Shown in pieces: positions 1 to 64,000 of a stretch of 64,000 nucleotides of DNA (position 1 is the first letter of the stretch; each line of letters opens with the position of its first letter). The stretch is taken from assembly GCF_024218775.1 (NCBI RefSeq), contig NZ_CP100404.1:1922001-1986000 (forward strand), given 5' to 3'. The position numbers and the translations under genes are program-made. Origin of the DNA: Haloarcula marina. Its GTDB lineage: Archaea; Halobacteriota; Halobacteria; Halobacteriales; Haloarculaceae. The notes under the pieces were generated by a model, which was not told the DNA's origin, did no database searches, and saw only the letters and a list, made by a program, of their open reading frames with translations.

Positions 1-6
1 GAGTGT

Positions 7-402
7 ATGAGTCAGTCTTACAACCGCGGCACCGTCGAGGACTTCGGACGGTGGCGGGAGTTCTCGGCCGGGATGTGGGCCTGGATATTCCACAAGTTCA
101 CCGGCTGGGTTCTCGTGGGGTATCTGTTTACCCACATCGCCGTCCTCAGTACGTCCCTCGGTGGCGCCGAACTCTATACGAACACACTGCAGGGGCTCGA
201 AGCCCTGCTCATCGTTCGCTTCCTCGAAGTCGGACTGCTCGCCGTCGCCGTCTTCCACATTCTGAACGGCATTCGCCTGCTGATGGTGGACCTCGGTGTC
301 GGCCTCGAAGCACAGGACAAGAGCTTCTACGCGTCGCTGCTGCTGACCGGCGCCATCGTCGTCGGTAGCATCCCGACGTTCCTCGGGGGGCCGTTGGCGT
401 AA
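7..402 (+). CDS. sdhC: Succinate dehydrogenase cytochrome b subunit SdhC
   Basis: Membrane anchor subunit of succinate dehydrogenase (complex II), which with SdhD would hold heme b and the quinone site in the cytoplasmic membrane. The 131-residue protein shows three hydrophobic stretches (about residues 27-50, 65-88, 108-128) with histidines in the first two (HKFTGW, FTHIA, FHILNG) that are candidate heme ligands. It is the first gene of the contiguous sdhC-sdhD-sdhB-sdhA operon; its TAA stop overlaps the ATG of sdhD by one base. The start is the ATG six bases into the window, so any promoter lies outside. Identity is secure from operon order and size; the individual heme ligands are inferred. 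Confidence 0.92.
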
Positions 403-767
403 TGGCCGAACACTACTCGTCCTTCGAGCGGGGCGGCCGTCGCTGGCTCCTGCAGCGTCTGACGGCGGTGTTCCTCATCGGCGTCCTCGCGTTCCACTTC
501 ATGCTGTTGCACTTCGTCAACCACGCGGCGGACATCACCTTCGCTGGGACGCAGGCGCGGATGGGACAGATTAGCTACTTCGCGACGATGTGGCTATTCC
601 TCGTGACGGCGACGTTCCACGGCGTCAACGGCGTCTACAACGCCCTCGTCAATCAGGGCATCAGCGGATCACAGAAGACCGCAGTGAAGTACGTCCTCGT
701 CGTCGCGGGCCTGCTTCTCGTCGCCCAGGGCACGCGGGTCGCACTCGCGATGAACGGGTTCCTCTAA
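402..767 (+). CDS. sdhD: Succinate dehydrogenase hydrophobic membrane anchor SdhD
   Basis: Second membrane anchor of complex II, 121 residues. Three transmembrane stretches are visible (about 18-40, 62-84, 95-115). Histidines in FHFMLLHFVNHA and in FHGVNGVYNALV lie within or at the edge of the helices, as in other SdhD proteins, and one may be an axial heme b ligand. It overlaps sdhC by one base and is followed three bases later by sdhB, so the proteins are made from one transcript. The RG-G-RR sequence near the N-terminus fits a cytoplasmic positive flank. Confidence 0.92.
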   Translation: MAEHYSSFERGGRRWLLQRLTAVFLIGVLAFHFMLLHFVNHAADITFAGTQARMGQISYFATMWLFLVTATFHGVNGVYNALVNQGISGSQKTAVKYVLVVAGLLLVAQGTRVALAMNGFL

Positions 768-770
768 ACA

Positions 771-1655
771 ATGAGTACACAGATAGAACAACAGGAGACC
801 GAGACGGAAGAACAGGAGGCCGAACCAGAGGTGGAGTCGCCGGGCGACCGCCGCCGGGCGGCGAAACGACAACGACAGACCGAACGGGACATCCAGCGTG
901 AGACGGAGGAGGAGACGCTGGACGACGAGGAGACGGTCACCCTGAAAGTGTTCCGCTACGACCCCGAAGTCGAGGGGAAGCAGGAACCGCGATTCGACGA
1001 CTTCGCCGTCCCCTTCCACAAGGGGATGACCGTGCTCGACGCGCTTATCTACGCCCGGGACCGCTACGACTCCTCGCTCACGTTCCGCCACTCCTGCCGA
1101 CAGGCGGTGTGTGGTTCGGACGCGCTGTTCGTCAACGGCAGGCAGCGACTCGGTTGTAAGACCCAGCTATCGGACCTGGAGGACCCGGTCCGCATCGAAC
1201 CGCTCCCCCACCAAGAGGTCGTCAAGGACCTCGTCGTGGACATGGAGCACTTCTACGACCAGATGGAGGCCGTCGAACCGTACTTCGACGCCGACGAACT
1301 CCCCGAGGACAGCCTCGAAGAGCAGCGCCAGACCCGAGAGAACCGCGAGAAAGTGAAGATGTCGACGCGGTGTATCTGGTGCGGCGCGTGCATGTCCTCG
1401 TGTAACATCGCGGCCGGGGACAACGAGTACCTCGGCCCGGCCGCCATCAACAAGGCCTACCGGTTCGCGATGGACGAGCGCGAAGGCGAGAACCGCAAGC
1501 AAGAACGCCTCCGCATCATCGAGCAGGAACACGGCGTCTGGCGGTGCCAGACCCAGTTCTCCTGTACTGAAGTGTGCCCGAAGGACATCCCCCTGACCGA
1601 GCACATCCAAGAGTTGAAGCGCGAAGCGGTGAAGAACAACCTCAAGTTCTGGTAG
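771..1655 (+). CDS. sdhB: Succinate dehydrogenase iron-sulfur subunit SdhB
   Basis: Electron-transfer subunit of complex II carrying three Fe-S clusters between FAD and quinone. The 294-residue protein has an extra acidic N-terminal extension of about 50 residues compared with bacterial SdhB (about 238). The [2Fe-2S] motif is Cys109-x4-Cys114-x2-Asp117-x11-Cys129; the third ligand is Asp, as in E. coli SdhB. The C-terminal ferredoxin domain has CIWCGACMSSC (about 200-210) and a later CTEVCPKDIP. Third gene of the sdhCDBA operon, three bases after sdhD and 40 bases before sdhA. Confidence 0.96.
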   Translation: MSTQIEQQETETEEQEAEPEVESPGDRRRAAKRQRQTERDIQRETEEETLDDEETVTLKVFRYDPEVEGKQEPRFDDFAVPFHKGMTVLDALIYARDRYDSSLTFRHSCRQAVCGSDALFVNGRQRLGCKTQLSDLEDPVRIEPLPHQEVVKDLVVDMEHFYDQMEAVEPYFDADELPEDSLEEQRQTRENREKVKMSTRCIWCGACMSSCNIAAGDNEYLGPAAINKAYRFAMDEREGENRKQERLRIIEQEHGVWRCQTQFSCTEVCPKDIPLTEHIQELKREAVKNNLKFW

Positions 1656-1695
1656 TCCTAAGCGACGCCAGACACGCTACTACTTTCCACACACT

Positions 1696-3522
1696 ATGTA
1701 CGAACACGACGTTATCGTGGTCGGCGCGGGTGGCGCTGGCCTCCGTGCGGCTATCGCAGCGGACGAAGAGGGCGCAGACGTCGCCCTCGTGACGAAACTC
1801 CATCCGGTCCGCAGTCACACGGGCGCGGCAGAGGGAGGCATCAACGCCTCGCTCCGGGAGGGCGACTCCTGGGACCTGCACGCCTACGACACGATGAAAG
1901 GCTCCGACTACCTCGGGGACGCCCCGGCGATAGACACCTTCGCCAAGACGGCCCCCGAGGAAGTCATCCAACTCGAACACTGGGGGATGCCGTTCTCCCG
2001 CGAGGACGACGGCCGCGTCTCCCAGCGCCCCTTCGGCGGGATGTCGTTCCCCCGGACCACGTACGCGGGCGCTGAGACCGGACACCACCTCCTGCACACG
2101 ATGTACGAGCAGGCGGTCAAGCGCGGCATCGAAGTGTACGACGAGTGGTACGTCACCAACCTCGCGGTGACCGACCACGACGACCCAGAAGACCGGGAAT
2201 GTCACGGCTGTGTCGCCTACGACATCAAGTCCGGCAAGATAGAGGGCTTCCGCGCGAAGGGCGGCGTCATCCTCGCGACGGGCGGCCTCGGGCAGGCCTT
2301 CGACCACACGACCAACGCCGTCGCCAACACTGGCGACGGATGCGCGATGGCCTACCGCGCCGGCGTTCCGATGGAGGACATGGAGATGATTCAGTTCCAC
2401 CCGACGACGCTCCCGTCGACGGGCGTGCTCATCTCCGAGGGTGTCCGCGGTGAGGGCGGCATCCTCTACAACGACGACGAGGAGCGGTTCATGTTCGAGT
2501 ACGGCTACGCGAACAACGACGGCGAACTCGCCTCTCGTGACGTGGTCTCCCGCGCGGAACTCACCGAGGTCAACGAGGGCCGCGGTATCGAGGACGAGTA
2601 CGTCGACCTGGACATGCGCCACCTCGGCGAGGAGCGCATCCTCGACCGACTGGAGAACATCCTCCACCTCGCGGAGGACTTCGAGGGCGTCGACGGCCTC
2701 GACGAACCGATGCCGGTCAAGCCCGGCCAGCACTACGCCATGGGCGGCGTCGAGTGCGACGAGAACGGTGAGACCTGTATCGAGGGCCTCTACGCCGCTG
2801 GCGAGACGGCCTGCGTCTCCCTCCACGGCGCGAACCGCCTCGGCGGGAACGCCCTGCCCGAACTGCTCGTCTTCGGCGCGCGCGCCGGGTACCACGCCGC
2901 TGGCAAGGACATGAAGACCGCGGAGATTCAGACCGGGCCGTCCGCCAAGAGCGAGGACGGGGACGTGCAACCGCCCGTCGCGCCCGGCGCTGTCGACGCG
3001 GGCGACGAAGACGTGGCCGCCGACGGCGCGGCCGTCGAACCCACCGGCGTCATCGAGAACGCCGTCGAACGGGAGCAAGACCGCGTCGAGACGTTGCTGG
3101 AAGACGACGGCATCAACCACGCCGAAGTCCGGGCCGACGTGCAGGAGACGATGACCCAGAACGTCAACGTCTTCCGGGAAGAAGAGAGCCTGAAGACGGC
3201 TCTCCGTGACCTCCGGACCGCCCGCGAGGAGTACGAACACGTCGCCGTCGCCGACCCGTCGCGCACCTACAACACGGACCTCATCCACACCATCGAGACG
3301 CGCAACATCCTCGACGTGGCCGAGGCCATCACGCTCGGTGCGCTGGCCCGCGAGGAGTTCCGCGGCGCGCACTGGCGCGCGGAGTTCCAGGAGCGCCGCG
3401 ACGAGGAGTGGATTAAGCACACGATGCTCGCGTGGAACGAGGGCACGCCGGAACTGTACTACAAGCCGGTCATCCTCGAAGGCGACGAGGAGACGTACGA
3501 ACCGAAAGAGCGGAGCTACTGA
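1696..3522 (+). CDS. sdhA: Succinate dehydrogenase flavoprotein subunit SdhA
   Basis: Catalytic subunit oxidising succinate to fumarate in the TCA cycle. The 608-residue sequence begins with a Rossmann FAD motif (GAGGAGLRAA, residues 10-19) and has RSHTGAAEGG (40-49), whose His41 is the expected covalent FAD attachment site. Active-site features include HPTTLPSTGVLISEGVRGEGG and the capping ARG/HGANRLGGNALPELLVFG region. After about residue 415 there is an Asp/Glu/Ala-rich insertion (SEDGDVQPP...) typical of haloarchaeal enzymes before the C-terminal helical domain. Last gene of the operon; the 40-base gap after sdhB shows no obvious separate promoter. Confidence 0.96.
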   Translation: MYEHDVIVVGAGGAGLRAAIAADEEGADVALVTKLHPVRSHTGAAEGGINASLREGDSWDLHAYDTMKGSDYLGDAPAIDTFAKTAPEEVIQLEHWGMPFSREDDGRVSQRPFGGMSFPRTTYAGAETGHHLLHTMYEQAVKRGIEVYDEWYVTNLAVTDHDDPEDRECHGCVAYDIKSGKIEGFRAKGGVILATGGLGQAFDHTTNAVANTGDGCAMAYRAGVPMEDMEMIQFHPTTLPSTGVLISEGVRGEGGILYNDDEERFMFEYGYANNDGELASRDVVSRAELTEVNEGRGIEDEYVDLDMRHLGEERILDRLENILHLAEDFEGVDGLDEPMPVKPGQHYAMGGVECDENGETCIEGLYAAGETACVSLHGANRLGGNALPELLVFGARAGYHAAGKDMKTAEIQTGPSAKSEDGDVQPPVAPGAVDAGDEDVAADGAAVEPTGVIENAVEREQDRVETLLEDDGINHAEVRADVQETMTQNVNVFREEESLKTALRDLRTAREEYEHVAVADPSRTYNTDLIHTIETRNILDVAEAITLGALAREEFRGAHWRAEFQERRDEEWIKHTMLAWNEGTPELYYKPVILEGDEETYEPKERSY

Positions 3523-3528
3523 CGCCGT

Positions 3529-3672
3529 TCAGGGCGCGCCGACGAGGACGAACTGACTCTCGGTATCGCCGTTCCCTATCTGTCTGACCGAGTGCGGGTC
3601 GATTCTGAGTGCACCGCCAGCGGTTAGCTCGACCGCCTCGCCATTCGTGGAACTGCATTTCGTGTAGGTCAC
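3529..3672 (-). pseudogene. C-terminal remnant of a cupin-domain protein
   Basis: On the minus strand the last 45 or so codons read GEAVELTAGGALRIDP followed by HSVRQIGNGDTESQFVLVGAP, which closely matches the end of small haloarchaeal cupin proteins (normal pattern GEAV-L-AGDALRI-P...RQI-NGD-ES-FVL-GAP). The upstream two thirds of the cupin, including the metal-binding His/Glu motif, is missing. The interval given starts at an in-frame GTG and would encode only 47 residues; a functional small protein is not excluded but a gene relic between sdhA and the amidohydrolase is more likely. Its stop lies seven bases from the convergent sdhA stop. Confidence 0.5.
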
Positions 3673-3769
3673 GCCCGAACGTCCGCTCTCGGTTCGGAAA
3701 TGCGCACTTCCAATCTGACTGGACTCACCCGAACGGCTTTGCCCCGACCGACCCACTGTTGATGTGAGA

Positions 3770-5071
3770 ATGCTGGTTTCGGGAACTGTCGTCGCCGATA
3801 GCGAGACGGTCGTCGAAGACGGGGCCGTCGTGACTGCCGACGGAAAAATCGCGTTCGTCGGAGCGGCGAGTGCGGCGAGAGAGGCGTACCCGGACCACGA
3901 ACGCCGCCGTGTCGACATCGTGGCCCCGGGACTGGTCGGCGGACACGTCCACAGCGTCCAGAGCCTCGGCCGTGGTATCGCCGACGACGTGCCCTTACTG
4001 GAGTGGTTAGAAGACCACGTCCTGCCGATGGAGGCCGCTCTCGACGCGGAGTCGACGCGCGTCGCCGCGGCGCTCGGCTATCTGGAGTGTCTCGAAAGCG
4101 GCGTCACTACCGTCGTCGACCACCTCACCGTCGACCACGCGAGCGAGGCGTTCGAGGCCGCTGGCGAGGTGGGCATCCGCGGTCTCCTCGGAAAGGTGTT
4201 GATGGACCGCGACGCCCCCGAGGGTTTGCTCGAACCAGCGGACGCGGCCCTCGAAGAGTCCGAGCGCCTCATCGAGCGGTATCACGGCGCGTTCGACGAC
4301 CGTCTCCGATACGCGGTGACGCCGCGATTCGCCCTCAGTTGCTCGGAAACACTACTCCGCGGGGCCCGCGCCCTCGCCGACGAACATCCCGGGGTCCGAA
4401 TCCACACGCACGCGAGCGAGAACCGCGACGAAGTCGCGGAGGTGACAGCGCGGACCGGAATGCGAAACATCGAATGGCTCGACGAGGTGGGCCTGACCGG
4501 TCCGGACGTGACGCTCGCCCACTGCGTTTGGACCGAAGACGCAGAGCGTGAGATACTGGCCGAAACGAATACCTGCGTCACGCACTGCCCGTCGGCGAAC
4601 ATGAAACTCGCCAGCGGCGTCGCACCCGTCCCGGACTATCTGGACCGCGGTATCACCGTCGCCCTTGGCAACGACGGCCCGCCCTGCAACAACACGCTGG
4701 ACGCCTTCACGGAGATGCGACAGGCCGCCCTGCTCCAGTCGGTCGACCGACTCGACGCGACAGCGCTCTCGGCCCCGACGGTGTTCGAGATGGCGACCCG
4801 CAACGGTGCGCGGGCCGCCGGATTCGACGACATCGGCGCATTGCGACCGGGTTTCAGAGCCGACCTCGTCGGCCTGACGACCGAGGTGTCACGGGCGACG
4901 CCGATTCACGACCCCATCTCACACCTCGTCTACGGTGCCCACGGCGACGACGTGGAGTTCACGATGGTCGACGGCGACGTGGTGTACGCCGACGGCGAAC
5001 ACCGAACCGTCGACGCCGCCGCCATTCGCCGTAGAGCGCGCGAACTGGCGACCCAGTTCCAGCCCGAGTGA
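3770..5071 (+). CDS. Amidohydrolase of the SAH/MTA/5'-deoxyadenosine deaminase type
   Basis: Metal-dependent hydrolase of the amidohydrolase superfamily, TIM-barrel fold, about 433 residues. Visible metal ligands are the HxH in GGHVHSVQSLGRG, His in IHTHASEN, His in LAHCVW and Asp in LGNDGPPCNN; the CPSANMKLASGVAP and GNDGPPCNNTLD motifs are typical of the S-adenosylhomocysteine / 5-methylthioadenosine deaminase clade (TrzA/MtaD-like). It would deaminate an adenosine or related heterocycle in the cytoplasm. ATG at 3770 was chosen over the GTG two codons upstream; both fit. Single transcription unit, ending 50 bases before the tRNA-like gene. The exact substrate is not decided by sequence. Confidence 0.85.
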   Translation: MLVSGTVVADSETVVEDGAVVTADGKIAFVGAASAAREAYPDHERRRVDIVAPGLVGGHVHSVQSLGRGIADDVPLLEWLEDHVLPMEAALDAESTRVAAALGYLECLESGVTTVVDHLTVDHASEAFEAAGEVGIRGLLGKVLMDRDAPEGLLEPADAALEESERLIERYHGAFDDRLRYAVTPRFALSCSETLLRGARALADEHPGVRIHTHASENRDEVAEVTARTGMRNIEWLDEVGLTGPDVTLAHCVWTEDAEREILAETNTCVTHCPSANMKLASGVAPVPDYLDRGITVALGNDGPPCNNTLDAFTEMRQAALLQSVDRLDATALSAPTVFEMATRNGARAAGFDDIGALRPGFRADLVGLTTEVSRATPIHDPISHLVYGAHGDDVEFTMVDGDVVYADGEHRTVDAAAIRRRARELATQFQPE

Positions 5072-5120
5072 TGTCATCCCGTCACATATTTGCCTTCGGA
5101 CCACGAAGAAATGTGCGTCT

Positions 5121-5222
5121 GGAAGGGTGGCTCAGTGGTAGAGCGCTGCCAGCCAACGTGCCAGAATCGGTTCGGCAGTTTCCCTCGCAGGGCTCCGCGT
5201 GGTTCGAATCCCGCCCCTTCCA
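5121..5222 (+). tRNA. Atypical tRNA-like gene, specificity unassigned
   Basis: Folding by eye gives a 7-bp acceptor stem (5121-5127 with 5215-5221, GGAAGGG/CCCTTCC, then A), a D arm GCTC-AGTGGTA-GAGC (5130-5144), and a T loop TTCGAAT (5203-5209). Anomalies: the anticodon-like stem CTGCC (5146-5150) / GGCAG (5174-5178) closes a 23-base loop without the expected T33, an extra hairpin CCCT/AGGG lies at 5182-5192, and the T stem GCG(T)GG/CCCGC needs a bulged T at 5200. An intron in the anticodon loop or a degenerate class II tRNA are both possible. The A/T-rich CATATTT at about 5089-5095 could be its TATA box. Confidence 0.5.
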
Positions 5223-5367
5223 CTTTGTCTCGAACGAACGAGAGTGGCACGTGGGGAACACGGGATTCGAGCACGGCAGGCGCGTGCAACGCGAGTGTCC
5301 GTAGCCGCGACTGGCAGAAATTGGGGTGACAGCAAACGTGGTGCCGGTAGCCGTCGAACTACCGACG

Positions 5368-5526
5368 ATGCTTCCCACCGGCCCCGGTGCAATCGGCGAG
5401 ACGCCCGCGTTGCTCGTCATCGACCCGCAACGAGACTTCCTCGACCCCGAAGGGGCCGTCTACTGCCCGTCGTCGTCCGTCGGCGACACCGAGCGCGTCA
5501 AAGAGACCGGTCGTGTCGTCAGGTGA
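5368..5526 (+). pseudogene. Truncated isochorismatase/nicotinamidase-like gene, N-terminal fragment
   Basis: From ATG 5368 the frame gives 52 residues with LLVIDPQRDFLDPEGAVYCP, the N-terminal signature of cysteine hydrolases of the isochorismatase/nicotinamidase family (catalytic Asp in D-P-Q-xD-F). A full member has about 190 residues with a catalytic Lys and Cys; here the frame stops soon after GDTERVKETGRVV and the following plus-strand DNA in no frame continues the family. The break near 5520 abuts an unrelated coding remnant on the other strand. Interpreted as a gene cut by deletion or recombination between two tRNA genes. Confidence 0.6.
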
Positions 5527-5687
5527 GTCGATTTGCGCGTCGTCGACCGTCAGGGGCCGGACGACGAAGTCACTCGTCGCAATCTCCTCCGGTACGTCGC
5601 CAGGCGTCGGCAGTAAGTCGGGCGTTTCGAACGGCACGACCCACAGATACGTGGCGTCGGCTATCGGCGTTGTGACTGCGGTGACTC
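5515..5687 (-). pseudogene. Short coding remnant on the minus strand, family not recognised
   Basis: Within a longer open frame, the stretch YLWVVPFETPDLLPTPGDVP followed by EEIATSDFVVRPLTVDDAQID has codon use and acidity like a real haloarchaeal protein, with the frame degenerating on both sides. No start codon with context and no full domain are visible. It meets the isochorismatase-like fragment near 5515-5526, as expected for a deletion junction. I do not recognise the family; it could be a chance open frame. Confidence 0.25.
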
Positions 5688-5825
5688 TTACCTCGCCCCG
5701 TCCGGAGATTGGTCTGGGGGAGTAGCGTCGGAAGGAATTTTGCGTGGGTGCAGTCCCAAGGGAGTGCACCTGCATCGTCCCGGCGGCGACGCCGCCGTGT
5801 GTCGGTGGAGTGGTCCACCATGCGA

Positions 5826-5910
<85 letters not shown>

Positions 5911-6042
5911 ACGCTCTGTCTTACTGCACTCAATCGTATCCCGCGGTCCAATAAAAGGGCTTTCGTTTGCGATGCACCGCGAGACACAGTGCCATTCTGT
6001 CGAACCGGACGTTTGAAATACGACGAAGCCGCTACCGGGGGC

Positions 6043-6546
6043 ATGGCGAAATACTCGACCGGCAGTGGGGGTGACAGCGCCGGCGGGAACTGCGAACTCT
6101 GTGGCGCTGACGGTGGCGACCTCCAGACCGCTACCGTCGCGGGCGCGACCCTGCAGGTGTGTCGCGACTGCGCGAACAACCACGGCGAGAACACGCAGTC
6201 ACAGAGCAGTGACAGTTCTCGCGACGACCGGGACCGCGCGCGACGGGCGGCACAGAACACGGCGCGGCTACAGGACTCGCAGACCCCCGACGCCTCCCAC
6301 TGGGAGGACGGCGCGGAGTACGACGGCGACCAACTCCCCTACCTCGTGAAGGATTACGGGACGCGCGTCACGAAGGCCCGGCAGGAGGAAGGTCTCCAGA
6401 CGAGCGAACTCGCCGAGGAACTGGAGTTGGACGAGAGCGACGTTCTCGCCGTCGAGCAGGGGCGGGCGACGCAGGCCAACGTCGGCGGGTCGACCATCGC
6501 CGTCCTCGAAGACTACCTCGACATCGAACTCGCGGACGGTCGCTGA
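6043..6546 (+). CDS. Archaeal multiprotein-bridging factor 1 (MBF1) homologue
   Basis: Transcription/translation-associated helix-turn-helix protein, 167 residues. An N-terminal zinc ribbon (CELCGADGGD ... CRDCANNHG, CxxC-x-CxxC) is followed by a polar linker rich in Ser/Asp/Arg and a C-terminal Cro/C1-type HTH (LVKDYGTRVTKARQEEGLQT then SELAEELELDESDVLAVEQG). This order is the archaeal aMBF1 architecture; aMBF1 has been linked to ribosomal subunits and to TBP bridging in other archaea. ATG 6043 was chosen because the open frame upstream is non-coding and the TTTGAAATA at 6012-6020 is a fitting TATA element 23 bases before the start. Monocistronic. Confidence 0.88.
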   Translation: MAKYSTGSGGDSAGGNCELCGADGGDLQTATVAGATLQVCRDCANNHGENTQSQSSDSSRDDRDRARRAAQNTARLQDSQTPDASHWEDGAEYDGDQLPYLVKDYGTRVTKARQEEGLQTSELAEELELDESDVLAVEQGRATQANVGGSTIAVLEDYLDIELADGR

Positions 6547-6606
6547 GCGCGGTTTCTGTCCGACGGCGGACATAGACCTTTGGTACTACCACGCATAGGC
6601 GAGGCC

Positions 6607-7734
6607 ATGGACTTCTCGCCCGAGCAGCGAGCCATCAAGGAGACGGTCAGGGAGTTCGCGGCCGAGGAAATCCGGCCGGGGACGCGCGAGGCGGACCGCG
6701 ACGAAGTGTTTCCCGAGGGCGTCTGGGACGCTCTCGCAGAGATGGACCTCACGGGCCTGACGACCCCCGCCGAGTACGGCGGGTTCGACGCGGATTCGCG
6801 CACGTACGCTATCGTCAACGAGGAACTCGCCTACGGGTCGCTGGCCGTCGCCACCGCGCTGTCGGTCCACTGTCTGGCGACCTCCTGTATCGCGGAGTTC
6901 GCCGACGAGGCGGTCCGCGAGGAGTGGCTTCCCGAGATGGTCGACGGCCGCCCGGTCGGCGCGTTCGCACTCTCGGAACCGCAGGCCGGGTCGAACCCGC
7001 GCGCGATGACCACCGTGGCCCGGGAAGACGGGAACGAATACGTCCTCGACGGCGAGAAGCAGTGGATAACCAACGGCGCTCGCTCGGGCGTCGTCGTCGT
7101 GTTCGCGAAGACGGACCGCGACGACGCCGACTCGATAACCCAGTTCCTCGTCCCGAAAGACAGCGAAGGGCTGACCGTCGGGGACCCGGAGGACAAACTC
7201 GGCCTCCGCGCCAGCGATACGACGCCGCTCACGTTCGACGGGGTCCGCATCCCCGAACGGTATCGACTCACCGAGGTCGGTGAGGGGTTGGCCGCCGCGC
7301 TGTCGATTCTCAACGGAGGCCGGGTCGCCATCGCGGCCCAAGCCGTCGGCCTCGCCCAATCCGCGCTCGACGAATCGCTGGCCTACGCCAGCGAACGGGA
7401 GCAGTTCGACCGCCCCATCGCGGACATCCAGACGATTCGGCACAAACTCGCCGAGATGGCGACGACCGTACAGGCGGGTCGACTGCTCACGTGGGATGCC
7501 GCGGGTCGGATGGACCGGGGCGAAGACGCTCGGCAAGCGGCGAGCATGGCGAAGTACTTCGCCAGCGAAGGAGCGGTCGACGTGGCCAACGAGGCCGTCC
7601 AGATTCACGGCGGCTACGGCTACACGACCGAGTATCCCGTCGAGCGCCTGTACCGCGACGCGAAGGTGACGACCATCTACGAGGGAACCACGGAGATACA
7701 GAAGAACGTCATCGCTCGGTCGCTCCTCGACTGA
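6607..7734 (+). CDS. acd: Acyl-CoA dehydrogenase
   Basis: FAD enzyme introducing the alpha-beta double bond in acyl-CoA, probably in fatty-acid or branched-chain amino-acid breakdown. The 375-residue protein spans N-terminal helical domain, middle beta domain (ALSEPQAGSNPRAMTT; QWITNGARSG) and C-terminal helices (GREQFDRPI-type SEREQFDRPIADIQTIRHKL; IHGGYGYTTEYPVERLYRDA). Glu in TIYEGTTEIQKN aligns with the catalytic base of medium-chain enzymes. Start at ATG 6607 gives the conserved MDFSPEQRAIKETVREFA beginning. No ETF genes are adjacent, so substrate chain length is not set by context. Confidence 0.93.
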   Translation: MDFSPEQRAIKETVREFAAEEIRPGTREADRDEVFPEGVWDALAEMDLTGLTTPAEYGGFDADSRTYAIVNEELAYGSLAVATALSVHCLATSCIAEFADEAVREEWLPEMVDGRPVGAFALSEPQAGSNPRAMTTVAREDGNEYVLDGEKQWITNGARSGVVVVFAKTDRDDADSITQFLVPKDSEGLTVGDPEDKLGLRASDTTPLTFDGVRIPERYRLTEVGEGLAAALSILNGGRVAIAAQAVGLAQSALDESLAYASEREQFDRPIADIQTIRHKLAEMATTVQAGRLLTWDAAGRMDRGEDARQAASMAKYFASEGAVDVANEAVQIHGGYGYTTEYPVERLYRDAKVTTIYEGTTEIQKNVIARSLLD

Positions 7735-7772
7735 GCGAAGCGCCTTTGCGAACCGCTGGCGTAACGGCGAGC

Positions 7773-8315
7773 GTGACCTACGACGCCGTCGTCTACGACC
7801 TCGATGGAACGCTCGTCCGCCTCGCCGTGGACTGGGGGGCCGTCGCCAGCGACGTGGCCCGCGTCCTCAGAGACCGCGACGTGGACCCGGGTGACGCCGG
7901 ACTCTGGGGGATGTTGGAACGCGCCGACGAGACGGGCCACCGCCCGGTCGTCGAGGAGACGATTACCGAGTACGAACGCGAAGGCGCGCGAAACTCCGAC
8001 CGTCTCGCCTTGGCGGACGGCCTGCCCCACTCGGTGCCGGTGGGCGTCTGTTCGCTCAACGCAGAAGTCGCCTGCCGACTCGCGTTGGAAACCCACGACC
8101 TCCAGTCGACGGTCGGTCCGGTCGTGGGCCGCGACACCGTCGGGTCTTCGAAACCGAATCCCGAGGGCCTCCTGACCGTGGTCGACGAACTCGGTGCCGA
8201 CCCGGAATCGACCGTCTTCGTCGGTGATTCGGAGAGCGACGCCGAAACCGCGCGGCGCGCCGGGACGGCTTTCGAGTGGGCGAGCGAGTTCAGTCAGCGC
8301 CGGTATCGGGCGTAG
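7773..8315 (+). CDS. HAD-superfamily hydrolase
   Basis: Phosphatase-like haloacid-dehalogenase fold protein, 180 residues. Motif I is YDLDGTLV with the nucleophilic Asp, motif II lies in VGVCSLNAEVACR, motif III Lys is in GSSKPNPEGL, and motif IV is FVGDSESDAETARRAG. The GTG start at 7773 gives the standard beginning VTYDAVVYDLDGTL and follows acyl-CoA dehydrogenase by 38 bases. Substrate unknown; phosphoglycolate-phosphatase-like proteins have this layout. Its last 22 bases overlap the convergent DUF5822-type gene. Confidence 0.85.
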   Translation: MTYDAVVYDLDGTLVRLAVDWGAVASDVARVLRDRDVDPGDAGLWGMLERADETGHRPVVEETITEYEREGARNSDRLALADGLPHSVPVGVCSLNAEVACRLALETHDLQSTVGPVVGRDTVGSSKPNPEGLLTVVDELGADPESTVFVGDSESDAETARRAGTAFEWASEFSQRRYRA

Positions 8316-8521
8316 AGGTAGACGGCGACGGCCGTCAGGAACCAGATGACGGCGCCGACCCGGACCGCAAAGAGCGCGCGACTCGTCCACGTGGGCAGCG
8401 ACACCCCGAACGACGCGAGGACGACGATGGGCGACCCGACGAGGATGGTCGTCACGAAGGTGACCTGCATCACCCATCCGAAGTCCACGCCCTCGGGGTC
8501 CGTCTGCTCTACTGCTGGCAC
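8294..8521 (-). CDS. Small two-TM membrane protein, DUF5822-like
   Basis: Conserved haloarchaeal small membrane protein of 75 residues starting at GTG 8521. The sequence has a short acidic head (TDPEGVDFGWVMQ), a first hydrophobic segment (about residues 19-40, TFVTTILVGSPIVVLASFGV), a LPTW turn and a second segment (about 51-70, VGAVIWFLTAVAVYLYAR) with a basic tail. I associate this pattern with DUF5822; function unknown. Convergent to and overlapping the HAD hydrolase by 22 bases, divergent from the next small gene by 88 bases. Confidence 0.75.
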   Translation of the reverse strand: MPAVEQTDPEGVDFGWVMQVTFVTTILVGSPIVVLASFGVSLPTWTSRALFAVRVGAVIWFLTAVAVYLYARYRR

Positions 8522-8609
8522 GAGCGAGCGTTTCCGAGCGACGGACAAGCGACTTCCGGTTCGCCGCCGACCAGACCTTATTTGCGAGAGTAGCGAAAAT
8601 CGACGCTCG

Positions 8610-8816
8610 ATGACCACAGAGGACGAACTGCCGGAGATTCCGGTCGTCTGCACGGCCTGCGAGACACGCACGCGCGTGGCGTTTGCGGACGTGGAGGCCG
8701 CCGTCGAGCGACACAACGAGCAGTTACACGACGGGGAATCGGTCGCGGAGGTCGACCCCGAAGTACTCGAACAGTTGGTCGACCGCGTGGGCCGGGACCT
8801 CGGGTTGCTGGAGTGA
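8610..8816 (+). CDS. Conserved small haloarchaeal protein with CxxC
   Basis: A 68-residue acidic protein starting at ATG 8610 (MTTEDELPEIPVVCTACETR). The VVCTACETRTRV segment carries one CxxC pair at residues 14-17; the remainder is helical and charged (ADVEAAVERHNEQLH ... VLEQLVDRVGRDLG). A single CxxC could bind metal as a dimer, but this is inference. Its TGA stop overlaps the GTG start of the following GNAT gene by four bases, so the two are translationally coupled. Function unknown; A/T element ACCTTATTTGC at about 8575-8585 would be the TATA box. Confidence 0.75.
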   Translation: MTTEDELPEIPVVCTACETRTRVAFADVEAAVERHNEQLHDGESVAEVDPEVLEQLVDRVGRDLGLLE

Positions 8817-9307
8817 GCGACGCGACGGTCCGACCGTACGGACAGGCCGACGCCGACGCACTCTGGGAGTGTAAGCAGGCCTTCGAACTCGGCCTCGGAA
8901 CGGGGACCGGCGACGACGAGAAGGCCGCGGCCTACCGGGAGAAACTGGACGGCGACTACCGGGCGTCCTACTTCGCGTGGGTCGACCGGTGCGTCGCGGC
9001 GGACGAGCGAACCGTTCAGTTGGCGGAACGGGGCGACGAGGTGGTCGGCTACGTCTTCGTCCTGCCGGAGTCGATGGCCCACGTCTGGGACGCGGCGGTG
9101 CTGAACGAACTGTACGTCGCCCCGGACCATCGCGGGACGGGCGTGGCCGACGCGCTACTCGACGCGGCGCTGTCGGCGGCCCGCGAGCAATCGCTCCCGC
9201 TGGACCGACTCGTCTTGGACGTGGACCCGGACAACGAACGAGCGCGGGCGTTCTACGACCGCTGGGGGTTCGAACCGTGGGGCGAGATGGTCGCTCGCTC
9301 CCTGTGA
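8813..9307 (+). CDS. GNAT-family N-acetyltransferase
   Basis: Acetyl-CoA-dependent acyltransferase, 164 residues from GTG 8813. The acetyl-CoA loop (motif A) is visible as LNELYVAPDHRGTGVADALLD, with the R-G-x-G-x-A pyrophosphate-binding pattern; LVLDVDPDNERARAFYDRWG is the standard motif B with N-x-x-A-xxFY and GFE. The acceptor substrate cannot be read from sequence. It overlaps the preceding small CxxC gene by four bases and stands 40 bases before panB. Confidence 0.9.
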   Translation: MSDATVRPYGQADADALWECKQAFELGLGTGTGDDEKAAAYREKLDGDYRASYFAWVDRCVAADERTVQLAERGDEVVGYVFVLPESMAHVWDAAVLNELYVAPDHRGTGVADALLDAALSAAREQSLPLDRLVLDVDPDNERARAFYDRWGFEPWGEMVARSL

Positions 9308-9347
9308 GACCCGAACACGTAATACGACGGCGCGCCCGGCCACGCAC

Positions 9348-10157
9348 ATGACCACCGTCCGGGACCTGCAGGCGATGGCGGGCGAGGAACCGATTACGAT
9401 GCTAACTGCCTACGACGCGGTGATGGCGGGTATCGCCGAGTCCGCGGGCATCGACGTACTCCTCGTCGGCGACAGCATGGGCAACGCCGTCCTCGGGCAC
9501 GACGATACGCTCCCGGTCACCGTCGACGAGACGGCCTCCCACGTCGGGGCCGTCGCGCGCGGGACGGACGAGGCGCTGGTCGTCGCCGATATGCCGTTCC
9601 TCTCTTTTGGCGCCGACGAGGGGCAGAGCGTCGAGAACTGCGGCCGAATGCTCAAAGAGGAGGGCGCGAACGCGGTGAAACTGGAGTCCGGGCCGCACAC
9701 CGTCGAGTTGACCGAAAAACTGGCGCACCTCGGGATTCCGGTGATGGCACACCTCGGCCTGACGCCCCAGAGCGTGAACCAGACGGGGTACACTCAGCAG
9801 GCGGGCGACCGCGAGGAAGCCGAAGAGATTCTCGAACTCGCGACGGCCCACGAGGAGGCTGGCGCGTTCGCCCTCGTCTTAGAACACGTCCCGGCGAACC
9901 TCGCCGCGCAGGTCACCGACGCCATCGACATCCCGACCATCGGCATCGGCGCTGGTGGCGAGTGCGACGGACAGGTCCTCGTGTTCACCGACGTCGTCGG
10001 ACTGGCCGAGTCGAGTCCGCCATTCGCCAAGCAGTTCGGGGACGCCCGCGAGGAGATGCGCGACGCCATCGGCGAGTACGTCGAGGCGGTCGAATCCGGT
10101 TCTTTCCCCGGCGAGGAACACGCCAGCACGAACGAGGAACTGGACGACCTGTACTGA
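9348..10157 (+). CDS. panB: 3-methyl-2-oxobutanoate hydroxymethyltransferase
   Basis: Ketopantoate hydroxymethyltransferase, transferring a hydroxymethyl group from methylene-tetrahydro(methano)pterin to 2-oxoisovalerate in coenzyme A synthesis. The 269-residue TIM barrel shows metal ligands in LLVGDSMGNAVLGHDDTLPV and VVADMPFLSFG, a KLE motif in NAVKLESG, and HLGLTPQSVNQTGY, plus catalytic Glu in ALVLEHVPANLA. The C-terminal tail VLVFTDVVGLAESSPPFAKQ is typical. Start ATG 9348 gives the standard MTTVRDLQ-type N-terminus. Monocistronic between the GNAT gene and bioB. Confidence 0.95.
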   Translation: MTTVRDLQAMAGEEPITMLTAYDAVMAGIAESAGIDVLLVGDSMGNAVLGHDDTLPVTVDETASHVGAVARGTDEALVVADMPFLSFGADEGQSVENCGRMLKEEGANAVKLESGPHTVELTEKLAHLGIPVMAHLGLTPQSVNQTGYTQQAGDREEAEEILELATAHEEAGAFALVLEHVPANLAAQVTDAIDIPTIGIGAGGECDGQVLVFTDVVGLAESSPPFAKQFGDAREEMRDAIGEYVEAVESGSFPGEEHASTNEELDDLY

Positions 10158-10214
10158 CCGAGAGACCCCTCGGTCACCCGAAGTTTTATTCACTCGTCAA
10201 CTGACGTTGGGAGT

Positions 10215-11330
10215 GTGGTTTACGAGACGGGCAACCGAACGGTAGACGACGCCGTAGCGCGCGTATTGGACGGGGAGCGACTCGACCGCAGGGACGGTCT
10301 GGCGCTCGTCGCGCAACCGGTCGAGGACCTGGCGGCGGGCGCGGACTACGTGCGAACGCGCCTCGGCGACCGGACCGTCGACGCGTGCTCCATCGTGAAC
10401 GCGAAGGCCGGGAACTGTGCTGAGGACTGCGGCTTTTGCGCCCAGTCGGTCCACTTCGACACCGGCATCGACAACTACGGGTTCCTCGGCCCGGAGAAGA
10501 TTCTGGAGGCCGCCGAGCGTGCCGAACGCGACGGGGCACAGCGCTTCGGCATCGTGCTGGCCGAGAAAGGCGTCTCGAAGGAACAGCGACCGGAAGAGTG
10601 GGAGGAGGTACTGGAGGCTATCCGCCTCGTCCGCGACGAGACGGACGTGGAAGTGGACGCCAGCCTCGGCATCCTCACCGAGGAGGAAGCGGCCATCCTC
10701 GCCGAGGAGGGCCTGAACCACTACAACCACAACATCGAGACTTCCCCCCGGTACTTCCCGGAAATCGTCCAGACCCACGACTTCGAGGACCGCGTCGCGA
10801 CGCTGGAAGTCGCGAAGGAGGCCGGGATGGACCTCTGTGCAGGGGTCATCCTCGGCATGGGCGAGACGCCGACCGACCGGGTCGAGGCGGCGATGGCCCT
10901 CCAGGACATCGGCGTCTCATCGCTCCCGGTCAACATCCTCAACCCGGTCGAAGGTACGCCGATGGCCGACCGCGGCTTTCCCGACATCACGACCGAGGAG
11001 GTCATCGAAACCATCGCGGTGTACCGCTTGCTCCACCCGGAGGCCCGCGTCCGCCTGACCGGCGGCCGCGAGGTGAACCTCGACACGGACGGGCAGGTGG
11101 CCGCACTGGAGGCGGGCGCGGACGGCATCCTCACCGGTGATTACCTCACCACTGAAGGTCAGTCACCGGCCGACGACCTCGAAATCGTCGAGCAGGCGGG
11201 CCTCGAACCGAACACGGACGCAAACGAATTCGACCCCGACGAGGTCAGAGCACGCGCGGACGAACAGAGCGACCCCGAGACGGCGGCGGGGACGGCACAG
11301 ACGAAATCAGAACTCCAATCAGACGACTAA
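10215..11330 (+). CDS. bioB: Biotin synthase
   Basis: Radical SAM enzyme inserting sulfur into dethiobiotin. The 371-residue protein carries the radical SAM triad in CAEDCGFCAQS (Cys-x3-Cys-x2-Cys), YNHNIETSPRYFPEI, and the conserved FLNPVEGTP-like LNPVEGTPMAD and RLTGGREVNL regions. A C-terminal acidic tail of about 40 residues follows the catalytic core. GTG 10215 is the chosen start; a TATA-like GTTTTATTC lies at 10180-10188. It leads the biotin cluster and is followed two bases after its stop by the BioU-like gene. Confidence 0.93.
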   Translation: MVYETGNRTVDDAVARVLDGERLDRRDGLALVAQPVEDLAAGADYVRTRLGDRTVDACSIVNAKAGNCAEDCGFCAQSVHFDTGIDNYGFLGPEKILEAAERAERDGAQRFGIVLAEKGVSKEQRPEEWEEVLEAIRLVRDETDVEVDASLGILTEEEAAILAEEGLNHYNHNIETSPRYFPEIVQTHDFEDRVATLEVAKEAGMDLCAGVILGMGETPTDRVEAAMALQDIGVSSLPVNILNPVEGTPMADRGFPDITTEEVIETIAVYRLLHPEARVRLTGGREVNLDTDGQVAALEAGADGILTGDYLTTEGQSPADDLEIVEQAGLEPNTDANEFDPDEVRARADEQSDPETAAGTAQTKSELQSDD

Positions 11331-11332
11331 CT

Positions 11333-12403
11333 ATGGACGACGTACGTTTCGCAGTACTCGGCACCGGCGGCATCGGACGACGAACGCTCGAAGTCTCGCA
11401 GTACAAGGACGGCCTGACGGCCGTGGCGGCCTGTGACCGTAACGGCGTCGCCGTCGACCACGGCGGCCTCGACGTGCCAGAACTGTTGGACGCCACGGAG
11501 GGCAACATCGCGAGCGGGCCACAGGACGGGCCGGGCGATGACCTCGCCACGGACGGCGGCGCGGCCACGGCGGGCGTCAAACAGCACGGCGACGAGGCCG
11601 GAATCGTCGCCAGCGAACAGGGCCGACCGACGGAGACGCCTATCGACGATGTGATAGCCGAGAGCGACGCCATCGACGCCGTCCTCGTCGCGCTTCCCAA
11701 CTTAGAACACGACTTTATCCCCCGCGTGGCCGAACGGTTCGCCGAGGCGGCGTACGAGGGCGTCCTCGTCGACGTGCTCAAACGCTCGCGGGTCATCGGG
11801 ATGCTGGACGACCGGGAGGCGAAACTGAAGGAGTCGGGCATCACGTTCGTCTGCGGCGCGGGCGCGACGCCCGGGTTCCTGACCGGCGCGGCCGCCCTCG
11901 CGGCCCAGTCGTTCGTCGACGTCGAGGAAGTCGAAATCTGGTGGGGCGTCGGCCTCAAGAGCGGGTACGAGGACAACCGCGGCACGGTCCGCGAGGACAT
12001 CGCCCACCTCGACGGCTACGACATCGAGACGGCCCGCGAGATGAGCGACGACGAAATCGAGGCGCTCATCGAGGAGCACGACGGCGTCTTGGAGTTCCAC
12101 GACATGGAACACGCCGACGACGTGTTGCTCGAACGCGCGGGCATCTGCGACGCCGAAGACGTCCACGTCGGCGGCGTTCTGGACGTTCGCTCCGACGAGA
12201 AACCGACGACGACCACCGTCTCGGTGACCGGGACCACCTTCGACGGGGAGACGGGGACGAACACCTTCCAACTCGGCGACGTGACGAGCATGGAGGCCAA
12301 CGTCAACGGCCCGGCGCTTGGCTATCTCAAGGCCGGGGTCCGAAACAACCGCGCGGGCCACTACGGCGTGTTCGGTCCGGCGGACCTGATGCCCGGATTC
12401 TGA
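11333..12403 (+). CDS. BioU-like NAD(P)-dependent oxidoreductase (candidate diaminopelargonate synthase)
   Basis: Rossmann-fold oxidoreductase of the saccharopine-dehydrogenase-like group, 356 residues (VLGTGGIGRRTLE at 8-20). Co-directional with bioB at a two-base gap and followed by bioF-bioD, with no standard bioA in the operon. From family knowledge, BioU in cyanobacteria has this annotation, replaces BioA, and uses one of its own lysines as amino donor in a single-turnover reaction. The Lys in GVLVDVLKRSRV (Lys150) sits just before the FVCGAGATPGFLTGAA domain junction and is my candidate. Residues 60-100 form an acidic insert (SGPQDGPGDD...). The BioU assignment is inference from family and context. 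Confidence 0.7.
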   Translation: MDDVRFAVLGTGGIGRRTLEVSQYKDGLTAVAACDRNGVAVDHGGLDVPELLDATEGNIASGPQDGPGDDLATDGGAATAGVKQHGDEAGIVASEQGRPTETPIDDVIAESDAIDAVLVALPNLEHDFIPRVAERFAEAAYEGVLVDVLKRSRVIGMLDDREAKLKESGITFVCGAGATPGFLTGAAALAAQSFVDVEEVEIWWGVGLKSGYEDNRGTVREDIAHLDGYDIETAREMSDDEIEALIEEHDGVLEFHDMEHADDVLLERAGICDAEDVHVGGVLDVRSDEKPTTTTVSVTGTTFDGETGTNTFQLGDVTSMEANVNGPALGYLKAGVRNNRAGHYGVFGPADLMPGF

Positions 12404-12436
12404 CCGCGACCCGTCGTTTCGTTTTCGGCTTGCGCG

Positions 12437-13753
12437 TTACCGATTTCCGGCGCGCTCGAACGCGTCGACGGCCTGCCGTACCTCTCGTTCTCGCACGTCA
12501 AGGGGTGGCAGGAATCGGAGCGTCCGATACCCGCAGGGGAGCGTCAGCAGTCCCTCACGGAGACAGTTCTCGACGAGTTCGTCCCGGCGGGCGGGCGTCT
12601 CGAACTCCACGGCGACCATCGCTCCGAGATTTCGCACGTCGGCACAACCGTCGACATCTGTCGCGAGGAGCGCACCCGCCAACTGGTCGCCGCGTTCGGC
12701 GGCGTTGGCCAATAGGTTCTGCGCTTCGATGATGTCGATGGTGAGCGTCCCGACCATCGAGGCGAGGATTGCGCCGGACCCCCACGTCGAGGAGAGGCGA
12801 CCGTTCTCCTCGGGGAATATCTCCTCCCGGCCGACTGTCGCGCCCACGCGGAGCGCCTTGCCGACGGCCAGTACGTCCGGTTCGATGTCGTAGTGGTCCG
12901 CGCCCCACCATTCGCCGGTCCGGCCCACGCCGGACTGAATCTCGTCGGCGACCAGCGGGATGTCGTACTCCTCGCAGACGGCCGCCACGTCGCTCATGAA
13001 GGACTGACTCGGGATTCGGTAGCCCCCCTCTCCTTGCACGGGTTCGAGGATGACGTACGCGACTTCCGCCGGGTCGACGTTGCCCGCCGGGCCGAGTTTG
13101 CGGCGTAACTGCGATGGTTCGCCGTCCGGGAAGAAGCCACAGGAACAGGTGTCGGGGTCGCAGGTCCGGTCGTCGCAGTACGGGAGCGAAGCGATGCCGG
13201 ACACCTCCGGGAAGTCCCGTCGGTGGACCGCCTTCGAGCGGTTGAGCGAGAGTGCCCCGAGCGTGCGGCCGTGGAACGCCCCCTCGAAGGTGAGGCCGTA
13301 CTTCGCGCCCTCGCGGTAGTCGTAACACACTTTGATGGCGTTCTCGACGGCCTCCGCGCCGGAGTTCGAGAGGAAGACGGTATCGTGACCGTCGGGCGCG
13401 ATGTCGACGAGACGGTGCATCAGTTCCGTTGGTCCCGGCAAATCGCCCGCGCTGGCGTAGAAGTCCTGCCCGCCGAACTTCAGCGGGTCGACCATATCGA
13501 ACTCGTCCAGACGGTCCAACAGCGCGGGGTTGTTGTAGCCAAGCGGCGCGGAGGCGACGTGGGCGGTGAAATCGAGCAGAACGTTCCCGTCGACGTCGAC
13601 GCAGTACGGGCCGACGGCGTCCTCGGTCACGTCCCAGACGAACTCGTAGACGTGCGTCGACGGGGCGGCGACTTCGTGGTGGTAGTCGGCAATCTCGCGG
13701 GCCGTTTCGCCCGGAAACGAATCTACGTCGGGCGCGGCGGTGTCCCGGTCCAT
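12437..13753 (-). CDS. Class III PLP aminotransferase (GABA/lysine-type)
   Basis: Fold-type I aminotransferase, 438 residues, of the class III (omega-aminotransferase) group. PLP site features: SNSGAEAVENAIK, TFEGAFHGRTLGALSL, PLVADEIQSGVGRTGEWWG with the pyridine-binding Asp, and Lys in VLAVGKALRVGA. An unusual cysteine cluster C-x4-C-x4-C-x-C (YCDDRTCDPDTCSCGFF) lies mid-protein. It is transcribed opposite to the biotin genes, between the BioU-like gene and bioF. It could act in lysine or 4-aminobutyrate metabolism or supply the BioA step; its location suggests, but does not prove, a biotin link. Confidence 0.75.
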   Translation of the reverse strand: MDRDTAAPDVDSFPGETAREIADYHHEVAAPSTHVYEFVWDVTEDAVGPYCVDVDGNVLLDFTAHVASAPLGYNNPALLDRLDEFDMVDPLKFGGQDFYASAGDLPGPTELMHRLVDIAPDGHDTVFLSNSGAEAVENAIKVCYDYREGAKYGLTFEGAFHGRTLGALSLNRSKAVHRRDFPEVSGIASLPYCDDRTCDPDTCSCGFFPDGEPSQLRRKLGPAGNVDPAEVAYVILEPVQGEGGYRIPSQSFMSDVAAVCEEYDIPLVADEIQSGVGRTGEWWGADHYDIEPDVLAVGKALRVGATVGREEIFPEENGRLSSTWGSGAILASMVGTLTIDIIEAQNLLANAAERGDQLAGALLATDVDGCADVRNLGAMVAVEFETPARRDELVENCLREGLLTLPCGYRTLRFLPPLDVREREVRQAVDAFERAGNR

Positions 13754-13868
13754 GCGGAGTATTCACACACGACGGTAGTAAAGGTAACCTCGCTGTCGTA
13801 TCGCTGGAACGGCGTCCGCAATCGACGCATCACCAATCGCTAAGGGGCGGCTATCCGTTGCCCCGAAC

Positions 13869-15068
13869 ATGACACACGGGTTCGACCTCGACGGTCGGCT
13901 TCGTCAGCGAGAGTCGGCGGACCTCCGGCGGGACTTGGCGGTGGCAGAGCGCGTCGGGGACCGGACGCGCTTCGCCGACGACCCGAAAGGGGGACGCATC
14001 AAGTTCGGCGGGGAGGCGGTGGTCTTCGCCGCGAACAACTATCTCGGACTGGCCGACGACGCGCGGGTCCAGCGGGCGGCCGAACTCGGCGCGCGCACGG
14101 TCGGGACGGGGGCGGGCGCCTCGCGCCTCGTCACCGGCGATACGCGGATTCACCGGGCGCTCGAACGGGATTTGGCGGCGTGTAAGGGAACCGAGCGAGC
14201 GCTGGTGTTCTCCTCGGGCTACGCCGCCAACGTCGGCACTATCGACGCGCTCTCGCCCGACGTGGTCTTCTCGGACGAACTGAACCACGCGTCGATAATC
14301 GACGGGTGTCGGGTCGGGGCGAGCGAGACGGTGGTGTACGACCACTGCGACGCCGACGACCTGCGGGCGAAGATGGCTGAACGGGCCGAAGAGGGGGCCA
14401 GCGACGAGTCGTGGCTGGTCGTCACGGACTCGGTGTTCTCGATGGACGGCGACGTGGCCCCCCTCGAACTGCTCTGTGACGCCGCCGAGGAGCACGGCGC
14501 GTGGCTGATGGTGGACGAAGCACACGCCACCGGCCTGTTCGGTGAGGGCGGCGGTATCGTCCAGCGAGAGGGGCTGAGCGACCGCGTCGACGTGCAGTTG
14601 GGGACGCTCTCGAAGGCGCTCGCCAGTCAGGGCGGCTACGTGGCTGGCGACGAGGCGCTCGTCGAACATCTGGTGAACGCCGCGCGGTCGTTCGTCTTCT
14701 CGACCGGCCTCGCCCCGCCCGCCGCCGCGGCCGCCCGCGAATCGCTCCGTATCGCTCGCGAGACGAATCAGGTCGAGCGGTTGTGGGACAACGTCGAGAC
14801 CCTCCGCGAGGGGCTGTCGGAGATGGGGTACGACGTGCTCGGCGAGACCCACGTCCTCCCGGTCCTCGTCGGTGACCGGACGGACGCGTTGGAACTGGCC
14901 GAGCGACTGCGCGCTGACGGTGTCGTCGCACCCGCGATTCGGCCGCCGACGGTTCCCGACGGCACCTCCCGAATCCGAGTCGCGCCCACGGCGACCCACA
15001 CGGCTGAGGATATCGCTCGCTGTCTCGACGCGTTCGAGACGGCGGGCGCGGAGGTGGGACTGCTGTGA
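13869..15068 (+). CDS. bioF: 8-amino-7-oxononanoate synthase
   Basis: PLP-dependent alpha-oxoamine synthase joining pimeloyl thioester and alanine to KAPA, the first committed biotin step. The 399-residue protein has the classic motifs FAANNYLGLADD, GTGAGASRLVTG, FSSGYAANVGTI, SDELNHASIIDG, WLMVDEAHATGLFGE and the PLP Lys in LGTLSKALASQGGYVAG. The start ATG 13869 gives MTHGFDLDGRL. The TGA stop overlaps the GTG of bioD by four bases. Glycine C-acetyltransferase is the nearest alternative, excluded by context. Confidence 0.92.
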   Translation: MTHGFDLDGRLRQRESADLRRDLAVAERVGDRTRFADDPKGGRIKFGGEAVVFAANNYLGLADDARVQRAAELGARTVGTGAGASRLVTGDTRIHRALERDLAACKGTERALVFSSGYAANVGTIDALSPDVVFSDELNHASIIDGCRVGASETVVYDHCDADDLRAKMAERAEEGASDESWLVVTDSVFSMDGDVAPLELLCDAAEEHGAWLMVDEAHATGLFGEGGGIVQREGLSDRVDVQLGTLSKALASQGGYVAGDEALVEHLVNAARSFVFSTGLAPPAAAAARESLRIARETNQVERLWDNVETLREGLSEMGYDVLGETHVLPVLVGDRTDALELAERLRADGVVAPAIRPPTVPDGTSRIRVAPTATHTAEDIARCLDAFETAGAEVGLL

Positions 15069-15745
15069 CGACGACGGTGAACGACGGTCTGTTCGTCGTC
15101 GGAACCGGAACCGGGGTCGGCAAAACCGTCGTCACGGCGGGATTGACGGGATGGCTGCGCGCTCGCGGACGCGACGCCATCGCGGTCAAACCCTGTCAGA
15201 CCGGCTATCCGCCCGACGACGACGCCGGGTTCGTCGCCGAGGCCTGCGGGACGGAGTCGGCGGCGACCTGCCTGCGGCGACTCGAACCGGCGCTCGCGCC
15301 CGCCGTGGCCGCCGACGTGGCGGATGCCGACCTCGCCTACGACGAGATACTGTCCGGCGTCGAGGACGCCATCGGCCGCCACGATGTCGGGGTGGTCGAG
15401 GGAATCGGCGGCCTCCGGGTCCCGCTGGCCGACGGCCGAGAGGTCGTCGACCTCGTCGCGGACCTCGGTTTCCCGACGGTGGTCGTCGCTCGGTCCGGGT
15501 TGGGGACGTTGAACCACACCGGCATGACCGTCGACGCCCTCGAACGGCGGGACGTTCCCATCTGCGGCGTCGTCCTGAACGAGTACGAGGGCGCGACGAC
15601 GGCCGAGCGCACGAACCCTGCGGTCATCGAGTCGATGACCGGTTGCCCGGTCTGGACGATGCCGCCGCTGGACCTGACCGACCCGGCGGCGGCGATTACG
15701 GGCGTCCAGTCGCACCTCCCCGAAGACATCGTCGCCACTGGCTGA
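15065..15745 (+). CDS. bioD: Dethiobiotin synthase
   Basis: ATP-dependent ligase closing the ureido ring of dethiobiotin from 7,8-diaminopelargonate and CO2. The 226-residue protein opens with the P-loop VVGTGTGVGKTVVTAGL; AVKPCQTGYPPDDD supplies the Lys and Thr that bind diamine, and VGVVEGIGGLRVPLADG is the Mg/carbamate region with Glu-Gly-x-Gly-Gly. GTG start at 15065 overlaps bioF. It closes the bioB-bioU-like / bioF-bioD pathway set in this window. Confidence 0.93.
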   Translation: MTTTVNDGLFVVGTGTGVGKTVVTAGLTGWLRARGRDAIAVKPCQTGYPPDDDAGFVAEACGTESAATCLRRLEPALAPAVAADVADADLAYDEILSGVEDAIGRHDVGVVEGIGGLRVPLADGREVVDLVADLGFPTVVVARSGLGTLNHTGMTVDALERRDVPICGVVLNEYEGATTAERTNPAVIESMTGCPVWTMPPLDLTDPAAAITGVQSHLPEDIVATG

Positions 15746-15804
15746 GCGTGTTGGGGACAAAGGGGTCGAATCGGGGAGGGGATTCCCCGAGCGTGTGACA
15801 CTAC

Positions 15805-15820
15805 GGAGCCTCTCGGCTCC
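15805..15820 (+). terminator. GC hairpin downstream of bioD
   Basis: GGAGCC-TCTC-GGCTCC forms a perfect 6-bp stem with a tetraloop 60 bases after the bioD stop. No long T run follows on the plus strand, so its role as terminator or mRNA 3'-end structure is only a suggestion. Confidence 0.35.
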
Positions 15821-15845
15821 ACTTTCACTAACGGCGTCAGACAAT

Positions 15846-15851
15846 AAAAAA
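15846..15851 (-). terminator. Oligo-T terminator of the acetate-CoA ligase operon
   Basis: Six T residues on the minus strand (GCTTTTTTATTG) about 95 bases downstream of the DRTGG-protein stop. Archaeal transcription usually ends at such T tracts without a hairpin. Confidence 0.5.
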
Positions 15852-15945
15852 GCACGAGGTGCGTTTCGTCTGGAGATTTCGATAATTAGCGCCCGAAACG
15901 CCTAGAAACAGGCAACCAAACCGCAAGCGAAACCGGGCTTATTCG

Positions 15946-17022
15946 TCAGTCGTCCAACCCGAGCAGGGAGTCGAGGTCAACGCCGTCGTCGAGCAAGTCC
16001 TGCATCCGCTCGACGGTCCCGGCATCCCGCGTGCGCCCCGAGCGAAGCACGTCTTCCACCCTGTCGATGGTCGTCCGCGTGTCCGATTGGACCAAGAGGA
16101 TGGGGACGTTCTCATCTTCCGCACGGCCGAGGACGGCGCTCGCCGGGCGGTAGCCGCCGGTCAGCAGGAGCACCTTGATACCGCTCGCTTCGAGCGCGGC
16201 GGTCTGGACCTCCGAGCGGTCACCGCCGCTAATCATCACGGCGTCACGGGTGCGGCGGAACTGGTCCAGCGCGCTGTTGCCGCCCATCGCCCCGACGGTG
16301 AACCGTTCGACGTGCACGTCCGTCGACGCGTCCGCGGTCAGCACGTCCGCGCCGAGGCTCCGCGCGAGGTCCGCGACAGTGATGCCCGCGAGGGATTGGA
16401 CGCGCGGAAGCGCCCCGAACACCGGCACGCCGCGTCCTTCGAGGAAGGGGAGCACATCGTCGGTCAGTTCCTCCATCGCGGCGTCGGTGACGCCGTTGAA
16501 CAGCACCCCAGCGAGACGGTCCCCGAGCGACCGGGCCGCGGCGAGGACTTCGTCGGCGTCCCCCGCCGTCGCGTACCCGCAGACGAGGAGGACGCGCGCG
16601 TCCAGCGCGTCGGCGATGTCGGCGTCCGTGAGGTCGACGATACCACCGGTCTCCAGCCTGTCGCTCCCCTCGACGACCATCAGGTCTTTGCCCTCCGAGA
16701 GGGCCTGGAAGTTGTCGACGACGCGCCCGCGGAGTTCGTCGGGGTCCTCGCGGCCGCGGATGGCCTCTTGGACGAACGTCGGCGAGTAGACGATGGGTTC
16801 CATCTCGTGGACTTCGGCGTCCAATCCGAGCAGTTCACGAGCCAGCATAGGGTCCTCGTCGCGGGTCTTGCCGACCGCGCTCTGGAGGCGGGTCCCCTTC
16901 GGCTTCATGTAGCCGACCTCGTGACCGGCGTCTTGGGCCGACTTCGCCAGCGCGAGGGTGATTGCCGTCTTGCCGATACCTTCCTGAGTCGAGGTGACGA
17001 GTAGCGTGTTTGAGTCGGTCAT
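15946..17022 (-). CDS. P-loop / DRTGG-domain phosphotransacetylase-like protein
   Basis: 358-residue protein with an N-terminal dethiobiotin-synthetase-like P-loop domain (LLVTSTQEGIGKTAITLALA, about residues 7-26; VVEGSDRLETGG) and a C-terminal DRTGG domain (VERFTVGAMGGNSALDQF; KVLLLTGGYRP). This arrangement is the N-terminal regulatory half of large bacterial phosphotransacetylases, without the catalytic acetyl-transfer domain. Its ATG overlaps the stop of the ADP-forming acetate-CoA ligase by four bases, a pairing I know from other haloarchaea. A sensory or allosteric role in acetate/acetyl-CoA balance is inferred; enzymatic activity is not established. Confidence 0.8.
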   Translation of the reverse strand: MTDSNTLLVTSTQEGIGKTAITLALAKSAQDAGHEVGYMKPKGTRLQSAVGKTRDEDPMLARELLGLDAEVHEMEPIVYSPTFVQEAIRGREDPDELRGRVVDNFQALSEGKDLMVVEGSDRLETGGIVDLTDADIADALDARVLLVCGYATAGDADEVLAAARSLGDRLAGVLFNGVTDAAMEELTDDVLPFLEGRGVPVFGALPRVQSLAGITVADLARSLGADVLTADASTDVHVERFTVGAMGGNSALDQFRRTRDAVMISGGDRSEVQTAALEASGIKVLLLTGGYRPASAVLGRAEDENVPILLVQSDTRTTIDRVEDVLRSGRTRDAGTVERMQDLLDDGVDLDSLLGLDD

Positions 17023-19124
17023 AGTTCCTCCTGGTCGAGGGTGAGTCGCAGGTCGACCGCCTGCACGCCGTCGGGCGTGGCGACGAGCGGGTTGATGTCC
17101 AGTTCGACGATGGCCGGGAAGTCCGTGACGAGTTGTGACAGTCGCTGAACGGCGTCGACGAGGGCGTCCTCGTCGACCGGGTCGCGGCCGCGTGCGCCGC
17201 GTAGGAGCGGCGCGGAGTCGATGTCGTCCAGCATTCCTCTGGCCTCGGGTTCGCTCACGGGAGCGACTCTGACAGTGTTATCTTCGAGGACCTCCACGAA
17301 AATACCACCGAGGCCAAAGAGCAGGAGCGGGCCGAACTGCGGGTCCCGGTTCATCCCGAGGATGGTCTCGGTGCCCGAGTCGAGGTCGACCATCTCCTGC
17401 ACTTGGACGCCGAGGACGGTGGCGTCTCGCTGGTAGTTGCGCGCGCGAACGACCAAGTCCTCGTAGGTGTCTCGGACTTCCGCCGGCGAGACGCCGACTT
17501 CGACGCCGCCGATGTCGGACTTGTGGAGAATGTCCGGGCTGACGATTTTCATCACCACGTCGTCGCCGATTTCCTCGGCGAGCGCTTCGGCCTCGCTCGG
17601 CGAGTCGACGACGCCGCCCTGCGGCGTCGGGATACCGTAGGCGTCGAGCAGTTCCATCGCCTCCACGCCGAGGCGGTTCGTATCGCGGCGCGCGGCGGAT
17701 TCGAGAATCTCGCGGGCGCGTTCCTCGTCCACGTCGAACGTGGTCGGGGGTTCGTACTCGCGGGCCTGAATCTCGCTGTAGTCCCAGAGCGCGTCGAGGC
17801 TGTCGACGGCCCGCGCCGGGTCGAAGTAGTTCGGGATGCCCGCCTCGCTGAGCACGTCCTGTCCCGCGCCGACGGACTTCCCGCCCATCAGCGTCGTCGC
17901 GACGGGTATCTCGCTCTCCCGCTGTTTCTCGACGACCACGTCGGCCAGTTCCTCGAAGGAGAGGACGGCCGTCGGGCAGGCGACGACGACGGCCATCGAG
18001 ACGTTGTCGTCGTCGAGCACCGTTTCGAGGGCGATTTCGAACCGCTGTGCGGGGGCGTCCCCGATGATGTCGACGGGATTGTAGATGTTGGCCTCGTCGG
18101 GCATCATCTCGCCGAGACGGTCCAGCGTCGACTCCTCGAACTCCGCGAGGGAGAGGTCCGAGTCCCCGACAGCGTCGGTGGTCATCACGCCCGGGCCACC
18201 GGCGTTCGTGACGATGGCGATTTCGTCGCCGTCGGGTAAGGGCTGGCCCGAGAGAATCTGCGCGAAGTCGAACAGCTCTTGGACCGACTCCACGCGGAGC
18301 GTCCCGGCCTGTTCCAGACCGGCCTCGTAGGCCCGCTCGGACCCCGCCATCGCTCCGGTGTGGGAGGCGGCGGCCGAGGCCCCGGCGTCCGTTCGGCCGG
18401 ATTTCACGAGGACGATAGGGGTATCCTGCGTGACCTCGCGGGCCGTCTGGATGAATCGGCTCCCGTCCGCGATGTCTTCGAGGTAGCCGAGGATGACCTC
18501 CGTCTCGGGGTCCTCGCCCCACTCGGCGACGAAGTCGCCCTCGTCGAGGATAGCCTTGTTGCCGAGCGAGACGATGTCCTTGAAGCCCACGTCGCGTTCC
18601 GCGGCCCAGTCGAGAACGGCCGTGACGAACGCCCCCGACTGACTCATGAAGGAGATGTCCCCTTCGGTCGCCATCTCGTTGCCGAAGGTGGCGTTCAGGC
18701 CTTTCGGCGTCGACATGACGCCGAGGCTGTTCGGGCCGACGAGGTTCATGTCGTACTCCTCGGCCGCGGCCCGCAGGTCCCGTTCGCGGGCCGCGCCCTC
18801 GCTCCCCGTCTCGCCGAATCCGGCAGTGATGACGACGACGTTGGCGATGCCGTTCGCCCCGGCATCTCTGATAGCTTGGACGGCCACGTCCGGTGGCACG
18901 ACGACGACGGCCACGTCGATACGCTGGGAGGCGTCGACATCGCCGATGCCGTCGTAGCAGGTGAGACCCATCACCTCGTCCTTGTAGGGATTCACCGCTA
19001 CGACCTCGCCGTCGAACGATTCCAGTAGATTCGCCGTGATGGCGCGACCGACCGACCCCTCCGAGTCGGTGGCCCCGATGACGGCGACGCGTTCCGGCGC
19101 GAATAGCGTCGATAGTCGTCCCAT
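17019..19124 (-). CDS. Acetate-CoA ligase (ADP-forming), fused alpha-beta
   Basis: Converts acetyl-CoA, ADP and phosphate to acetate, CoA and ATP; the main archaeal route of ATP synthesis from acetyl-CoA. The 701-residue protein joins a CoA-binding/ligase alpha half (VAVIGATDSEGSVGRAI; phospho-His in SHTGAMAGSERAYEAG) to an ATP-grasp beta half from about residue 480 (LLDAYGIPTPQGGVVDSPSE; DIGGVEVGVSP). The start ATG 19124 (MGRLSTLFAPERVAVIGATD) is preferred to an in-frame ATG 27 codons upstream, whose extra peptide is basic and unlike haloarchaeal protein. Translationally coupled to the DRTGG protein. Confidence 0.93.
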   Translation of the reverse strand: MGRLSTLFAPERVAVIGATDSEGSVGRAITANLLESFDGEVVAVNPYKDEVMGLTCYDGIGDVDASQRIDVAVVVVPPDVAVQAIRDAGANGIANVVVITAGFGETGSEGAARERDLRAAAEEYDMNLVGPNSLGVMSTPKGLNATFGNEMATEGDISFMSQSGAFVTAVLDWAAERDVGFKDIVSLGNKAILDEGDFVAEWGEDPETEVILGYLEDIADGSRFIQTAREVTQDTPIVLVKSGRTDAGASAAASHTGAMAGSERAYEAGLEQAGTLRVESVQELFDFAQILSGQPLPDGDEIAIVTNAGGPGVMTTDAVGDSDLSLAEFEESTLDRLGEMMPDEANIYNPVDIIGDAPAQRFEIALETVLDDDNVSMAVVVACPTAVLSFEELADVVVEKQRESEIPVATTLMGGKSVGAGQDVLSEAGIPNYFDPARAVDSLDALWDYSEIQAREYEPPTTFDVDEERAREILESAARRDTNRLGVEAMELLDAYGIPTPQGGVVDSPSEAEALAEEIGDDVVMKIVSPDILHKSDIGGVEVGVSPAEVRDTYEDLVVRARNYQRDATVLGVQVQEMVDLDSGTETILGMNRDPQFGPLLLFGLGGIFVEVLEDNTVRVAPVSEPEARGMLDDIDSAPLLRGARGRDPVDEDALVDAVQRLSQLVTDFPAIVELDINPLVATPDGVQAVDLRLTLDQEEL

Positions 19125-19287
19125 ACCTCTACCTCGTCCTTCGTGTCGTAGCGGATAATACCTGCCGACATCTCCCACAGACCGGGAATACACACGGTCT
19201 ATCACGCATATCCAGGGTCGTACTGTAGGACCGGCGAGTGACGCTCGTTCGCCGCGGTTTTTGTCGTGTGTCCCGTAGCCGAAGCCG

Positions 19288-19683
19288 ATGACCGAGTCTC
19301 AGTTGCTAGCCCCGTTCGACGAGGAAGTGGTACGTGCCGTCGCCGACGCGAACAACGTCGAGTACGAGCGACTGCGCGAGGCGGTCGCCGACCACCAGCG
19401 GACGATGCGCGAGAACCCCGGCGTCGAGGACTTAGTGTACGAGTGGCGAAAGCAGTACGACGACCCGGTGCTGTTCAGGAGCGCCGAGACGTTCATCGTC
19501 GGCCTGCCGCCGACCGTTTGGGAAGACTACGGGTCGTACCTCGGCCTCGACGACTACGTGCTGGCCGCCCTCTCGGCCGTCCATCAGGAGCAGACCATCC
19601 GCACCGAGGACGTGGACCTGACGGCGCTGGCCGAGGGGTACGTTCCCCTTGTAGTCGGCCGGGAGCCAACGCAGCGAGACTAA
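19288..19683 (+). CDS. Conserved haloarchaeal protein of unknown function
   Basis: 131-residue acidic protein beginning MTESQLLAPFDEEVVRAVAD. It appears all-helical in the first half (ANNVEYERLREAVADHQRT) and contains WRKQYDDPVLFRSAETFIVG and YGSYLGLDDYVLAALSAVHQ. No signal peptide, transmembrane segment or Cys motif. It is divergent from the acetate-CoA ligase gene. I do not recognise a function. Confidence 0.75.
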   Translation: MTESQLLAPFDEEVVRAVADANNVEYERLREAVADHQRTMRENPGVEDLVYEWRKQYDDPVLFRSAETFIVGLPPTVWEDYGSYLGLDDYVLAALSAVHQEQTIRTEDVDLTALAEGYVPLVVGREPTQRD

Positions 19684-19887
19684 GTCCGGATTATCGTCGT
19701 TCGGGAGCGCCCCGGACTCAGTCGACGAGACGCCCGGCAACAGCAGGCTAGCGACCGGCAAGGCGGCGTTAGCAATCGAACGCAGCCTGGGGCCGCCCGA
19801 TACGCCGCGAGTTACAAAGACTGCCCGTTCCGTCCGCTGAGTCGGTGATAACACGATGGGTTCTACAACTGACCGCCGTGCGGTTCA

Positions 19888-20652
19888 ATGACCGACGACC
19901 GACCGACCCTCTCTCGACGGCAGGCGCTCGCTCTCGGCGGGGCAGCGCTGGGGAGTCTCGCCTTCGGGAGCGCGACGGTACTGGGACAGAGCGACGGCCA
20001 ACAGAGTAGCCGGACGTACCGCGTCACCGTCGCCAATCTCACGCGGGGCCAACCGTTCACGCCCCCGGCCGTCGCCGCACACCGCCCCAGCGTCGAGGTG
20101 TTCGCCGTCGGCTCCGAAGCCAACGAGGCGACGCAACAACTCGCCGAGAACGGCAACCTCGGCCCGCTGTCCTCGCTCATCGAAGACACGAACGCGATTC
20201 GCGGGGCCGCCGTCGGCGACTCGCCGCTCGTCCCAGAGTCCGACCCCGGCGACACCGGCCTGCCGTACGTGGCCGAACTGGAACTCTCGGCGGACGCCAG
20301 CGCGGGTTACCTCACGTTCGTCAGCATGCTCGTCGCGACAAACGACGGCATCGTCGGACTGGACACCGTTCCGCTCCCGACGAACGTCAACGAGTCGCGG
20401 ACCTACTACGCCAACGGGTACGACGTGGGAACCGAGGAGAACACCGAACTGTTCGAGGATTTGGTCCCGCCCGCGAAAACGCTCGTCATCGGCGGCGAAC
20501 CCGAGGGAACGGCTGAGAGCGACCCGGATATTGCCGAAGACGGCGTCATCACGCCGCATCCGGGCATCCAGGGCGTCGGGAACCTACCGCCTTCGGTGTA
20601 CGATTGGCGAGAGCCAGCGGGATACCTACAGGTCGAACGCGTCCGCGGGTAG
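19888..20652 (+). CDS. Secreted spondin-domain protein with Tat signal
   Basis: 254 residues with a twin-arginine signal (LSRRQALALGGAALGSLAFG), so exported folded. The mature part TYRVTVANLTRGQPFTPPAV ... HRPSVEVFAVGSEANEATQQ and the later FVSMLVATNDGIVGLDTVPL match the Spondin_N-type fold found in many bacterial and haloarchaeal surface proteins; the acidic loops suggest Ca or salt adaptation. Function in the cell envelope is unknown. It stands alone before dpsA, with 157 bases between. Confidence 0.85.
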   Translation: MTDDRPTLSRRQALALGGAALGSLAFGSATVLGQSDGQQSSRTYRVTVANLTRGQPFTPPAVAAHRPSVEVFAVGSEANEATQQLAENGNLGPLSSLIEDTNAIRGAAVGDSPLVPESDPGDTGLPYVAELELSADASAGYLTFVSMLVATNDGIVGLDTVPLPTNVNESRTYYANGYDVGTEENTELFEDLVPPAKTLVIGGEPEGTAESDPDIAEDGVITPHPGIQGVGNLPPSVYDWREPAGYLQVERVRG

Positions 20653-20720
20653 CCGGAGATTCGAGCGGGCGGCGGCGCTGTCAGCGGTGCGAACTGTTTG
20701 GAGAGTGGGCGCAAAACACC

Positions 20721-20750
20721 CGTATTTAGAAAGGACATTTTCGTATTTGA
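20721..20750 (+). promoter_or_regulatory. Direct repeat upstream of dpsA
   Basis: CGTATTTAGAAA at 20721 and CGTATTTGAAAA at 20742 are near-identical 12-mers 21 bases apart, i.e. two helical turns, in an A/T-rich stretch 60-90 bases before dpsA. The likely TATA element is AAGTATTAAGT at about 20772-20782. The phased spacing suggests a regulator-binding site for the stress/iron gene, but the binding protein is unknown. Confidence 0.35.
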
Positions 20751-20809
20751 AAACTCAATTTTCCCTATGAGGAAGTATTAAGTGGTTCACGGGAGTATCT
20801 GTAGTTGTT

Positions 20810-21340
20810 ATGGCGACACAGGAACACGTCCGCAAGCAGTTCGGTGAAGTCGAAGAGAACTCCCTCCGCCTCGGGAAGGAAAAGTCCGAACAGATTATCG
20901 ACGCGCTGAATCAGGACCTCGCCGACACGTACACGCTGTACCACCAGTTGAAGAAACACCACTGGAACGTCGAGGGGGCGGAATTCCGCGACCTCCACCT
21001 GTTCCTCGGTGACGCCGCCGGACACGCCGAGGAGGCCGCCGACGAACTGGCCGAACGGGCGCAGGCGCTCGGCGGGACCCCGATATCCGGCGGTGCGGCA
21101 CAGGAGGAACACGCAACGGTCGAGTACGAGGGTCAGGACGTCTACGACATCCGCACGTCGCTCGCGAACGACCTCGACATGTACGGTGACATCATCGAAT
21201 CGCTACGCGACCACGTCGAACTCGCGGAGAACCTCGGTGACCACGCGACGGCCCAGATACTCCGCGAAATCCTCGTGGAGACGGAAGAAGACGCACACCA
21301 CATAGAGCACTACCTCGAAGACGACACGCTGGTCCAGTAA
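20810..21340 (+). CDS. dpsA: DNA-protection ferritin-like protein DpsA
   Basis: Dodecameric mini-ferritin that oxidises Fe(II) and stores iron, protecting DNA in starvation and oxidative stress. The 176-residue protein has the Dps four-helix core with inter-subunit ferroxidase residues in YHQLKKHHWNVEGAEFRDLH and FLGDAAGHAEEAADELAERA (His, Asp, Glu ligands), followed by LGGTPISGG. The start ATG 20810 gives the haloarchaeal MATQEHVRKQFG beginning. In Halobacterium dpsA belongs to the iron-responsive gene set; here the classic TTAGG-N4-CCTAA box is absent from its own upstream region but present just downstream, beside the 51-residue gene. Confidence 0.93.
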   Translation: MATQEHVRKQFGEVEENSLRLGKEKSEQIIDALNQDLADTYTLYHQLKKHHWNVEGAEFRDLHLFLGDAAGHAEEAADELAERAQALGGTPISGGAAQEEHATVEYEGQDVYDIRTSLANDLDMYGDIIESLRDHVELAENLGDHATAQILREILVETEEDAHHIEHYLEDDTLVQ

Positions 21341-21357
21341 GGCGACCGAGTCGGCGC

Positions 21358-21513
21358 TTACGGACGTAAGTCGACGGTCAGGTCGGTGGAAATCCACCCC
21401 TCGCGGTTCCCGTTTTCTGTGAAGACGGTTCGGTCAGCGACGCTCTCGTGGGCGGTCACAGTCGGGCGCTCGTCCGGCGCGTCGTCCGTGATGTCGTCCG
21501 TCCGTGGTTCCAT
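21358..21513 (-). CDS. 51-residue conserved haloarchaeal protein under iron boxes
   Basis: Small acidic protein on the minus strand, MEPRTDDITDDAPDERPTVT to a conserved-looking C-terminus RTVFTENGNREGWISTDLTV. The last 25 residues resemble short haloarchaeal proteins that end in a W-(I/L)-(S/A)-x-D-x-x-V-D pattern. It was located by eye because it is short. Its ATG lies 10 bases from a TTAGG-N4-CCTAA palindrome (21523-21536), so it is probably iron-regulated. It is convergent with dpsA, 17 bases away. Function unknown. Confidence 0.6.
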   Translation of the reverse strand: MEPRTDDITDDAPDERPTVTAHESVADRTVFTENGNREGWISTDLTVDLRP

Positions 21514-21522
21514 TGGCGATAC

Positions 21523-21562
21523 TTAGGTCCGCCTAAAAACAAAAGGGTTTTGGTTGACCTAG
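21523..21562. promoter_or_regulatory. Tandem DtxR-like iron boxes
   Basis: A perfect TTAGG-TCCG-CCTAA palindrome at 21523-21536 and a weaker copy TTTGG-TTGA-CCTAG at 21549-21562, 26 bases centre to centre. The form TTAGG-N4-CCTAA resembles the DtxR/IdeR/SirR iron-repressor consensus. Placed between the divergent 51-residue gene (minus) and the 197-residue gene (plus), hence able to control either. Confidence 0.65.
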
Positions 21563-21605
21563 TCCCCGCGGCGAACTTTTGTACCCGACGGCGTAAGATA
21601 CGTCT

Positions 21606-22199
21606 ATGACGACCAGTACGGGGGACGACATTCCCGCCCTCCTGACCGACCTCGTGCGGACGCTCCAGGAACTGGAGACGGAGGTGGAACCCCGCACCGA
21701 CGACGGGCGGCCGCGCCCGCCGACGCTCGACGAGTTGCTTCGCTTTACCAGCGACGTGACGATTCCCGCGGCGATACTCGTCCTCCAGACGAACGTCGAG
21801 GCGCTGAAACTGCTCCGGCGCGCCCTCCGGATGGCCGAGGGCCGCCCCACCTCTACGGGGTCGGGGTCCGACGAGATGCGTCGGCGCGCGACGGCACTCA
21901 GCAAGGCGACGCTCACTCGCCTCGACGACGCGCTAACAGAGTTACAGACTGCCGTGGAGGGGCGCCCGTCCGACCGAGAAGCGGCCGAATTACTCGACGA
22001 GGCGCGCACGCTCCGAGCCGATCTCGAAGCCAAATTGGAGGAATCGACCAGGGAAGACGGCCAGCCCGATGAGGAGTCCACTACCGTCCCGGTCGACGTT
22101 GACGCCGAACTCGAATCCATCAAGGACGACCTCGGCGCAGATACCGGCCAAGAGGGCACCGACGACCCGGACGGCGGGCCTGACGACGAAAGCGAGTAA
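21606..22199 (+). CDS. Conserved haloarchaeal helical protein, unknown function
   Basis: 197 residues, predicted mostly alpha-helical: LLTDLVRTLQELETEVEP, then PPTLDELLRFTSDVTIPAAI and LQTNVEALKLLRRALRMAEG. The C-terminal third is a low-complexity acidic tail. The hydrophobic stretch TIPAAILVL is too short for a transmembrane helix. I associate it with a haloarchaeal domain of unknown function (DUF7547-like). It begins 44 bases from a pair of iron boxes. No enzymatic motif is visible. Confidence 0.75.
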   Translation: MTTSTGDDIPALLTDLVRTLQELETEVEPRTDDGRPRPPTLDELLRFTSDVTIPAAILVLQTNVEALKLLRRALRMAEGRPTSTGSGSDEMRRRATALSKATLTRLDDALTELQTAVEGRPSDREAAELLDEARTLRADLEAKLEESTREDGQPDEESTTVPVDVDAELESIKDDLGADTGQEGTDDPDGGPDDESE

Positions 22200-22219
22200 T
22201 GGCTTCCGGTAAGCTATAA

Positions 22220-22245
22220 GATAATAATCATAATGCTTTATTATC
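22220..22245 (+). promoter_or_regulatory. A/T-rich inverted repeat before tandem HTH-like genes
   Basis: GATAATAA at 22220-22227 and TTATTATC at 22238-22245 are perfect complements separated by 10 bases, inside a 60-base A/T-rich island 25-50 bases before the next gene. It overlaps the expected TATA box region (CTTTATTATC), so it could be an operator or simply a strong promoter element. Confidence 0.35.
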
Positions 22246-22269
22246 ATAGAACTTTATTCACCGATACAG

Positions 22270-22749
22270 ATGGCGACAACAGAGTGTCCTACGACGCGCC
22301 GCGCTGAACTGTTCGTCAGAAGCGACCTGCCACAGGCGTCCGAGAAGCGCCTCGACGCCGTCGAGGTTGGGCTGGAGAAACTCGCTCGCCGCGGGGTTCT
22401 CGACGACTACGAGCGCACCGAGTGGGAGAAACGCATCCCCATCTCCGGCGACGGCCATCGGCCCGAGCGAGAGCGATTCAACGAGTTCGCGGAGTGGGCG
22501 AACGAGCGCGGGGCCTGTCTCGCACCCTTCTTCGACACGCGGTGGTGTTACAGCGACGAGACGGGCGAGCGACGAAAGGAACTGGTCCTACCGGTTCTGT
22601 GCCTGGCCGTCTACGAAGACGGCGAACTCGCCCGCGTCGCGCCGTTCGCCGAGGACGGAACACCCACCTCCCTCGGTGCGTGCCTCGCGGAACTGGCCAC
22701 AGAGACGGCGATGGACGCGGGAACCGCGACGCCGACCACTGCCGACTGA
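22270..22749 (+). CDS. Haloarchaeal HTH-domain-like protein, copy 1
   Basis: 159 residues, MATTECPTTRRAELFVRSDL at the N-terminus, then LDAVEVGLEKLARRGVLDDYER and VLPVLCLAVYEDGELARVAP. The pattern 'RR-ELFVRS-x-P ... VLPV-CLA-YEDGEL ... L' is shared with the next gene and with a haloarchaea-specific family usually labelled HTH domain protein (HTH_63-like); the HTH is not obvious by eye. Probably a regulatory protein. A/T-rich promoter with an inverted repeat precedes it. Confidence 0.7.
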   Translation: MATTECPTTRRAELFVRSDLPQASEKRLDAVEVGLEKLARRGVLDDYERTEWEKRIPISGDGHRPERERFNEFAEWANERGACLAPFFDTRWCYSDETGERRKELVLPVLCLAVYEDGELARVAPFAEDGTPTSLGACLAELATETAMDAGTATPTTAD

Positions 22750-22821
22750 CCATGGCTATCACAGACACCGATACGGCTATCTCCGCCGCGAGCGTAGGAC
22801 ACTCATTCGGTGTATGTTACC

Positions 22822-23274
22822 ATGACACAATCGAGACGGTTGGCAGTGTATCTCCGGTCGCCGGTCCCCGGAGATACTGAGCGGCGACAGGCATCTGTCC
22901 TCTCCCGCGCAGAAACGTTGCACCAGCAGGAGTTCGTAGACGATATCTCGGTCACATACTGGCACCGACTCTCGACAGGGTCTGACACCGCCGAGGCCGC
23001 GGAAATCGCGGCGATGGAAGCGTGGGCCGCCGAACACGACTGCACGCTCGCGCCGACGTTCGACCGGCACGAGCGACACAGCGCCTTCCTCGGCGACGAC
23101 TCGGTGGTGACGCTCCCGGTGGTCTGTCTCGCCTACTACGAGGACGATGACCTCGTGGGCGTCTACCCGCACGCCGGACCGTGCGGTCACTGCACCGTCA
23201 CGGACGGCCTGGACAGAATCGAATCGGCGTTACGGTCCGGTGAATCGCTCGCTCAGACGGGTTCCCACCGGTAG
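22822..23274 (+). CDS. Haloarchaeal HTH-domain-like protein, copy 2
   Basis: 150 residues from ATG 22822 (MTQSRRLAVYLRSPVPGDTE). Same architecture as its upstream neighbour: RRLAVYLRSPVP, AAMEAWAAEHDCTLAPTFDRH, and VVTLPVVCLAYYEDDDLVGV, so the two are diverged tandem paralogues. An alternative ATG lies four codons upstream. Its last 22 bases overlap the convergent DUF35 gene. Function unknown; probably regulatory by family. Confidence 0.7.
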   Translation: MTQSRRLAVYLRSPVPGDTERRQASVLSRAETLHQQEFVDDISVTYWHRLSTGSDTAEAAEIAAMEAWAAEHDCTLAPTFDRHERHSAFLGDDSVVTLPVVCLAYYEDDDLVGVYPHAGPCGHCTVTDGLDRIESALRSGESLAQTGSHR

Positions 23275-23615
23275 CCGTCCCACGACATGCTCTCGGGGAC
23301 GCGGATACCGGCCTCGGGGTCCCGAAGTTCTTCGACGTAGACCGGTTCGACTTCGTCGCCGGTCTCTACGTCGTCCGTCGTCACTTGCCCGAGTGCGCGG
23401 ACCGCTTGGCCGTCCACGTCGAACTCGACGATAGCCATCGTGTTCGGTTGCCGGACGCCCGGCGGCGTCGCCGTCGACGTGGTCCACGTGACGACTTCGC
23501 CCGTCTTCTCGGCGAGGTTCAGCGTTTCTTCTTGCGGTTCGCCACAGTCCGGACAGCGCGGATGCGTGGGATACGAGACGTGACCGTTCGGACACTTGCC
23601 TGCTTCGAGCGTCAT
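23253..23615 (-). CDS. Zinc-ribbon/OB-fold (DUF35) acyl-CoA-associated protein
   Basis: 120 residues. An N-terminal zinc ribbon (CPNGHVSYPTHPRCPDCG; the set is C-P-N-G-H...C-xx-C) is followed by an OB-fold (GEVVTWTTSTATPPGVRQP, MAIVEFDVDGQAVRALGQ). Such DUF35 proteins form complexes with adjacent thiolases or HMG-CoA synthases and channel acyl-CoA substrates. The ATG overlaps the stop of the thiolase gene by four bases, so the two are made together. The partner pairing is family knowledge. Confidence 0.88.
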   Translation of the reverse strand: MTLEAGKCPNGHVSYPTHPRCPDCGEPQEETLNLAEKTGEVVTWTTSTATPPGVRQPNTMAIVEFDVDGQAVRALGQVTTDDVETGDEVEPVYVEELRDPEAGIRVPESMSWDGYRWEPV

Positions 23616-24763
23616 TCTGCAGCCTCCATGATGGTGGTGATGACACAGTTCCCGAACCCGCCGACGTTACACGCCAGTGCGGTGTCGGCCTCGACCTGTC
23701 GAGGTCCGGCCTCGCCGACGAGTTGCTCGTAAATCTCGACGCCCTGTGCGACGCCGCTGGCCCCGAGCGGGTGGCCCTTCGACTTCAGTCCGCCGGAGGT
23801 GTTGATGGGCAGGTCGCCGTCTTTCGCCGTCGTCCCGTCCATCGCCATCTCCCACGCGGTGCCCTGTTCTGCGACCCCGATACCCTCCAACTGGAGGAAC
23901 TCGAGGATGGTGAACATGTCGTGGAGTTCCGCCACGTCCAGGTCGTCGGGCCCGAGACCCGACATCTCGTAGGCCTGTTTGCTCGACTCGACGACCCCGC
24001 CCATGATTGTCGGGTCGTCGCGTTCGTGGACGACGTGGGTGTCCGTAGCCCCGCCGACGCCGGAGACGACGGCGTACTCGTCGGTAATCTCTTTCGCGCG
24101 CTCCTCCGTGGTGAACATCATCGCCGCGCTCCCGTCGGTGATGGGACAGAAGTCGTACAGTCGAAGCGGGTCGGCGATGATGGGCGACTCCAGCGCCTTC
24201 TCCATCGTAATCTCCTTCTGGAACTGCGCCTTTGGGTTGTCGACGCCGTTCTTGTGGTTCTTGACCGCCACGCGCGCGAGCGATTCGCGCGGGGCGTCGA
24301 ACCGTTCGAGGTAGTGTCGCGCGGTCATCCCGGCGAACGACGGCAGGGTGACGCCGTGCTTGTACTCGACGGGGTGGGTGATGGACGCGATGATGTCCGT
24401 CGCCTGTCCCGTCGTCTTGTGGGTCATCTTCTCGCCGCCGACGAGCAGGGTCATGTCGCTGGCCCCGGAGGCGACGGACTGCCACGCCTCGTAGATACCC
24501 GCGCCGCCCGACGAGGAGGTCTGGTCGACCCGTTCGCTGTAGGCTGGCAGCACCCCGATGTCGTGCGCCAGCGCGTTCATCACGCCGGTCTGTCCCTCGA
24601 ACTCACCGCTCGCCATGTTCGAGACGTACAGGTGCTCTACTTCTTTCGGCGAGACGCCCGCGTCTTCAAGACACTCCTCGCCCGCCTGCGAGAGGAGTTC
24701 CTGAATCCAGGCGTCGCGCTGCCCGAACTTCGTCATCGACGCGCCGATTACTGCGACTGCCAT
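23612..24763 (-). CDS. Thiolase-family acyl-CoA acetyltransferase
   Basis: 383-residue thiolase-superfamily protein of the SCP2/archaeal thiolase group. Nucleophile region: SGGAGIYEAWQSVASGASDM instead of the bacterial C-x-S-G motif; conserved C-terminal elements NTSGGLKSKGHPLGASGVAQ (His) and NVGGFGNCVITTI (Cys in GNC) are present. Start ATG 24763 (MAVAVIGASMTKFGQRD) preferred over an upstream ATG four codons earlier. Coupled to the DUF35 gene, which suggests a thiolase/DUF35 complex acting on acetoacetyl-CoA or a longer beta-ketoacyl-CoA. Confidence 0.88.
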   Translation of the reverse strand: MAVAVIGASMTKFGQRDAWIQELLSQAGEECLEDAGVSPKEVEHLYVSNMASGEFEGQTGVMNALAHDIGVLPAYSERVDQTSSSGGAGIYEAWQSVASGASDMTLLVGGEKMTHKTTGQATDIIASITHPVEYKHGVTLPSFAGMTARHYLERFDAPRESLARVAVKNHKNGVDNPKAQFQKEITMEKALESPIIADPLRLYDFCPITDGSAAMMFTTEERAKEITDEYAVVSGVGGATDTHVVHERDDPTIMGGVVESSKQAYEMSGLGPDDLDVAELHDMFTILEFLQLEGIGVAEQGTAWEMAMDGTTAKDGDLPINTSGGLKSKGHPLGASGVAQGVEIYEQLVGEAGPRQVEADTALACNVGGFGNCVITTIMEAAE

Positions 24764-24904
24764 ACGGGTGCCCACTCAGGGAGGTAGTGTATTCGTTACG
24801 GTCCGGTCACATGTCGACCCGTCGTCGCGTTCGTGGACGCGGCCTATCGTCAGTCGGTGACAACCCACACAAAGTATATCTGTCAGCCGTCGCCACCCTC
24901 GACC

Positions 24905-25084
24905 ATGCAGGAGGCTTGGGTCCAACTCCAGTGTCCGGCCTGCGAGGAGAACTGGGAAGCGAACGTCGACGACCTGTCCGACCCGCGCTCGGAGTTCGAG
25001 TGTGACGCGTGCGGCACTCGACGGCCGCTGTCGGAATTCATGAAGACAGCGCGTGATTTAGAAGTCCTCCGCCAGTTCCACTGA
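24905..25084 (+). CDS. Small zinc-ribbon protein
   Basis: 59 residues starting at ATG 24905. Two CxxC pairs (LQCPACEENW and FECDACGTRR) form a zinc ribbon; the C-terminal FMKTARDLEVLRQFH is helical. This matches short haloarchaeal zinc-ribbon proteins (DUF7836-like). Preceded by a TATA-like AAAGTATATC at 24872-24881, so probably leaderless. Function unknown. It is convergent with the carboxylase operon, 6 bases away. Confidence 0.75.
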   Translation: MQEAWVQLQCPACEENWEANVDDLSDPRSEFECDACGTRRPLSEFMKTARDLEVLRQFH

Positions 25085-25090
25085 GCGCGT

Positions 25091-25417
25091 TCAGTAGCGC
25101 GCTCGCGCCGCCGCCTTCCACTCCTCGCCCCGTTCGACGTTGTGGGGGCGACGGCGTTTCCCGAACCGGTTCAGCCGTGCGGCCAGCGTCCACTCGTCTG
25201 TGTATTCGACGGACTCGGTCGCCGACGCGGCGGCCGCGGCCGCCCGCTGTCGGTCCGCGATGTGTGCACCGATAGCGGCCGAGATGGCGGCGGCCTCTGC
25301 CGCCGACGCGTCGTCCGGAATCGCCACCTCGACGGACCGGTCCGCCAGCGAGAGCACGGGCAGGTCGTCGTCCGACGATTCGGCCGGTCGGTCGTCCGCG
25401 GTTTCGAGCGAAGACAT
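25091..25417 (-). CDS. pccX: Small subunit (PccX-like) of acyl-CoA carboxylase
   Basis: 108 residues, Asp/Ala-rich. [20 protein letters not shown] then [18 protein letters not shown] and a basic C-terminal tail [21 protein letters not shown]. Directly downstream of the carboxyltransferase at a four-base gap. In Haloferax mediterranei a small subunit encoded beside pccB (PccX) is required for propionyl-CoA carboxylase activity; size, composition and position fit. The alanine-rich helix could contact the beta subunit. The biotin carboxylase/BCCP subunit (PccA) is not in this window. Confidence 0.75.
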
Positions 25418-25421
25418 CGCC

Positions 25422-27002
25422 TTAGAGCGGGATGTTGCCGTGGTCTTTCGGTGGACTCTCCTCGCGCTTGCGCTGAAGCAGGTCCAAGTCGTCGATGAGG
25501 CGCTTGCGCGTGTCCTTCGGTTCGATAACGTCGTCCAGGTAGCCCCGTTTGGCCGGGCCGTAGGGATGGGCGAACTCCTCGCGGAAGTCGTCCATCAGTT
25601 CCTGCCGCCTCGCGTCGGGGTCGTCGGCGTTCGCGATTTCCTTTCGGTAGAGGATGTTGACCGCGCCGCGCGGGCCGAGGACGGCCATCTCCGACCCGGG
25701 CCACGCGTAGTTCACGTCGCTCCCGAGGAACTTCGAGGACATGACGATGTACGCGCCGCCGTAGGCTTTCCTGACGACGACGGAGAGGAGCGGGACCGTC
25801 GCCTCGGCGTAGGCGTAGATGAGTTTCGCGCCGCGGCGGATGATGCCGTTGTGCTCTTGGTCCGTGCCGGGCATGAACCCGGGCACGTCGACGAACGAGA
25901 GGATGGGGATGTTGAACGAGTCACAGAAGCGGATGAACCGCGCGCCCTTCTCGGCGGCGTCGATGTCCAGCGTCCCCGCACTCACGCGCGGTTGATTCGC
26001 GACGATACCGACAGACTGGCCGTCCATCCGGGCGAAGCCGGTGATGAGGTTGCGAGCCCAGTTCCCGTGGACCTCGAACAGCGACCCCTCGTCGACGATG
26101 CTGTCGAGGACCTGCGTCATGTCGTAGGGCTTGCGCGGTGCGGAGGGAACGATGTCGGTCAACTCCGGGACTTCGCGGTCGGGTTCGTCCCACGGCTTGA
26201 CCCGCGGCGGGTCCTCCATGTTGTTCTGCGGGAGGTAGGAGAGCAGGCGGCGGATGTTCTCCAAGGCCTCCTCCTCGGAGGGGTACGAGAAGTGCGCCAC
26301 CCCGGACTTCGTCGAGTGGGAACTGGCCCCGCCGAGTTCCTCTTTGGACACCTGTTCGCCGGTGACCGTCTCGATGACGTCCGGCCCGGTGATGAACATG
26401 TGGCTGGTGTCCTGCACCATGAACGTGAAGTCCGTCAGTGCAGGGGAGTACGTCGCACCGCCCGCACACGGACCCATGATGGCCGAAATCTGCGGGATGA
26501 GGCCGCTGGCCTTCGTGTTCCGTTCGAAAATCTTCGCGAAGCCGACGAGCGAGTCGACGCCCTCCTGGATGCGTGCGCCCCCGGAGTCGTTCAGGCCGAT
26601 GACCGGCACGCCGTTCTCGATGGCCTTGTCCATCACCTTACAGATTTTGTCGGCGACGACTTCGCCGACGGACCCGCCGAGGACGGTGAAATCGTGGGCG
26701 AAGAGGAACACCTTGCGCCCGTCGACTTCCCCGTAGCCCGTGACGACGGCGTCACCGGCGTAGCGCTTCTCCTCCATGCCGAAGTTGGTCGAGCGGTGTT
26801 CGACGAAGGGGTCCACCTCGTAGAACGTCCCCTCGTCGACGAGGAAGTCGATGCGCTCGCGGGCGGTCATCTTGCCCTTCTCGTGTTGGGACTCGATGCG
26901 CGCCTCGCCGCCGCCGAGTTCGGCCTGTTTGCGCTTCTCTCGAAGTTCCTCTATCGGGTCCGATACGTCGCTCTCGTCTTCGGGTTCTTCCTGTTGGCTC
27001 AT
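25422..27002 (-). CDS. pccB: Acyl-CoA (propionyl-CoA) carboxylase beta subunit, carboxyltransferase
   Basis: 526-residue carboxyltransferase transferring CO2 from biotin to propionyl-CoA (methylmalonyl-CoA). Two crotonase-like halves are visible: N-terminal with [20 protein letters not shown] and [21 protein letters not shown]-terminal with [20 protein letters not shown] and [20 protein letters not shown]. The C-terminal [15 protein letters not shown] is typical. First residues are acidic ([14 protein letters not shown]). Between phaB-like and pccX-like genes on the minus strand with gaps of 1 and 4 bases, forming one operon for C3-CoA and PHA metabolism. Confidence 0.92.
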
Positions 27003-27003
27003 G

Positions 27004-27747
27004 TTACCACTCCATGCCCCCGTTGACGCCCAGGACCTGACCGGTCATGTAACTCGACTCCTCGCTGGCGACGAAGCGGACGATACAGGAGATGTCCTCC
27101 ACCTCGGCGAATCGGTCGAGCGGGATGTTCCGGAGGATTTTCTCCTGGACGCGCTCGGGCACCTCGTCCAGCATGTCCGTCTTGACGAATCCCGGAGCGA
27201 CGCAGTTCGCGGTCGACCCGGTGTGTGCGAGTTCGAGCGCGAGCGTGCGCGTGAAACCGAACAGGCCGGACTTCGTCGTGGCGTAGTTGGCCTGTCCGAT
27301 GTTGCCCTGTTGGCCGACGACGCTGGAGATGTTGATGAGTCGGCCGTGTTCGGCGTGCATGATGTCGTCGTAGAAGGCGTCGGTACAGTTGAACACGCCG
27401 CCGAGGTTGACGTTGATGACGGTGTCCCAGTCCTCGCGGGTCATGTACTCGAACTTCTTGTCGATGGTGATACCCGCGTTGTTCACGAGTACGTCGGCCG
27501 GACCGAACTCGTCGGCCACCTCCTCGCGCATCGCCTGCACCTCGTCGGGTTTGGCGACGTCGGCTTGCGACGCGATAGCGTCGCCGCCCTCGTCTCGGAT
27601 GCTCTCGACGACGTTACGCGCCTCCTCCTCGGAGGAGCGGTAGTTGACGACGACGTTGGCCCCGTGTCGTCCGAGATCTTTCGCGATGCCGCGACCGATA
27701 CCGCGCGACGAGCCCGTGACCACGCAGGTTTGGTTATCGAGGTTCAT
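27004..27747 (-). CDS. phaB: Acetoacetyl-CoA / beta-ketoacyl reductase (PhaB/FabG-like SDR)
   Basis: Short-chain dehydrogenase of 247 residues reducing beta-ketoacyl-CoA with NADPH, as in polyhydroxyalkanoate synthesis. The nucleotide motif is VVTGSSRGIGRGIAKDLGRH; NNAGITIDKKFEYMTREDWD, catalytic Ser in NISSVVGQQGNIGQ and YATTKSGLFG (Tyr-x3-Lys) are all present. It heads the carboxylase operon on the minus strand. The pairing with propionyl-CoA carboxylase fits PHBV metabolism known from Haloferax mediterranei, but no PHA synthase is in the window. Promoter A/T element TATTATTTGG on the minus strand near 27815. Confidence 0.85.
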   Translation of the reverse strand: MNLDNQTCVVTGSSRGIGRGIAKDLGRHGANVVVNYRSSEEEARNVVESIRDEGGDAIASQADVAKPDEVQAMREEVADEFGPADVLVNNAGITIDKKFEYMTREDWDTVINVNLGGVFNCTDAFYDDIMHAEHGRLINISSVVGQQGNIGQANYATTKSGLFGFTRTLALELAHTGSTANCVAPGFVKTDMLDEVPERVQEKILRNIPLDRFAEVEDISCIVRFVASEESSYMTGQVLGVNGGMEW

Positions 27748-27950
27748 ACTGTTCCCAATCGACCCCCGTCAGTTCGTGCACACATCTCTACTAGGAGGGC
27801 AAAGCACAGCCAAATAATAGTTCGCCTTATACTTCGTTAATCGGCGGACCGTGTATATTATGACCTTGGGACGGACCCACATCCTGAAGTCCAGAATACA
27901 GGTTCACGTGGGAAACAGATAGTGGCAGATATCTCTGGCTCGGCGCGTTG

Positions 27951-27991
27951 TTCGGCGAGCCTAAAACGATAGTCTATTTAGGGTGGCCTAA
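27951..27991 (+). promoter_or_regulatory. Tandem DtxR-like iron boxes before GT75-like gene
   Basis: TTCGG-CGAG-CCTAA at 27951-27964 (one mismatch from the TTAGG half) and the perfect TTAGG-GTGG-CCTAA at 27978-27991 lie 27 bases apart, immediately before the ATG at 28007. The same box occurs at three other places near iron or glycosylation genes. The second box overlaps the promoter, fitting a repressor. Confidence 0.7.
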
Positions 27992-28006
27992 ACATTCACG
28001 GATAGC

Positions 28007-29173
28007 ATGAGCCAAGACGTGTGTGTCGTCGTTCCGACGATTCGCAACCACGAGTGTATGCGGGACTACTTCGAGAACGCCCGCCGCCACGGGTTCGACC
28101 TGGACAGAACGTTCGTCGTCCTCGTCACCGAGGACTTCTGTGACACCGACGCGATGGAACGGATGCTCGACGAGGAGGGCGTCGACGGCGCTGTCTTCGA
28201 CGGGACCGCCCGCGAGGCGTGGTTCGAAGAGCACGGCCTCTCCGAGTACGACCACCTGATTCCCGCGGCGTCCCACGCACAGACCTCGTTCGGCCTGCTC
28301 TACCTGTGGGCCAACGACCGGTTCGACTACGGCGTCTTCATCGACGACGACACGCTCCCCCATCAGGACGAAGATTTCTTCGGCACGCACATGGACAATC
28401 TCGCCTTCGAAGGCGAAATCGAGGCAGTCGGGTCCGACGAGCGGTGGGTCAACGTGCTCTATCAGAACGAGGACGAACACGGCCTCTACCCCCGCGGCTA
28501 CCCCTACGCGGCGATGGACGAAGAAGTCGAGACGGGGACGGCCACCGTCGACGACGTGGTCGCCTCGCAGGGCCTCTGGACGAACGTCCCCGACCTCGAC
28601 GCCGTCCGAATCCTGATGGACGGCGACCTGCAGGGACAGGCCCAGACCCGAACCGGGGCCGAGGACTTCGAGGGGGACTTCGTCGCCGCGGAGGGGAACT
28701 ACCTCACCGTCTGCTCGATGAATCTGGCCTTCCGCCGGGAAGTCGTCCCGGCGTTCTACCAACTCCCGATGGACGACAACGAGTGGGACGTGGGCCGGTT
28801 CGACGACATCTGGTCGGGCCTGTTCCTCAAGCGCGCGTGTGACGTTCTCGGGAAGAACATCTACAACGGCGGCCCGCTGTGCGAACACAACAAGGCGCCG
28901 CGCTCTACGTTCTCGGACCTCACCAACGAGGTGCACGGCCTCGAACTCAACGAACACGTCTGGGAAGAGATAGACGCCGTCGGCGACGACGCCGACTCCT
29001 ACGCCGAGGCGTTCGAGGCGATGGGCCGACGACTCGCCGAGGGCGACTACGACGACTGGGAGAACGGCGCGTTCCTCAACTACTGCGGCGAGTTCATGCT
29101 CGACTGGCTTGACTGTCTCGACGCCATCGAGACGGCGACAGCAGAGCCAGCGGTTGCGGCAGCGGAGGACTAA
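28007..29173 (+). CDS. GT75-like glycosyltransferase / alpha-1,4-glucan-protein synthase homologue
   Basis: 388-residue cytoplasmic protein matching the reversibly glycosylated polypeptide / UDP-sugar mutase family (GT75-like). Features: VVVPTIRNHECMRDYFENAR near the start, a nucleotide-sugar DxD-type site in FIDDDTLPHQDEDFFG, then NVLYQNEDEHGLYPRGYPYA and MNLAFRREVVPAFYQLPMDD. No membrane segment. It would self-glycosylate or move a nucleotide sugar. The start ATG 28007 lies 16 bases after a perfect iron box, and the iron ABC operon follows in the same direction 42 bases later with its own box. The link to iron is regulatory, not enzymatic, from what is visible. Confidence 0.75.
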   Translation: MSQDVCVVVPTIRNHECMRDYFENARRHGFDLDRTFVVLVTEDFCDTDAMERMLDEEGVDGAVFDGTAREAWFEEHGLSEYDHLIPAASHAQTSFGLLYLWANDRFDYGVFIDDDTLPHQDEDFFGTHMDNLAFEGEIEAVGSDERWVNVLYQNEDEHGLYPRGYPYAAMDEEVETGTATVDDVVASQGLWTNVPDLDAVRILMDGDLQGQAQTRTGAEDFEGDFVAAEGNYLTVCSMNLAFRREVVPAFYQLPMDDNEWDVGRFDDIWSGLFLKRACDVLGKNIYNGGPLCEHNKAPRSTFSDLTNEVHGLELNEHVWEEIDAVGDDADSYAEAFEAMGRRLAEGDYDDWENGAFLNYCGEFMLDWLDCLDAIETATAEPAVAAAED

Positions 29174-29185
29174 AACGCAAACCAT

Positions 29186-29199
29186 TTAGGTAAACCTAA
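29186..29199 (+). promoter_or_regulatory. DtxR-like iron box before iron ABC operon
   Basis: TTAGG-TAAA-CCTAA, with flanks TTTAGG...CCTAAA, 17 bases before the ATG at 29216. AAACATATAC directly after it (29198-29207) is the likely TATA region, so a repressor bound here would block TBP. Confidence 0.75.
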
Positions 29200-29215
29200 A
29201 ACATATACTACAACA

Positions 29216-30388
29216 ATGACCGACACCTCCGACGACTCACGCAGTTCGACGCCGTCGCGGCGACGGTTCGTCACCGCTGGCGGCGCGGCGATGGTTACCG
29301 CGCTGGCCGGGTGTTCGAGCATCCTCGGTAACGGCGACGATGACAGCGTCTCCGGCAGTATCTCTCTCGCAGATTTCCGCGGTTCCGGCCCGCTCGTCAG
29401 CCAACGCGAGTCCCCCGGCGGCACTTCTATCGAGGACTTGCCCGACCTCGACGGCGAACTCACCCTCTACCTCGGCGGCGGCGAGGGCGGCCTCTATCTC
29501 GACCTCATCGACCTCTTCGAGCAGAAGTACGACAACTTCACCGCCAACCACCGCCTCGAACCCTCCAGCGACCTCGCGAACGCCATCATCCAAGAGTCCG
29601 AGGCCGACGCGACGCAGGCCGACGTGTTCATGGCCGTCGACGCCGGGTCCCTCGGGGCCGTCGCCAACGCCGGGGCGACCGCACCGCTCCCGGACGAAGC
29701 CCTCTCGTCGGTCCGCGATTCCTTCCAAGACGGGCAGGGCCGCTGGGTCGGCATCGCCGGTCGCGCTCGCGCCGTGCCGTACAACACCGACCGACTCTCG
29801 GCGTCCGACATGCCCTCGACGGTACAGGAGTTCCCCGAGACCGGCGCGCTCCAGGGCGCGATGGGATGGGCACCGACCTACGGCGCGTTCCAGTCGTTCA
29901 TCACCGCGATGCGACTCATCCGCGGCGACGATGAGACCCGTGCGTGGCTGGAGGCGATGCTGGACCACGGCGTCACCGAGTACGACAACGAGTTCCGCGT
30001 CTCGAACTCCGTCGCCGACGGCGAACTCGCCGCCGGGTTCGCGAACCACTACTACTCGCTCCGGGTGCGGTCGGCCCGCGAGTCCGCACCGCTCGAACTC
30101 GCCTTCACCGAGGGCGACGCCGGTGCCCTCGTCAACGTCTCCGGCGTGGAAATCGTCGACGGCACGGACAACGCCGACCTCGCCGCGAACTTCGTCCGAC
30201 ACGTCCTCTCGGCGGAGGCACAGGAGTTCTTCGCGACGCGGACGTTCGCGTACCCCATGATTCCGGGCGTCGCGCCGGTCGGCGGCCTGCCGCGCATCGA
30301 CGAGTTGAATCCGCCGGACATCGACCTGACCGAACTGGCCGACGTGGACGGAACAGTCGACTTACTGCGGGAGGCGGGCGTTCTCTGA
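29216..30388 (+). CDS. Ferric iron ABC transporter substrate-binding lipoprotein
   Basis: 390-residue periplasmic-type binding protein with a Tat signal and lipobox (SRRRFVTAGGAAMVTALAGC), so anchored on the outer face of the membrane. After a linker comes a Fbp/thiamine-binding fold: LTLYLGGGEGGLYLDLIDLF, WVGIAGRARAVPYNTDRLSA, and the adjacent tyrosines in FANHYYSLRV, as in FbpA-type ferric binding proteins. First gene of the iron operon, 2 bases before the permease, controlled by the box at 29186-29199. Substrate could be Fe(III) or a chelate. Confidence 0.9.
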   Translation: MTDTSDDSRSSTPSRRRFVTAGGAAMVTALAGCSSILGNGDDDSVSGSISLADFRGSGPLVSQRESPGGTSIEDLPDLDGELTLYLGGGEGGLYLDLIDLFEQKYDNFTANHRLEPSSDLANAIIQESEADATQADVFMAVDAGSLGAVANAGATAPLPDEALSSVRDSFQDGQGRWVGIAGRARAVPYNTDRLSASDMPSTVQEFPETGALQGAMGWAPTYGAFQSFITAMRLIRGDDETRAWLEAMLDHGVTEYDNEFRVSNSVADGELAAGFANHYYSLRVRSARESAPLELAFTEGDAGALVNVSGVEIVDGTDNADLAANFVRHVLSAEAQEFFATRTFAYPMIPGVAPVGGLPRIDELNPPDIDLTELADVDGTVDLLREAGVL

Positions 30389-30389
30389 G

Positions 30390-32006
30390 ATGGGGGCGAG
30401 TGACCGGTTCGAACGGCTTCGGGAACAAGCCAGCGGCGAGACGACTGGCAGTTCCGCCCCGAGGCTCCTCGGAGCGGTCACGCTCGCTGTCTCCATCCTC
30501 CTGATTTCGCCCATCCTGTGGCTGTTCGTCCACGGTGCGGGCATGGAACCGGGACGAATCGTCGAACTCGTCGTCAGCGAGACGGCGACAGAAGTGACGC
30601 TGAACACGCTGGTCCTCGTGGCTGGCGTCACCGTCGCGTCACTCTTCATCGGCGTCCCGCTGGCTATTCTCACGGTCCAGACGGACCTGCCGTTCAAGCG
30701 GTTCTGGACGGTCACGTCAGCGCTCCCACTGGTCGTCCCGAGTTACATCGGCGCATTCGCGTTCGTCTCGGCGTTCGGGCCGCGCGGCGAACTCGCGGAC
30801 CTGCTCGCGCCGCTCGGTATCGAGCAGCTTCCCACTATATACGGCCTGCATGGGACGGTCCTCGTCCTGACGCTGTTCACCTATCCGTACGTGTTTCTGA
30901 CCACGCGCGCGTCACTGCTCTCGTTCGACGGCACCGTCGTCGAGGCGGCGCGGACGCTCAACCACACTCGCTGGGAGGCGTTCAAGCGGGTCACGTTCCC
31001 CCAAATCGCACCGGGTATCGCCGCCGGAGCGTTACTGGTCGCGCTGTACGCGCTCTCGGACTTCGGGACGCCCGCCATCATGCGCTACGACGTGTTCACG
31101 CGGATGATTTACAACGAACAGCAGGCCCGCAACGTCGACGCCGCCGCCGTCCTCTCCATGCTGTTGCTCGTGATGGCGATGGGCATCCTCCTCGTCGAGT
31201 CCCGCATCAACGCCAGTCGCGACGGTGCCTACGTCAGCGGCGGCGACCGACGACCCGGAGAGATACGCCTGGGCTACTGGAAGTTACCGGCGACGCTGTT
31301 CTGTGCGGCCATCGCCAGCCTCTGTCTCGTCCTGCCGGTCGGTATCCTGACCCAGTGGTTGGTTCGTTCGGGCACGCGCCCGCCGGGCGGATTCTCGTTC
31401 GGGATTTCTCACGTCGCGAACTCCGTCGGGCTCGCCGCGGCGGCGGCGGGCATCTGTCTCGTCGTCGCCCTCCCTGTCGCGTACCTCTCGGCGCGCGGGA
31501 CCGGCCCCCTCTCGTCGCTCCCGGAGCGCCTGTCCTACATCGGCTACGCCGTCCCCGGCGTGGTCATCGGCCTGGCGCTCATCTATCTGGGCCTCCAGTT
31601 CGTCCCGTTCCTCTACCAGAGCGTCGTCGTGTTGGTGTTTGCCTACGTCGTCCGGTTCCTGCCGCAGGCCGTCGGCGCGACGGAGTCCTCCATCCTGCAG
31701 GTCGACCCGAGTTACATCGAGGCCGCCCGGTCGCTGGGCTACGCGCCGCTGTCGGCGTTCCGGCAGGTGGTCCTGCCGCTGGTCGCGCCCGGTATCGCCG
31801 CCGGTGCGGCGCTGGTGTTCCTGACGACGATGAAGGAGTTGCCCGCGACGCTGATGCTCCGGCCGACGGGATTCGAGACTATCGTCACCTACATTTGGCT
31901 CGTCCGCGGAGCAGCATACCAAGGACAGGCGGCCGTCCCGGCGCTCATCCTCGTCGGCGTCTCGGGGCTCTCGATGCTGGTCATACTCAGACAGGAGGGT
32001 AACTAA
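30390..32006 (+). CDS. Ferric iron ABC transporter permease (FbpB-type, double)
   Basis: 538 residues with about twelve transmembrane segments in two homologous halves, each with a BPD-transporter cytoplasmic loop: EAARTLNHTRWEAFKRVTFP in the first half and EAARSLGYAPLSAFRQVVLP in the second, both with the EAA-type G motif. This fused double permease is the FbpB layout used with FbpA-like binding proteins. One base separates it from the binding protein gene and the ATPase follows immediately. Imports iron across the cytoplasmic membrane. Confidence 0.92.
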   Translation: MGASDRFERLREQASGETTGSSAPRLLGAVTLAVSILLISPILWLFVHGAGMEPGRIVELVVSETATEVTLNTLVLVAGVTVASLFIGVPLAILTVQTDLPFKRFWTVTSALPLVVPSYIGAFAFVSAFGPRGELADLLAPLGIEQLPTIYGLHGTVLVLTLFTYPYVFLTTRASLLSFDGTVVEAARTLNHTRWEAFKRVTFPQIAPGIAAGALLVALYALSDFGTPAIMRYDVFTRMIYNEQQARNVDAAAVLSMLLLVMAMGILLVESRINASRDGAYVSGGDRRPGEIRLGYWKLPATLFCAAIASLCLVLPVGILTQWLVRSGTRPPGGFSFGISHVANSVGLAAAAAGICLVVALPVAYLSARGTGPLSSLPERLSYIGYAVPGVVIGLALIYLGLQFVPFLYQSVVVLVFAYVVRFLPQAVGATESSILQVDPSYIEAARSLGYAPLSAFRQVVLPLVAPGIAAGAALVFLTTMKELPATLMLRPTGFETIVTYIWLVRGAAYQGQAAVPALILVGVSGLSMLVILRQEGN

Positions 32007-33143
32007 ATGTCGAAACAGAAACCAAGTCAACGCATTTCGGAGTTCGATACCATAGATTCGCCCGTCGCGGACCCCGACCGGACGGTGCTCACGATGGACG
32101 GCATCTCGAAGGACTACGGGCAGGAAGTCGCCGTCGAGGACCTCTCGCTCGAAGTGAAGGACGGCGAACTGCTCACGCTGTTGGGACCGTCGGGATGCGG
32201 AAAGACGACCACACTCCGGATGATCGCCGGGTTGGAGGAGCCGACCAGCGGGTCTATCACCATCGCTGACGAGACGGTCACCGGCGACGCCGACGGGGCC
32301 TATCGCCGTCCGGAAGAGCGCGACGTGGGCATCGTCTTTCAGGACTACGCCCTCTTCCCGCACCTCTCGGTCGCCGAGAATATCGCGTTCGGCCTCACGG
32401 AGATGGACGAGGAGGACGCGGACCGTCGCGTCGACGAACTGCTCGACCTCGTGGATTTGGCGGCCCACCACGACAAGATGCCGAATCAACTCTCGGGCGG
32501 CCAGCAACAGCGCGTCGCCCTCGCCCGCTCGCTCGCACCGGAACCGGACGTGCTCCTGCTGGACGAACCGTTCTCGAACTTGGACGTTCGCCTGCGCGTC
32601 GAGATGCGGGAGGAAGTCCGGAAGATTCTGAAGCGGGCCGGTGTCACCGCCATCTCGGTGACCCACGACCAAGAAGAGGCCCTGTCCATCAGCGACCGCG
32701 TCGCCATCATGAACGACGGCGACATCGCACAGGTCGGCGACCCCGCGAAGGTGTTCGAGAACCCGGAGAGCCGGTTCGTCGCGAGTTTCCTCGGACAGGC
32801 GAGTTTCCTCTCCGGGCGCGTGACCGAGGAGCGACTCGAAACCGGCCTCGGGTCGTTCGACCTCGAACTCCTGAACGGCCCCATCGAGGCCTACGACGGG
32901 GCGATGATCGATGTGCTCGTCCGTCCCGACGACCTTCGGGCGGTCCCGACCAACGAACCGAAGGCCGACGGCTACGTCGTCCACCGCCAGTACAACGGCC
33001 CCTCGTTCATCTATCGGGTCGAACTCCACAGCGGCGACGTGGTCCACTGCATGCACAACCACGTCGAGACGTTCGAGGCGGGCCAACCCGTCGAGGTCGA
33101 CCTCGACGCGGACCACGAACTGGCGTGGTACCCGGCGGAATGA
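32007..33143 (+). CDS. Ferric iron ABC transporter ATPase (FbpC-type)
   Basis: 378 residues. Walker A LLGPSGCGKTTTLRMIAG, signature LSGGQQQRVALARSLA, Walker B DVLLLDEPFSNLDV and SVTHDQEEALSISD are complete; the C-terminal about 130 residues form a TOBE-type regulatory domain (RPDDLRAVPTNEP ... GDVVHCMHNHVETF). The start ATG 32007 adjoins the permease stop; the TGA overlaps the ATG of the next gene by four bases. Powers the iron importer. Confidence 0.93.
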   Translation: MSKQKPSQRISEFDTIDSPVADPDRTVLTMDGISKDYGQEVAVEDLSLEVKDGELLTLLGPSGCGKTTTLRMIAGLEEPTSGSITIADETVTGDADGAYRRPEERDVGIVFQDYALFPHLSVAENIAFGLTEMDEEDADRRVDELLDLVDLAAHHDKMPNQLSGGQQQRVALARSLAPEPDVLLLDEPFSNLDVRLRVEMREEVRKILKRAGVTAISVTHDQEEALSISDRVAIMNDGDIAQVGDPAKVFENPESRFVASFLGQASFLSGRVTEERLETGLGSFDLELLNGPIEAYDGAMIDVLVRPDDLRAVPTNEPKADGYVVHRQYNGPSFIYRVELHSGDVVHCMHNHVETFEAGQPVEVDLDADHELAWYPAE

Positions 33144-35143
33144 ACAGACTGCGACGGCCGCGGGTGCAAGCCCTCGCCGTCGCGCTGGTGGGCGGACTGC
33201 TCGTTTTCACGCTCGCGCACGTCGTCTTTCCGTACTACACGAGCAATCACGACGAGGCCGTCTACCTCCAGCAGGCGGCCATGCTGTTAGACGGGCAACT
33301 GTTCCTTCAGCCACCTGTCGACGGCGCGTTCCGGCCGTGGTTCTTCGTCGAGAGCGAGCGCGGCCTGTACGCGAAATACACGCCCGTCCCGGCGGCGATG
33401 TTCGCCGTCGGAAAACTCCTGGGCGGCTACCGGGTCGCCCTCGCCGTTGTCGCGGCGGCGACGCTGGTCGGGACGTACCACACCGTTCGGGAGGCGTTCG
33501 ACGCCCGGACCGGCGTCGTCGCGAGCATCCTCATGCTGGCTTCGCCGCTCTTCCTCGTCGACGCGTCCGTGTTCCTCTCGTACGTCCCGGCGACGATGTG
33601 GAACCTCGCGTTCGCCGCGAGCTATCTCCACGCCGACCGAACCGGGAGCAACGGAACGGCGACGCTCGCGGGCCTCTGTGTCGGCGTCGCCTTCTTCACG
33701 CGGCCGTACACCGCCGTCCTGTTCGCGACGCCGTTCGTCCTCCACGCGCTCTGGTCGCTCCGGACGGTCGAGCGGCCGGTCGTCGTTCGAGTGGGACTCA
33801 CTGCGCTGTTCGGCGCCCTGGGCGTGCTCGCCGCCCTGTCGTACAACGCCCTGCTAACGGGCGACCCGCTCGTCTTTCCGTATCAAGCGTTCGCCCCGGA
33901 CGACGGCCTCGGATTCGGCGAGCGGTCGATTCTCGGCTACTCGCGGGACTTCACCCCGGCGCTGTCCCTGCAAGCCAACGCCGAACTCCTCTGGAAGTTC
34001 GCGACCCAGTGGGTGGTCGCCGGACCGCTCGGCACCCTCACCGCCGCCGTCGGCGTCCTCGTCGCTCGTCACCGTGGTTTCGACGCCCGACAGACCGCGC
34101 TCGCTGGCGTCTTTGTGACCGTTCCGCTCGGGAACCTCTACTTCTGGGGGACGGTCAACATGCTGGGGGCGCTAGCTGATCCGACAGACGGCCTCGTTCG
34201 CTTTCTCGGCCCGTACTATCACGTCGACTTGCTCGTGCCGACAGTCGCGTTCGGTGCCGTCGGCGTCCTGTTCACCGCACACCGCCTCCGCGAACTCGTC
34301 GAGACGCACGTCCCCGCCGAGCGTGCTACACCGGTACTCGTCGCGGCGACGCTCGTCTGTGGAGCGGTCGGCGGCGGCGTCGCCGTTACGGCGGCGGCCG
34401 AGCCAGTACGGGACAACTACACCGTCACTCAACAGTACGAGCAGGCGTACGCGCCGTTCGAGCAGACGGACCTCACGAACAGCGTCGTGTTCCTGCCGAC
34501 GCCGTACGGCGACTGGCTGAATCACCCGTTCCAACCGCTCCGGAACGACCCCGGGTTCGACGGCGACACCGTCTACGCGATGCAGGAAGCGCAGTTCGCC
34601 GTCGCGGACCACTACGCCGAGCGGCAGTACTACCGCTACGCCTACCGCGGCGAGTGGATTCCCTACCTCGGTCAGCCCGTGGAACCGACGCTCCAGCGGG
34701 TCCGCCTCGTCGAGGGAGCGGCCGTCGACACGCACGTCGAGGCGACGGTCCCCGACTCGGCGGAACTCGTCGCCGTGCGCCTCACGAACGGCGAGGAGAA
34801 CGCCTACACGACGATAGACGGGAGCGAGCCGCTGGACCTGCGGCTTCGGTCGAACGCGAATCAGACGGTGCTGACGGGCGCTGGGGTCGACGAACGAGTG
34901 GCCGTCTCGACGCCGACCAGCGGCACGGTGACGCTGATACTGTTCGTCGATTTCGGGACCGGGTCCGGCTTCAAGTACCGCGCCGAACTTCCCGTCGACC
35001 AGACTACCGGCGAAGTACGGGCGCTGACGCCCCGCCTCGAAGTGTGCTGGTCCGAGCGCCGCTGTGATGGCCGGGCCGCCTACGTGCCGGGCACGCACCG
35101 CTACGGCATCGAGATGAACGTGACTGTGGAGGGAACAACGTGA
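33140..35143 (+). CDS. Polytopic membrane glycosyltransferase-like protein in the iron operon
   Basis: 667 residues from ATG 33140, starting with a short basic N-terminus (MNRLRRPRVQALAVALVGG) and about ten to eleven transmembrane segments up to residue 430 (SPLFLVDASVFLSYVPATMW, FLGPYYHVDLLVPTVAFGAV), followed by a large extracytoplasmic C-terminal domain of about 235 residues. Layout resembles GT-C/ArnT-like lipid-linked sugar transferases, with an acidic NHDEAVYLQQAAMLLDG loop after the first helix as in that fold. Its start overlaps the iron ATPase stop and its stop overlaps the next gene, so it is genuinely part of the iron operon. Acceptor and donor unknown. Confidence 0.7.
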   Translation: MNRLRRPRVQALAVALVGGLLVFTLAHVVFPYYTSNHDEAVYLQQAAMLLDGQLFLQPPVDGAFRPWFFVESERGLYAKYTPVPAAMFAVGKLLGGYRVALAVVAAATLVGTYHTVREAFDARTGVVASILMLASPLFLVDASVFLSYVPATMWNLAFAASYLHADRTGSNGTATLAGLCVGVAFFTRPYTAVLFATPFVLHALWSLRTVERPVVVRVGLTALFGALGVLAALSYNALLTGDPLVFPYQAFAPDDGLGFGERSILGYSRDFTPALSLQANAELLWKFATQWVVAGPLGTLTAAVGVLVARHRGFDARQTALAGVFVTVPLGNLYFWGTVNMLGALADPTDGLVRFLGPYYHVDLLVPTVAFGAVGVLFTAHRLRELVETHVPAERATPVLVAATLVCGAVGGGVAVTAAAEPVRDNYTVTQQYEQAYAPFEQTDLTNSVVFLPTPYGDWLNHPFQPLRNDPGFDGDTVYAMQEAQFAVADHYAERQYYRYAYRGEWIPYLGQPVEPTLQRVRLVEGAAVDTHVEATVPDSAELVAVRLTNGEENAYTTIDGSEPLDLRLRSNANQTVLTGAGVDERVAVSTPTSGTVTLILFVDFGTGSGFKYRAELPVDQTTGEVRALTPRLEVCWSERRCDGRAAYVPGTHRYGIEMNVTVEGTT

Positions 35144-35685
35144 CAGACTACGAACTCACCAGACGAGACGCGCTGAAAGCACTCGGGGCCGCAGGAGTGA
35201 CCGTCGCGGGCGGCGTGGCGGCGCTGTCGTGGCCGGACGGCGAGAGCGAGGACGAGAACGTTGCGATGGGAGAACACGAACGCGAGACGGTCCGCGCCGT
35301 CGCGAGCACCGTCTATCCGAGTGAACTCCGCGGTGTCGCGGGGTTCGTCGACGGCTACCTCGCCGGACGAGTCGACGCCGACCCGGAGCGAGCGCGGGGT
35401 ATCGCAGACGCCGTCGCCGCCCTGGACCGGTACGCTCACGACTGGGAAGGTGACGACTTCGCCGCACTCGACGCGCCGAAACGGGACGAGACGCTACGGG
35501 GGATGGGCGTCCACGTCTCGACGCCGGACCCGGACGGCGACCCGCGTCAGCGGGTCCGGTACTACCTCGTGAACGACCTCCAGTTCGCGCTCTACAGTTC
35601 GCCGACCGGCGGGACGTTGGTCGGCATCGAGAATCCGCAGGGCCACCCCGGTGGGACGAAGAGTTATCGTCGACCGCCCGAGTGA
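35140..35685 (+). CDS. Tat-exported gluconate-2-dehydrogenase-subunit-3-like protein
   Basis: 181 residues from GTG 35140. A Tat-type signal (LTRRDALKALGAAGVTVAGG) is followed by the subunit-3 domain: EHERETVRAVASTVYPSELR, FVDGYLAGRV and the C-terminal YSSPTGGTLVGIENPQGHPG signature. In bacteria this subunit supports the export and FAD loading of a GMC-type dehydrogenase; in haloarchaea the partner is usually next door. No GMC oxidoreductase is in this window. It overlaps the membrane protein gene by four bases and ends the iron-linked operon. Confidence 0.8.
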   Translation: MTDYELTRRDALKALGAAGVTVAGGVAALSWPDGESEDENVAMGEHERETVRAVASTVYPSELRGVAGFVDGYLAGRVDADPERARGIADAVAALDRYAHDWEGDDFAALDAPKRDETLRGMGVHVSTPDPDGDPRQRVRYYLVNDLQFALYSSPTGGTLVGIENPQGHPGGTKSYRRPPE

Positions 35686-35701
35686 CGTTTGCGGGCCACT
35701 C

Positions 35702-36415
35702 TCACCGGAACCGTTCTTCGTAGGCCACGCGGACGATGGACTTCGCGATAGCCGCGCCGCCCGAGAACGGGTCGAGTTTCGTCTCGCCCTTGCGCTCGTC
35801 GTACTCGATGGGGCGCTCGCGCACGTCGTAGCCGCGCGTGAGCGGGCGCATCAGGAGTTCCGCCGAGAGACCGGTGTTCTCCGTCCAGCGTATCTTCTGG
35901 AGCACCTCGCGGCGGTAGGCACGCATGCCCGTCGTCGTGTCGTGGACGCGCTTGCCCATCAACACGCTCGCCAGCAGTGCGAACAGTTCGTTGCCGAGTT
36001 TGTTCATTCCGGGCATCTCGTCGGCCCCGAAGTAGAGTCGGTCGCCGCTGACCACGTCCGCCCCGTCGTTTATCTCGTCGAGAAAGTCGGGGAGTCGCGC
36101 CATCGGGTACGTGTCGTCGCAGTCCGTCGTGACGACGACCGGGCGCTCGGGCGTGAGGACGGCTTCGCGGACCGCGACGCCGTAGCCCTGCGGTTCCTGT
36201 TCGACGACCGTCGCGCCGTGTTCACGGGCGATTTCGGGCGTTCGGTCGCTCGAGCCGTCGACACAGACCACCTCGGCCCGGCCGTCGGTCACGTCGTCGA
36301 TGTCCGAAAGGACGCTCCCGATGGCTTCTTCCTCGTTGTACGTGCCCATGACGACGGCGAGGTCGTCGAACGTGTATCTGGTCTCGTCGGCCTGTTGCGT
36401 CGACACTGCGTTCAT
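35702..36415 (-). CDS. GT2-family glycosyltransferase (dolichol-phosphate sugar synthase-like)
   Basis: 237 residues from ATG 36415. GT-A motifs VMGTYNEEEAIGSVLSDIDD, VDGSSDRTPEIAREHGA, TTDCDDTYPMARLPDF (the DxD-like Asp cluster) and TTGMRAYRREVLQKIRW are typical of dolichyl-phosphate mannose/glucose synthases. No membrane tail is present. It is convergent with the iron operon (17 bases between stops) and its promoter carries a one-mismatch iron box at 36450-36463. Would charge a polyprenyl phosphate with a sugar for surface glycosylation. Confidence 0.85.
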   Translation of the reverse strand: MNAVSTQQADETRYTFDDLAVVMGTYNEEEAIGSVLSDIDDVTDGRAEVVCVDGSSDRTPEIAREHGATVVEQEPQGYGVAVREAVLTPERPVVVTTDCDDTYPMARLPDFLDEINDGADVVSGDRLYFGADEMPGMNKLGNELFALLASVLMGKRVHDTTTGMRAYRREVLQKIRWTENTGLSAELLMRPLTRGYDVRERPIEYDERKGETKLDPFSGGAAIAKSIVRVAYEERFR

Positions 36416-36449
36416 TGGAGAGACGTATCTGCTCGCCCCTCTTGAGCTT

Positions 36450-36463
36450 TTAGGTTCGCCAAA
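36450..36463 (-). promoter_or_regulatory. Iron-box-like palindrome before GT2 gene
   Basis: TTAGG-TTCG-CCAAA on the plus strand, one mismatch from TTAGG-N4-CCTAA, 35-48 bases before the GT2 start at 36415. Weaker than the other sites. Confidence 0.5.
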
Positions 36464-36464
36464 A

Positions 36465-37241
36465 CTACTGTCGCTCGAGATACGTTTCGAGTGGCGTCGA
36501 CGCCGTCCAGACGTGCTCGAACAGGTCACGTCCCCACTCAACCGCCGACGCCGACTCGGCGTACACTTTCGCAGACGGCCACCGCCCGTCGTACGTCGGC
36601 ACCGTCAGTATGGTCCACCGTTCGGAGACGCCGAGGGCGAAGGAGACGGTCGTGACACGCACGTCCGTCTCCTCGTAGACCCGCGTGTACGGCCCGTCCT
36701 CCATGTTCAGTAGCACGTCGTCGACCACGGGTTCCGATACGAGGAGTCGTGAGTCCTCGTTGTCCGGCATGGCCTCCTGATACTCCCGGTGGTACACCGG
36801 CGAGACGATGTCACAGCTCTCGACGGCTTCGACTTTCTCGACCACCCACGGCACCAGACCACGGAGGTCGCGCTCGGCGGCACGAAGTACTTCGTACTCC
36901 CCCAGTTCCGGGAGGCGGCAGCGGAACGGCTCCGGAACCACGCTCGCGTCGTGGGACTCCCAATACTCGGGTTCCGCCGCGAGCAACGCGTCCGTCGCGT
37001 GTTGCCGAGCGAGCGTGTCCGCGACCAATCGCCCGATTCCGCTGAGTCGCCAGCCATCGGGCGTCTCGACGATGACGCCGCGTGTTTCGAGGTCAGACAG
37101 CGCGTCGTAGACGGCTGATTCGCTGGCGTCGAGTGCAGAGAGGAGTTCGTCGGTCCGCCGCGTCCGGTCACAGAGCGTACACACTACGTCCGACCGAACC
37201 GACGACGCCCCGACGTACTCGACGTGTGAAGAGCCACCCAT
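36465..37241 (-). CDS. Winged-helix transcriptional regulator (FilR1-like C-terminal domain)
   Basis: 258 residues. N-terminal winged helix (DVVCTLCDRTRRTDELLSAL; SESAVYDALSDLETRGVIVE; GWRLSGIGRLVAD). The C-terminal half (SCDIVSPVYHREYQEAMPDN; RLLVSEPVVDDVLLNMEDGP; YTRVYEETDVRVTTVSFALG) resembles the ligand/regulatory domain of methanogenic and haloarchaeal FilR1-type regulators. It ends right against the iron-box promoter of the GT2 gene. Target and ligand unknown. Confidence 0.8.
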   Translation of the reverse strand: MGGSSHVEYVGASSVRSDVVCTLCDRTRRTDELLSALDASESAVYDALSDLETRGVIVETPDGWRLSGIGRLVADTLARQHATDALLAAEPEYWESHDASVVPEPFRCRLPELGEYEVLRAAERDLRGLVPWVVEKVEAVESCDIVSPVYHREYQEAMPDNEDSRLLVSEPVVDDVLLNMEDGPYTRVYEETDVRVTTVSFALGVSERWTILTVPTYDGRWPSAKVYAESASAVEWGRDLFEHVWTASTPLETYLERQ

Positions 37242-37581
37242 GAGTGTTTGTTATGCTCTCCTGTCCGGCGAGACACATATCAGTTTCCACTAGAACCGGA
37301 ACTCTCTGCGCGGAGTTCGCTTTTGCGAGACGCTTCGAGAGTTCTTCGCAGAAATACTGGAATCTTTTTGATTGAGGCTGGCCTCCGACAGCGTGCTGTC
37401 TTCCAGCGTTTCCCCGCTGACTCGGACGACGGTCGGGTCTCCGCCCGACCGTTCGTCGCCACCGTACCTCGACAGCATCCGTCCACGCGACGGTGCGGGC
37501 CGTGGGCTATCCGCTCACGGCACTCATTGTCCTTTCCGACGCTGGTACAGTCCCGAAAGCGAAGGTGGTCGGACTCAGCCC
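37242..37581. other. Intergenic region, nothing recognised
   Basis: About 340 bases between the FilR1-like regulator and the TrmB-type regulator, both on the minus strand. Minus-strand A/T elements such as GATATGTGT near 37275-37285 may be the regulator promoter. No coding frame with haloarchaeal amino-acid composition, no clear repeat. Confidence 0.5.
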
Positions 37582-38634
37582 TCAGGCGGTCGGCGGTTCG
37601 TCGCGGCCGATCTGTATCTCGTAGGCTTCGATGTCCTCGTAGGCGGCGACCTGTCCGCCTACGTCGACCGGTCCCTCCGCCGTCTCGACGACGAGCGTCG
37701 CCACCTCGCGATTCGGCCCGAACGACACCTCGGCGACCTCTCCCTGAACGACCCAGTGTTCGCCCGTCTCGACGTCCCTGCCTTCGATGGTCGCGTAGAA
37801 CTTGCCTTCGAGCGTCGTCAGGTCGGAGATACAGCGCCGTATCGTTCCGTACCGCCGCGGGAAGGGGAGGCCCATTCCGTCGGTCGCGATGACCTCCGCC
37901 GTCGTCCACAGGACGGTGTTGAGGAACCCAGAGACGAGGAAGCCGAGTTCCGAGCGGTTGAAGATGACGCCGTACCGGTCGCTCTCGCCCTGAATGGACT
38001 CGCGCGTCGCGTACATCGAGTAGTTGCCGTCGGCGACGGCGACGACGGGCGTCGTGATACCCCGTCGCCCCTTCACCGTCGTCGCAACCGACGCGTAGTC
38101 GAACTCTGTCGGCGACGGCGCCTTCGAAGACGGCGAGAGGAGAATCTCCGTCGCGATGCCCGAGTCGCGGCGCTTGGCCAACTTCGACTCGAACCGGTCG
38201 AGCAGCGAGGGCGTCAGCGACAGCGTCAGTTCGTACTCCGCCGCATCGATGATGTCGTCGAGGTAGCGCAGAATCGTCGGCCGGGACTTCACGAGCGAGA
38301 CGGCTTCCGGCTCGCGGGCCGGGGCAACGTACCGCGATGAGAGGTCGTCGACTAACGAATTCAGCGATTCCTGAATGTCGCCGAACGCCTCGCGGGGGTC
38401 TATCGCGAGGACCTTCATCGGCCGGGACTCCTTCAGTTCGACGAGGCCGACGTCGCTGAGGCTCCTGACCGTATCGTACACCCGTGGTTGCGGGATGCTC
38501 GTGTTCTCTGCTATCTCCGACGCCGTCATCTCGCCATGTTGGAGGACGGCCAGATACGCCGCAATCTCGTATTCGCCGAGATTGAAGCGTGATATGACCT
38601 GCTCTAGTGACGCCTCCAAATCGTCACTGGACAT
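37582..38634 (-). CDS. TrmB-type sugar-responsive transcriptional regulator (1)
   Basis: 350 residues. N-terminal TrmB winged helix (LGEYEIAAYLAVLQHGEMTA; IPQPRVYDTVRSLSDVGLVE) and a large C-terminal sugar-binding domain (LSLTPSLLDRFESKLAKRRD; GVIFNRSELGFLVSGFLNTV). TrmB proteins bind sugars and control ABC sugar uptake and glycolysis. It is last on the minus strand after a binding protein and an ATPase, 50 bases after the ATPase stop. Which sugar it senses is unknown. Confidence 0.9.
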   Translation of the reverse strand: MSSDDLEASLEQVISRFNLGEYEIAAYLAVLQHGEMTASEIAENTSIPQPRVYDTVRSLSDVGLVELKESRPMKVLAIDPREAFGDIQESLNSLVDDLSSRYVAPAREPEAVSLVKSRPTILRYLDDIIDAAEYELTLSLTPSLLDRFESKLAKRRDSGIATEILLSPSSKAPSPTEFDYASVATTVKGRRGITTPVVAVADGNYSMYATRESIQGESDRYGVIFNRSELGFLVSGFLNTVLWTTAEVIATDGMGLPFPRRYGTIRRCISDLTTLEGKFYATIEGRDVETGEHWVVQGEVAEVSFGPNREVATLVVETAEGPVDVGGQVAAYEDIEAYEIQIGRDEPPTA

Positions 38635-38684
38635 ACCGGCCGTTACACGGTCGACTACAAAGAGGTTCGGCTATCGCCCGGTAC

Positions 38685-39830
38685 TTACCGGACCGTCGGC
38701 GAGTCGACTTCTTCGAGGCGGCGGTTGTGGAGCGCCTGCCCGCTCTTGCGGTCGAAGACGTGGACGGCCGACTCCGGTATCTCGACGACGAGATGCTGCC
38801 CGGATTCGACGCTCTTCATGCCGTCCAGAACGGCCGTGAAGAGGTTCGACTCGGTGACTTCGTTGCCCTCGAAGACGAGGTGGACGACGTTCTCGTCGCC
38901 CATCGGTTCGATGACGTCGACGACCGCCCGGAAGTCGTGGTCGGACTCGACGGTCGACTTGAGTTCGATGTCCTCGGGACGGATGCCCAACACGAGTTCG
39001 CTTTCGTCGCCGAGCGCCGACACTGTCTCCTCGGAGAGTTCGTACTCGAAGTCCGCTGTGACCAGCGTCGTTCCCTGGCGCTCTGCGTCGAAGAAGTTCA
39101 TCGAGGGCTCCCCGATGAAGCCCGCGACGAAGAGGTTGTTCGGTTCGTGGTAACACTCCAGCGGCGTCGCGCACTGCTGGAGAATCCCCTCGTCGAGGAT
39201 GGCCACGCGGTCGGACATGGTCATCGCCTCGACCTGATTGTGCGTGACGTACACCGTCGTCACGCCGAGGTCTTCCTGCAGTTGCTGGAGTTCCGTCCGC
39301 ATCTCCGCGCGGAGTTTGGCGTCGAGGTTCGCCAGCGGTTCGTCCATCAGGAACACCTCGGGGTCCCGGACGATTGCGCGGCCGAGTGCGACGCGCTGTT
39401 GTTGCCCGCCGGAGAGGTCGCTCGGCGGTCGGTTCAGTAGTTCGGCGATGCCGAGGAGCGACGCGGCCTCCTCGACGCGTTGGTTGATTTCGTCGTCCGG
39501 GAGGTCGGTCGACTCTTCGAGGCCGAACGCCATGTTCTCCCGAACGCTCATGTGCGGGTAGAGGGCGTACGACTGGAACACCATCGCGACGTCGCGTTTC
39601 GTCGCGGGCACGTCGTTTATCACCTCACCGCCGAGTCGAATCTCGCCTTCGGAAATCTGTTCGAGGCCAGCAATCATCCGGAGCGTCGTGGACTTTCCAC
39701 AGCCGGACGGACCCACCAGCACGAGAAATTCACCGTCGTCGATGTCTATCGAAACATCGTCGACGGCGATAATCTGCTCACCGTCGTCGTCGAATATCTT
39801 GGTTACGTTATCGAGTGTCAGACCTGCCAT
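38685..39830 (-). CDS. Sugar ABC transporter ATPase (1), MalK/UgpC-type
   Basis: 381 residues. Walker A VGPSGCGKSTTLRMIAGLEQ, signature LSGGQQQRVALGRAI, Walker B EVFLMDEPLANLD, and the switch VYVTHNQVEAMTMSD are intact; the C-terminal OB/TOBE regulatory domain contains ELVLGIRPEDIELKS and MGDENVVHLVFEGNEV. The gene lies between a binding protein and a TrmB gene, without adjacent permeases; a TATA-like GCTATATACG on the minus strand (about 39928-39937) gives it its own promoter. It may energise the permeases encoded at 45-47 kb or a distant pair. Confidence 0.92.
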   Translation of the reverse strand: MAGLTLDNVTKIFDDDGEQIIAVDDVSIDIDDGEFLVLVGPSGCGKSTTLRMIAGLEQISEGEIRLGGEVINDVPATKRDVAMVFQSYALYPHMSVRENMAFGLEESTDLPDDEINQRVEEAASLLGIAELLNRPPSDLSGGQQQRVALGRAIVRDPEVFLMDEPLANLDAKLRAEMRTELQQLQEDLGVTTVYVTHNQVEAMTMSDRVAILDEGILQQCATPLECYHEPNNLFVAGFIGEPSMNFFDAERQGTTLVTADFEYELSEETVSALGDESELVLGIRPEDIELKSTVESDHDFRAVVDVIEPMGDENVVHLVFEGNEVTESNLFTAVLDGMKSVESGQHLVVEIPESAVHVFDRKSGQALHNRRLEEVDSPTVR

Positions 39831-39955
39831 CGGTTGGTTCCCCCATTGATGTCGTGTCTACTTGCACTGCTGTTGCCACCGGACGGACCGGGACACTATC
39901 AGGTAGAAAGGGCCGTTGGCCGACGTATATAGCTGTCGCTATCCAGGTAGCCAAT

Positions 39956-39961
39956 AAAAAA
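39956..39961 (-). terminator. Oligo-T terminator after binding-protein gene
   Basis: TTTTTT on the minus strand, about 20 bases downstream of the stop of the sugar-binding protein gene and before the promoter of the ATPase gene. Confidence 0.5.
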
Positions 39962-39981
39962 TGACGGTTGGGTGGACGGAG

Positions 39982-41358
39982 TTACAGGTTGCTGTAGGCG
40001 TCCGAAATCTGGCTGACGACTTCGTCGTTCGAGGAGCCAGAGATGAGCGAGCTGATAGCCGAGGCGACGCCGGACTTGACCGACGGCTTGACGGCCAGGC
40101 CGTGCTGGAGCGACGGCGGCTGGGCCTCGGACTCGCCGAAGTCCGCGATCTGGTCCTGCGAGAACGCCGAGAAGGGCTCCTCGCTCGCGTCGGTACGCGG
40201 CGGAATCGAACCCTTGCGCGGGTTGAACAGCTCCTGACCTTCCGCGGTCCCACAGTACTGACACCACAGGGTGGTGGCGTCGGGCGACGGGTTCGCCGTC
40301 GGGTACGGGAAGGAGTCCATGTTCAGCATGTAGTTCCCTTCCGTGCCCGGGAAGACGACGTAGTCCCAGTCTTCGCCGTACTCGAAGCCGTCGGCACCGA
40401 TGTAGGTCCCTGCGGCCCAGTCACCCTGGTGGATGAACCCGGTCTCGCCGTTGATGACACCGGAGTTCGCCTCGGTCCACGAGATGGAGCCAGCGTCGCT
40501 CGGGTAGAACTCGCTGTACTCCCGAACGGTGTCGAGCGCCGCCGCGATAGCGTCGCTGTTGGCGTCGATGTTGCCCTCGACCCACGTCGCGTTGTACGTG
40601 GAGGCGTCGGTCTGCCCGAGGAAGATGGTCGCGAACATCTGGACCGTCGACCACGGGGAACCGGTCTGGTGGGCCATTCCGGTGTAGCCTGCCTCGTCGA
40701 CGGCCGCGAGTGCGTCCGTCACGTCCGACGGCGTCGAGAGCGAGGACGGGTCGACACCCGCGTCCTCGACGACGCTGACGTTGTAGAACAGGTTGTTGAT
40801 ACGGTGGATGTTCAGCGGGACGGTAACGTAGTTACCGGCGGGCTGAGCGGCGTCCTTGACGCCCTGCAGATAGGCGTCCTTCATGCCGTTCTCGCTCCAG
40901 ACGGAGTCCTCGATGTCTTCGAGGAGGTTCGCGTCCGTGAACGGGATGAGGGCCTTGCCGGGCCACTGCTGCCACGTGCTGGGGTGGCTGCCGTTCTGAA
41001 TACGCGTTCGGATGTTGGTCTGGAGGTTGCTCCCCGCGCCACCGGCGACGAGGTTGTCGTCGGTCGCGACGTCCGGGTGAGCCTCCTTGAAGCCCTCGAA
41101 CAGCGCGTTGATTGCTTCGTTACCGTCGCCCTCGCCCCACCAGTGGGCCACTTCGAGGGTGGCGGTTTGCGTGGTCTCGCTCCCGCCGTCGCTACCATCG
41201 CTGGAGCCGTCGCCGCTGCTGCCATCGCTGCTGCCGTCGCTGCTGCCACTGCCGCCGTCGCCGCCACCACAGCCAGCGAGCGACGCAGCACCAGCCGCGC
41301 CAGCGATGCGTAGAGCGTTCCGTCGTGTAAGCCGTTTGTCAGAGTTTTCGTCAGTCAT
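39982..41358 (-). CDS. Extracellular sugar-binding lipoprotein (1)
   Basis: 458 residues. Tat-like signal RLTRRNALRIAGAAGAASLA with lipobox Cys in LAGCGGG, then a long GS/GD-repeat linker (about residues 29-58) and the binding domain from TATLEVAHWWGEGDGNEAIN. Motifs DAYLQGVKDAAQPAGNYVTV and GFIHQGDWAAGTYIGADGFE match family 1 (MalE-type) binding proteins for oligosaccharides. No permease follows; ATPase (1) and TrmB (1) do. Likely TATA TATTAAGT at about 41398-41405 on the minus strand, so transcribed alone from its own promoter. Confidence 0.9.
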   Translation of the reverse strand: MTDENSDKRLTRRNALRIAGAAGAASLAGCGGGDGGSGSSDGSSDGSSGDGSSDGSDGGSETTQTATLEVAHWWGEGDGNEAINALFEGFKEAHPDVATDDNLVAGGAGSNLQTNIRTRIQNGSHPSTWQQWPGKALIPFTDANLLEDIEDSVWSENGMKDAYLQGVKDAAQPAGNYVTVPLNIHRINNLFYNVSVVEDAGVDPSSLSTPSDVTDALAAVDEAGYTGMAHQTGSPWSTVQMFATIFLGQTDASTYNATWVEGNIDANSDAIAAALDTVREYSEFYPSDAGSISWTEANSGVINGETGFIHQGDWAAGTYIGADGFEYGEDWDYVVFPGTEGNYMLNMDSFPYPTANPSPDATTLWCQYCGTAEGQELFNPRKGSIPPRTDASEEPFSAFSQDQIADFGESEAQPPSLQHGLAVKPSVKSGVASAISSLISGSSNDEVVSQISDAYSNL

Positions 41359-41631
41359 GGTTGCACCAATACCTCACCATTTCTTATTGAGGATTCACAC
41401 TTAATACTTCTGTATGACAACAGCGTCCGTTTTACCCATCGATATCCGCACAAAAAACGCGAGCCGTCCATCGGTTACGTCTTTATTCCGGTTCGAGTAA
41501 ATAATTTAGCTGGTAGGAAATGTAACGAATATTATCATTCATATCGGGCCCTCGAATCTTGAATTTGGCTTCTCCTACCCTGATATTCAAAGGAAGTTTC
41601 TCGAGTCCGAACCCGCCGGGCAGGGCGCTGA
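41359..41631 (-). other. A/T-richer intergenic region with a short coding-like remnant
   Basis: Between the binding-protein promoter and the end of gdh. On the minus strand, 41483-41590 reads as LPLNIRVGEAKFKIRGPDMN and continues to a stop, with lysine- and isoleucine-rich composition unlike the neighbours. No family is recognised and no start with context is seen; it may be a relic or chance. The rest holds the binding-protein promoter. Confidence 0.3.
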
Positions 41632-42696
41632 TTACAGCGAGTCGAACTCGACGACGGCCTTGATTTGGTCGTTGTCGTCGTCGAAGGCCGGGGCCACGTC
41701 CTCCGGGGTCGCGACGGTCGTGATGAGGTCGTCGAGCAGCCATTCCGGCATGTCTTCGAGCGTCTCGACGGCATATTCGAAGTGCTTGATGTGAGAGTTG
41801 ACCGTCCCGATGAGACACTTGTTGTGGAGGACTATCTCGTTGTGGAGCGTCCCCCCGTCGATTTCGAAGTCCCACGGCTCCGGGATGCCGAGCAACGCGC
41901 CGACGCCGTTCGGGGCGAGCGCGTGGACCGTCTCGATGACGTGCGGCGCGAATCCGGTGGCCTCGTAGACGTAGTCGATAGACTCGTGGGCGTCGGGAAT
42001 CTCGTCGACGGTAGTCTGTCGGGAGTCGACGTACGTCGACCCGAGTTCGTCGATGATGTCGATAGTCGGGTCCGGACGGTCACGGCGGCCGACGCAGTAG
42101 GTCCGGTCGAACTTCTGCTGGAGCATCCAGAGTGTGAGGAGGCCGAGCGACCCGTTGCCCAGCACGCAGGCGGATTCCGGGCGCCACTCGAACGGTTCGC
42201 GAGTCGCGAAGGCGTGTTCGTTCGCCTTCTCGGTGATGGAGATGGGTTCGACGAACAGGCCGTACTCGGCGATGTCTTCGTCGATGGGGACGAGGTAGTC
42301 TGCCGGAGAGGTGAAGAACTCCGCCATGTACCCGTGCCCGCCGACGATGCCGCGTTCGACGTACTCGCCTTCGGGAGCCATGTCCGGTTCGCCGCGGCGG
42401 AAGTACTCGTTCGTCTTCCCGTCGGGCTTTCGGCGGACAGTGGGGACGACGACTTGCCCCGGGTCCATGCCTGTGCCGTTCGGGTCCTCGACGACGCCGA
42501 CGGCTTCGTGGCCCAGCACCATGTGGTCCTCCCCCTCCGGGAATCCCCCGTGGGACCCCGCGATTACCTCGTGGTCCGTCCCGTCGACACCGACGCGGAG
42601 CGTCCGGACGAGCGCTTCCCCCTCGCTCGGTTCCGGTCGTTCTACGTCGAGTAACTGCGGTTCGTCCCCCTCACGCGTAACACCGATGGCTTTCAT
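41632..42696 (-). CDS. gdh: Glucose 1-dehydrogenase
   Basis: Medium-chain zinc dehydrogenase of 354 residues that oxidises glucose to gluconolactone with NADP, first step of the semi-phosphorylative Entner-Doudoroff pathway. LRVGVDGTDHEVIAGSHGGF, the zinc-site stretch GHEAVGVVEDPNGTGMDPGQ, FVEPISITEKANEHAFA and CVLGNGSLGLLTLWMLQQ closely follow Haloferax mediterranei glucose dehydrogenase, which I remember well. It follows a Gfo/Idh-type gene and the sugar ABC operon on the minus strand, so glucose import and oxidation are co-encoded. Confidence 0.93.
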   Translation of the reverse strand: MKAIGVTREGDEPQLLDVERPEPSEGEALVRTLRVGVDGTDHEVIAGSHGGFPEGEDHMVLGHEAVGVVEDPNGTGMDPGQVVVPTVRRKPDGKTNEYFRRGEPDMAPEGEYVERGIVGGHGYMAEFFTSPADYLVPIDEDIAEYGLFVEPISITEKANEHAFATREPFEWRPESACVLGNGSLGLLTLWMLQQKFDRTYCVGRRDRPDPTIDIIDELGSTYVDSRQTTVDEIPDAHESIDYVYEATGFAPHVIETVHALAPNGVGALLGIPEPWDFEIDGGTLHNEIVLHNKCLIGTVNSHIKHFEYAVETLEDMPEWLLDDLITTVATPEDVAPAFDDDNDQIKAVVEFDSL

Positions 42697-42753
42697 AACG
42701 TACCGGACTGTCAGAGTACACCGGATTAAGTCTTTCTTCCCGATTATCGCCGA

Positions 42754-43824
42754 TTAATCGAGGGACACCGCGCGGCCGTTCTCGCTCGACCGATAGATGG
42801 CATCCATCACCCGCTGGACGGTCAGCGCCTGCGCGACAGTGTTGGTCTCCGGGGCGGCGCCGTCGGCGACCGCTTCGATGAACCGGCGCAATTCCGTCGC
42901 GTGAGCGTCGTCGTCCTGCGTCTCGATGTCGCTCGTCCGGTGATGCATCACGCCCGTCGTCTCCGTCTCGTACAGTTCCAGCGAGTAGTCCGAGAGGTCC
43001 AACCCCGCCCCGGCCCGGTCGCCGCGGACGTAGAACTGCTGGCTGTCCGGTCGGTTGCTCGCCCACGCGACCTCCAGCGTCACCGTCGAGCCGTCGGCAC
43101 AGCGGATGAATGCACTCGCCGAATCGTCGACGGAGAACTCGTCCGCGCCGTGGTCTTCGCCCCACATCGTCACGTACGCGTAGTCGTCCCGCGTCCCGAA
43201 CTGTGCGCGCGTCTCGCCCGACACCTCGACTACGTCGGGGTAGCCGAGCAGATACAGCGAGAGGTCGATGGCGTGTGCGCCGATGTCGATGAGCGAGCCA
43301 CCCCCGGCAATCGGTTCGCGAGTAAACCACGACCCGCGTCCGGGCACGCCGCGCCGACGGATGTAGTCAGCCTCGACGTGCGTGATGTCGCCGAGCGTTC
43401 CCTTCTCCTCGTACCCCATGAGCGCCTGTACGGGGTTGGCAAAGCGGTTGTGGAAGCCGACCATGCAAAAGCCCTCGGCGTCGGCGGCGGCGTCGGCGAT
43501 TCGCTCGGCGCTCTCGACCGTATTCGCCAGCGGCTTCTCGACCAACACGTCCAGCCCCGCCTCCAACGCGCCCACGACGTACTCCTCGTGGAACTTGTTC
43601 GGCGTCGTCACGAGGACGGCGTCGACGGTTTCGTAGAGCCGCTCCGGTTGCTCGTACACCACCGCACCGTACTCTTCGTTGAACGCCTCGCGGGCCGCCG
43701 GGTCGATGTCGACGCCACCGGCGACCACGTTCCCTAGCCCGACATCGTGCAGGCGCTGCGCGTGGAGCTGTGCGATGTTCCCGAGGCCGACGAAACCGAG
43801 ACGGACGGATGAGAAATCAGTCAT
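42754..43824 (-). CDS. Gfo/Idh/MocA-family oxidoreductase (1)
   Basis: 356 residues. N-terminal NAD(P) domain (LGFVGLGNIAQLHAQRLHDV) and a C-terminal GFO_IDH_MocA fold with VEKPLANTVESAERIADAAA (catalytic Lys in EKP) and HVEADYIRRRGVPGRGSWFT, IDIGAHAIDLSLYLLGYPDV. Acts on a pyranose or inositol-like sugar. Between the sugar ABC operon and gdh on the minus strand, so likely part of the same catabolic unit. Substrate unknown. Confidence 0.88.
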   Translation of the reverse strand: MTDFSSVRLGFVGLGNIAQLHAQRLHDVGLGNVVAGGVDIDPAAREAFNEEYGAVVYEQPERLYETVDAVLVTTPNKFHEEYVVGALEAGLDVLVEKPLANTVESAERIADAAADAEGFCMVGFHNRFANPVQALMGYEEKGTLGDITHVEADYIRRRGVPGRGSWFTREPIAGGGSLIDIGAHAIDLSLYLLGYPDVVEVSGETRAQFGTRDDYAYVTMWGEDHGADEFSVDDSASAFIRCADGSTVTLEVAWASNRPDSQQFYVRGDRAGAGLDLSDYSLELYETETTGVMHHRTSDIETQDDDAHATELRRFIEAVADGAAPETNTVAQALTVQRVMDAIYRSSENGRAVSLD

Positions 43825-43879
43825 TGTCGTTGCTACCGGAAGCGAGCAGATGCGACGAGAAAAGCGTCTCGGGTTCGGA

Positions 43880-44086
43880 TTAGTACAGCTGTCGTTCGCG
43901 CTCTTCGCGCTCTTCTTCGTGCTCCTGCTGGGCCTTCTCCGCGCGACGGCCGCGCCGGTACTGCACCAGCCCCGGGATGATTTTGTTCTTCATGTCCAGC
44001 ACGAACGACCCGATGCCGTACGCCCAGAAGAAGAACAGCACCAACATTCCGCCCCAGTACACTGTGGCGGCGAGGTGGCTGCTCAT
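43880..44086 (-). CDS. Small membrane protein with charged coiled-coil tail
   Basis: 68 residues from ATG 44086 (MSSHLAATVYWGG). One transmembrane segment (about 8-30, YWGGMLVLFFFWAYGIGSFVLD) is followed by a short hinge and a highly charged helix RRGRRAEKAQQEHEEEREER. An upstream in-frame ATG would add 13 residues overlapping the ATPase stop. Encoded between the ATPase and Gfo/Idh genes of the sugar operon with short gaps, so it may be an accessory of the ABC transporter. I recognise no named family with confidence. Confidence 0.7.
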   Translation of the reverse strand: MSSHLAATVYWGGMLVLFFFWAYGIGSFVLDMKNKIIPGLVQYRRGRRAEKAQQEHEEEREERERQLY

Positions 44087-44090
44087 GCTT

Positions 44091-45287
44091 TCAGTCGTCG
44101 GATTCGACTTCGCTTCCGGCGGCACCGCCGCCGGCCCCGATTGGCTGGAGTTTGTGCACCAACGCCTCGCCGGTCCCCGTGTCGAACAGGTGGATGTTCC
44201 GCCGGTCGATGACGACTTCGATGTCGTCTTCCTCCTCGTACTCGGAGTCCGGTTCGATGCTCATCAGGAGTTGGTTGTCCGTGGTGAGCTCTTGGTCCAT
44301 CGACGTCTCCGTCTCGTCCAGTTTCATGTAGGCGAATATTTCGTCGCCCATGGGTTCGAGGATGTCCACCTTCGCCGCGATGCTCGCCGTCGCGTCGGCG
44401 ACTTCGTTACGGTGTTCGGCCGGGTAGATGTCTTCGGGACGGATGCCGATGGTCACCTCGTCGCCAACGCCGACCCCATCCACAGTCGAAGGGTCGAACG
44501 CCAACGAGAAGTTCGACGTGTCGATGCTGTTCTCGCTCACTGTCCCCGAGACGAAGTTCATCGACGGCGACCCGATGAATCCGGCGACGAACAGGTTGTC
44601 CGGTTCGTTGTAGCAGGTCAGCGGCGGGTCGATTTGCTGGAGACTCCCGCTGTTGAGGACTGCGATGCGGTCCGAGAGCGTCATCGCCTCCTCCTGGTCG
44701 TGGGTCACGTAGATGATGGTCGTGTCCAGTTCCTTGTGCAGGCGCTGGAGTTCCGTCCGCATGTGGACTTTCAGCTTCGCGTCCAGGTTCGCCAGCGGCT
44801 CGTCCATCAGGAAGACGTCCGGTTCGCGGACGATTGCCCGGGCGATGGCGACGCGCTGGCGCTGGCCGCCGGACATCTCGTCGGGCATCCGGTCGAGCAT
44901 GCCTTCGAGTTGGACGATTTCGGAGGCCCGCTCGACCCGGCGGTCGATTTCGTCCTGCGGGTAGTCCCGCAGACGCAGGCCGAAGCTGATGTTGTCGTAA
45001 ACGTCCATGTGCGGGAACAGCGCGATGTTCTGGAACACCATCGCGATGCCCCGGTCCTTCGGCGGGAGGTTCGTCACCTCGCGGTCGCCGATGTGGATTT
45101 CCCCTTCGGTCGGGATGGTGAGACCGGCGATGGTCTCCATCGTCGTCGACTTTCCGCACCCGGATGGGCCGACGAAGCAGATGAATTCGCCGTGGTCGAT
45201 GTCCAAGTTCATGTCGTCGACCGCGGTGACAATTTCACCTTGGTCGTCGTAGCGTTTCGTGACGTGTTCGAGTCGTACTGATGCCAT
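44091..45287 (-). CDS. Sugar ABC transporter ATPase (2), MalK/UgpC-type
   Basis: 398 residues. Walker A VGPSGCGKSTTMETIAGLTI, signature MSGGQRQRVAIARAIV, Walker B DVFLMDEPLANLDA, YVTHDQEEAMTLSDR, and a regulatory C-terminus (EVTIGIRPEDIYPAE; MGDEIFAYMKLDETET). It stands directly after the two permease genes (4 bases) on the minus strand, so it belongs to that transporter. Closely related to ATPase (1) of the island; a duplication is likely. Confidence 0.93.
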   Translation of the reverse strand: MASVRLEHVTKRYDDQGEIVTAVDDMNLDIDHGEFICFVGPSGCGKSTTMETIAGLTIPTEGEIHIGDREVTNLPPKDRGIAMVFQNIALFPHMDVYDNISFGLRLRDYPQDEIDRRVERASEIVQLEGMLDRMPDEMSGGQRQRVAIARAIVREPDVFLMDEPLANLDAKLKVHMRTELQRLHKELDTTIIYVTHDQEEAMTLSDRIAVLNSGSLQQIDPPLTCYNEPDNLFVAGFIGSPSMNFVSGTVSENSIDTSNFSLAFDPSTVDGVGVGDEVTIGIRPEDIYPAEHRNEVADATASIAAKVDILEPMGDEIFAYMKLDETETSMDQELTTDNQLLMSIEPDSEYEEEDDIEVVIDRRNIHLFDTGTGEALVHKLQPIGAGGGAAGSEVESDD

Positions 45288-45291
45288 TGTG

Positions 45292-46296
45292 TTACTCCTT
45301 GAGTGCGCCTGAGGTTAGTCCACTGACGATGCGTTCCTGTGCGACGACGACGAGGATGACGACCGGGAGCACCCCGACGACGCTCGCCGCAGCCATGAGA
45401 TTGAACTGGGTAGTGTACTGGGTCTGATAGCTGAGGATACCACCGACGAGAGGCGACCAGTTCTGGGCCTCCGGTGACAGTGCCATGATGGAACTGAAGA
45501 AGTATTCGTTGTACACCGAGATAAAGGTCAACACGGCGGCCGTCGCAACGCCGGGTGCCGAAAGCGGCATGATGACCCGGAACAGCGCCCCCAGTCTCGT
45601 GGTTCCCTCGACGCGCGCTGCGTCCTCCAGTCCGTCGGGAATCTGGGCGTAGAACGTCGTCAGGATGAACACCGCGAGCGGCAGGAACAGGCCGCTGAAC
45701 GGAATCACCATCGACCCTGGCGTGTTGAGGAGACGCGGCCCGGTGAACAGTGGTATCTCGGTGAACGGGATGAGTATCGGTTCGTTGCCAGCGAACGCCT
45801 CAAACAGCGGGATGAGGAACGCCGCCGGTGGGAAGTAGCTAATCGCGAGGATACCGAGCATCAACAGCGCCCGACCCGGGAACTCCAATCGACCGAACGC
45901 ATACCCGGCGAGGCTCGCGATAATCAGTATGATGATGGTCGTCGTGAGCGCGAGCGCGAAACTATTCAACACGAACAGGTGGAACGGGATCTGTTCGAAG
46001 ATAGTGATGAACGCCTCGAGATTAACGCCTTTGTTCGGCACCGGGAGCGGGAACGTCATCTGGGAACCGAACAGATCGAACGACGGCAGGAAACTGCCCG
46101 CGAGCAGGTTCTCTCGTGGTGTCACCGCGAGGACGAGCAGCCAGTAGAACGGGAACAGCGTTGTCACGATGAAAAACACCATCGCCGCGTAGAACAGCGC
46201 CTGATACACTTTCCCGGGGTTCTGGATGGCACTCTGAGTCCATCGCGCGAGCGGTCCGCCCTCTGTCTCGTCTGCCTTGTCTGTTGTCGTTGCCAT
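45292..46296 (-). CDS. Sugar ABC transporter permease, MalG-type
   Basis: About 334 residues from ATG 46296 (an in-frame ATG four codons upstream overlaps the other permease). Six membrane spans are visible, with the EAA-type loop DAARVEGTTRLGALFRVIMP near the C-terminus and YAQIPDGLEDAARVEG preceding it. Typical of the carbohydrate CUT1 family, second permease. The gap to the first permease is a single base. Confidence 0.9.
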   Translation of the reverse strand: MATTTDKADETEGGPLARWTQSAIQNPGKVYQALFYAAMVFFIVTTLFPFYWLLVLAVTPRENLLAGSFLPSFDLFGSQMTFPLPVPNKGVNLEAFITIFEQIPFHLFVLNSFALALTTTIIILIIASLAGYAFGRLEFPGRALLMLGILAISYFPPAAFLIPLFEAFAGNEPILIPFTEIPLFTGPRLLNTPGSMVIPFSGLFLPLAVFILTTFYAQIPDGLEDAARVEGTTRLGALFRVIMPLSAPGVATAAVLTFISVYNEYFFSSIMALSPEAQNWSPLVGGILSYQTQYTTQFNLMAAASVVGVLPVVILVVVAQERIVSGLTSGALKE

Positions 46297-46297
46297 T

Positions 46298-47287
46298 TCA
46301 GATCGCATCCTCCCCTTGCCACAGGATGATAACCATCACAACGAGGCCGATGATTGCCGCGGTGATGAACGCGATAGCCGCAGACGTCCCCTGCCGCGTG
46401 TTGAACGTCGAGACGACCATACACGACAGCGAGGGGACGACGGCGCAACTCGACACGGTGTCGATGATACCGTACACCCGCATCGCGCCGACCATCCGGA
46501 ACAGCACTGCGACCCCGATAGTCGGGAGGATGAGCGGGAAGGTGATCATCTTGAACTGCTGGAATTTCGTGGCTCCGGAGACTTTCGCGACGTCGTAGAG
46601 CCCGCGGTCGATACTCTGGAGGCCCGCCAGAATCAGCAGGGCCATGAACGCCGACGTCTTCCAGATGTCGGCCACCAGAATGATGAACAGGGCGCTGACC
46701 GGGTCGTTCAGTGTGTTGGTAGGTGCCAACAGCCCGAGGTCAGCGAGTGGTGGCGTCGCAAAGCCGACGTTGGAGTTGAACATCAGGTAGAAGATGATGC
46801 CCTGGATGACGACGGGGACGGCCCACGGGATGATGATGGCCGCTCGGATCCACCGTCGCCCGTAGAAGTCCTGGTCAAGAACGAGCGCCTGCCCCAATCC
46901 GATGATAGTCTCGAAGAAGACGCTGACGACGGCGAAGATGATGGTCACGGCCAGCGCGCTGTTAACGAGGTTGTCCACCGTGAGACTCGCGGGCAGGAAG
47001 GTGTTACTCCCCGGCAGGAACTGGTCCTTGCCGCCGGTGAACACCTGCACGTAGTTGTCGATTCCGACGAACGTGAACGTCGTCAGATCGGTGCCGACCG
47101 CGTACAACGAGAGTTCGAACGTCCGCAAGAGCGGATAGAGGGCCACGATACCCATGATGATGAACACCGGCGTGAGCAACAGATACGCGTACTGTGTGTC
47201 ACTCAGGTTCTCCATCCAGCGAACCGCGGCGATGAGCATCCCGGACCGACGGGACTCACGTCCAGCGTCGGCTGCGTCTGTGCTCAT
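46298..47287 (-). CDS. Sugar ABC transporter permease, MalF-type
   Basis: 329 residues with six membrane spans and the EAA loop equivalent YDVAKVSGATKFQQFKMITFP. The segment QYAYLLLTPVFIIMGIVALY at the N-terminus is typical of CUT1 first permeases. Second gene of the operon, 76 bases after the binding protein gene, so a processing or re-initiation site may lie between them. Confidence 0.92.
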   Translation of the reverse strand: MSTDAADAGRESRRSGMLIAAVRWMENLSDTQYAYLLLTPVFIIMGIVALYPLLRTFELSLYAVGTDLTTFTFVGIDNYVQVFTGGKDQFLPGSNTFLPASLTVDNLVNSALAVTIIFAVVSVFFETIIGLGQALVLDQDFYGRRWIRAAIIIPWAVPVVIQGIIFYLMFNSNVGFATPPLADLGLLAPTNTLNDPVSALFIILVADIWKTSAFMALLILAGLQSIDRGLYDVAKVSGATKFQQFKMITFPLILPTIGVAVLFRMVGAMRVYGIIDTVSSCAVVPSLSCMVVSTFNTRQGTSAAIAFITAAIIGLVVMVIILWQGEDAI

Positions 47288-47363
47288 CGTTAATCAATCC
47301 TCCACATGTGCATAGATAACATGTCTATAACTGTTTGGGGTTGCTTGTAAAGTTATCCCGAGC

Positions 47364-48887
47364 TTATGACGACTCGGTCTCGGCGAGGGCCGTCGCCAAC
47401 GCCTCCATCGCCTGCTCGGAGGACGTATCCTGCGCGACCGCACGGTTTGCCTGCTGGGCGATCTTGCTGGTCTGATTGCCCCAGACGGACGTGGTCGGGC
47501 GCGGCATCGTGTTCTCACCAGCCACACGGAGCGTGTCCATGTAACGGCCTGTCGGTTCCTGTTCTCTGGCGACGTCGGAGTTGAACAGTTCCGGTTTCGG
47601 CGGCAGCCAACCCCACACGCGGAGCAGGTCGAGGTTGAACGAGTCCTGCGTGACTGCACGGAACAGTTCGTTGAGGGCCTCCGGGCTCTGGGTGTTGGGG
47701 TTGCCGACAACGTGCCAGCCACCGAGTGCCGACGTCGTGCCACCCGTCCCTGGCTGTGCGGCATCACTCTCAGGAACGGCGTACGGAATCGGCATCGTCC
47801 CCAGGTCCGTTCCGAAGATGTCCTCGCTACCAGCACTGGCGATGGCGTAGGGCCAGTTGCGGTGGAACACGGAACTGCCGTTCTCGAAGGGTGCCTTCGA
47901 GGGGTTCTCTATCCAGCCGAGGATGTCCGTCGGCGTGAATCCGCCGCCGTAGCCGTCGAACTCGCCGCCGAAGTCCTCGTCGTGGACGAACTTCCGCATC
48001 ATGTTCAGCGACTTGATCGTCTCTGGCTCGTTGACGGTGATGGGGCGCTCGCCGACTGGCCCGAAGAGGTTGTCCCGGCCGCCGAAGTACGCGCCGCCGA
48101 ACGAGGACATGACCTCGTTGAACGTACAGCAGGCGGTGCCGACGTAGATGTCCCACTGGGTCGTAAAGCCGTAGTCGAGTCCGGCGTTGTCCTGTATGTC
48201 GACGGCGATGTTCGACCACTCCTCCCACGTCATCGGTTCGGTGGCCCAGTTGTTCGATTCCGGACTGTAACCGGCCTCTTCGGCGAGGTCCTTGCGGTAC
48301 AGCATCGTCGGGAAATCCGGGAACAGTGGAACGCCGAAGAGGTTCCCGCTACTGGGGTCCCGAGCGGTGTCGGTAAAGCCCTGGAAATAGTCGTTGTTGA
48401 CCGTCGAGAGCACGTCCTCCGGGAGTTGCTCCGACAGGTTCATGATCTGACCGCGCTGGATGAAAATGTTCACCCAGCCGTTGTCCATCAGCATCGCGTC
48501 CGGTTTCGACTCGCCCGCACTGAGTCGGCGGTTGAAGTTCGACCGAACCTCACCGGTGTTTTGGCTCTGTGTCGTGAAGTTCAGCTCGACCCAGTCAGGG
48601 AGGCCCGCGTTGCGGAACGCGTCGCGGACACCCTGCTCAGCTTCCTGCAGGATGGGCGCACCCATGCTCATGGTGACCGACTGTGTCTCCTGACCGCTCC
48701 CGTCTCCGGTCGAGCTACCGTCGCTCCCACCGCCGCCATCGCCACCGTCGCCACCGTCGCCACCACCGACGAAGTCTGCGCACCCAGCGATACCTGCTGC
48801 GACACCAGTCGCCCCTGCGGCACGGACGAACCGTCGCCGCGAAACGCCTGTCGAGCTATCACCGTTCTGCTTGCCATTGTCCGACAT
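47364..48887 (-). CDS. Extracellular sugar-binding lipoprotein (2)
   Basis: 507 residues. Tat signal (VSRRRFVRAAGATGVAAGIA) and lipobox Cys in GIAGCADFVGG, followed by a Gly/Ser/Asp-rich linker of about 30 residues and a family 1 solute-binding domain (LSEQLPEDVLSTVNNDYFQG; PMTWEEWSNIAVDIQDNAGL; WGWLPPKPELFNSDVA). First gene of the sugar operon on the minus strand; the operator palindrome 48934-48951 is 47 bases before the ATG. Probably binds glucose or an oligoglucoside, given the neighbours. Confidence 0.92.
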   Translation of the reverse strand: MSDNGKQNGDSSTGVSRRRFVRAAGATGVAAGIAGCADFVGGGDGGDGGDGGGGSDGSSTGDGSGQETQSVTMSMGAPILQEAEQGVRDAFRNAGLPDWVELNFTTQSQNTGEVRSNFNRRLSAGESKPDAMLMDNGWVNIFIQRGQIMNLSEQLPEDVLSTVNNDYFQGFTDTARDPSSGNLFGVPLFPDFPTMLYRKDLAEEAGYSPESNNWATEPMTWEEWSNIAVDIQDNAGLDYGFTTQWDIYVGTACCTFNEVMSSFGGAYFGGRDNLFGPVGERPITVNEPETIKSLNMMRKFVHDEDFGGEFDGYGGGFTPTDILGWIENPSKAPFENGSSVFHRNWPYAIASAGSEDIFGTDLGTMPIPYAVPESDAAQPGTGGTTSALGGWHVVGNPNTQSPEALNELFRAVTQDSFNLDLLRVWGWLPPKPELFNSDVAREQEPTGRYMDTLRVAGENTMPRPTTSVWGNQTSKIAQQANRAVAQDTSSEQAMEALATALAETESS

Positions 48888-48933
48888 GTCTATTCTGTGG
48901 TTACCGGGCCACCACTTAAGCGTTATCCATAAT

Positions 48934-48951
48934 TAACCACAGGTGTTGTTA
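48934..48951 (-). promoter_or_regulatory. Sugar-island operator, copy 1 (ABC operon)
   Basis: TAACCACAGGTGTTGTTA, one mismatch in one half from the consensus TAACAACA-NN-TGTTGTTA. Read in the direction of the ABC operon it is immediately followed by the TATA-like TTAATTATGG, so the site abuts the upstream side of the promoter. Confidence 0.7.
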
Positions 48952-49107
48952 ATGGCATGTGGTCTCACCGTCAAAAATGAATATTCCTGACAGTTCTACC
49001 GCGACATCAACAAGTCGTATAAATAGCTTTCGTAAAGAAAAACGGTTATTTGCGAATCCTCTCAGCTCAAACGCGCAAACAGTTGTATGGTTTATCCGGA
49101 CGAACCG

Positions 49108-50184
49108 TCACTCGTAGCGGATGTCGGTAATCGTGATGTTGGTCGCTTCTATCTCCTCTAAGACCGCACCCCACCCCCCGATTTCGTAGGTTGTACCGTC
49201 GGATTCGAGAGTCGCACTGATGCGCCCAGCCAACTGGACGAGGGGAACGGGGTCTTTGCGGTCCATCGCGCTCCCGATGTAGTTGACGTCGGTGATGGTC
49301 CCCGTGAGTTCGACGTGCTCCGACGTCGAGGTAATGAACCCTTCGACGGTGGCCTCGATAGTCGCGCCCTCGCTCAGTAGGGGTTCGATGTCCCGGACAG
49401 CGTACCGGAGGTCGACGTACGTCGTCGGCGTCTCCGGGGTTCGCTCCGTAACGATGGTGTCCCAGATCTCCCACAGACAGGTGAGGAAGAACCAGTGGAA
49501 GACGTAGGTGTGCGTGGGGTCGTTGACCAAGACGCCGTATTCGCTGACCGAGTGGCGGTGCGGCGCGAAGCACGTCCACTGGCGGTCGACGAGAACGAGG
49601 AACGGCGACGGCAACTCCCGGTGGCGCGCCTCGGTACAGGTCCCCTCGATGTCCTCGACGGTGGGGGCTTCCTCGTCGGGCTCCGTACAGATGCTCAGTT
49701 TGATGTCGATACCGCGCTCGTGTGCGTCTCGCAACGCCCGTTCGAGTTCGTAGAACTGCCGCGAGTTGACCCCCAGTTGAATCTGGTTCTCGGCGGCGTC
49801 GATGAGGTCGACCGCCCGGTTGAGCACCGTGTCGAACCGCTTGACGATGCTCACCTCGTGGTCCGAAATCTCCGGCTGGTTGTACCGCTCCTCTATAGTC
49901 TCCGCCGCGTCGAGGTACTTACTGGACCGGGACCGGAGGTCTTCGAGGACCTCTTTCGGGTCCCGCGCCCGCGCGGTGAGACTGTCCTGCTGGAAGGTTT
50001 CGATGTATCCCTTCGACTCTAAGTCCCGGAGCACGTCGTAGATTCGCGGGTCTGGGACGTCGCAGGACTCGGCGACGTCCGTCGCAGAGGCTGTCCCGAG
50101 TCCGAGCAGTGCCACGTACGCCTCCGCCTGATACGGCGAGAGGCCCGAGTCTTCGAGTATCGCTGTTAGTTCGTCGTCGTCCAT
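49108..50184 (-). CDS. TrmB-type sugar-responsive transcriptional regulator (2)
   Basis: 358 residues from ATG 50184 (MDDDELTAILEDSGLSPYQA). The TrmB winged helix (EAYVALLGLGTASATDVAES; VPDPRIYDVLRDLESKGYIE) is followed by a sugar-binding C-terminal domain with YVFHWFFLTCLWEIWDT. An upstream in-frame ATG gives an implausible basic extension. It lies upstream of the sugar ABC operon in the same direction. Its promoter region holds the best copy of the island operator (50445-50462), which suggests autoregulation. Confidence 0.9.
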   Translation of the reverse strand: MDDDELTAILEDSGLSPYQAEAYVALLGLGTASATDVAESCDVPDPRIYDVLRDLESKGYIETFQQDSLTARARDPKEVLEDLRSRSSKYLDAAETIEERYNQPEISDHEVSIVKRFDTVLNRAVDLIDAAENQIQLGVNSRQFYELERALRDAHERGIDIKLSICTEPDEEAPTVEDIEGTCTEARHRELPSPFLVLVDRQWTCFAPHRHSVSEYGVLVNDPTHTYVFHWFFLTCLWEIWDTIVTERTPETPTTYVDLRYAVRDIEPLLSEGATIEATVEGFITSTSEHVELTGTITDVNYIGSAMDRKDPVPLVQLAGRISATLESDGTTYEIGGWGAVLEEIEATNITITDIRYE

Positions 50185-50540
50185 GAGTGTGCGAGAGTGG
50201 TGTCGCTGTCTGTCTGACGGCAAATACCGGACACAGGGATTTCAGTCGTTCGACCCATCGCCAGTGCACTAGCGCGGAGGGCCACCACGGCCGGTGACGA
50301 CCGGTGCGGTGACTCCGGGGGCGGGCGACTGACGCGCCGACCGACCCAGTCGGTCCCGCCAGAACTGCACCCCGTCGGCCACCGCACTTCGTGGGGGAGA
50401 TTCGCCGACGGGGACGCAATGGGCGTGTCGACCATGGGAGCATATAACAACACCTGTTGTTAAAAAGTTTGGTTGCTATTCACAGACCAGTTCTGACGGA
50501 GGGGAACGCTAATGCTCCCCCGCGAACACCCGTTCTCTGA
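50185..50540. other. Long leader/intergenic region of TrmB (2)
   Basis: 356 bases with no convincing gene; minus-strand open frames here are Pro/Arg/Ser-rich and unlike haloarchaeal protein. It holds the operator at 50445-50462 and the minus-strand TATA element TTATATG next to it. If that is the TrmB promoter, the mRNA has a 5' leader of roughly 235 bases, long for a haloarchaeal gene. Confidence 0.45.
50445..50462 (-). promoter_or_regulatory. Sugar-island operator, copy 2 (TrmB 2 promoter)
   Basis: TAACAACACCTGTTGTTA, a perfect 8-bp inverted repeat around two bases. Read on the minus strand it is directly followed by TATATGCTCC. It is the best copy of the four. It is also 79 bases before the plus-strand gene at 50541. 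Confidence 0.75.
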
Positions 50541-51350
50541 ATGGTAGACCTTGCCTCGATGCGCGAACCCTCGTACACGGGGGAGAACCGATGTTGGCCC
50601 TGCACGCTCGTCAATCTCGCCGTCGTCGGGGTGTTCGTGCTGTGGTTGGCAGTACGGAAACGGCGGGTACTGAGCCTCGTGGTCGCGAGCGTCGGGGTCG
50701 GAATCGTCTACCTCCGGGGCTACGTCGTCCCGTACACCCCGCGGTTCGCACCGCAGTTGGTCGACGCGTCGCCGTTGCCGAACGACCTGTTTCACGACGC
50801 CATCGACGAACACGAGGCCGAACGGGAATCGCTCGCCGACGCCGACCTTGACGGCGAAACCGTGATGCGGGAACTGGGCGCGGCGGGCGTCCTCGTAGCC
50901 GAGGGTGAGATGCTCCTGTTGGCCGACGAGGTTGACGAGGCGTGGCGCGACGAGATGGACGCGCTCGCGTCGCTGTCGCTCTCCGACCTCGCGGCGGAAG
51001 TCGAGCGGTCGATGCCCAACGTTGGACGGGCGGACACCCTCGTCACCGACGGTTCCGAGTGGGTCGTCGTCGGCGACGCTGGCGGCGAACTCGTCGCTCG
51101 GCCGGTCGCTATCGCGGAACTGGCCGCCTACCGCACGCTCGGCGACCGAATCGACGACGAGGCGGTACGCCTCGCTGGCGCGGAGTCGTTCCGCATGTTT
51201 CTGGAGGCGTGTCCGGCCTGCGGGACGGCGCTCGTCGAGTCCTCGGAAGTCTCGTGCTGTGGCGGCTACATGACGCCGCGACAGTCCCCCAACGAAACCC
51301 TCGTCTGCCCGTCCTGTGAGCAGCGACTGTTCACGTTTCCGTCCGAGTAA
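50541..51350 (+). CDS. Membrane-anchored haloarchaeal protein with zinc-ribbon-like tail
   Basis: 269 residues. Two transmembrane segments near the N-terminus (about 23-40 and 43-60, VVGVFVLWLAVRK; LSLVVASVGVGIVYLRGYVV), a central acidic helical region (LADADLDGETVMRELGAAGV; SLSLSDLAAEVERSMPNVGR) and a C-terminal Cys-rich part with CPACG, SCCGG and CPSCEQ suggesting a zinc ribbon. No family name recognised. Divergent from the TrmB (2) leader with the operator between them. Confidence 0.75.
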   Translation: MVDLASMREPSYTGENRCWPCTLVNLAVVGVFVLWLAVRKRRVLSLVVASVGVGIVYLRGYVVPYTPRFAPQLVDASPLPNDLFHDAIDEHEAERESLADADLDGETVMRELGAAGVLVAEGEMLLLADEVDEAWRDEMDALASLSLSDLAAEVERSMPNVGRADTLVTDGSEWVVVGDAGGELVARPVAIAELAAYRTLGDRIDDEAVRLAGAESFRMFLEACPACGTALVESSEVSCCGGYMTPRQSPNETLVCPSCEQRLFTFPSE

Positions 51351-51565
51351 GTGAATCGGCGGGAGTGCCCCGCCGACGAACCGTAGTGGTGACAACCATG
51401 ACCGACCTGACGAGTCGGCGGATTGTGGTGGGGGGTGGCCGGGTGTGCGACGGTGGTGGGGGAACGAAGGGTGTGGGAGACGCGGGTTATTCGGAGAGTC
51501 ACCCGTTGATATGCCGTCTACGCCGTTCGGCCACGAACGACAGGCACGACCCAGCCAAGATTAGG

Positions 51566-51583
51566 TAACAACAGCAGTTGTAA
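51566..51583 (+). promoter_or_regulatory. Sugar-island operator, copy 3 (gfcR promoter)
   Basis: TAACAACAGCAGTTGTAA, left half perfect, right half with two mismatches. Followed in the direction of gfcR by the TATA-like TAAATAG (51581-51587), about 65 bases before the ATG at 51650. The same promoter-proximal arrangement as copies 1 and 2. Confidence 0.6.
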
Positions 51584-51649
51584 ATAGTTTTCGGTGCAAC
51601 GGGGACCGAGAGCATTGCCTATTAAGTCCTGCCACTCGGAGACTGGTGT

Positions 51650-52291
51650 ATGAAGAACATCGACGACCTCGTCGACAGCGCGGCCGACCTCGCCGAGCGA
51701 GGCCTCTCCAAGGGAGAGATTGCCGACGAACTGAACGTTTCGCGGGAGACGGCCAGTTGGCTCGTGGAACGGAGCGGTGCGGGCACCACCCCGCAGACCA
51801 CGTCCGCGAGCGGTCCCCACGACATCCACGTCGACTGGTCCGCCCTCGGCCGTGACAGCAACCGACTCCACCACATCGGCTGTGCCATGGCCGACCTGCT
51901 CTCGAAGCAGGGCGAAGACGTGGACCTCACCATCGGTATCGAGAAAGCGGGCGCACCGCTGGCGACCACCGTCGCCCGACAGTTGGACACCGACCTCGGA
52001 ACCTACGCCCCGACGAAGCACCAGTGGGACGACGACGACAGCGCCACCACCGACGGGTCGTTCTCGCGGAACTTCGCCCAGATTCGCGGCCGCGACTGCT
52101 ACATCGTTGACGACACCATCACCAGCGGCCGAACGATGACCGAGACGGTCGAAGCGATTCGAGAACAGGGCGGCAACCCCGTCGCCTGCGTCGTCCTCGC
52201 CGACAAGCGCGGCATCGAGGACATCCGCGGCGTGCCCGTCTACTCGCTTCTCCAGGTCATCCGCGTCGGCAGTGAGGAAGACGACGAATAG
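51650..52291 (+). CDS. gfcR: GfcR-type regulator (HTH + phosphoribosyltransferase domain)
   Basis: 213 residues. N-terminal HTH (LAERGLSKGEIADELNVSRE, residues 15-34) fused to a type I phosphoribosyltransferase domain with the PRPP loop YIVDDTITSGRT (151-162). This matches the orotate-phosphoribosyltransferase-like GfcR regulators, which in Haloferax activate sugar catabolic genes of the semi-phosphorylative Entner-Doudoroff route. Location beside glucosidases, gdh and sugar ABC genes supports that role. The plus-strand operator before it suggests control by the same factor or by itself. Confidence 0.85.
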   Translation: MKNIDDLVDSAADLAERGLSKGEIADELNVSRETASWLVERSGAGTTPQTTSASGPHDIHVDWSALGRDSNRLHHIGCAMADLLSKQGEDVDLTIGIEKAGAPLATTVARQLDTDLGTYAPTKHQWDDDDSATTDGSFSRNFAQIRGRDCYIVDDTITSGRTMTETVEAIREQGGNPVACVVLADKRGIEDIRGVPVYSLLQVIRVGSEEDDE

Positions 52292-52312
52292 CGCCGAAGA
52301 CGAGAAGCCCGA

Positions 52313-54031
52313 TTATTCGCTGCGGTCGAGAATCCGCGCCTCGTACGGGCGCAGCGTCGCCCCGTCCCGTTCGCTCGCGGCGTAGTTCCCGAACAGCACC
52401 GGGGCGTCTACCCAGTCAGTATCGAGCGTCCGTTCCTCACCCTGCCAGTTCAGCACGACCAGCACCGACTCGCCGTCGAGCGTGCGGCGGTGCGCCCACA
52501 CGTTCGGGTACGTCTCGTCGGGGAGGACGTACTCGGTATCGCCGTAGACGAGCACGTCGGACTCGCGTCGGAACGCCAGTAGCCGCCGGTAGTAGTGGTA
52601 AATCGAGTCGGAGTCGTCGAGCGCCTCCGCGGCGTTTATCTCGGGATAGTTATCGTTGACCTGTATCCACGGGTCGCCGTCGGTAAAGCCCGCGTTCTCG
52701 CCGTCGTCCCACTGCATCGGCGTCCGCGCGTTGTCTCGGGACCGGTTGCGGACGAACGGGGCGATGGTCTCGTAGGGCACGTCGTGGTCGGCCATCAGCA
52801 TCTCCACCTGTCCGCGGGCCTCCACGTCGCGGATGTCGTCGGCGCTGTCCCAGTCGGCGTTGGTCATCCCGAGTTCGTCGCCCTGATACAGGAACGGCGT
52901 CGCGCGCTGTGAGAGGAGGAACGTGGCGACGAGTTTGGCCGACTCGCGGCGGTACTGGCGGTCGTCGCCGAATCTGGAGACGGCCCGCGTCTGGTCGTGA
53001 CTCCCCATGTAGAGGCAGTTCCACTCGTCGCCGACGCCCTCGTCCCAGTAGCGGATGGCCGCTTGCAGGTCGGCGAGGTCCATCGTGTTCAGCATCGCGT
53101 CGAGTTCGTCGTCGCCCGCCGACGCGAGCGTCTCCATCCCCACGTAGTCGGGACTCCACTTCCCGCCGGGGCCGTAGGTCACGTCCATGTGGTCGAAGTG
53201 GACGACCATGTCGACGCCGTCCTCGTAGTACTTCTTCGCCTCCTCGGGGTCCGCACCGGGCGTCTCGCCGATGAGCATCACGTCGTAGTTCTCGAAGGTC
53301 TCCGCGGCCATCTCCCGCATGAACTCGTGGATTCGCGGCCCGTTGAAGTACAGGTCCATGTCGAACCAGTCTTCGCCGGTATCGGCATCCGGGAGGCCCG
53401 GCGGTTTCGAGATACAGGAGATGGCGTCCATCCGGAAGCCGTCGATGCCCTTCTCCAACCAGAAGTTCATCATGTCGTAGATGGCGTCCCGAACGTCGGG
53501 GTTCTCCCAGTTCAAGTCGGGTTGCTTCTCGTCGAAGAGGTGCAGATACCACGCCTCCCGCGCCTCGTCGTAAGTCCACGCCGGACCGCCGAACAGCGAT
53601 ATCCAGTTGTTCGGCGGTTCCTCGGGCGACCCTTCACGCCAGATGTACCACTCGTCTTTCCCGCCGTCGGGGTCCCGAGACTCCTGGAACCACTCGTGTT
53701 CGTCGGAGGTGTGGTTGACGACGAGGTCCATCAGGAGACGCATATCCCGGTCGTGGAGTTCCGCGAGCAACTCGTCCCAGTCGGCCATCGTCCCCATCTC
53801 GTCCATGATGGTCCGGTAGTCCCGGATGTCGTACCCCATGTCGGCGTTCGGCGAGTCGTAGACTGGGCATACCCAGACCACGTCGACGCCCAACCGCTCG
53901 AGGTAGTCGACTCTGTCGACGATACCCCGTAGGTCGCCGACGCCGTCGCCGTCGCTGTCGGCGAAGCTACGGGGGTATATCTGGTACACTGCCGCTTCCT
54001 TCCACCACTCGCGGTTGGTTGTCGTGTTCAT
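52313..54031 (-). CDS. GH13 alpha-glucosidase (copy 4)
   Basis: 572 residues, cytoplasmic (no signal). GH13 oligo-1,6-glucosidase/alpha-glucosidase type: (beta/alpha)8 barrel with the catalytic Asp in GIDGFRMDAISC, the acid/base Glu in DVMLIGETPGAD and the third Asp in MGSHDQTRAVSRFG; C-terminal beta domain from about residue 480. The third region has SHDQTRA where the others have NHDxPR, so its specificity may differ. Last of four tandem paralogues, separated from copy 3 by 77 bases with a T tract, so it can be transcribed separately. Hydrolyses alpha-linked gluco-oligosaccharides after uptake. Confidence 0.92.
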   Translation of the reverse strand: MNTTTNREWWKEAAVYQIYPRSFADSDGDGVGDLRGIVDRVDYLERLGVDVVWVCPVYDSPNADMGYDIRDYRTIMDEMGTMADWDELLAELHDRDMRLLMDLVVNHTSDEHEWFQESRDPDGGKDEWYIWREGSPEEPPNNWISLFGGPAWTYDEAREAWYLHLFDEKQPDLNWENPDVRDAIYDMMNFWLEKGIDGFRMDAISCISKPPGLPDADTGEDWFDMDLYFNGPRIHEFMREMAAETFENYDVMLIGETPGADPEEAKKYYEDGVDMVVHFDHMDVTYGPGGKWSPDYVGMETLASAGDDELDAMLNTMDLADLQAAIRYWDEGVGDEWNCLYMGSHDQTRAVSRFGDDRQYRRESAKLVATFLLSQRATPFLYQGDELGMTNADWDSADDIRDVEARGQVEMLMADHDVPYETIAPFVRNRSRDNARTPMQWDDGENAGFTDGDPWIQVNDNYPEINAAEALDDSDSIYHYYRRLLAFRRESDVLVYGDTEYVLPDETYPNVWAHRRTLDGESVLVVLNWQGEERTLDTDWVDAPVLFGNYAASERDGATLRPYEARILDRSE

Positions 54032-54096
54032 GTGTCGTGTGCGTGGGAACGTGTAGCAATTGTCGACCTGTTCTCATCTCTCTGCGCGGGTGAAAC

Positions 54097-54102
54097 AAAA
54101 AA
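54097..54102 (-). terminator. Oligo-T terminator between glucosidase copies 3 and 4
   Basis: TTTTTT on the minus strand (CACCTTTTTTGTTTC) directly after the stop of the 571-residue glucosidase; splits the four-gene array into three plus one. Confidence 0.5.
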
Positions 54103-54108
54103 GGTGAC

Positions 54109-55824
54109 TCAGTCGAGTTGATAGATTCGCGCCTCGTAGGGCGCGAGCGACACCGTGGACGGGTCATCGTCGTCGGCGTCGTAGTTCGAGAGCAACACGG
54201 CGGCGTCGTCGAACTCCACCGGCAGGTCGGTGGTCAGGTCGGCGTCCGAGAAGTTGAGGACGACGAGGAGGCGGTCGCGGCCCCCCTCCCCCTCGACGGT
54301 GCGCGTGTACGCGTACACGCTCTCGTGGCCGGGAAGCAAGTCCTCGTACGCGCCGTAGACCAGGGCGTCTCGGCGCTTGCGGAGCGCGATGAGTTCGCGG
54401 TAGTAGTTGAGGACGGATTCCTCGTCGGCATCTGCGGCCGCGACGTTGATCTCGTCGTGGTTCGGGTTGACCTGTATCCACGGGTCGCCGTCGGTGAACC
54501 CCGCGTTCTCGCCGTCGTCCCACTGCATCGGCGTCCGCGCGTTGTCCCGCGAGCGGTAACCGACCACGTCTTTCACGTCGTCGTAGTCCTCGTACTCCGG
54601 TTCTTCGAGGAGTTCCTCGGCGTGGTTGATGGCGTCCACGTCACGCAGTGATTCCTTCGAGTCCCACGGCGCGTTCGTCATCCCGAGTTCCTGGCCCTGA
54701 TAGATGTACGGCGTCCCGCGAAGCGTGAGAACGAACGTCCCCAGCATCGTCGCCGACTCGCGGCGGTAGTTCTCGGGGTCGCCGTACCGGGAGACGACGC
54801 GCGGTTGGTCGTGGTTCTCCCAGTAGAGCGCGTTCCAGCCCTCGTCTTCGAGGCCGGTCTGCCAGCGGCCGATAATCTCCTTGAGTTCGGTCAGGTCCCA
54901 GTCGCCGACGGCCCAGCGCTCGTCGCCGTCGTAGTCGAGTTTCGTGTGCTGGAAGTGAAAGGCCATGTCCAGCGGCCCGTCCTCGGCGGCGTACTCCGTC
55001 GCCTCGTCGACGGTCAGTTGGGGCATCTCGCCGACGGTCATCACGTCGTAGTTCGAGAGGACCTGTTCGTCCATCGCTTCGAGGTAGTCGGTCATCTCCG
55101 GCCCGTCGATGAAGTGCTCCGCGCCGACCCATTCGCCGTCGGGGTCGCCGTCCGGGAGGCCCTCGACCTTCGAGAGCAGGTTGATGACGTCCATCCTGAA
55201 GCCGTCGATACCTTTCGCCAGCCACCAGTCGATGGTGTCGAAGACCTCCTGTCGCACGTCTTCGTTCGTCCAGTCGAGGTCGGGTTGGGAGGTGTCGTAG
55301 AGGTGCAGGTAGTACGCCTCTCGCTCCTCGTCGTACTCCCACGCGGACCCGCCGAAGAAGGACTCCCAGTTGTTCGGCGGCCCGTCGCCGTCGCCCTCGC
55401 GCCAGATGTAGTAATCCTCGTACTCTGGGTTGCCCCGACGGGACTCGACGAACCACTCGTGGTCTCTGGAGGTGTGGTTGACCACGAGGTCCATCACGAG
55501 TTTCATGTCCCGGGCGTGGACCTCGTCGAGCAGGTCTTCCCAGTCGGCCATCGTCCCGAACTCCTCGTAGATGGCCTGATAGTCGCTGATGTCGTACCCG
55601 TTGTCTTCCTGGGGAGAGTCGTAGACGGGGTTGAGCCAGATGATGTCGACGCCGAGCGAGGCGACGTAGTCGAGACGGTCGATAAGCCCTCGCAGGTCAC
55701 CGACGCCGTCGCCGTCGCTGTCGGCGAAACTCCGCGGATACACCTGATAGACGACCGCCTCTTTCCACCAGGCGCGCTCGTCGTCCGATACGATTTCGTC
55801 GGGTGCTGTGTGCTGGATTGCCAT
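54109..55824 (-). CDS. GH13 alpha-glucosidase (copy 3)
   Basis: 571 residues. Active-site stretches: GIDGFRMDVINLLSK (nucleophile Asp), VMTVGEMPQL (Glu) and LYWENHDQPRVVSRYG (Asp). The N-terminus MAIQHTAPDEIVSDDERAWW is shared almost letter for letter with copy 2, including DNA around the start and the preceding stop. The sequence DTSQPDLDWTNEDVRQEVFD replaces the usual DEKQPDLNW region. Third gene of the operon, two bases after copy 2. Intracellular, acting on imported maltose- or isomaltose-like sugars. Confidence 0.93.
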   Translation of the reverse strand: MAIQHTAPDEIVSDDERAWWKEAVVYQVYPRSFADSDGDGVGDLRGLIDRLDYVASLGVDIIWLNPVYDSPQEDNGYDISDYQAIYEEFGTMADWEDLLDEVHARDMKLVMDLVVNHTSRDHEWFVESRRGNPEYEDYYIWREGDGDGPPNNWESFFGGSAWEYDEEREAYYLHLYDTSQPDLDWTNEDVRQEVFDTIDWWLAKGIDGFRMDVINLLSKVEGLPDGDPDGEWVGAEHFIDGPEMTDYLEAMDEQVLSNYDVMTVGEMPQLTVDEATEYAAEDGPLDMAFHFQHTKLDYDGDERWAVGDWDLTELKEIIGRWQTGLEDEGWNALYWENHDQPRVVSRYGDPENYRRESATMLGTFVLTLRGTPYIYQGQELGMTNAPWDSKESLRDVDAINHAEELLEEPEYEDYDDVKDVVGYRSRDNARTPMQWDDGENAGFTDGDPWIQVNPNHDEINVAAADADEESVLNYYRELIALRKRRDALVYGAYEDLLPGHESVYAYTRTVEGEGGRDRLLVVLNFSDADLTTDLPVEFDDAAVLLSNYDADDDDPSTVSLAPYEARIYQLD

Positions 55825-55826
55825 CG

Positions 55827-57575
55827 TTAGTTCAGGGAGTAGACGCGGGCCTCGTAGGGCCGCAGCGTCAGGTTTGCGTCGGTCACAGTCGGGGCGTCGT
55901 CGTAGTTCGCGACGAGGAGAGCCGTGCTTCGGGCCGCGTCGTCTATGGTCACGCTCGTCACACTGGCCGAAACGTTCAGCGTGACGAGAACGGCCACCTC
56001 GTCCAGTTCCATTCGGTAGGCCCAGACCGATTCGTGGTCGGGGCAGAGGTCGGTGTAGGTCCCGTAGACGAGGACGTCGTTCCCCTCTCGGAGGTCGACC
56101 AGTTCGCGGTAGTAGTGCAGCACGGAGTCGGGGTCGGCCTCGGCGGCGGCGACGTTGATCTCCTCGTAGTTAGGGTTGACCGCCAGCCACGGGTCGCCGT
56201 CGGTGAACCCCGCGTTCTCGCTGTCGTCCCACTGCATCGGCGTCCGGGCGTGGTCGCGGCTCCAGTAGTTGACGATGCCCAGTGCGTCCTCGGGGGCGTC
56301 GATAGCGCCCGCGTCGAGGAACTCCTCGACCTTCCCGAGAGTCATCGGGTCGTCCACCTCGTCGAGCGAGTCGAACTCGGCGTTCGTCATCCCGATCTCC
56401 TCGCCCTGATAGATGTAGGGGGTCCCGGACATCGTCAGCAGGAGCGTCGCGAACAGTTTCGCGCTCTCGGTTCGGTACTCACCGTCGTCACCGAACCGAG
56501 AGACGACGCGAGGGAGGTCGTGATTGCCGAAAAACAGCGTGTCCCACTCCACGGCGCGTTGCTTGTGGGCGATGATCCCCTTCAACTCCACGAGGTCCCA
56601 CTTGCCCCAGTCGTCGAGGTCCCACTGGCCGTCGGACCCGAAGTCGACACCCGTATGGTCGAACTGGAAGGCCATATCGAGCGGGCCGTCCTCGCCGATG
56701 TAGTCGTTGACCTGCTCGACGGTGGTCTCGCCCATCTCCCCAACGGTCGTCGCATCGTAGTTCGCGAGCGTCTCGTCGTGCAGTTCCCGGAGGTACTCCT
56801 GTAACCGTGGACCGTGGCTGAACTGTTCGAGGCCGACGAGCGACGCGCTCGGGTCACCGTCGGGGTACCCCTCGGCCTTCGAGAGGAAGTCGATAGCGTC
56901 AATGCGGAAGCCGTCGATGCCCTTCTCCAGCCACCAGTTCATCATCTCGTAGACCGCCGCTCGGACGTCGGGATTCCGCCAGTTGAGATCCGGTTGCGTC
57001 TCGTCGAACAGGTGGAGATACCACTGCCCGCGCTCGTCGTCGTAGCTCCACGCCGACCCGCCGAAGATCGAATCCCAGTTGTTCGGCGCGACTTCGTCCG
57101 CGGGGCCGTCAGCAGTGTCGTAGTCGGCCTCTGTGGCCGGGCGGCCGTCCTGCCAGTGGTAGTAGTCGGCGTACTCGCCCTCGCGGCGGCGCGAGCGCTG
57201 GAACCACTCGTGCTGGTCGGAGGTGTGGTTGACCACGAGGTCCATGATGAGGCGCATATCGCGGTCGTGGAGCGCGTCTAAGAGGGTCTCCCAGTCGGCC
57301 ATGGTTCCGTACTCCTCGTGGATGGCCCGGTAGTCGCTGATGTCGTAGCCGTTGTCTCTCTGTGGCGAGGAGTACACCGGGCAGAGCCACACTACGTCGA
57401 CACCGAGCGAATCGAGGTAGTCGACTTTCTCCGTGATTCCGGCGAGGTCGCCGATACCGTCGCCGTCGCTGTCGTTGAAACTCCGGGGATACACCTGATA
57501 GACGACCGCTTCTTTCCACCAGGCTCGTTCGTCGTCCGATACGATTTCGTCGGGTGCTGTGTGCTGGATACCCAT
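55827..57575 (-). CDS. GH13 alpha-glucosidase (copy 2)
   Basis: 582 residues. Catalytic residues in GIDGFRIDAIDFLSK (Asp), ATTVGEMGETTV (Glu) and FFGNHDLPRVVSRFG (Asp; HDL instead of HDQ). A loop around YHWQDGRPATEADYDTADGP is longer than in the other copies, which may shape substrate entry. N-terminus MGIQHTAPDEIVSDDERAWW nearly identical to copy 3. Two bases separate it from copy 1 and from copy 3. Paralogue of the other glucosidases with probable subfunctional specificity. Confidence 0.93.
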   Translation of the reverse strand: MGIQHTAPDEIVSDDERAWWKEAVVYQVYPRSFNDSDGDGIGDLAGITEKVDYLDSLGVDVVWLCPVYSSPQRDNGYDISDYRAIHEEYGTMADWETLLDALHDRDMRLIMDLVVNHTSDQHEWFQRSRRREGEYADYYHWQDGRPATEADYDTADGPADEVAPNNWDSIFGGSAWSYDDERGQWYLHLFDETQPDLNWRNPDVRAAVYEMMNWWLEKGIDGFRIDAIDFLSKAEGYPDGDPSASLVGLEQFSHGPRLQEYLRELHDETLANYDATTVGEMGETTVEQVNDYIGEDGPLDMAFQFDHTGVDFGSDGQWDLDDWGKWDLVELKGIIAHKQRAVEWDTLFFGNHDLPRVVSRFGDDGEYRTESAKLFATLLLTMSGTPYIYQGEEIGMTNAEFDSLDEVDDPMTLGKVEEFLDAGAIDAPEDALGIVNYWSRDHARTPMQWDDSENAGFTDGDPWLAVNPNYEEINVAAAEADPDSVLHYYRELVDLREGNDVLVYGTYTDLCPDHESVWAYRMELDEVAVLVTLNVSASVTSVTIDDAARSTALLVANYDDAPTVTDANLTLRPYEARVYSLN

Positions 57576-57577
57576 CG

Positions 57578-59236
57578 TTAGTTCAATGTGTAGACACGGG
57601 CCTCGTAGGGCCGAAGCGTCAGTTCAGTGCCGTTCGGATGCTGTTCGTCGTAGTTCGAGACGAGTAGGTCGGCGGCCGCGGCGGCCGGGTCGAGAGTGAC
57701 TGTCGTCTCGGTGTCGCTGAAGTTCAGCGCGACGAGGACCGCCTCCTCGTCCAGTTCCATCCGGTAAGCCCACACCTCCTCGTGGTCGGGGAGGAGGAGT
57801 TCGTAGTCGCCGTAGACGAATACGTCGTGGGCGTCCCGTAGGTCGACCAGTTCGCGGTAGTAGTGCAGCACGGAGTCGGGGTCGGCCTCGGCGGCCGCCA
57901 CGTTGACGTCCTCGTAATCCGGGTTGACCGCGAGCCACGGGTCGCCGTCGGTGAACCCCGCGTTCTCGCTGTCGTCCCACTGCATCGGCGTCCGCGCGTT
58001 GTCACGCGAGCGCGCTCGGACGATATCTTGAACCTCCTCGAAGCCGTCGATTTCGCCCGCCTCGATGGCTTCCTCGACCTTGCCGATGGACTGGAGGTCG
58101 TCGAGTTCGTCGAGGCCGGACCACGGGTAGTTCGTCATCCCGATTTCCTGGCCCTGATACACGTACGGCGTGCCCGAGAGCGTAAAGAGGAGCGTCCCCA
58201 GCAGTTTGCCGGACTCGACGCGGTACTCGTCGTCGTCGGCGAACCGAGAGACGATACGCGGTTGGTCGTGGTTCGTCAGGTACAGCGAGTTCCACCCGTC
58301 GAGTTCGGTCTGCCAGTAGGACATGACCGCCTTCAGGTCGCTGAGGTCCCACTCGGCGGGCGACAACCAGCGGTCGCCCATGTCGACCTGCATGTGCTCG
58401 AAGTGGAACACCATGTCCATCGGGCCGTCGGCCGAGACGTAGTCGCTGGCCGTCTCCACGTCGATGCCGACGCATTCGCCGACGGTCATCGCGTCGTAGT
58501 TGTCGTACGTCTCGGCGGCCATCTCCGCTAAGTACTCTTGGGCGCGCGGGCCGTTGGCGAAGTGTTCGATGCCGACCCAGTCCTGTTCGGGGTCGCCGTC
58601 AGGGAGGCCCTCGGGTTTGGAGATGAGGTTGATGACGTCCATCCGGAACCCGTCGATACCCTTCTCCAGCCACCAGTTCATCAGTTCGTACACGTCCTCG
58701 CGGACGGCCGCCTCGTCCCAGTCGAGGTCGGCTTGCGTCTCGTCGAACAGGTGGAGGTACTGCATCCCGGCTTCCTCGTCGGACGCCCACGCGGACCCGC
58801 CGAACCCGCTCTTCCAGTTGTTCGGCGGATGCTCGGCGTCGCCCTCGCGCCAGAAGTAGTAGTTCCGGTACCCGCCCTCGTCGCGGCGGGACTGCTGGAA
58901 CCACTCGTGTTCCGTCGACGTGTGATTGACCACGAGGTCCATGATGAGTCGCATATCCCGGTCGTGGACTTCCGCCAGCAGTTCCTCCCAGTCGGCCATC
59001 GTTCCGTACTCGTCGTAGATGGCCCGGTAGTCACGGATGTCGTAGCCGTTGTCCGCTTGCGGGGAGTCGTACACCGGGTTCAGCCAGATGACATCCGCCC
59101 CCAGCGACGCGACGTAGTCGAGTCGGTCGGTGATTCCCTGTAAGTCACCGACACCGTCGCCGTCGCTATCGTTGAAGCTTCGGGGATAAATTTGGTAGAC
59201 GACCGCCTCTTTCCACCACGCACGCTCCTCGTCCAT
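57578..59236 (-). CDS. GH13 alpha-glucosidase (copy 1, first of operon)
   Basis: 552 residues, starting MDEERAWWKEAVVYQIYPRS without the HTAPDEIVSDD leader of copies 2 and 3. Catalytic Asp in GIDGFRMDVINLISK, Glu in DAMTVGECVGID, Asp in YLTNHDQPRIVSRFA. C-terminal beta domain ends with TLRPYEARVYTLN, an ending shared with copy 2 (LTLRPYEARVYSLN). First gene behind the operator/inverted-repeat promoter, ATG at 59236 only about 27 bases from the TATA box, so leaderless. Confidence 0.93.
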   Translation of the reverse strand: MDEERAWWKEAVVYQIYPRSFNDSDGDGVGDLQGITDRLDYVASLGADVIWLNPVYDSPQADNGYDIRDYRAIYDEYGTMADWEELLAEVHDRDMRLIMDLVVNHTSTEHEWFQQSRRDEGGYRNYYFWREGDAEHPPNNWKSGFGGSAWASDEEAGMQYLHLFDETQADLDWDEAAVREDVYELMNWWLEKGIDGFRMDVINLISKPEGLPDGDPEQDWVGIEHFANGPRAQEYLAEMAAETYDNYDAMTVGECVGIDVETASDYVSADGPMDMVFHFEHMQVDMGDRWLSPAEWDLSDLKAVMSYWQTELDGWNSLYLTNHDQPRIVSRFADDDEYRVESGKLLGTLLFTLSGTPYVYQGQEIGMTNYPWSGLDELDDLQSIGKVEEAIEAGEIDGFEEVQDIVRARSRDNARTPMQWDDSENAGFTDGDPWLAVNPDYEDVNVAAAEADPDSVLHYYRELVDLRDAHDVFVYGDYELLLPDHEEVWAYRMELDEEAVLVALNFSDTETTVTLDPAAAAADLLVSNYDEQHPNGTELTLRPYEARVYTLN

Positions 59237-59246
59237 ACGCGGTAAG

Positions 59247-59285
59247 GTTGTCTAATGCTTTACTTAAATCTACGCATTAGACAAC
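59247..59285 (-). promoter_or_regulatory. 12-bp inverted repeat bracketing the glucosidase TATA box
   Basis: GTTGTCTAATGC (59247-59258) and GCATTAGACAAC (59274-59285) are perfect complements with a 15-base spacer that contains the minus-strand TATA box ATTTAAGTA. The arms lie 27 bases centre to centre. Overlaps the outer operator copy 4. Strongly suggests a specific repressor/activator site at the core promoter. Confidence 0.65.
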
Positions 59286-59299
59286 AACAGGTGTTGTAA
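59282..59299 (-). promoter_or_regulatory. Sugar-island operator, copy 4 (glucosidase operon)
   Basis: CAACAACAGGTGTTGTAA, one mismatch per half from TAACAACA-NN-TGTTGTTA, just upstream of the TATA box of the glucosidase operon, partly overlapping the 12-bp inverted repeat. Confidence 0.65.
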
Positions 59300-59344
59300 A
59301 CACGTTTCGGCACTAACGGAAACCGCACTCGACAGGCCCGTAGC

Positions 59345-60424
59345 CTATCGCCGAAGCGGCGCGTGGCGAGCGAGTTCGAAGTCGTAGCCCACCGCCTCGA
59401 CGACTTCCGTCGGCCACTCGCCCGTGGTCGACAGCGTCTCCACGTCGTCCTCGGTGACGAGGGTCGTGTCCTCGCTTTTCGCGCCCTGTACCGTCGGGTT
59501 CCACGCGTAGGCCTGCGGGAGAACGACCGCCTCGTCGGCGCTCGGGGTCCCGAACCACTCCCTACCTGCGAACCCGGCCGCACCGCCCTGATGGTGGTTG
59601 CGCCACTCGCCGTCCCATCCGACGGCGTCGTACGCGGACTGGACGGCCTCGAACACCTCGCTCGCCGCCCCGCCGTCCGTGCCGACAGCCTGCGTCGCCG
59701 CGAGCGCCGTCGCCTCGACGCGCATCGCCGCTTCGGTGCGGTCAGCGAGCCATTCCGGCGCATCGAAGGCGATTGTGCGGGTGCAACTGGTGTAGAGGCC
59801 GTTGCGGTGTGCGGTCACCGAGAGGAGCGCGTAGGAACCCAGTTCGGCGTCTTTCGGCGTGTAGTGTCGGTACTTCGGCGCTCGTTCGCCACCGCCGACG
59901 AGGACGACGGGCGCGCCCGTGTTCCGGACCGACAGCGCGCGTCGCAGTTCGGCGGCCACGTCCCGTTCGGTATCGGTCGGCGATACCTCGCGTGCGACCG
60001 TCTCGACGGCCTCGGCCACGTCTGCGCTGAGTGTGCGGTACTGCTCGATTTGCTCGTCGGTCAGCGGTTGCCGGAGGTCGGTCGGAGAGAGCGTCTCGAA
60101 CCCGGGCACGTCGAAGTCGGCGGCGGCCGGTGTCGGACTCACGTCGGCGATGGCGTCGCCGAGGCCGCCCTCGTACCACTGGAACGTCTCCACGTCGACA
60201 CCTGCGGCCAGTTCCTCGTCGCGAAGGCGGGGGGCTTCGATGTTGTCGGTGACGACGGTGACGCCGTCGCCGTCGTACCCGGCGGCCGCGACGCCGACCG
60301 GCGCGGAGGCGTCGACGACGTTGTCGCCACCGGTGAGCCACGTGAAGTTGTTCGGTCGGGCGAACCAGACGGCTTCGAGACCGTTCGTGTCGAGAAACGA
60401 ATCGAGGCGAGCGTGGAGACTCAT
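59345..60424 (-). CDS. M24-fold (creatinase/prolidase-like) protein with degenerate metal site
   Basis: 359 residues from ATG 60424 (MSLHARLDSFLDTNGLEAVW). Creatinase N-terminal domain then pita-bread M24 domain. Aligning to aminopeptidase P by the TRT motif, the first two ligand Asp are Ser (ALLSVTAHRNGLYTSCTRT), the first Glu is Asn (AYAWNPTVQG), while the His (WRNHHQGGAAGF) and last Glu (AKSEDTTLVTED) remain. Three of five ligands are lost, so it should not be a typical di-metal peptidase. Located between the glucosidases and Gfo/Idh, all minus strand. Role in sugar metabolism or regulation unknown. Confidence 0.8.
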   Translation of the reverse strand: MSLHARLDSFLDTNGLEAVWFARPNNFTWLTGGDNVVDASAPVGVAAAGYDGDGVTVVTDNIEAPRLRDEELAAGVDVETFQWYEGGLGDAIADVSPTPAAADFDVPGFETLSPTDLRQPLTDEQIEQYRTLSADVAEAVETVAREVSPTDTERDVAAELRRALSVRNTGAPVVLVGGGERAPKYRHYTPKDAELGSYALLSVTAHRNGLYTSCTRTIAFDAPEWLADRTEAAMRVEATALAATQAVGTDGGAASEVFEAVQSAYDAVGWDGEWRNHHQGGAAGFAGREWFGTPSADEAVVLPQAYAWNPTVQGAKSEDTTLVTEDDVETLSTTGEWPTEVVEAVGYDFELARHAPLRR

Positions 60425-60481
60425 ACTCTCTGCCCCGAGACCCGAAGGCAAAAATTGGTCGGACGCGGCGAAGTACGACTG

Positions 60482-61588
60482 TCAGGCCACGTCGACCCAC
60501 TCGCCCGCCTCGTCGCTCCGCTCGACTGCGTCCAGCACCCGCTGGACGGCGAGTCCGTCGGCGAAACTCGGTTCGTACGCCCCGTCACTCGCGACGGCCG
60601 AGAGGAACTCGTAGTTCTCGTGGACGAACGTGTGTTCCCACCCGATGATGTGGCCGGGCGGCCACCAGTGGTCGAGATACGGGTCGTCGGGGTCGGTCAT
60701 CAGTATCGTCTCGTAGCCGCGATTCCCATCACGCAGGAGTTCGAGTTCGTTCAGCCGTTCCAGCGAGAACTTCAGGCTCCCTTTCGACCCTTCGATTTCG
60801 ATGGTGTGGTCGTTCTTCCGTCCGTTGGCGAATCGCGAGGCTTCGAGGGTCCCCATCACGCCGTTCTCGAAGGCGACCTGCGCCGAGTAGGCGTCGTCGA
60901 CGGTGACGGGACGGGTCTCCCCGCCCTCGACGGGTCGCTCGTCCACGAACGTCCGCAGGTGGCCGCTTACCTCGTCGAACTCGCCGACGAGGAACCGCGC
61001 GAGGTCGACGGTGTGCGCGCCCAAGTCGCCCAGCGCCCCGCTCCCGGCCATCTCCGCGTCGTTGCGCCACGACCACGGTGCGTCGGGGTCGGTGAGCCAG
61101 TCCTGCAAGTATCGACCGCGGAAGTGGTGAATCTCGCCCAGTTCGCCCGATTCGATGAGGTTCTTCGCGTACTGAATCGCCGGGATGAACCGGTAGTTGA
61201 ACGCGATACCCGCCGGAACGTCCACGTCAGCCGCCGCGTCGGCCATCTCCTCGGCGGTGTCGAGCGTCGGTGCGAGCGGTTTCTCGCAGAACACCGGCGT
61301 CCCGGCTTCCAGCGCCGCGATGGAGGGGTCGGCGTGGACGTGGTTCGGCCCGAGGTTGTAGAACACGTCCACCTCGTCGACCACGTCGCGCCAGTCCGTC
61401 GCGGTGCGGTCGAACCCGAGGCTGTCGGCGGCGTCTTCGAGTGCGTCCTCGTCGCGGCCGACGATAACGTCGCGGTTCAGGTCGGGTGCGTCGTCGAAGA
61501 ACATGGGCAGGCGCGCGAACGCGTTGGAGTGCGCTTTGCCCATAAATCGATACCCCAGTACGCCGATGTCGAGTGGTTCTGTGGTCAT
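60482..61588 (-). CDS. Gfo/Idh/MocA-family oxidoreductase (2)
   Basis: 368 residues. NAD(P) motif IGVLGYRFMGKAHSNAFARL, the catalytic Lys of VFCEKPLAPTLDTAEEMADA, RYLQDWLTDPDAPWSWRNDA and GALGDLGAHTVDLARFLVGE (His) are typical. LGYRFMGKAHSNA-type proteins often act on keto or inositol-like sugars. It follows the isomerase/epimerase gene on the minus strand by 22 bases; the M24-fold gene comes 57 bases later. Confidence 0.9.
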   Translation of the reverse strand: MTTEPLDIGVLGYRFMGKAHSNAFARLPMFFDDAPDLNRDVIVGRDEDALEDAADSLGFDRTATDWRDVVDEVDVFYNLGPNHVHADPSIAALEAGTPVFCEKPLAPTLDTAEEMADAAADVDVPAGIAFNYRFIPAIQYAKNLIESGELGEIHHFRGRYLQDWLTDPDAPWSWRNDAEMAGSGALGDLGAHTVDLARFLVGEFDEVSGHLRTFVDERPVEGGETRPVTVDDAYSAQVAFENGVMGTLEASRFANGRKNDHTIEIEGSKGSLKFSLERLNELELLRDGNRGYETILMTDPDDPYLDHWWPPGHIIGWEHTFVHENYEFLSAVASDGAYEPSFADGLAVQRVLDAVERSDEAGEWVDVA

Positions 61589-61610
61589 TGGTGGATAGAT
61601 TGCTGGTCGT

Positions 61611-62576
61611 TCACGCCCAGTAGGCCTCGCCCGGTTGCGTCTGGAAGACGGCGCGGTCGAGCACGTCGACGGCCTTTTCGAGTCCTTCGCGCGCGCTCGT
61701 CAGCGAGTCCTCGTGTTCGATGGAGAGCGCGCCGTCGTACCCCACCATCCGAAGGGTGGAGACCACGTCCTTCCAGTGGCCCTCGCCGTGGCCGTAGCCG
61801 ATAGAGCGGAACAGCCACGAGCGGTCGGCCTCCTCGGTGTAGCCCGTCGTGTCGAGGACGCCCTTCTCGCGGGCGTTGTCCTCGTAGACCTTCGTGTCCT
61901 TGGCGTGGAAGTGGTGGATGGCGTCCTCCTCGCCGAGCAGGCGGATGGCCGCCGTCACGTCGATGCCCTGCCAGTAGAGGTGCGAGGGGTCGAAGTTCGC
62001 GCCGATGTGCTCGTTGGTGGCCTCGCGGAGTTCCAGCATCCCGTGCGGTTCGTAGACGAGCATGTTCGGGTGCATCTCGATAGCCACGTCGACGCCGTGG
62101 TCGGCGGCGTGGTCGGCGAGGTCGCCCCAGTAGTCGACGGCGACCTCCCACTGGTACTCGTGGGCGTCGGCGTGTTCGCCGGGCCACGGCGCGGTCACCC
62201 AGTTCGGCACCTCGTCGTTCGGACCGCCAGCGGGGAGTCCCGAGAAGCAGGTCACCGCGTCGACGCCGAGTTGGTCGGCGAGTTCGATTGCTTCCCGAAG
62301 TTCCGTGTCGGCCTCGCTGGCCCGTTCCTCGTCGGGATGGAGCGGGTTGTTGTGGGTCGCCAGCGCGCTCACGGACATCCCGTACTCGTCGAGCAGGTCG
62401 TGCAGTTCGGCCTGCGCATCGGCGTCGCCGAGGTACTCGTCGCGCGTGAGGTGGTCGTCGCCGGGGAAGCCGCCACAACCGAGTTCGACGGCTTCGACGC
62501 CGATACCGTCCAGATACGCCAGTGCGTCTTCGAGTGGCTGGCCGCCGAGCGGCACAGTCAGGACACCGATTTCCAT
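61611..62576 (-). CDS. Sugar phosphate isomerase/epimerase (AP-endonuclease-2 fold)
   Basis: 321 residues from ATG 62576 (MEIGVLTVPLGGQPLEDALA). TIM-barrel xylose-isomerase-like protein; metal ligands appear in VDVAIEMHPNMLVYEP (Glu), GANFDPSHLYWQG (Asp, His), HHFHAKDTKVYEDN and LSIEHEDSLTSA (Glu). It is first in the minus-strand group with Gfo/Idh (2), an arrangement seen in inositol and 3-keto-sugar catabolism. Substrate unknown. Confidence 0.9.
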   Translation of the reverse strand: MEIGVLTVPLGGQPLEDALAYLDGIGVEAVELGCGGFPGDDHLTRDEYLGDADAQAELHDLLDEYGMSVSALATHNNPLHPDEERASEADTELREAIELADQLGVDAVTCFSGLPAGGPNDEVPNWVTAPWPGEHADAHEYQWEVAVDYWGDLADHAADHGVDVAIEMHPNMLVYEPHGMLELREATNEHIGANFDPSHLYWQGIDVTAAIRLLGEEDAIHHFHAKDTKVYEDNAREKGVLDTTGYTEEADRSWLFRSIGYGHGEGHWKDVVSTLRMVGYDGALSIEHEDSLTSAREGLEKAVDVLDRAVFQTQPGEAYWA

Positions 62577-62600
62577 GCGGCGTCCTACAGATGGCGGCGC

Positions 62601-62610
62601 GATAAAAATT
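62601..62610 (-). promoter_or_regulatory. TATA element for the isomerase/Gfo-Idh unit
   Basis: AATTTTTATC on the minus strand, 25 bases before the ATG at 62576, as expected for a leaderless haloarchaeal transcript. No copy of the island operator is adjacent. Confidence 0.5.
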
Positions 62611-62699
62611 CGGGACCACGGCGACACTGTCGCAAGTTAATTCAGTATTCCGCGGACAAACGGGTCCCCTACCACCGGAAGCAGTTGCGACAGCCTCGC

Positions 62700-64000
62700 T
62701 CAGTCCTCGGTCTCGTAGCGCTCGAACAGCGTGCTCAACTGCTGGGCGCGCATCGTCAGCATCCGCACGTTGACGTACATCTCGCCCAGCGCGAGGTTCT
62801 GTTCCTCGGCGATAGCGGCGACGTGTTCGGCTTCCTCGACGTTCTTCCGGGACGTCTCGGCCACGTCGTCGGCGATGGAGGCCACCTCCTCGGAGGTTGC
62901 CGCCTGGTCGTCCGTCGCGTTGCTGATCTCCTTGACGCCGGAACTGGTCTCCTGGACGTGTTCCATGATGGATTCCAGCGCTTCGAGCCCTTCGCCGACG
63001 GCCTCCTGCCCGTCCTCGACGGACTCCTGCATCTCGATTATCTCGTCGACGGCGTCGTCGGTCTGGTCCTGAATGTCCTCGATGAGGTCCTCGATTTGGT
63101 TCGTCGCGTCTTTGGTCTCCTCGGCGAGTGATTTGACCTCGTCGGCGACGACGCCGAAGCCGTTGTTCTCGGCCCCAGAGGAGGCGTGTGCGGCCTCGAT
63201 AGAAGCGTTGAGCGCGAGGATGTTCGTCTGTTCGGCGATGTTGTCGATGAGGTCCACGATTTTACCGACCTCCGTCATCTGCTGGTTCAGCGTCTGGACC
63301 GTCTCGACCACGTCGTCCGTGCGGCCGACGGTCTGGACCATCGTCTCGTGGGCGTCCCGTCCGGCCTCGATACCCTCGACGGTACGCCGCTCGGTCTTGT
63401 CGGCCATCTCGGTGACCTCGTTCGAGGACGCCGCGATTTCCTCGATGGTCGCGGACATCTCGGACATCTCCTCGCTGATGGTCGAAATCTGCTGGTGCTG
63501 TTCGTGGAACACGTCGGCGATTTCCTGCACCGTGCCCGCGACGCTCTCGGAGGCCTCTTTGACCGCTTCCGTCGCGGCGGTGACCTGCTCCGAGGACCCG
63601 GCCACGTCGTCCGAGAACTCGGCGGCGGTGTCGATGGTCTGTTCGAAGGCGTCCGCCATCTCGTTGAACTCCGTCGCGAGGTCGTTCATCGCGTCGGAAG
63701 TCGTTCCCGCGTTCATTCGCTGTCGCAGGTCGCCCTCGCTCGCGGCGTCCAGCGTCGCACAGCAGTCTGCGAGATATTCGTTCAGTCGCTCGACGGTCAC
63801 GTCGGACTGCGCGGTGACGCCGCCGTCCGTCGTCGCGACCGGCGCATCGGGACGGCCGGTCCGCCCGTCGGCCCCCATCGGCGATGCCCGTGCGGTCCGC
63901 AAGTCCCCGACGAGTTCGTCCCGCATCGTCCGGGTGCGAGAGAGTTCCGTCCGGAGCGATTCGTTCTCAGTTTCGAGTGTGGCGAGGCGCGCCGACCGCC
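62700..64000 (-). CDS. Methyl-accepting chemotaxis transducer, soluble, partial
   Basis: The gene runs off the window end: the minus-strand frame stays open through 64000 and reads coiled-coil text (LATLETENESLRTELSRTRT) before the in-frame ATG at 63926, so the true start is outside. Visible residues form a HAMP-like segment (LNEYLADCCATLDAASEGDL) and an MCP signalling domain with the hairpin tip QTNILALNASIEAAHASSGA and GFGVVADEVKSLAEETKDAT. No transmembrane segment is seen in this part, which suggests a cytoplasmic transducer, perhaps with an upstream PAS or globin sensor. Confidence 0.88.
   Translation of the reverse strand, partial: RSARLATLETENESLRTELSRTRTMRDELVGDLRTARASPMGADGRTGRPDAPVATTDGGVTAQSDVTVERLNEYLADCCATLDAASEGDLRQRMNAGTTSDAMNDLATEFNEMADAFEQTIDTAAEFSDDVAGSSEQVTAATEAVKEASESVAGTVQEIADVFHEQHQQISTISEEMSEMSATIEEIAASSNEVTEMADKTERRTVEGIEAGRDAHETMVQTVGRTDDVVETVQTLNQQMTEVGKIVDLIDNIAEQTNILALNASIEAAHASSGAENNGFGVVADEVKSLAEETKDATNQIEDLIEDIQDQTDDAVDEIIEMQESVEDGQEAVGEGLEALESIMEHVQETSSGVKEISNATDDQAATSEEVASIADDVAETSRKNVEEAEHVAAIAEEQNLALGEMYVNVRMLTMRAQQLSTLFERYETED

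Follow-up and report, generated by a model that had tools for sequence, protein, structure and literature searches.

The DNA analysed here is a window of 64,000 nucleotides from Haloarcula marina (the whole stretch, contig NZ_CP100404.1, positions 1,922,001 to 1,986,000 of the forward strand), in which a gene for a BioU ortholog directly follows bioB and is itself followed by an inverted aminotransferase gene, bioF and bioD. The features are as follows, in window positions:

9348-10157: panB, ketopantoate hydroxymethyltransferase, upstream of bioB
10215..11330, plus strand: bioB, biotin synthase (radical SAM, 371 aa); TIGR00433 with E 2.8e-102 and 342 bits against a cut-off of 225; Radical_SAM and BATS domains
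11333..12403, plus strand: bioU, 356 aa, intact open reading frame; phmmer, NF047886 and Foldseek matches to BioU
11360..11377, plus strand: GTGGIG dinucleotide-binding loop, residues 10-15; GxGGxG, NAD(P)-binding Rossmann loop
11504..11611, plus strand: variable Gly/Ala/Ser/Thr-rich linker, residues 58-93, marked by length variation and low pLDDT
11780..11782, plus strand: codon of Lys150, predicted amino donor (corresponding to Lys124 of Slr0355); Lys in 86/86 sequences
12110..12112, plus strand: codon of His260, predicted active-site His (corresponding to His233 of Slr0355); His in 86/86 sequences
12437..13753, minus strand: class-III aminotransferase gene between bioU and bioF; Aminotran_3
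13869..15068, plus strand: bioF; TIGR00858 as the best family, E 6.3e-122, 407 bits, slightly under the cut-off of 426
15065..15745, plus strand: bioD, dethiobiotin synthase (226 aa); TIGR00347 with 108 bits against a cut-off of 83.3

The stop codon of bioB (TAA, 11328-11330) is separated from the ATG of bioU by the two bases ‘ct’, and bioD overlaps bioF by 4 bases. A sequence-only reading of this DNA had placed an oxidoreductase gene two bases past bioB, exactly where the reading frame was found. It had also placed this gene ahead of bioF-bioD, which holds in so far as both genes lie downstream, but bioF is not adjacent, since the minus-strand aminotransferase gene intervenes. Further downstream, a minus-strand pair (15946-19205) encodes a DRTGG/AAA_26 protein and a 728-aa ADP-forming acyl-CoA ligase, a relative of acetate-CoA ligase; as a speculation, this ligase may serve in pimelate activation. 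A whole-genome search for BioW (PF03744), which would have accounted for the pimeloyl group used by BioF, found none in the window's own genome (G000), and this weighs against the pathway reading given below.

When the bioU product was searched against all PDB chains by phmmer, the only significant matches were to Slr0355 of Synechocystis sp. PCC 6803, which is BioU, (S)-8-amino-7-oxononanoate synthase (four distinct sequences, E = 6e-81 for 6ir4 to 2e-79), with 142 of 321 aligned positions identical (44%). A Pfam search of the same protein gave nothing at E 0.001, and an NCBIfam search gave a single match, the BioU model NF047886 (E = 2.1e-99). Its score of 333 bits is under the curated cut-off of 600, so that NCBI's own rule would not name the protein BioU. 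This cut-off is a very strict naming threshold and does not represent any functional feature; it is apparently tuned to the cyanobacterial clade, because all 74 strong haloarchaeal matches in a class-wide sweep score below it. A model of the protein was built with AlphaFold2 from a 30-sequence alignment (mean pLDDT 81, pTM 0.81) and compared with the PDB by Foldseek, in which the five BioU entries (6ir4, 6itd, 6k36, 6k37 and 6k38) ranked at the top, all with E 4e-38 or better and with rmsd of 2.3-2.4 Å. The best of them was 6itd (E = 9.5e-41, TM = 0.86 and 0.93 when normalized by query and target, respectively), and the fold is shared over nearly the whole length. The suggestion of a BioU-like enzyme was thus borne out in both sequence and predicted fold, and the product of 11333-12403 is a BioU ortholog, an archaeal member of a known family and not a new kind of enzyme. 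The BioU family has been known since 2020, and haloarchaeal homologs have been mentioned before; among the literature searched, no paper on archaeal BioU was found.

Active-site residues were located in an alignment of 86 rows, in which the window protein is joined by 84 further sequences from haloarchaea and by the stretch of crystallised Slr0355 printed by HMMER. The glycines of the dinucleotide-binding loop (G10, G12, G13 and G15) are conserved in Slr0355, and at least 84 of the 85 haloarchaeal homologs have them as well. Lys150, which sits within VDVLKRSRV, had been named beforehand as the candidate donor, and its conservation relative to cyanobacterial BioU as the check to be made; it aligns with Lys124 and is kept in every row, so that the loss of the donor Lys, which would have spoken against BioU, was not observed. 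The BioU chains in the PDB differ from one another at two positions in the compared stretch, and these lie opposite Lys150 and His260: the former is Ala in 6itd and 6k37 (K124A in the PDB titles) and the latter is Ala in 6k38 (H233A). The window protein has eight lysines. Only two of them, Lys150 and Lys290, are invariant, and the former corresponds to position 124. The C-terminal region TSM.AN..GPA.GY is also shared with Slr0355, whereas other residues are specific to the haloarchaeal class, for example the WWGVGLKSGY segment.

The window protein also differs from Slr0355 in the linker between G57 and I104, which is longer (46 vs 23 residues) and predicted to be disordered (residues 56-93 have pLDDT values under 50). 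The shortest such spacing in the homologs is 18 residues and the longest 81, so that the length varies between haloarchaeal BioU loci as well. An unusual acidic insertion had been proposed at residues 60-100; on the contrary, Asp and Glu make up 17% of residues 58-103 compared to 20% of the rest of the protein, and Gly, Ala, Ser and Thr make up 48% compared to 32% elsewhere. Judging from composition, length range and predicted disorder, we rejected the insertion as a special feature and regard it as an ordinary linker.

The distribution of bioU was surveyed by scanning GTDB representatives with a haloarchaeal BioU protein as query, whose reach does not extend to distant taxa, and 80 loci were obtained, all haloarchaeal by record title (L002-L081, including Haloarcula, Halosimplex, Natrinema and Haloferax). 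Their BioU proteins show 68-94% identity and the same catalytic residues, and in 74 of the 80, as in the window, bioB, bioU, bioF and bioD form one group. The six exceptions are without bioB, or without bioF and bioD, in the stretch examined, some of them being at contig ends. Clustering of the neighbouring genes in the 80-odd loci gave no consistent partner beyond bioB, bioF and bioD, with some clusters inflated by spurious overlapping reading frames. In a sample of 194 genomes of the class, strong bioU matches were found in 74 (about two fifths), bioD in 73 and bioB over the cut-off in 87; bioU and bioD occurred together in 73 genomes, bioU alone in one and bioD alone in none (Fisher P = 2e-53, a value that is illustrative only, as neither common descent nor linkage within one cluster is taken into account). 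BioA over the curated cut-off (TIGR00508, 405 bits) was found in none of the 194 genomes, the window's own included. A phylum-wide draw of 197 genomes gave strong bioU matches in 8, all from the window's own order. Like the host of Slr0355, the haloarchaeal host is thus without bioA; on the other hand, the compact bioB-bioU-bioF-bioD cluster distinguishes the window gene from its Synechocystis counterpart.

In Synechocystis, BioU couples 8-amino-7-oxononanoate (AON) to its lysine using NAD(P)H, carboxylates the conjugate and sets the diaminononanoate carbamate free using NAD(P)+, by which the lysine loses its amino group (PMC12915131; PMC7133116), and cyanobacteria have either BioU or BioA, one of the two (PMC12903740). 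Orthology, fold, the donor Lys and the His, the operon context, co-occurrence with bioD and the lack of a recognisable bioA are together best explained by BioU replacing BioA. By analogy with the characterised Synechocystis enzyme, we infer that the haloarchaeal ortholog very probably takes BioA's place in biotin synthesis and does so by suicide chemistry, with a single turnover and the same product. By homology, 8-amino-7-oxononanoate supplied by BioF would react with the epsilon-amino group of Lys150 of the protein itself to form an imine, which would be reduced with NAD(P)H. The bound diaminononanoate would then be carboxylated by BioU, and an NAD(P)+-dependent step would release 7,8-diaminononanoate carbamate to BioD. 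Lys150 would be left as allysine, so that each protein molecule would be expected to turn over only once. Retention of bioD alongside bioU fits this scheme, because BioD would still be needed for ring closure. The step filled would be that of BioA (adenosylmethionine-8-amino-7-oxononanoate transaminase), namely provision of the 7-amino group of diaminononanoate, although BioA has an unrelated PLP fold, is multi-turnover and uses S-adenosylmethionine as amino donor in E. coli. Biotin synthesis could in this way be completed in haloarchaea that have bioB, bioF and bioD without a recognisable bioA, and a rare family of enzymes that work only once would then extend through a large class of archaea. 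Both family and mechanism are already established, and the prediction made from the sequence is sound.

The alternative that survives best agrees with this assignment in family and step and differs in turnover: the haloarchaeal enzyme would be multi-turnover, either by using a free amino donor (e.g. lysine) or by having its allysine re-aminated or repaired. We consider this unlikely. Class-specific residues unlike those of Slr0355, such as R153, W204 and S210-G211-Y212, would leave room for altered chemistry, but the donor Lys is identical in all sequences compared, as would be expected of a protein that donates the amino group itself, and the 80-odd loci show no additional reductase or aminotransferase gene that regularly accompanies bioU. 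If it were true, a suicide reaction would have been turned into true catalysis, and the salt-adapted homologs offer material for asking if BioU is always single-turnover.

A second alternative, to which we give very little weight, is that BioA is in fact replaced by the inverted class-III aminotransferase, the BioU homolog serving another role. In favour of this, the aminotransferase shares the PLP class of BioA and is located within the cluster of biotin genes. However, an aminotransferase between bioU and bioF was found, apart from the window, in only 3 of the 80 loci, those of close relatives (L002, L004 and L005), whereas in the class sample no genome has bioD without bioU. The protein scores 164 bits against the bioA model, far from the cut-off of 405, and its strand is opposite to that of the operon. 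Moreover, other genomes of the family, G156, G159, G165 and G180 among them, carry relatives about 56-65% identical to it, and these four are without bioU and bioD. Being a lineage-specific insertion with such relatives, the aminotransferase is unlikely to be BioA, and its distribution, score and strand led us to reject this candidate. Most simply read, a gene unrelated to the pathway has recently been inserted here; lying on the opposite strand, it may prevent bioF-bioD from being co-transcribed with bioB-bioU.

Least probable of all, and hardly tenable, is that the window protein acts on an unrelated substrate, as a dehydrogenase of the same broad fold for saccharopine, lysine or diaminopimelate, since the meso-diaminopimelate-type and lysine dehydrogenases, although sharing a Rossmann-type NAD(P) domain plus a catalytic domain (hence the likeness to the ‘saccharopine-dehydrogenase-like’ label) and ranking as the next folds after BioU (E ~1e-10 to 1e-8, the best at 2e-10), show only ~10-16% identity, TM of ~0.5 and rmsd of ~9-13 Å and act on different substrates, and since the operon context and bioD co-occurrence are specific to biotin and the donor Lys and His are invariant.

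The BioU assignment is further supported by Haloferax mediterranei: in an Lsm mutant under nitrogen starvation, HFX_5076 (bioD), HFX_5077 (bioF) and HFX_5079 (bioB) decrease together (PMC10779274), and the gap at HFX_5078 would fit bioU by gene order. Natronomonas pharaonis, which has three or more biotin genes, is reported to be prototrophic for biotin, whereas Natrialba magadii, which lacks them, is an auxotroph (PMC3403918).

Halorientalis salina NEN8 (loci L036 and L050) carries two bioU genes, the second of which follows a bioB without adjacent bioF or bioD. Fourteen sampled genomes of the class (e.g. G033, G066, G068, G101 and G138) have bioB over the cut-off and neither bioU nor bioD, which suggests dethiobiotin salvage or another use of BioB. 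In PLSDB, bioU was found in seven haloarchaeal plasmid records (H1-H7; megaplasmid copies), where it is annotated as ‘transcriptional regulator’ in six and as ‘hypothetical protein’ in one; a better-calibrated BioU model would therefore correct many annotations.

Follow-up and report, generated by a model that had tools for sequence, protein, structure and literature searches.

The TATA box of a glucosidase operon in Haloarcula marina is enclosed by a perfect 12-bp inverted repeat, which raises the question whether this repeat is a regulatory site of its own. The initial annotation of the window (the whole 64,000-nucleotide stretch of DNA analyzed here) proposed that two different regulatory sites, the repeat and an operator, meet at this promoter and give layered control of a four-glucosidase locus. 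Its description of the sequence was accurate. The arms were complementary at 12 of 12 positions across a 15-nt spacer, and the TATA box, ATTTAAGTA on the minus strand, was located inside the spacer and was kept in orthologous promoters. The operon encoded four GH13 enzymes, and the nearest named relatives of the first (81-84%) were from Halomicroarcula rubra, Haloarcula amylovorans, and Haloarcula pellucida. The upstream arm starts within the shoulder of operator copy 4 and shares 2 bp (59284-59285) with its 14-bp core, so the annotation was right that the arm touches this operator. It was also right that the repeat is present once in the window, where no other site with two or fewer mismatches from the arm was found. 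Coordinates of the features are collected in Table 1.

Table 1. Features of the sugar gene cluster and of the glucosidase promoter (positions in the 64-kb window).
Feature	Position	Strand	Remarks
Other TrmB-type gene	37582-38634		Haloarchaeal TrmB equivalog (NF047392), 615.5 bits
ABC-transporter substrate-binding gene	47364-48887		Downstream of operator copy 1
Operator copy 1, one mismatch	48936-48949	-	ACAACACCTGTGGT; upstream of the substrate-binding gene
TrmB-family regulator, candidate operator binder	49108-50184	-	PF01978 and PF11495
Operator copy 2	50447-50460	-	Between the trmB-like gene (minus strand) and a divergent gene at 50541
Operator copy 3	51568-51581	+	Upstream of gfcR (51650-52291)
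gfcR, PRTase-type regulator, rival candidate binder	51650-52291	+	NF045507, 383.8 bits (cut-off 300)
GH13 gene, fourth of operon	52313-54031	-	
GH13 gene, third of operon	54109-55824	-	
GH13 gene, second of operon	55827-57575	-	
GH13 alpha-glucosidase-like gene, first of operon	57578-59236	-	Pfam PF00128, E 2.4e-153
Repeat arm, downstream relative to operon	59247-59258	.	GTTGTCTAATGC
TATA box of glucosidase operon	about 59262-59272	-	TAGATTTAAGT; within the repeat spacer; conserved in orthologues
Repeat arm, upstream relative to operon	59274-59285	.	GCATTAGACAAC; inner part not conserved
Operator copy 4, ACAAC-N4-GTTGT	59284-59297	-	Upstream of the glucosidases; TTTACAACACCTGTTGT at 59284-59300, minus strand

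The elements of the glucosidase promoter were compared with those of related genomes. The core ACAAC-N4-(A/G)TTGT followed by a TATA box was present in 25 of the 29 best-matching glucosidase promoters (the window included), with 27-29 nt between the start of the core and the start of the TATA box, and was missing in the other four (L096, L102, L105, and L110). The first T of TTTAAG was 32 nt from the start codon (ATG at 59236) in the window and 30-33 nt from it in the orthologues. This distance fits a leaderless mRNA of the glucosidase operon, with the putative start site placed from the position of the ATG.

The window contained four copies of the operator, three exact and one with a single mismatch. 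With two mismatches allowed, the core was no more frequent in the window than expected (15 matches against 17.2), so the analysis was confined to the close copies. A search with the strict form, TTTACAAC-N4-GTTGT, gave 64 matches in 28 of the 32 genomes of the genus, against 0 for the reversed control. The position and spacing of the operator were conserved at the transporter promoters: among 29 loci examined, a copy was found in 27, and in 26 of these it was located 30 nt from the TATA box. At the gfcR promoters, the corresponding distance was 52 nt in three examined species; elsewhere the gfcR copy was closer to the ATG, at 74-76 nt rather than 82. Copy 2 is directly next to the minus-strand sequence TTTTTAA, and such a T-rich neighbor would suit autorepression of the trmB-like gene. 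The palindrome ACAAC-N4-GTTGT was thus found at sugar-gene promoters close to a TrmB gene, and its four copies, which mark the promoters of the sugar cluster, represent a genus-wide operator, probably that of the TrmB-like regulator. The evidence favors ACAAC-N4-GTTGT as the conserved control site here, with one operator only at the glucosidase promoter.

Outside the cluster, the same genome contained operator-like matches with one or two mismatches (for example C1:640571 and C1:2471837), which, as part of 20 motif loci, were judged by the nearest reading frames only. The strict operator was also observed elsewhere, at 1501-1517 of four further loci, each setting being seen in two genomes: in L166 and L167 where a short reading frame begins that resembles response regulators as judged by eye, and in L159 and L160 ahead of a 150-aa frame of one family, at a distance of 42-43 bases.

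Two TrmB-type regulators flank the cluster. One is the haloarchaeal TrmB equivalog, and the other, encoded at 49108-50184, is a distinct paralogue. The latter possesses the PF01978 DNA-binding domain and the PF11495 sugar-binding domain, which place it in the TrmB family, and scored 145.5 bits with NF047392, below the equivalog cut-off of 500 bits. Orthologues with at least 70% identity to this paralogue were found in 29 of the 32 genus genomes, and a core match of at least 9/10 was present within the 1.5 kb flanks of all 29 loci. In genus g21, three genomes carried the motif at a distance of 182-185 bases from the TrmB orthologue, measured to its start or end coordinate. A survey of the family covered 67 genomes, including that of the window and five other members of the genus; of these, 12 carried the extended motif and 11 the TrmB orthologue: 9 had both, 2 the regulator only, 3 the motif only, and 53 neither. 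The extended motif was therefore found in 9 of 11 genomes with the orthologue and in 3 of 56 without it (Fisher p 2.6e-7, not corrected for kinship); outside the genus, the numbers were 3 of 5 and 3 of 56 (p 0.005, likewise uncorrected). The operator and its putative regulator were thus co-distributed, as far as counts uncorrected for kinship indicate, and the operator is probably bound by the neighboring TrmB-type regulator.

The same operator might instead be bound by GfcR, because gfcR is part of the cluster with an operator copy upstream, and GfcR activates sugar catabolism in haloarchaea according to the available text of PMC11519228. We consider this unlikely. GfcR was encoded in 32 of 32 genus genomes, so that its presence does not follow the motif, whereas across the family the motif follows the TrmB gene. 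G009, the only near-complete genome of the genus that separates TrmB from GfcR, possessed GfcR at 89% identity but only a TrmB relative of 45% identity, and the strict motif was absent from it.

In contrast to the operator, the 12-bp repeat was a property of one genome. The exact repeat, allowing spacers of 10-20, was found in 0 of the 31 other genus genomes (1 of 32 when the genome of the window is counted). Besides that of the window, 24 orthologous promoters had both operator and TATA box preserved; in these, 1-7 of the 12 homologous pairs matched, with a mean of 4.3. In an 11-row alignment, 53.4% of cells were paired, against 50.0% in shuffles, and 59 of 500 shuffles reached 53.4%. When the alignment was slid by one column, 55.7% of cells were paired, no worse than in the true register. 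The repeat was thus not conserved at orthologous promoters and its pairing did not exceed that of shuffles, whereas four of the five dyad pairs of the operator were invariant in the same alignment and the fifth was kept in 8 of 11 rows.

Each arm carries the operator half-site GTTGT as its outer five bases. Read on the minus strand, the GTTGT of the operator is followed by TGTC, part of which is reused in the repeat. The inner CTAATGC of the upstream arm was private to the window and absent from relatives. The downstream arm aligned with a partly conserved stretch between the TATA box and the start codon, which was GGATTAGACTA(G/C) in the close relatives L083, L084, and L087. Relatives read GGATTAGACTA(G/C) or GTCAGGCTACC in this stretch.

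We also examined how often such repeats are expected by chance. Perfect arms of at least 12 with spacers of up to 40 were counted in the whole window and in 60 Markov-randomized windows. The window contained two, at 59247-59285 and in coding sequence at 56464, and the randomized windows contained 0.67 +/- 0.87 each (sd), with at least one in 47% of the 60. The inverted repeat is no more than chance gives. For one intergenic stretch of the same composition, the expectation was 0.00065; such a repeat is therefore rare at one promoter, yet about one or two would be expected over a few thousand promoters, the promoter number being assumed. Because of this improbability at a single promoter, selection for the repeat in this lineage is possible. 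The other repeat, 13-bp and perfect with a 13-nt spacer (56464-56502), is within the second glucosidase gene and is probably a coding coincidence.

The genome-wide search that the initial annotation had suggested found no second copy of the repeat in the 3.74-Mb genome. Sites matching an 11-base arm with at most one mismatch numbered 7, against 16 for the reversed control, and a genome-wide family of arm-like sites was rejected on this count. With one copy and no arm family in the genome, the repeat does not recur at other promoters of the regulon, and its single copy also led us to reject a mobile element or recombination site. Published TrmB motifs were rejected as the source of the repeat, as none matches in the window.

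Since the repeat showed neither excess over chance nor conservation, it is unlikely to be a separate regulatory site, and it is most likely a species-private coincidence. Of the two sites that were proposed to meet at this promoter, operator copy 4 is conserved and supported, but the repeat, absent from 31 genomes, with pairing not kept in 24 promoters and without an arm family, is not supported as a second one. The proposal of layered control would then have no support other than the repeat itself.

Two further readings of the repeat were considered, to each of which we give a low probability. In the first, the repeat is a species-specific operator whose two arms are held by a repressor dimer that spans the TATA box, blocks TBP/TFB, and so adds a layer of control to that of the conserved operator. 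The arms are perfect and centered on the TATA box, and the low expectation for one such intergenic region speaks for this reading. A distance of 27 nt between the arm starts, with a 15-nt spacer, is however long for one dimer, and the missing second copy, the missing half-site family, and the loss of the repeat and of its pairing in the genus count against it. In favor of this reading, too, the downstream arm is placed between the TATA box and the start, which is where TrmB-type repressors act according to the accessible part of PMC4158304. In the second reading, a repeat already present in imperfect form in relatives became perfect through quasi-palindrome correction, either by template switching or by mismatch repair of a hairpin, and has no regulatory role. 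L084 pairs at 7 of 12 homologous positions, and all five differences of the arms from L084 turn a mismatch into a match (by eye). This pattern is, however, partly forced by the choice of a perfect repeat. Moreover, the arms (5 of 24 positions different from L084, by eye) were no more changed than the spacer (4 of 15), and the changes are unpolarized, with no close strain.

It is very unlikely that, in this species, the TrmB-like regulator both activates through the upstream operator and blocks through the lone ACAAC half-site of the downstream arm, beyond the same TATA box, as an on/off switch newly evolved by extension of the operator shoulder into the 12-bp dyad. A hairpin or terminator acting in RNA where the upstream M24 gene ends (stop 59345) is highly improbable and was set aside: a 105-nt minus-strand RNA does fold (-30.3 kcal/mol, z -2.27) so that the arms form a 12-bp stem, but no U-run follows the stem, the stem is not conserved in orthologues, and the likely start of the operon is downstream of both arms, so that its own mRNA would not contain them.

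Taken as a whole, the explanation that we prefer, and consider reasonably probable, is a leaderless promoter activated through one TrmB-bound operator, with the 12-bp repeat as a private coincidence. The TrmB-family regulator would bind ACAAC-N4-GTTGT as a dimer, and a dimer just upstream of BRE/TATA may help to recruit TBP/TFB when the right sugar signal is given. The same regulator may act at the ABC-transporter promoter, near gfcR, and near its own gene. The repeat would have arisen where the outer five bases of its arms are the operator half-site and the remaining bases are complementary by accident. Against this explanation are the four glucosidase promoters without the operator, the three family genomes with the extended motif but without a close TrmB relative and the two of the reverse kind, the separation of TrmB from GfcR in no near-complete genus genome but G009, the improbability of the repeat at a single promoter, the partial conservation of the downstream arm, and the lack of resemblance between the operator and the TrmB motifs given in PMC4158304. 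Setting the repeat apart from the conserved operator avoids a chase after a false regulator.

The arrangement resembles known TrmB systems, namely TrmB/TrmBL1 of Thermococcales, VNG1451C of Halobacterium, and HAH_1548 of Haloarcula hispanica, in two respects: the regulator, which has PF01978 and PF11495, is encoded next to an ABC transporter for sugars, and a short palindromic operator precedes BRE/TATA at genes that are putatively activated. Activation by TrmB-type regulators bound at upstream sites is described in PMC10817205 and PMC4158304. The motifs TACT-N3-AGTA, TACT-N7-8-GAGTA, and TATCAC-N5-GTGATA, quoted in the accessible text of PMC4158304, differ from the operator here; none of them (the second also as reverse complement) matched anywhere in the window, and ACAAC-N4-GTTGT is thus not one of the published TrmB motifs compared. 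We found no account of it in the literature surveyed on haloarchaeal GfcR, TrmB, and HAH_1557, supplements excluded. The candidate binder also differs from the haloarchaeal TrmB equivalog in its low score. GfcR, a PRTase-type activator of sugar degradation in haloarchaea, is shared as a gene of the cluster with an operator copy before it, but its presence across the genus does not follow the motif.

The closest parallel by context is HAH_1557 (TrmB3) of Haloarcula hispanica. According to the available parts of PMC10817205 and PMC11519228, this species has four TrmB homologues, including HAH_1557 beside a transporter, and its gfcR is HAH_1560, so the neighborhood looks alike, with a TrmB-type gene flanking the transporter as 49108-50184 does here. 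The text of PMC10817205 at hand describes the binding of HAH_1548, and in the literature available to us no motif or targets of HAH_1557 were found. Through the operator described here, genes of sugar uptake and hydrolysis and gfcR would form a single regulon in Haloarcula-like archaea, and ACAAC-N4-GTTGT is a testable candidate binding site for the little-studied TrmB paralogue of the HAH_1557 type.
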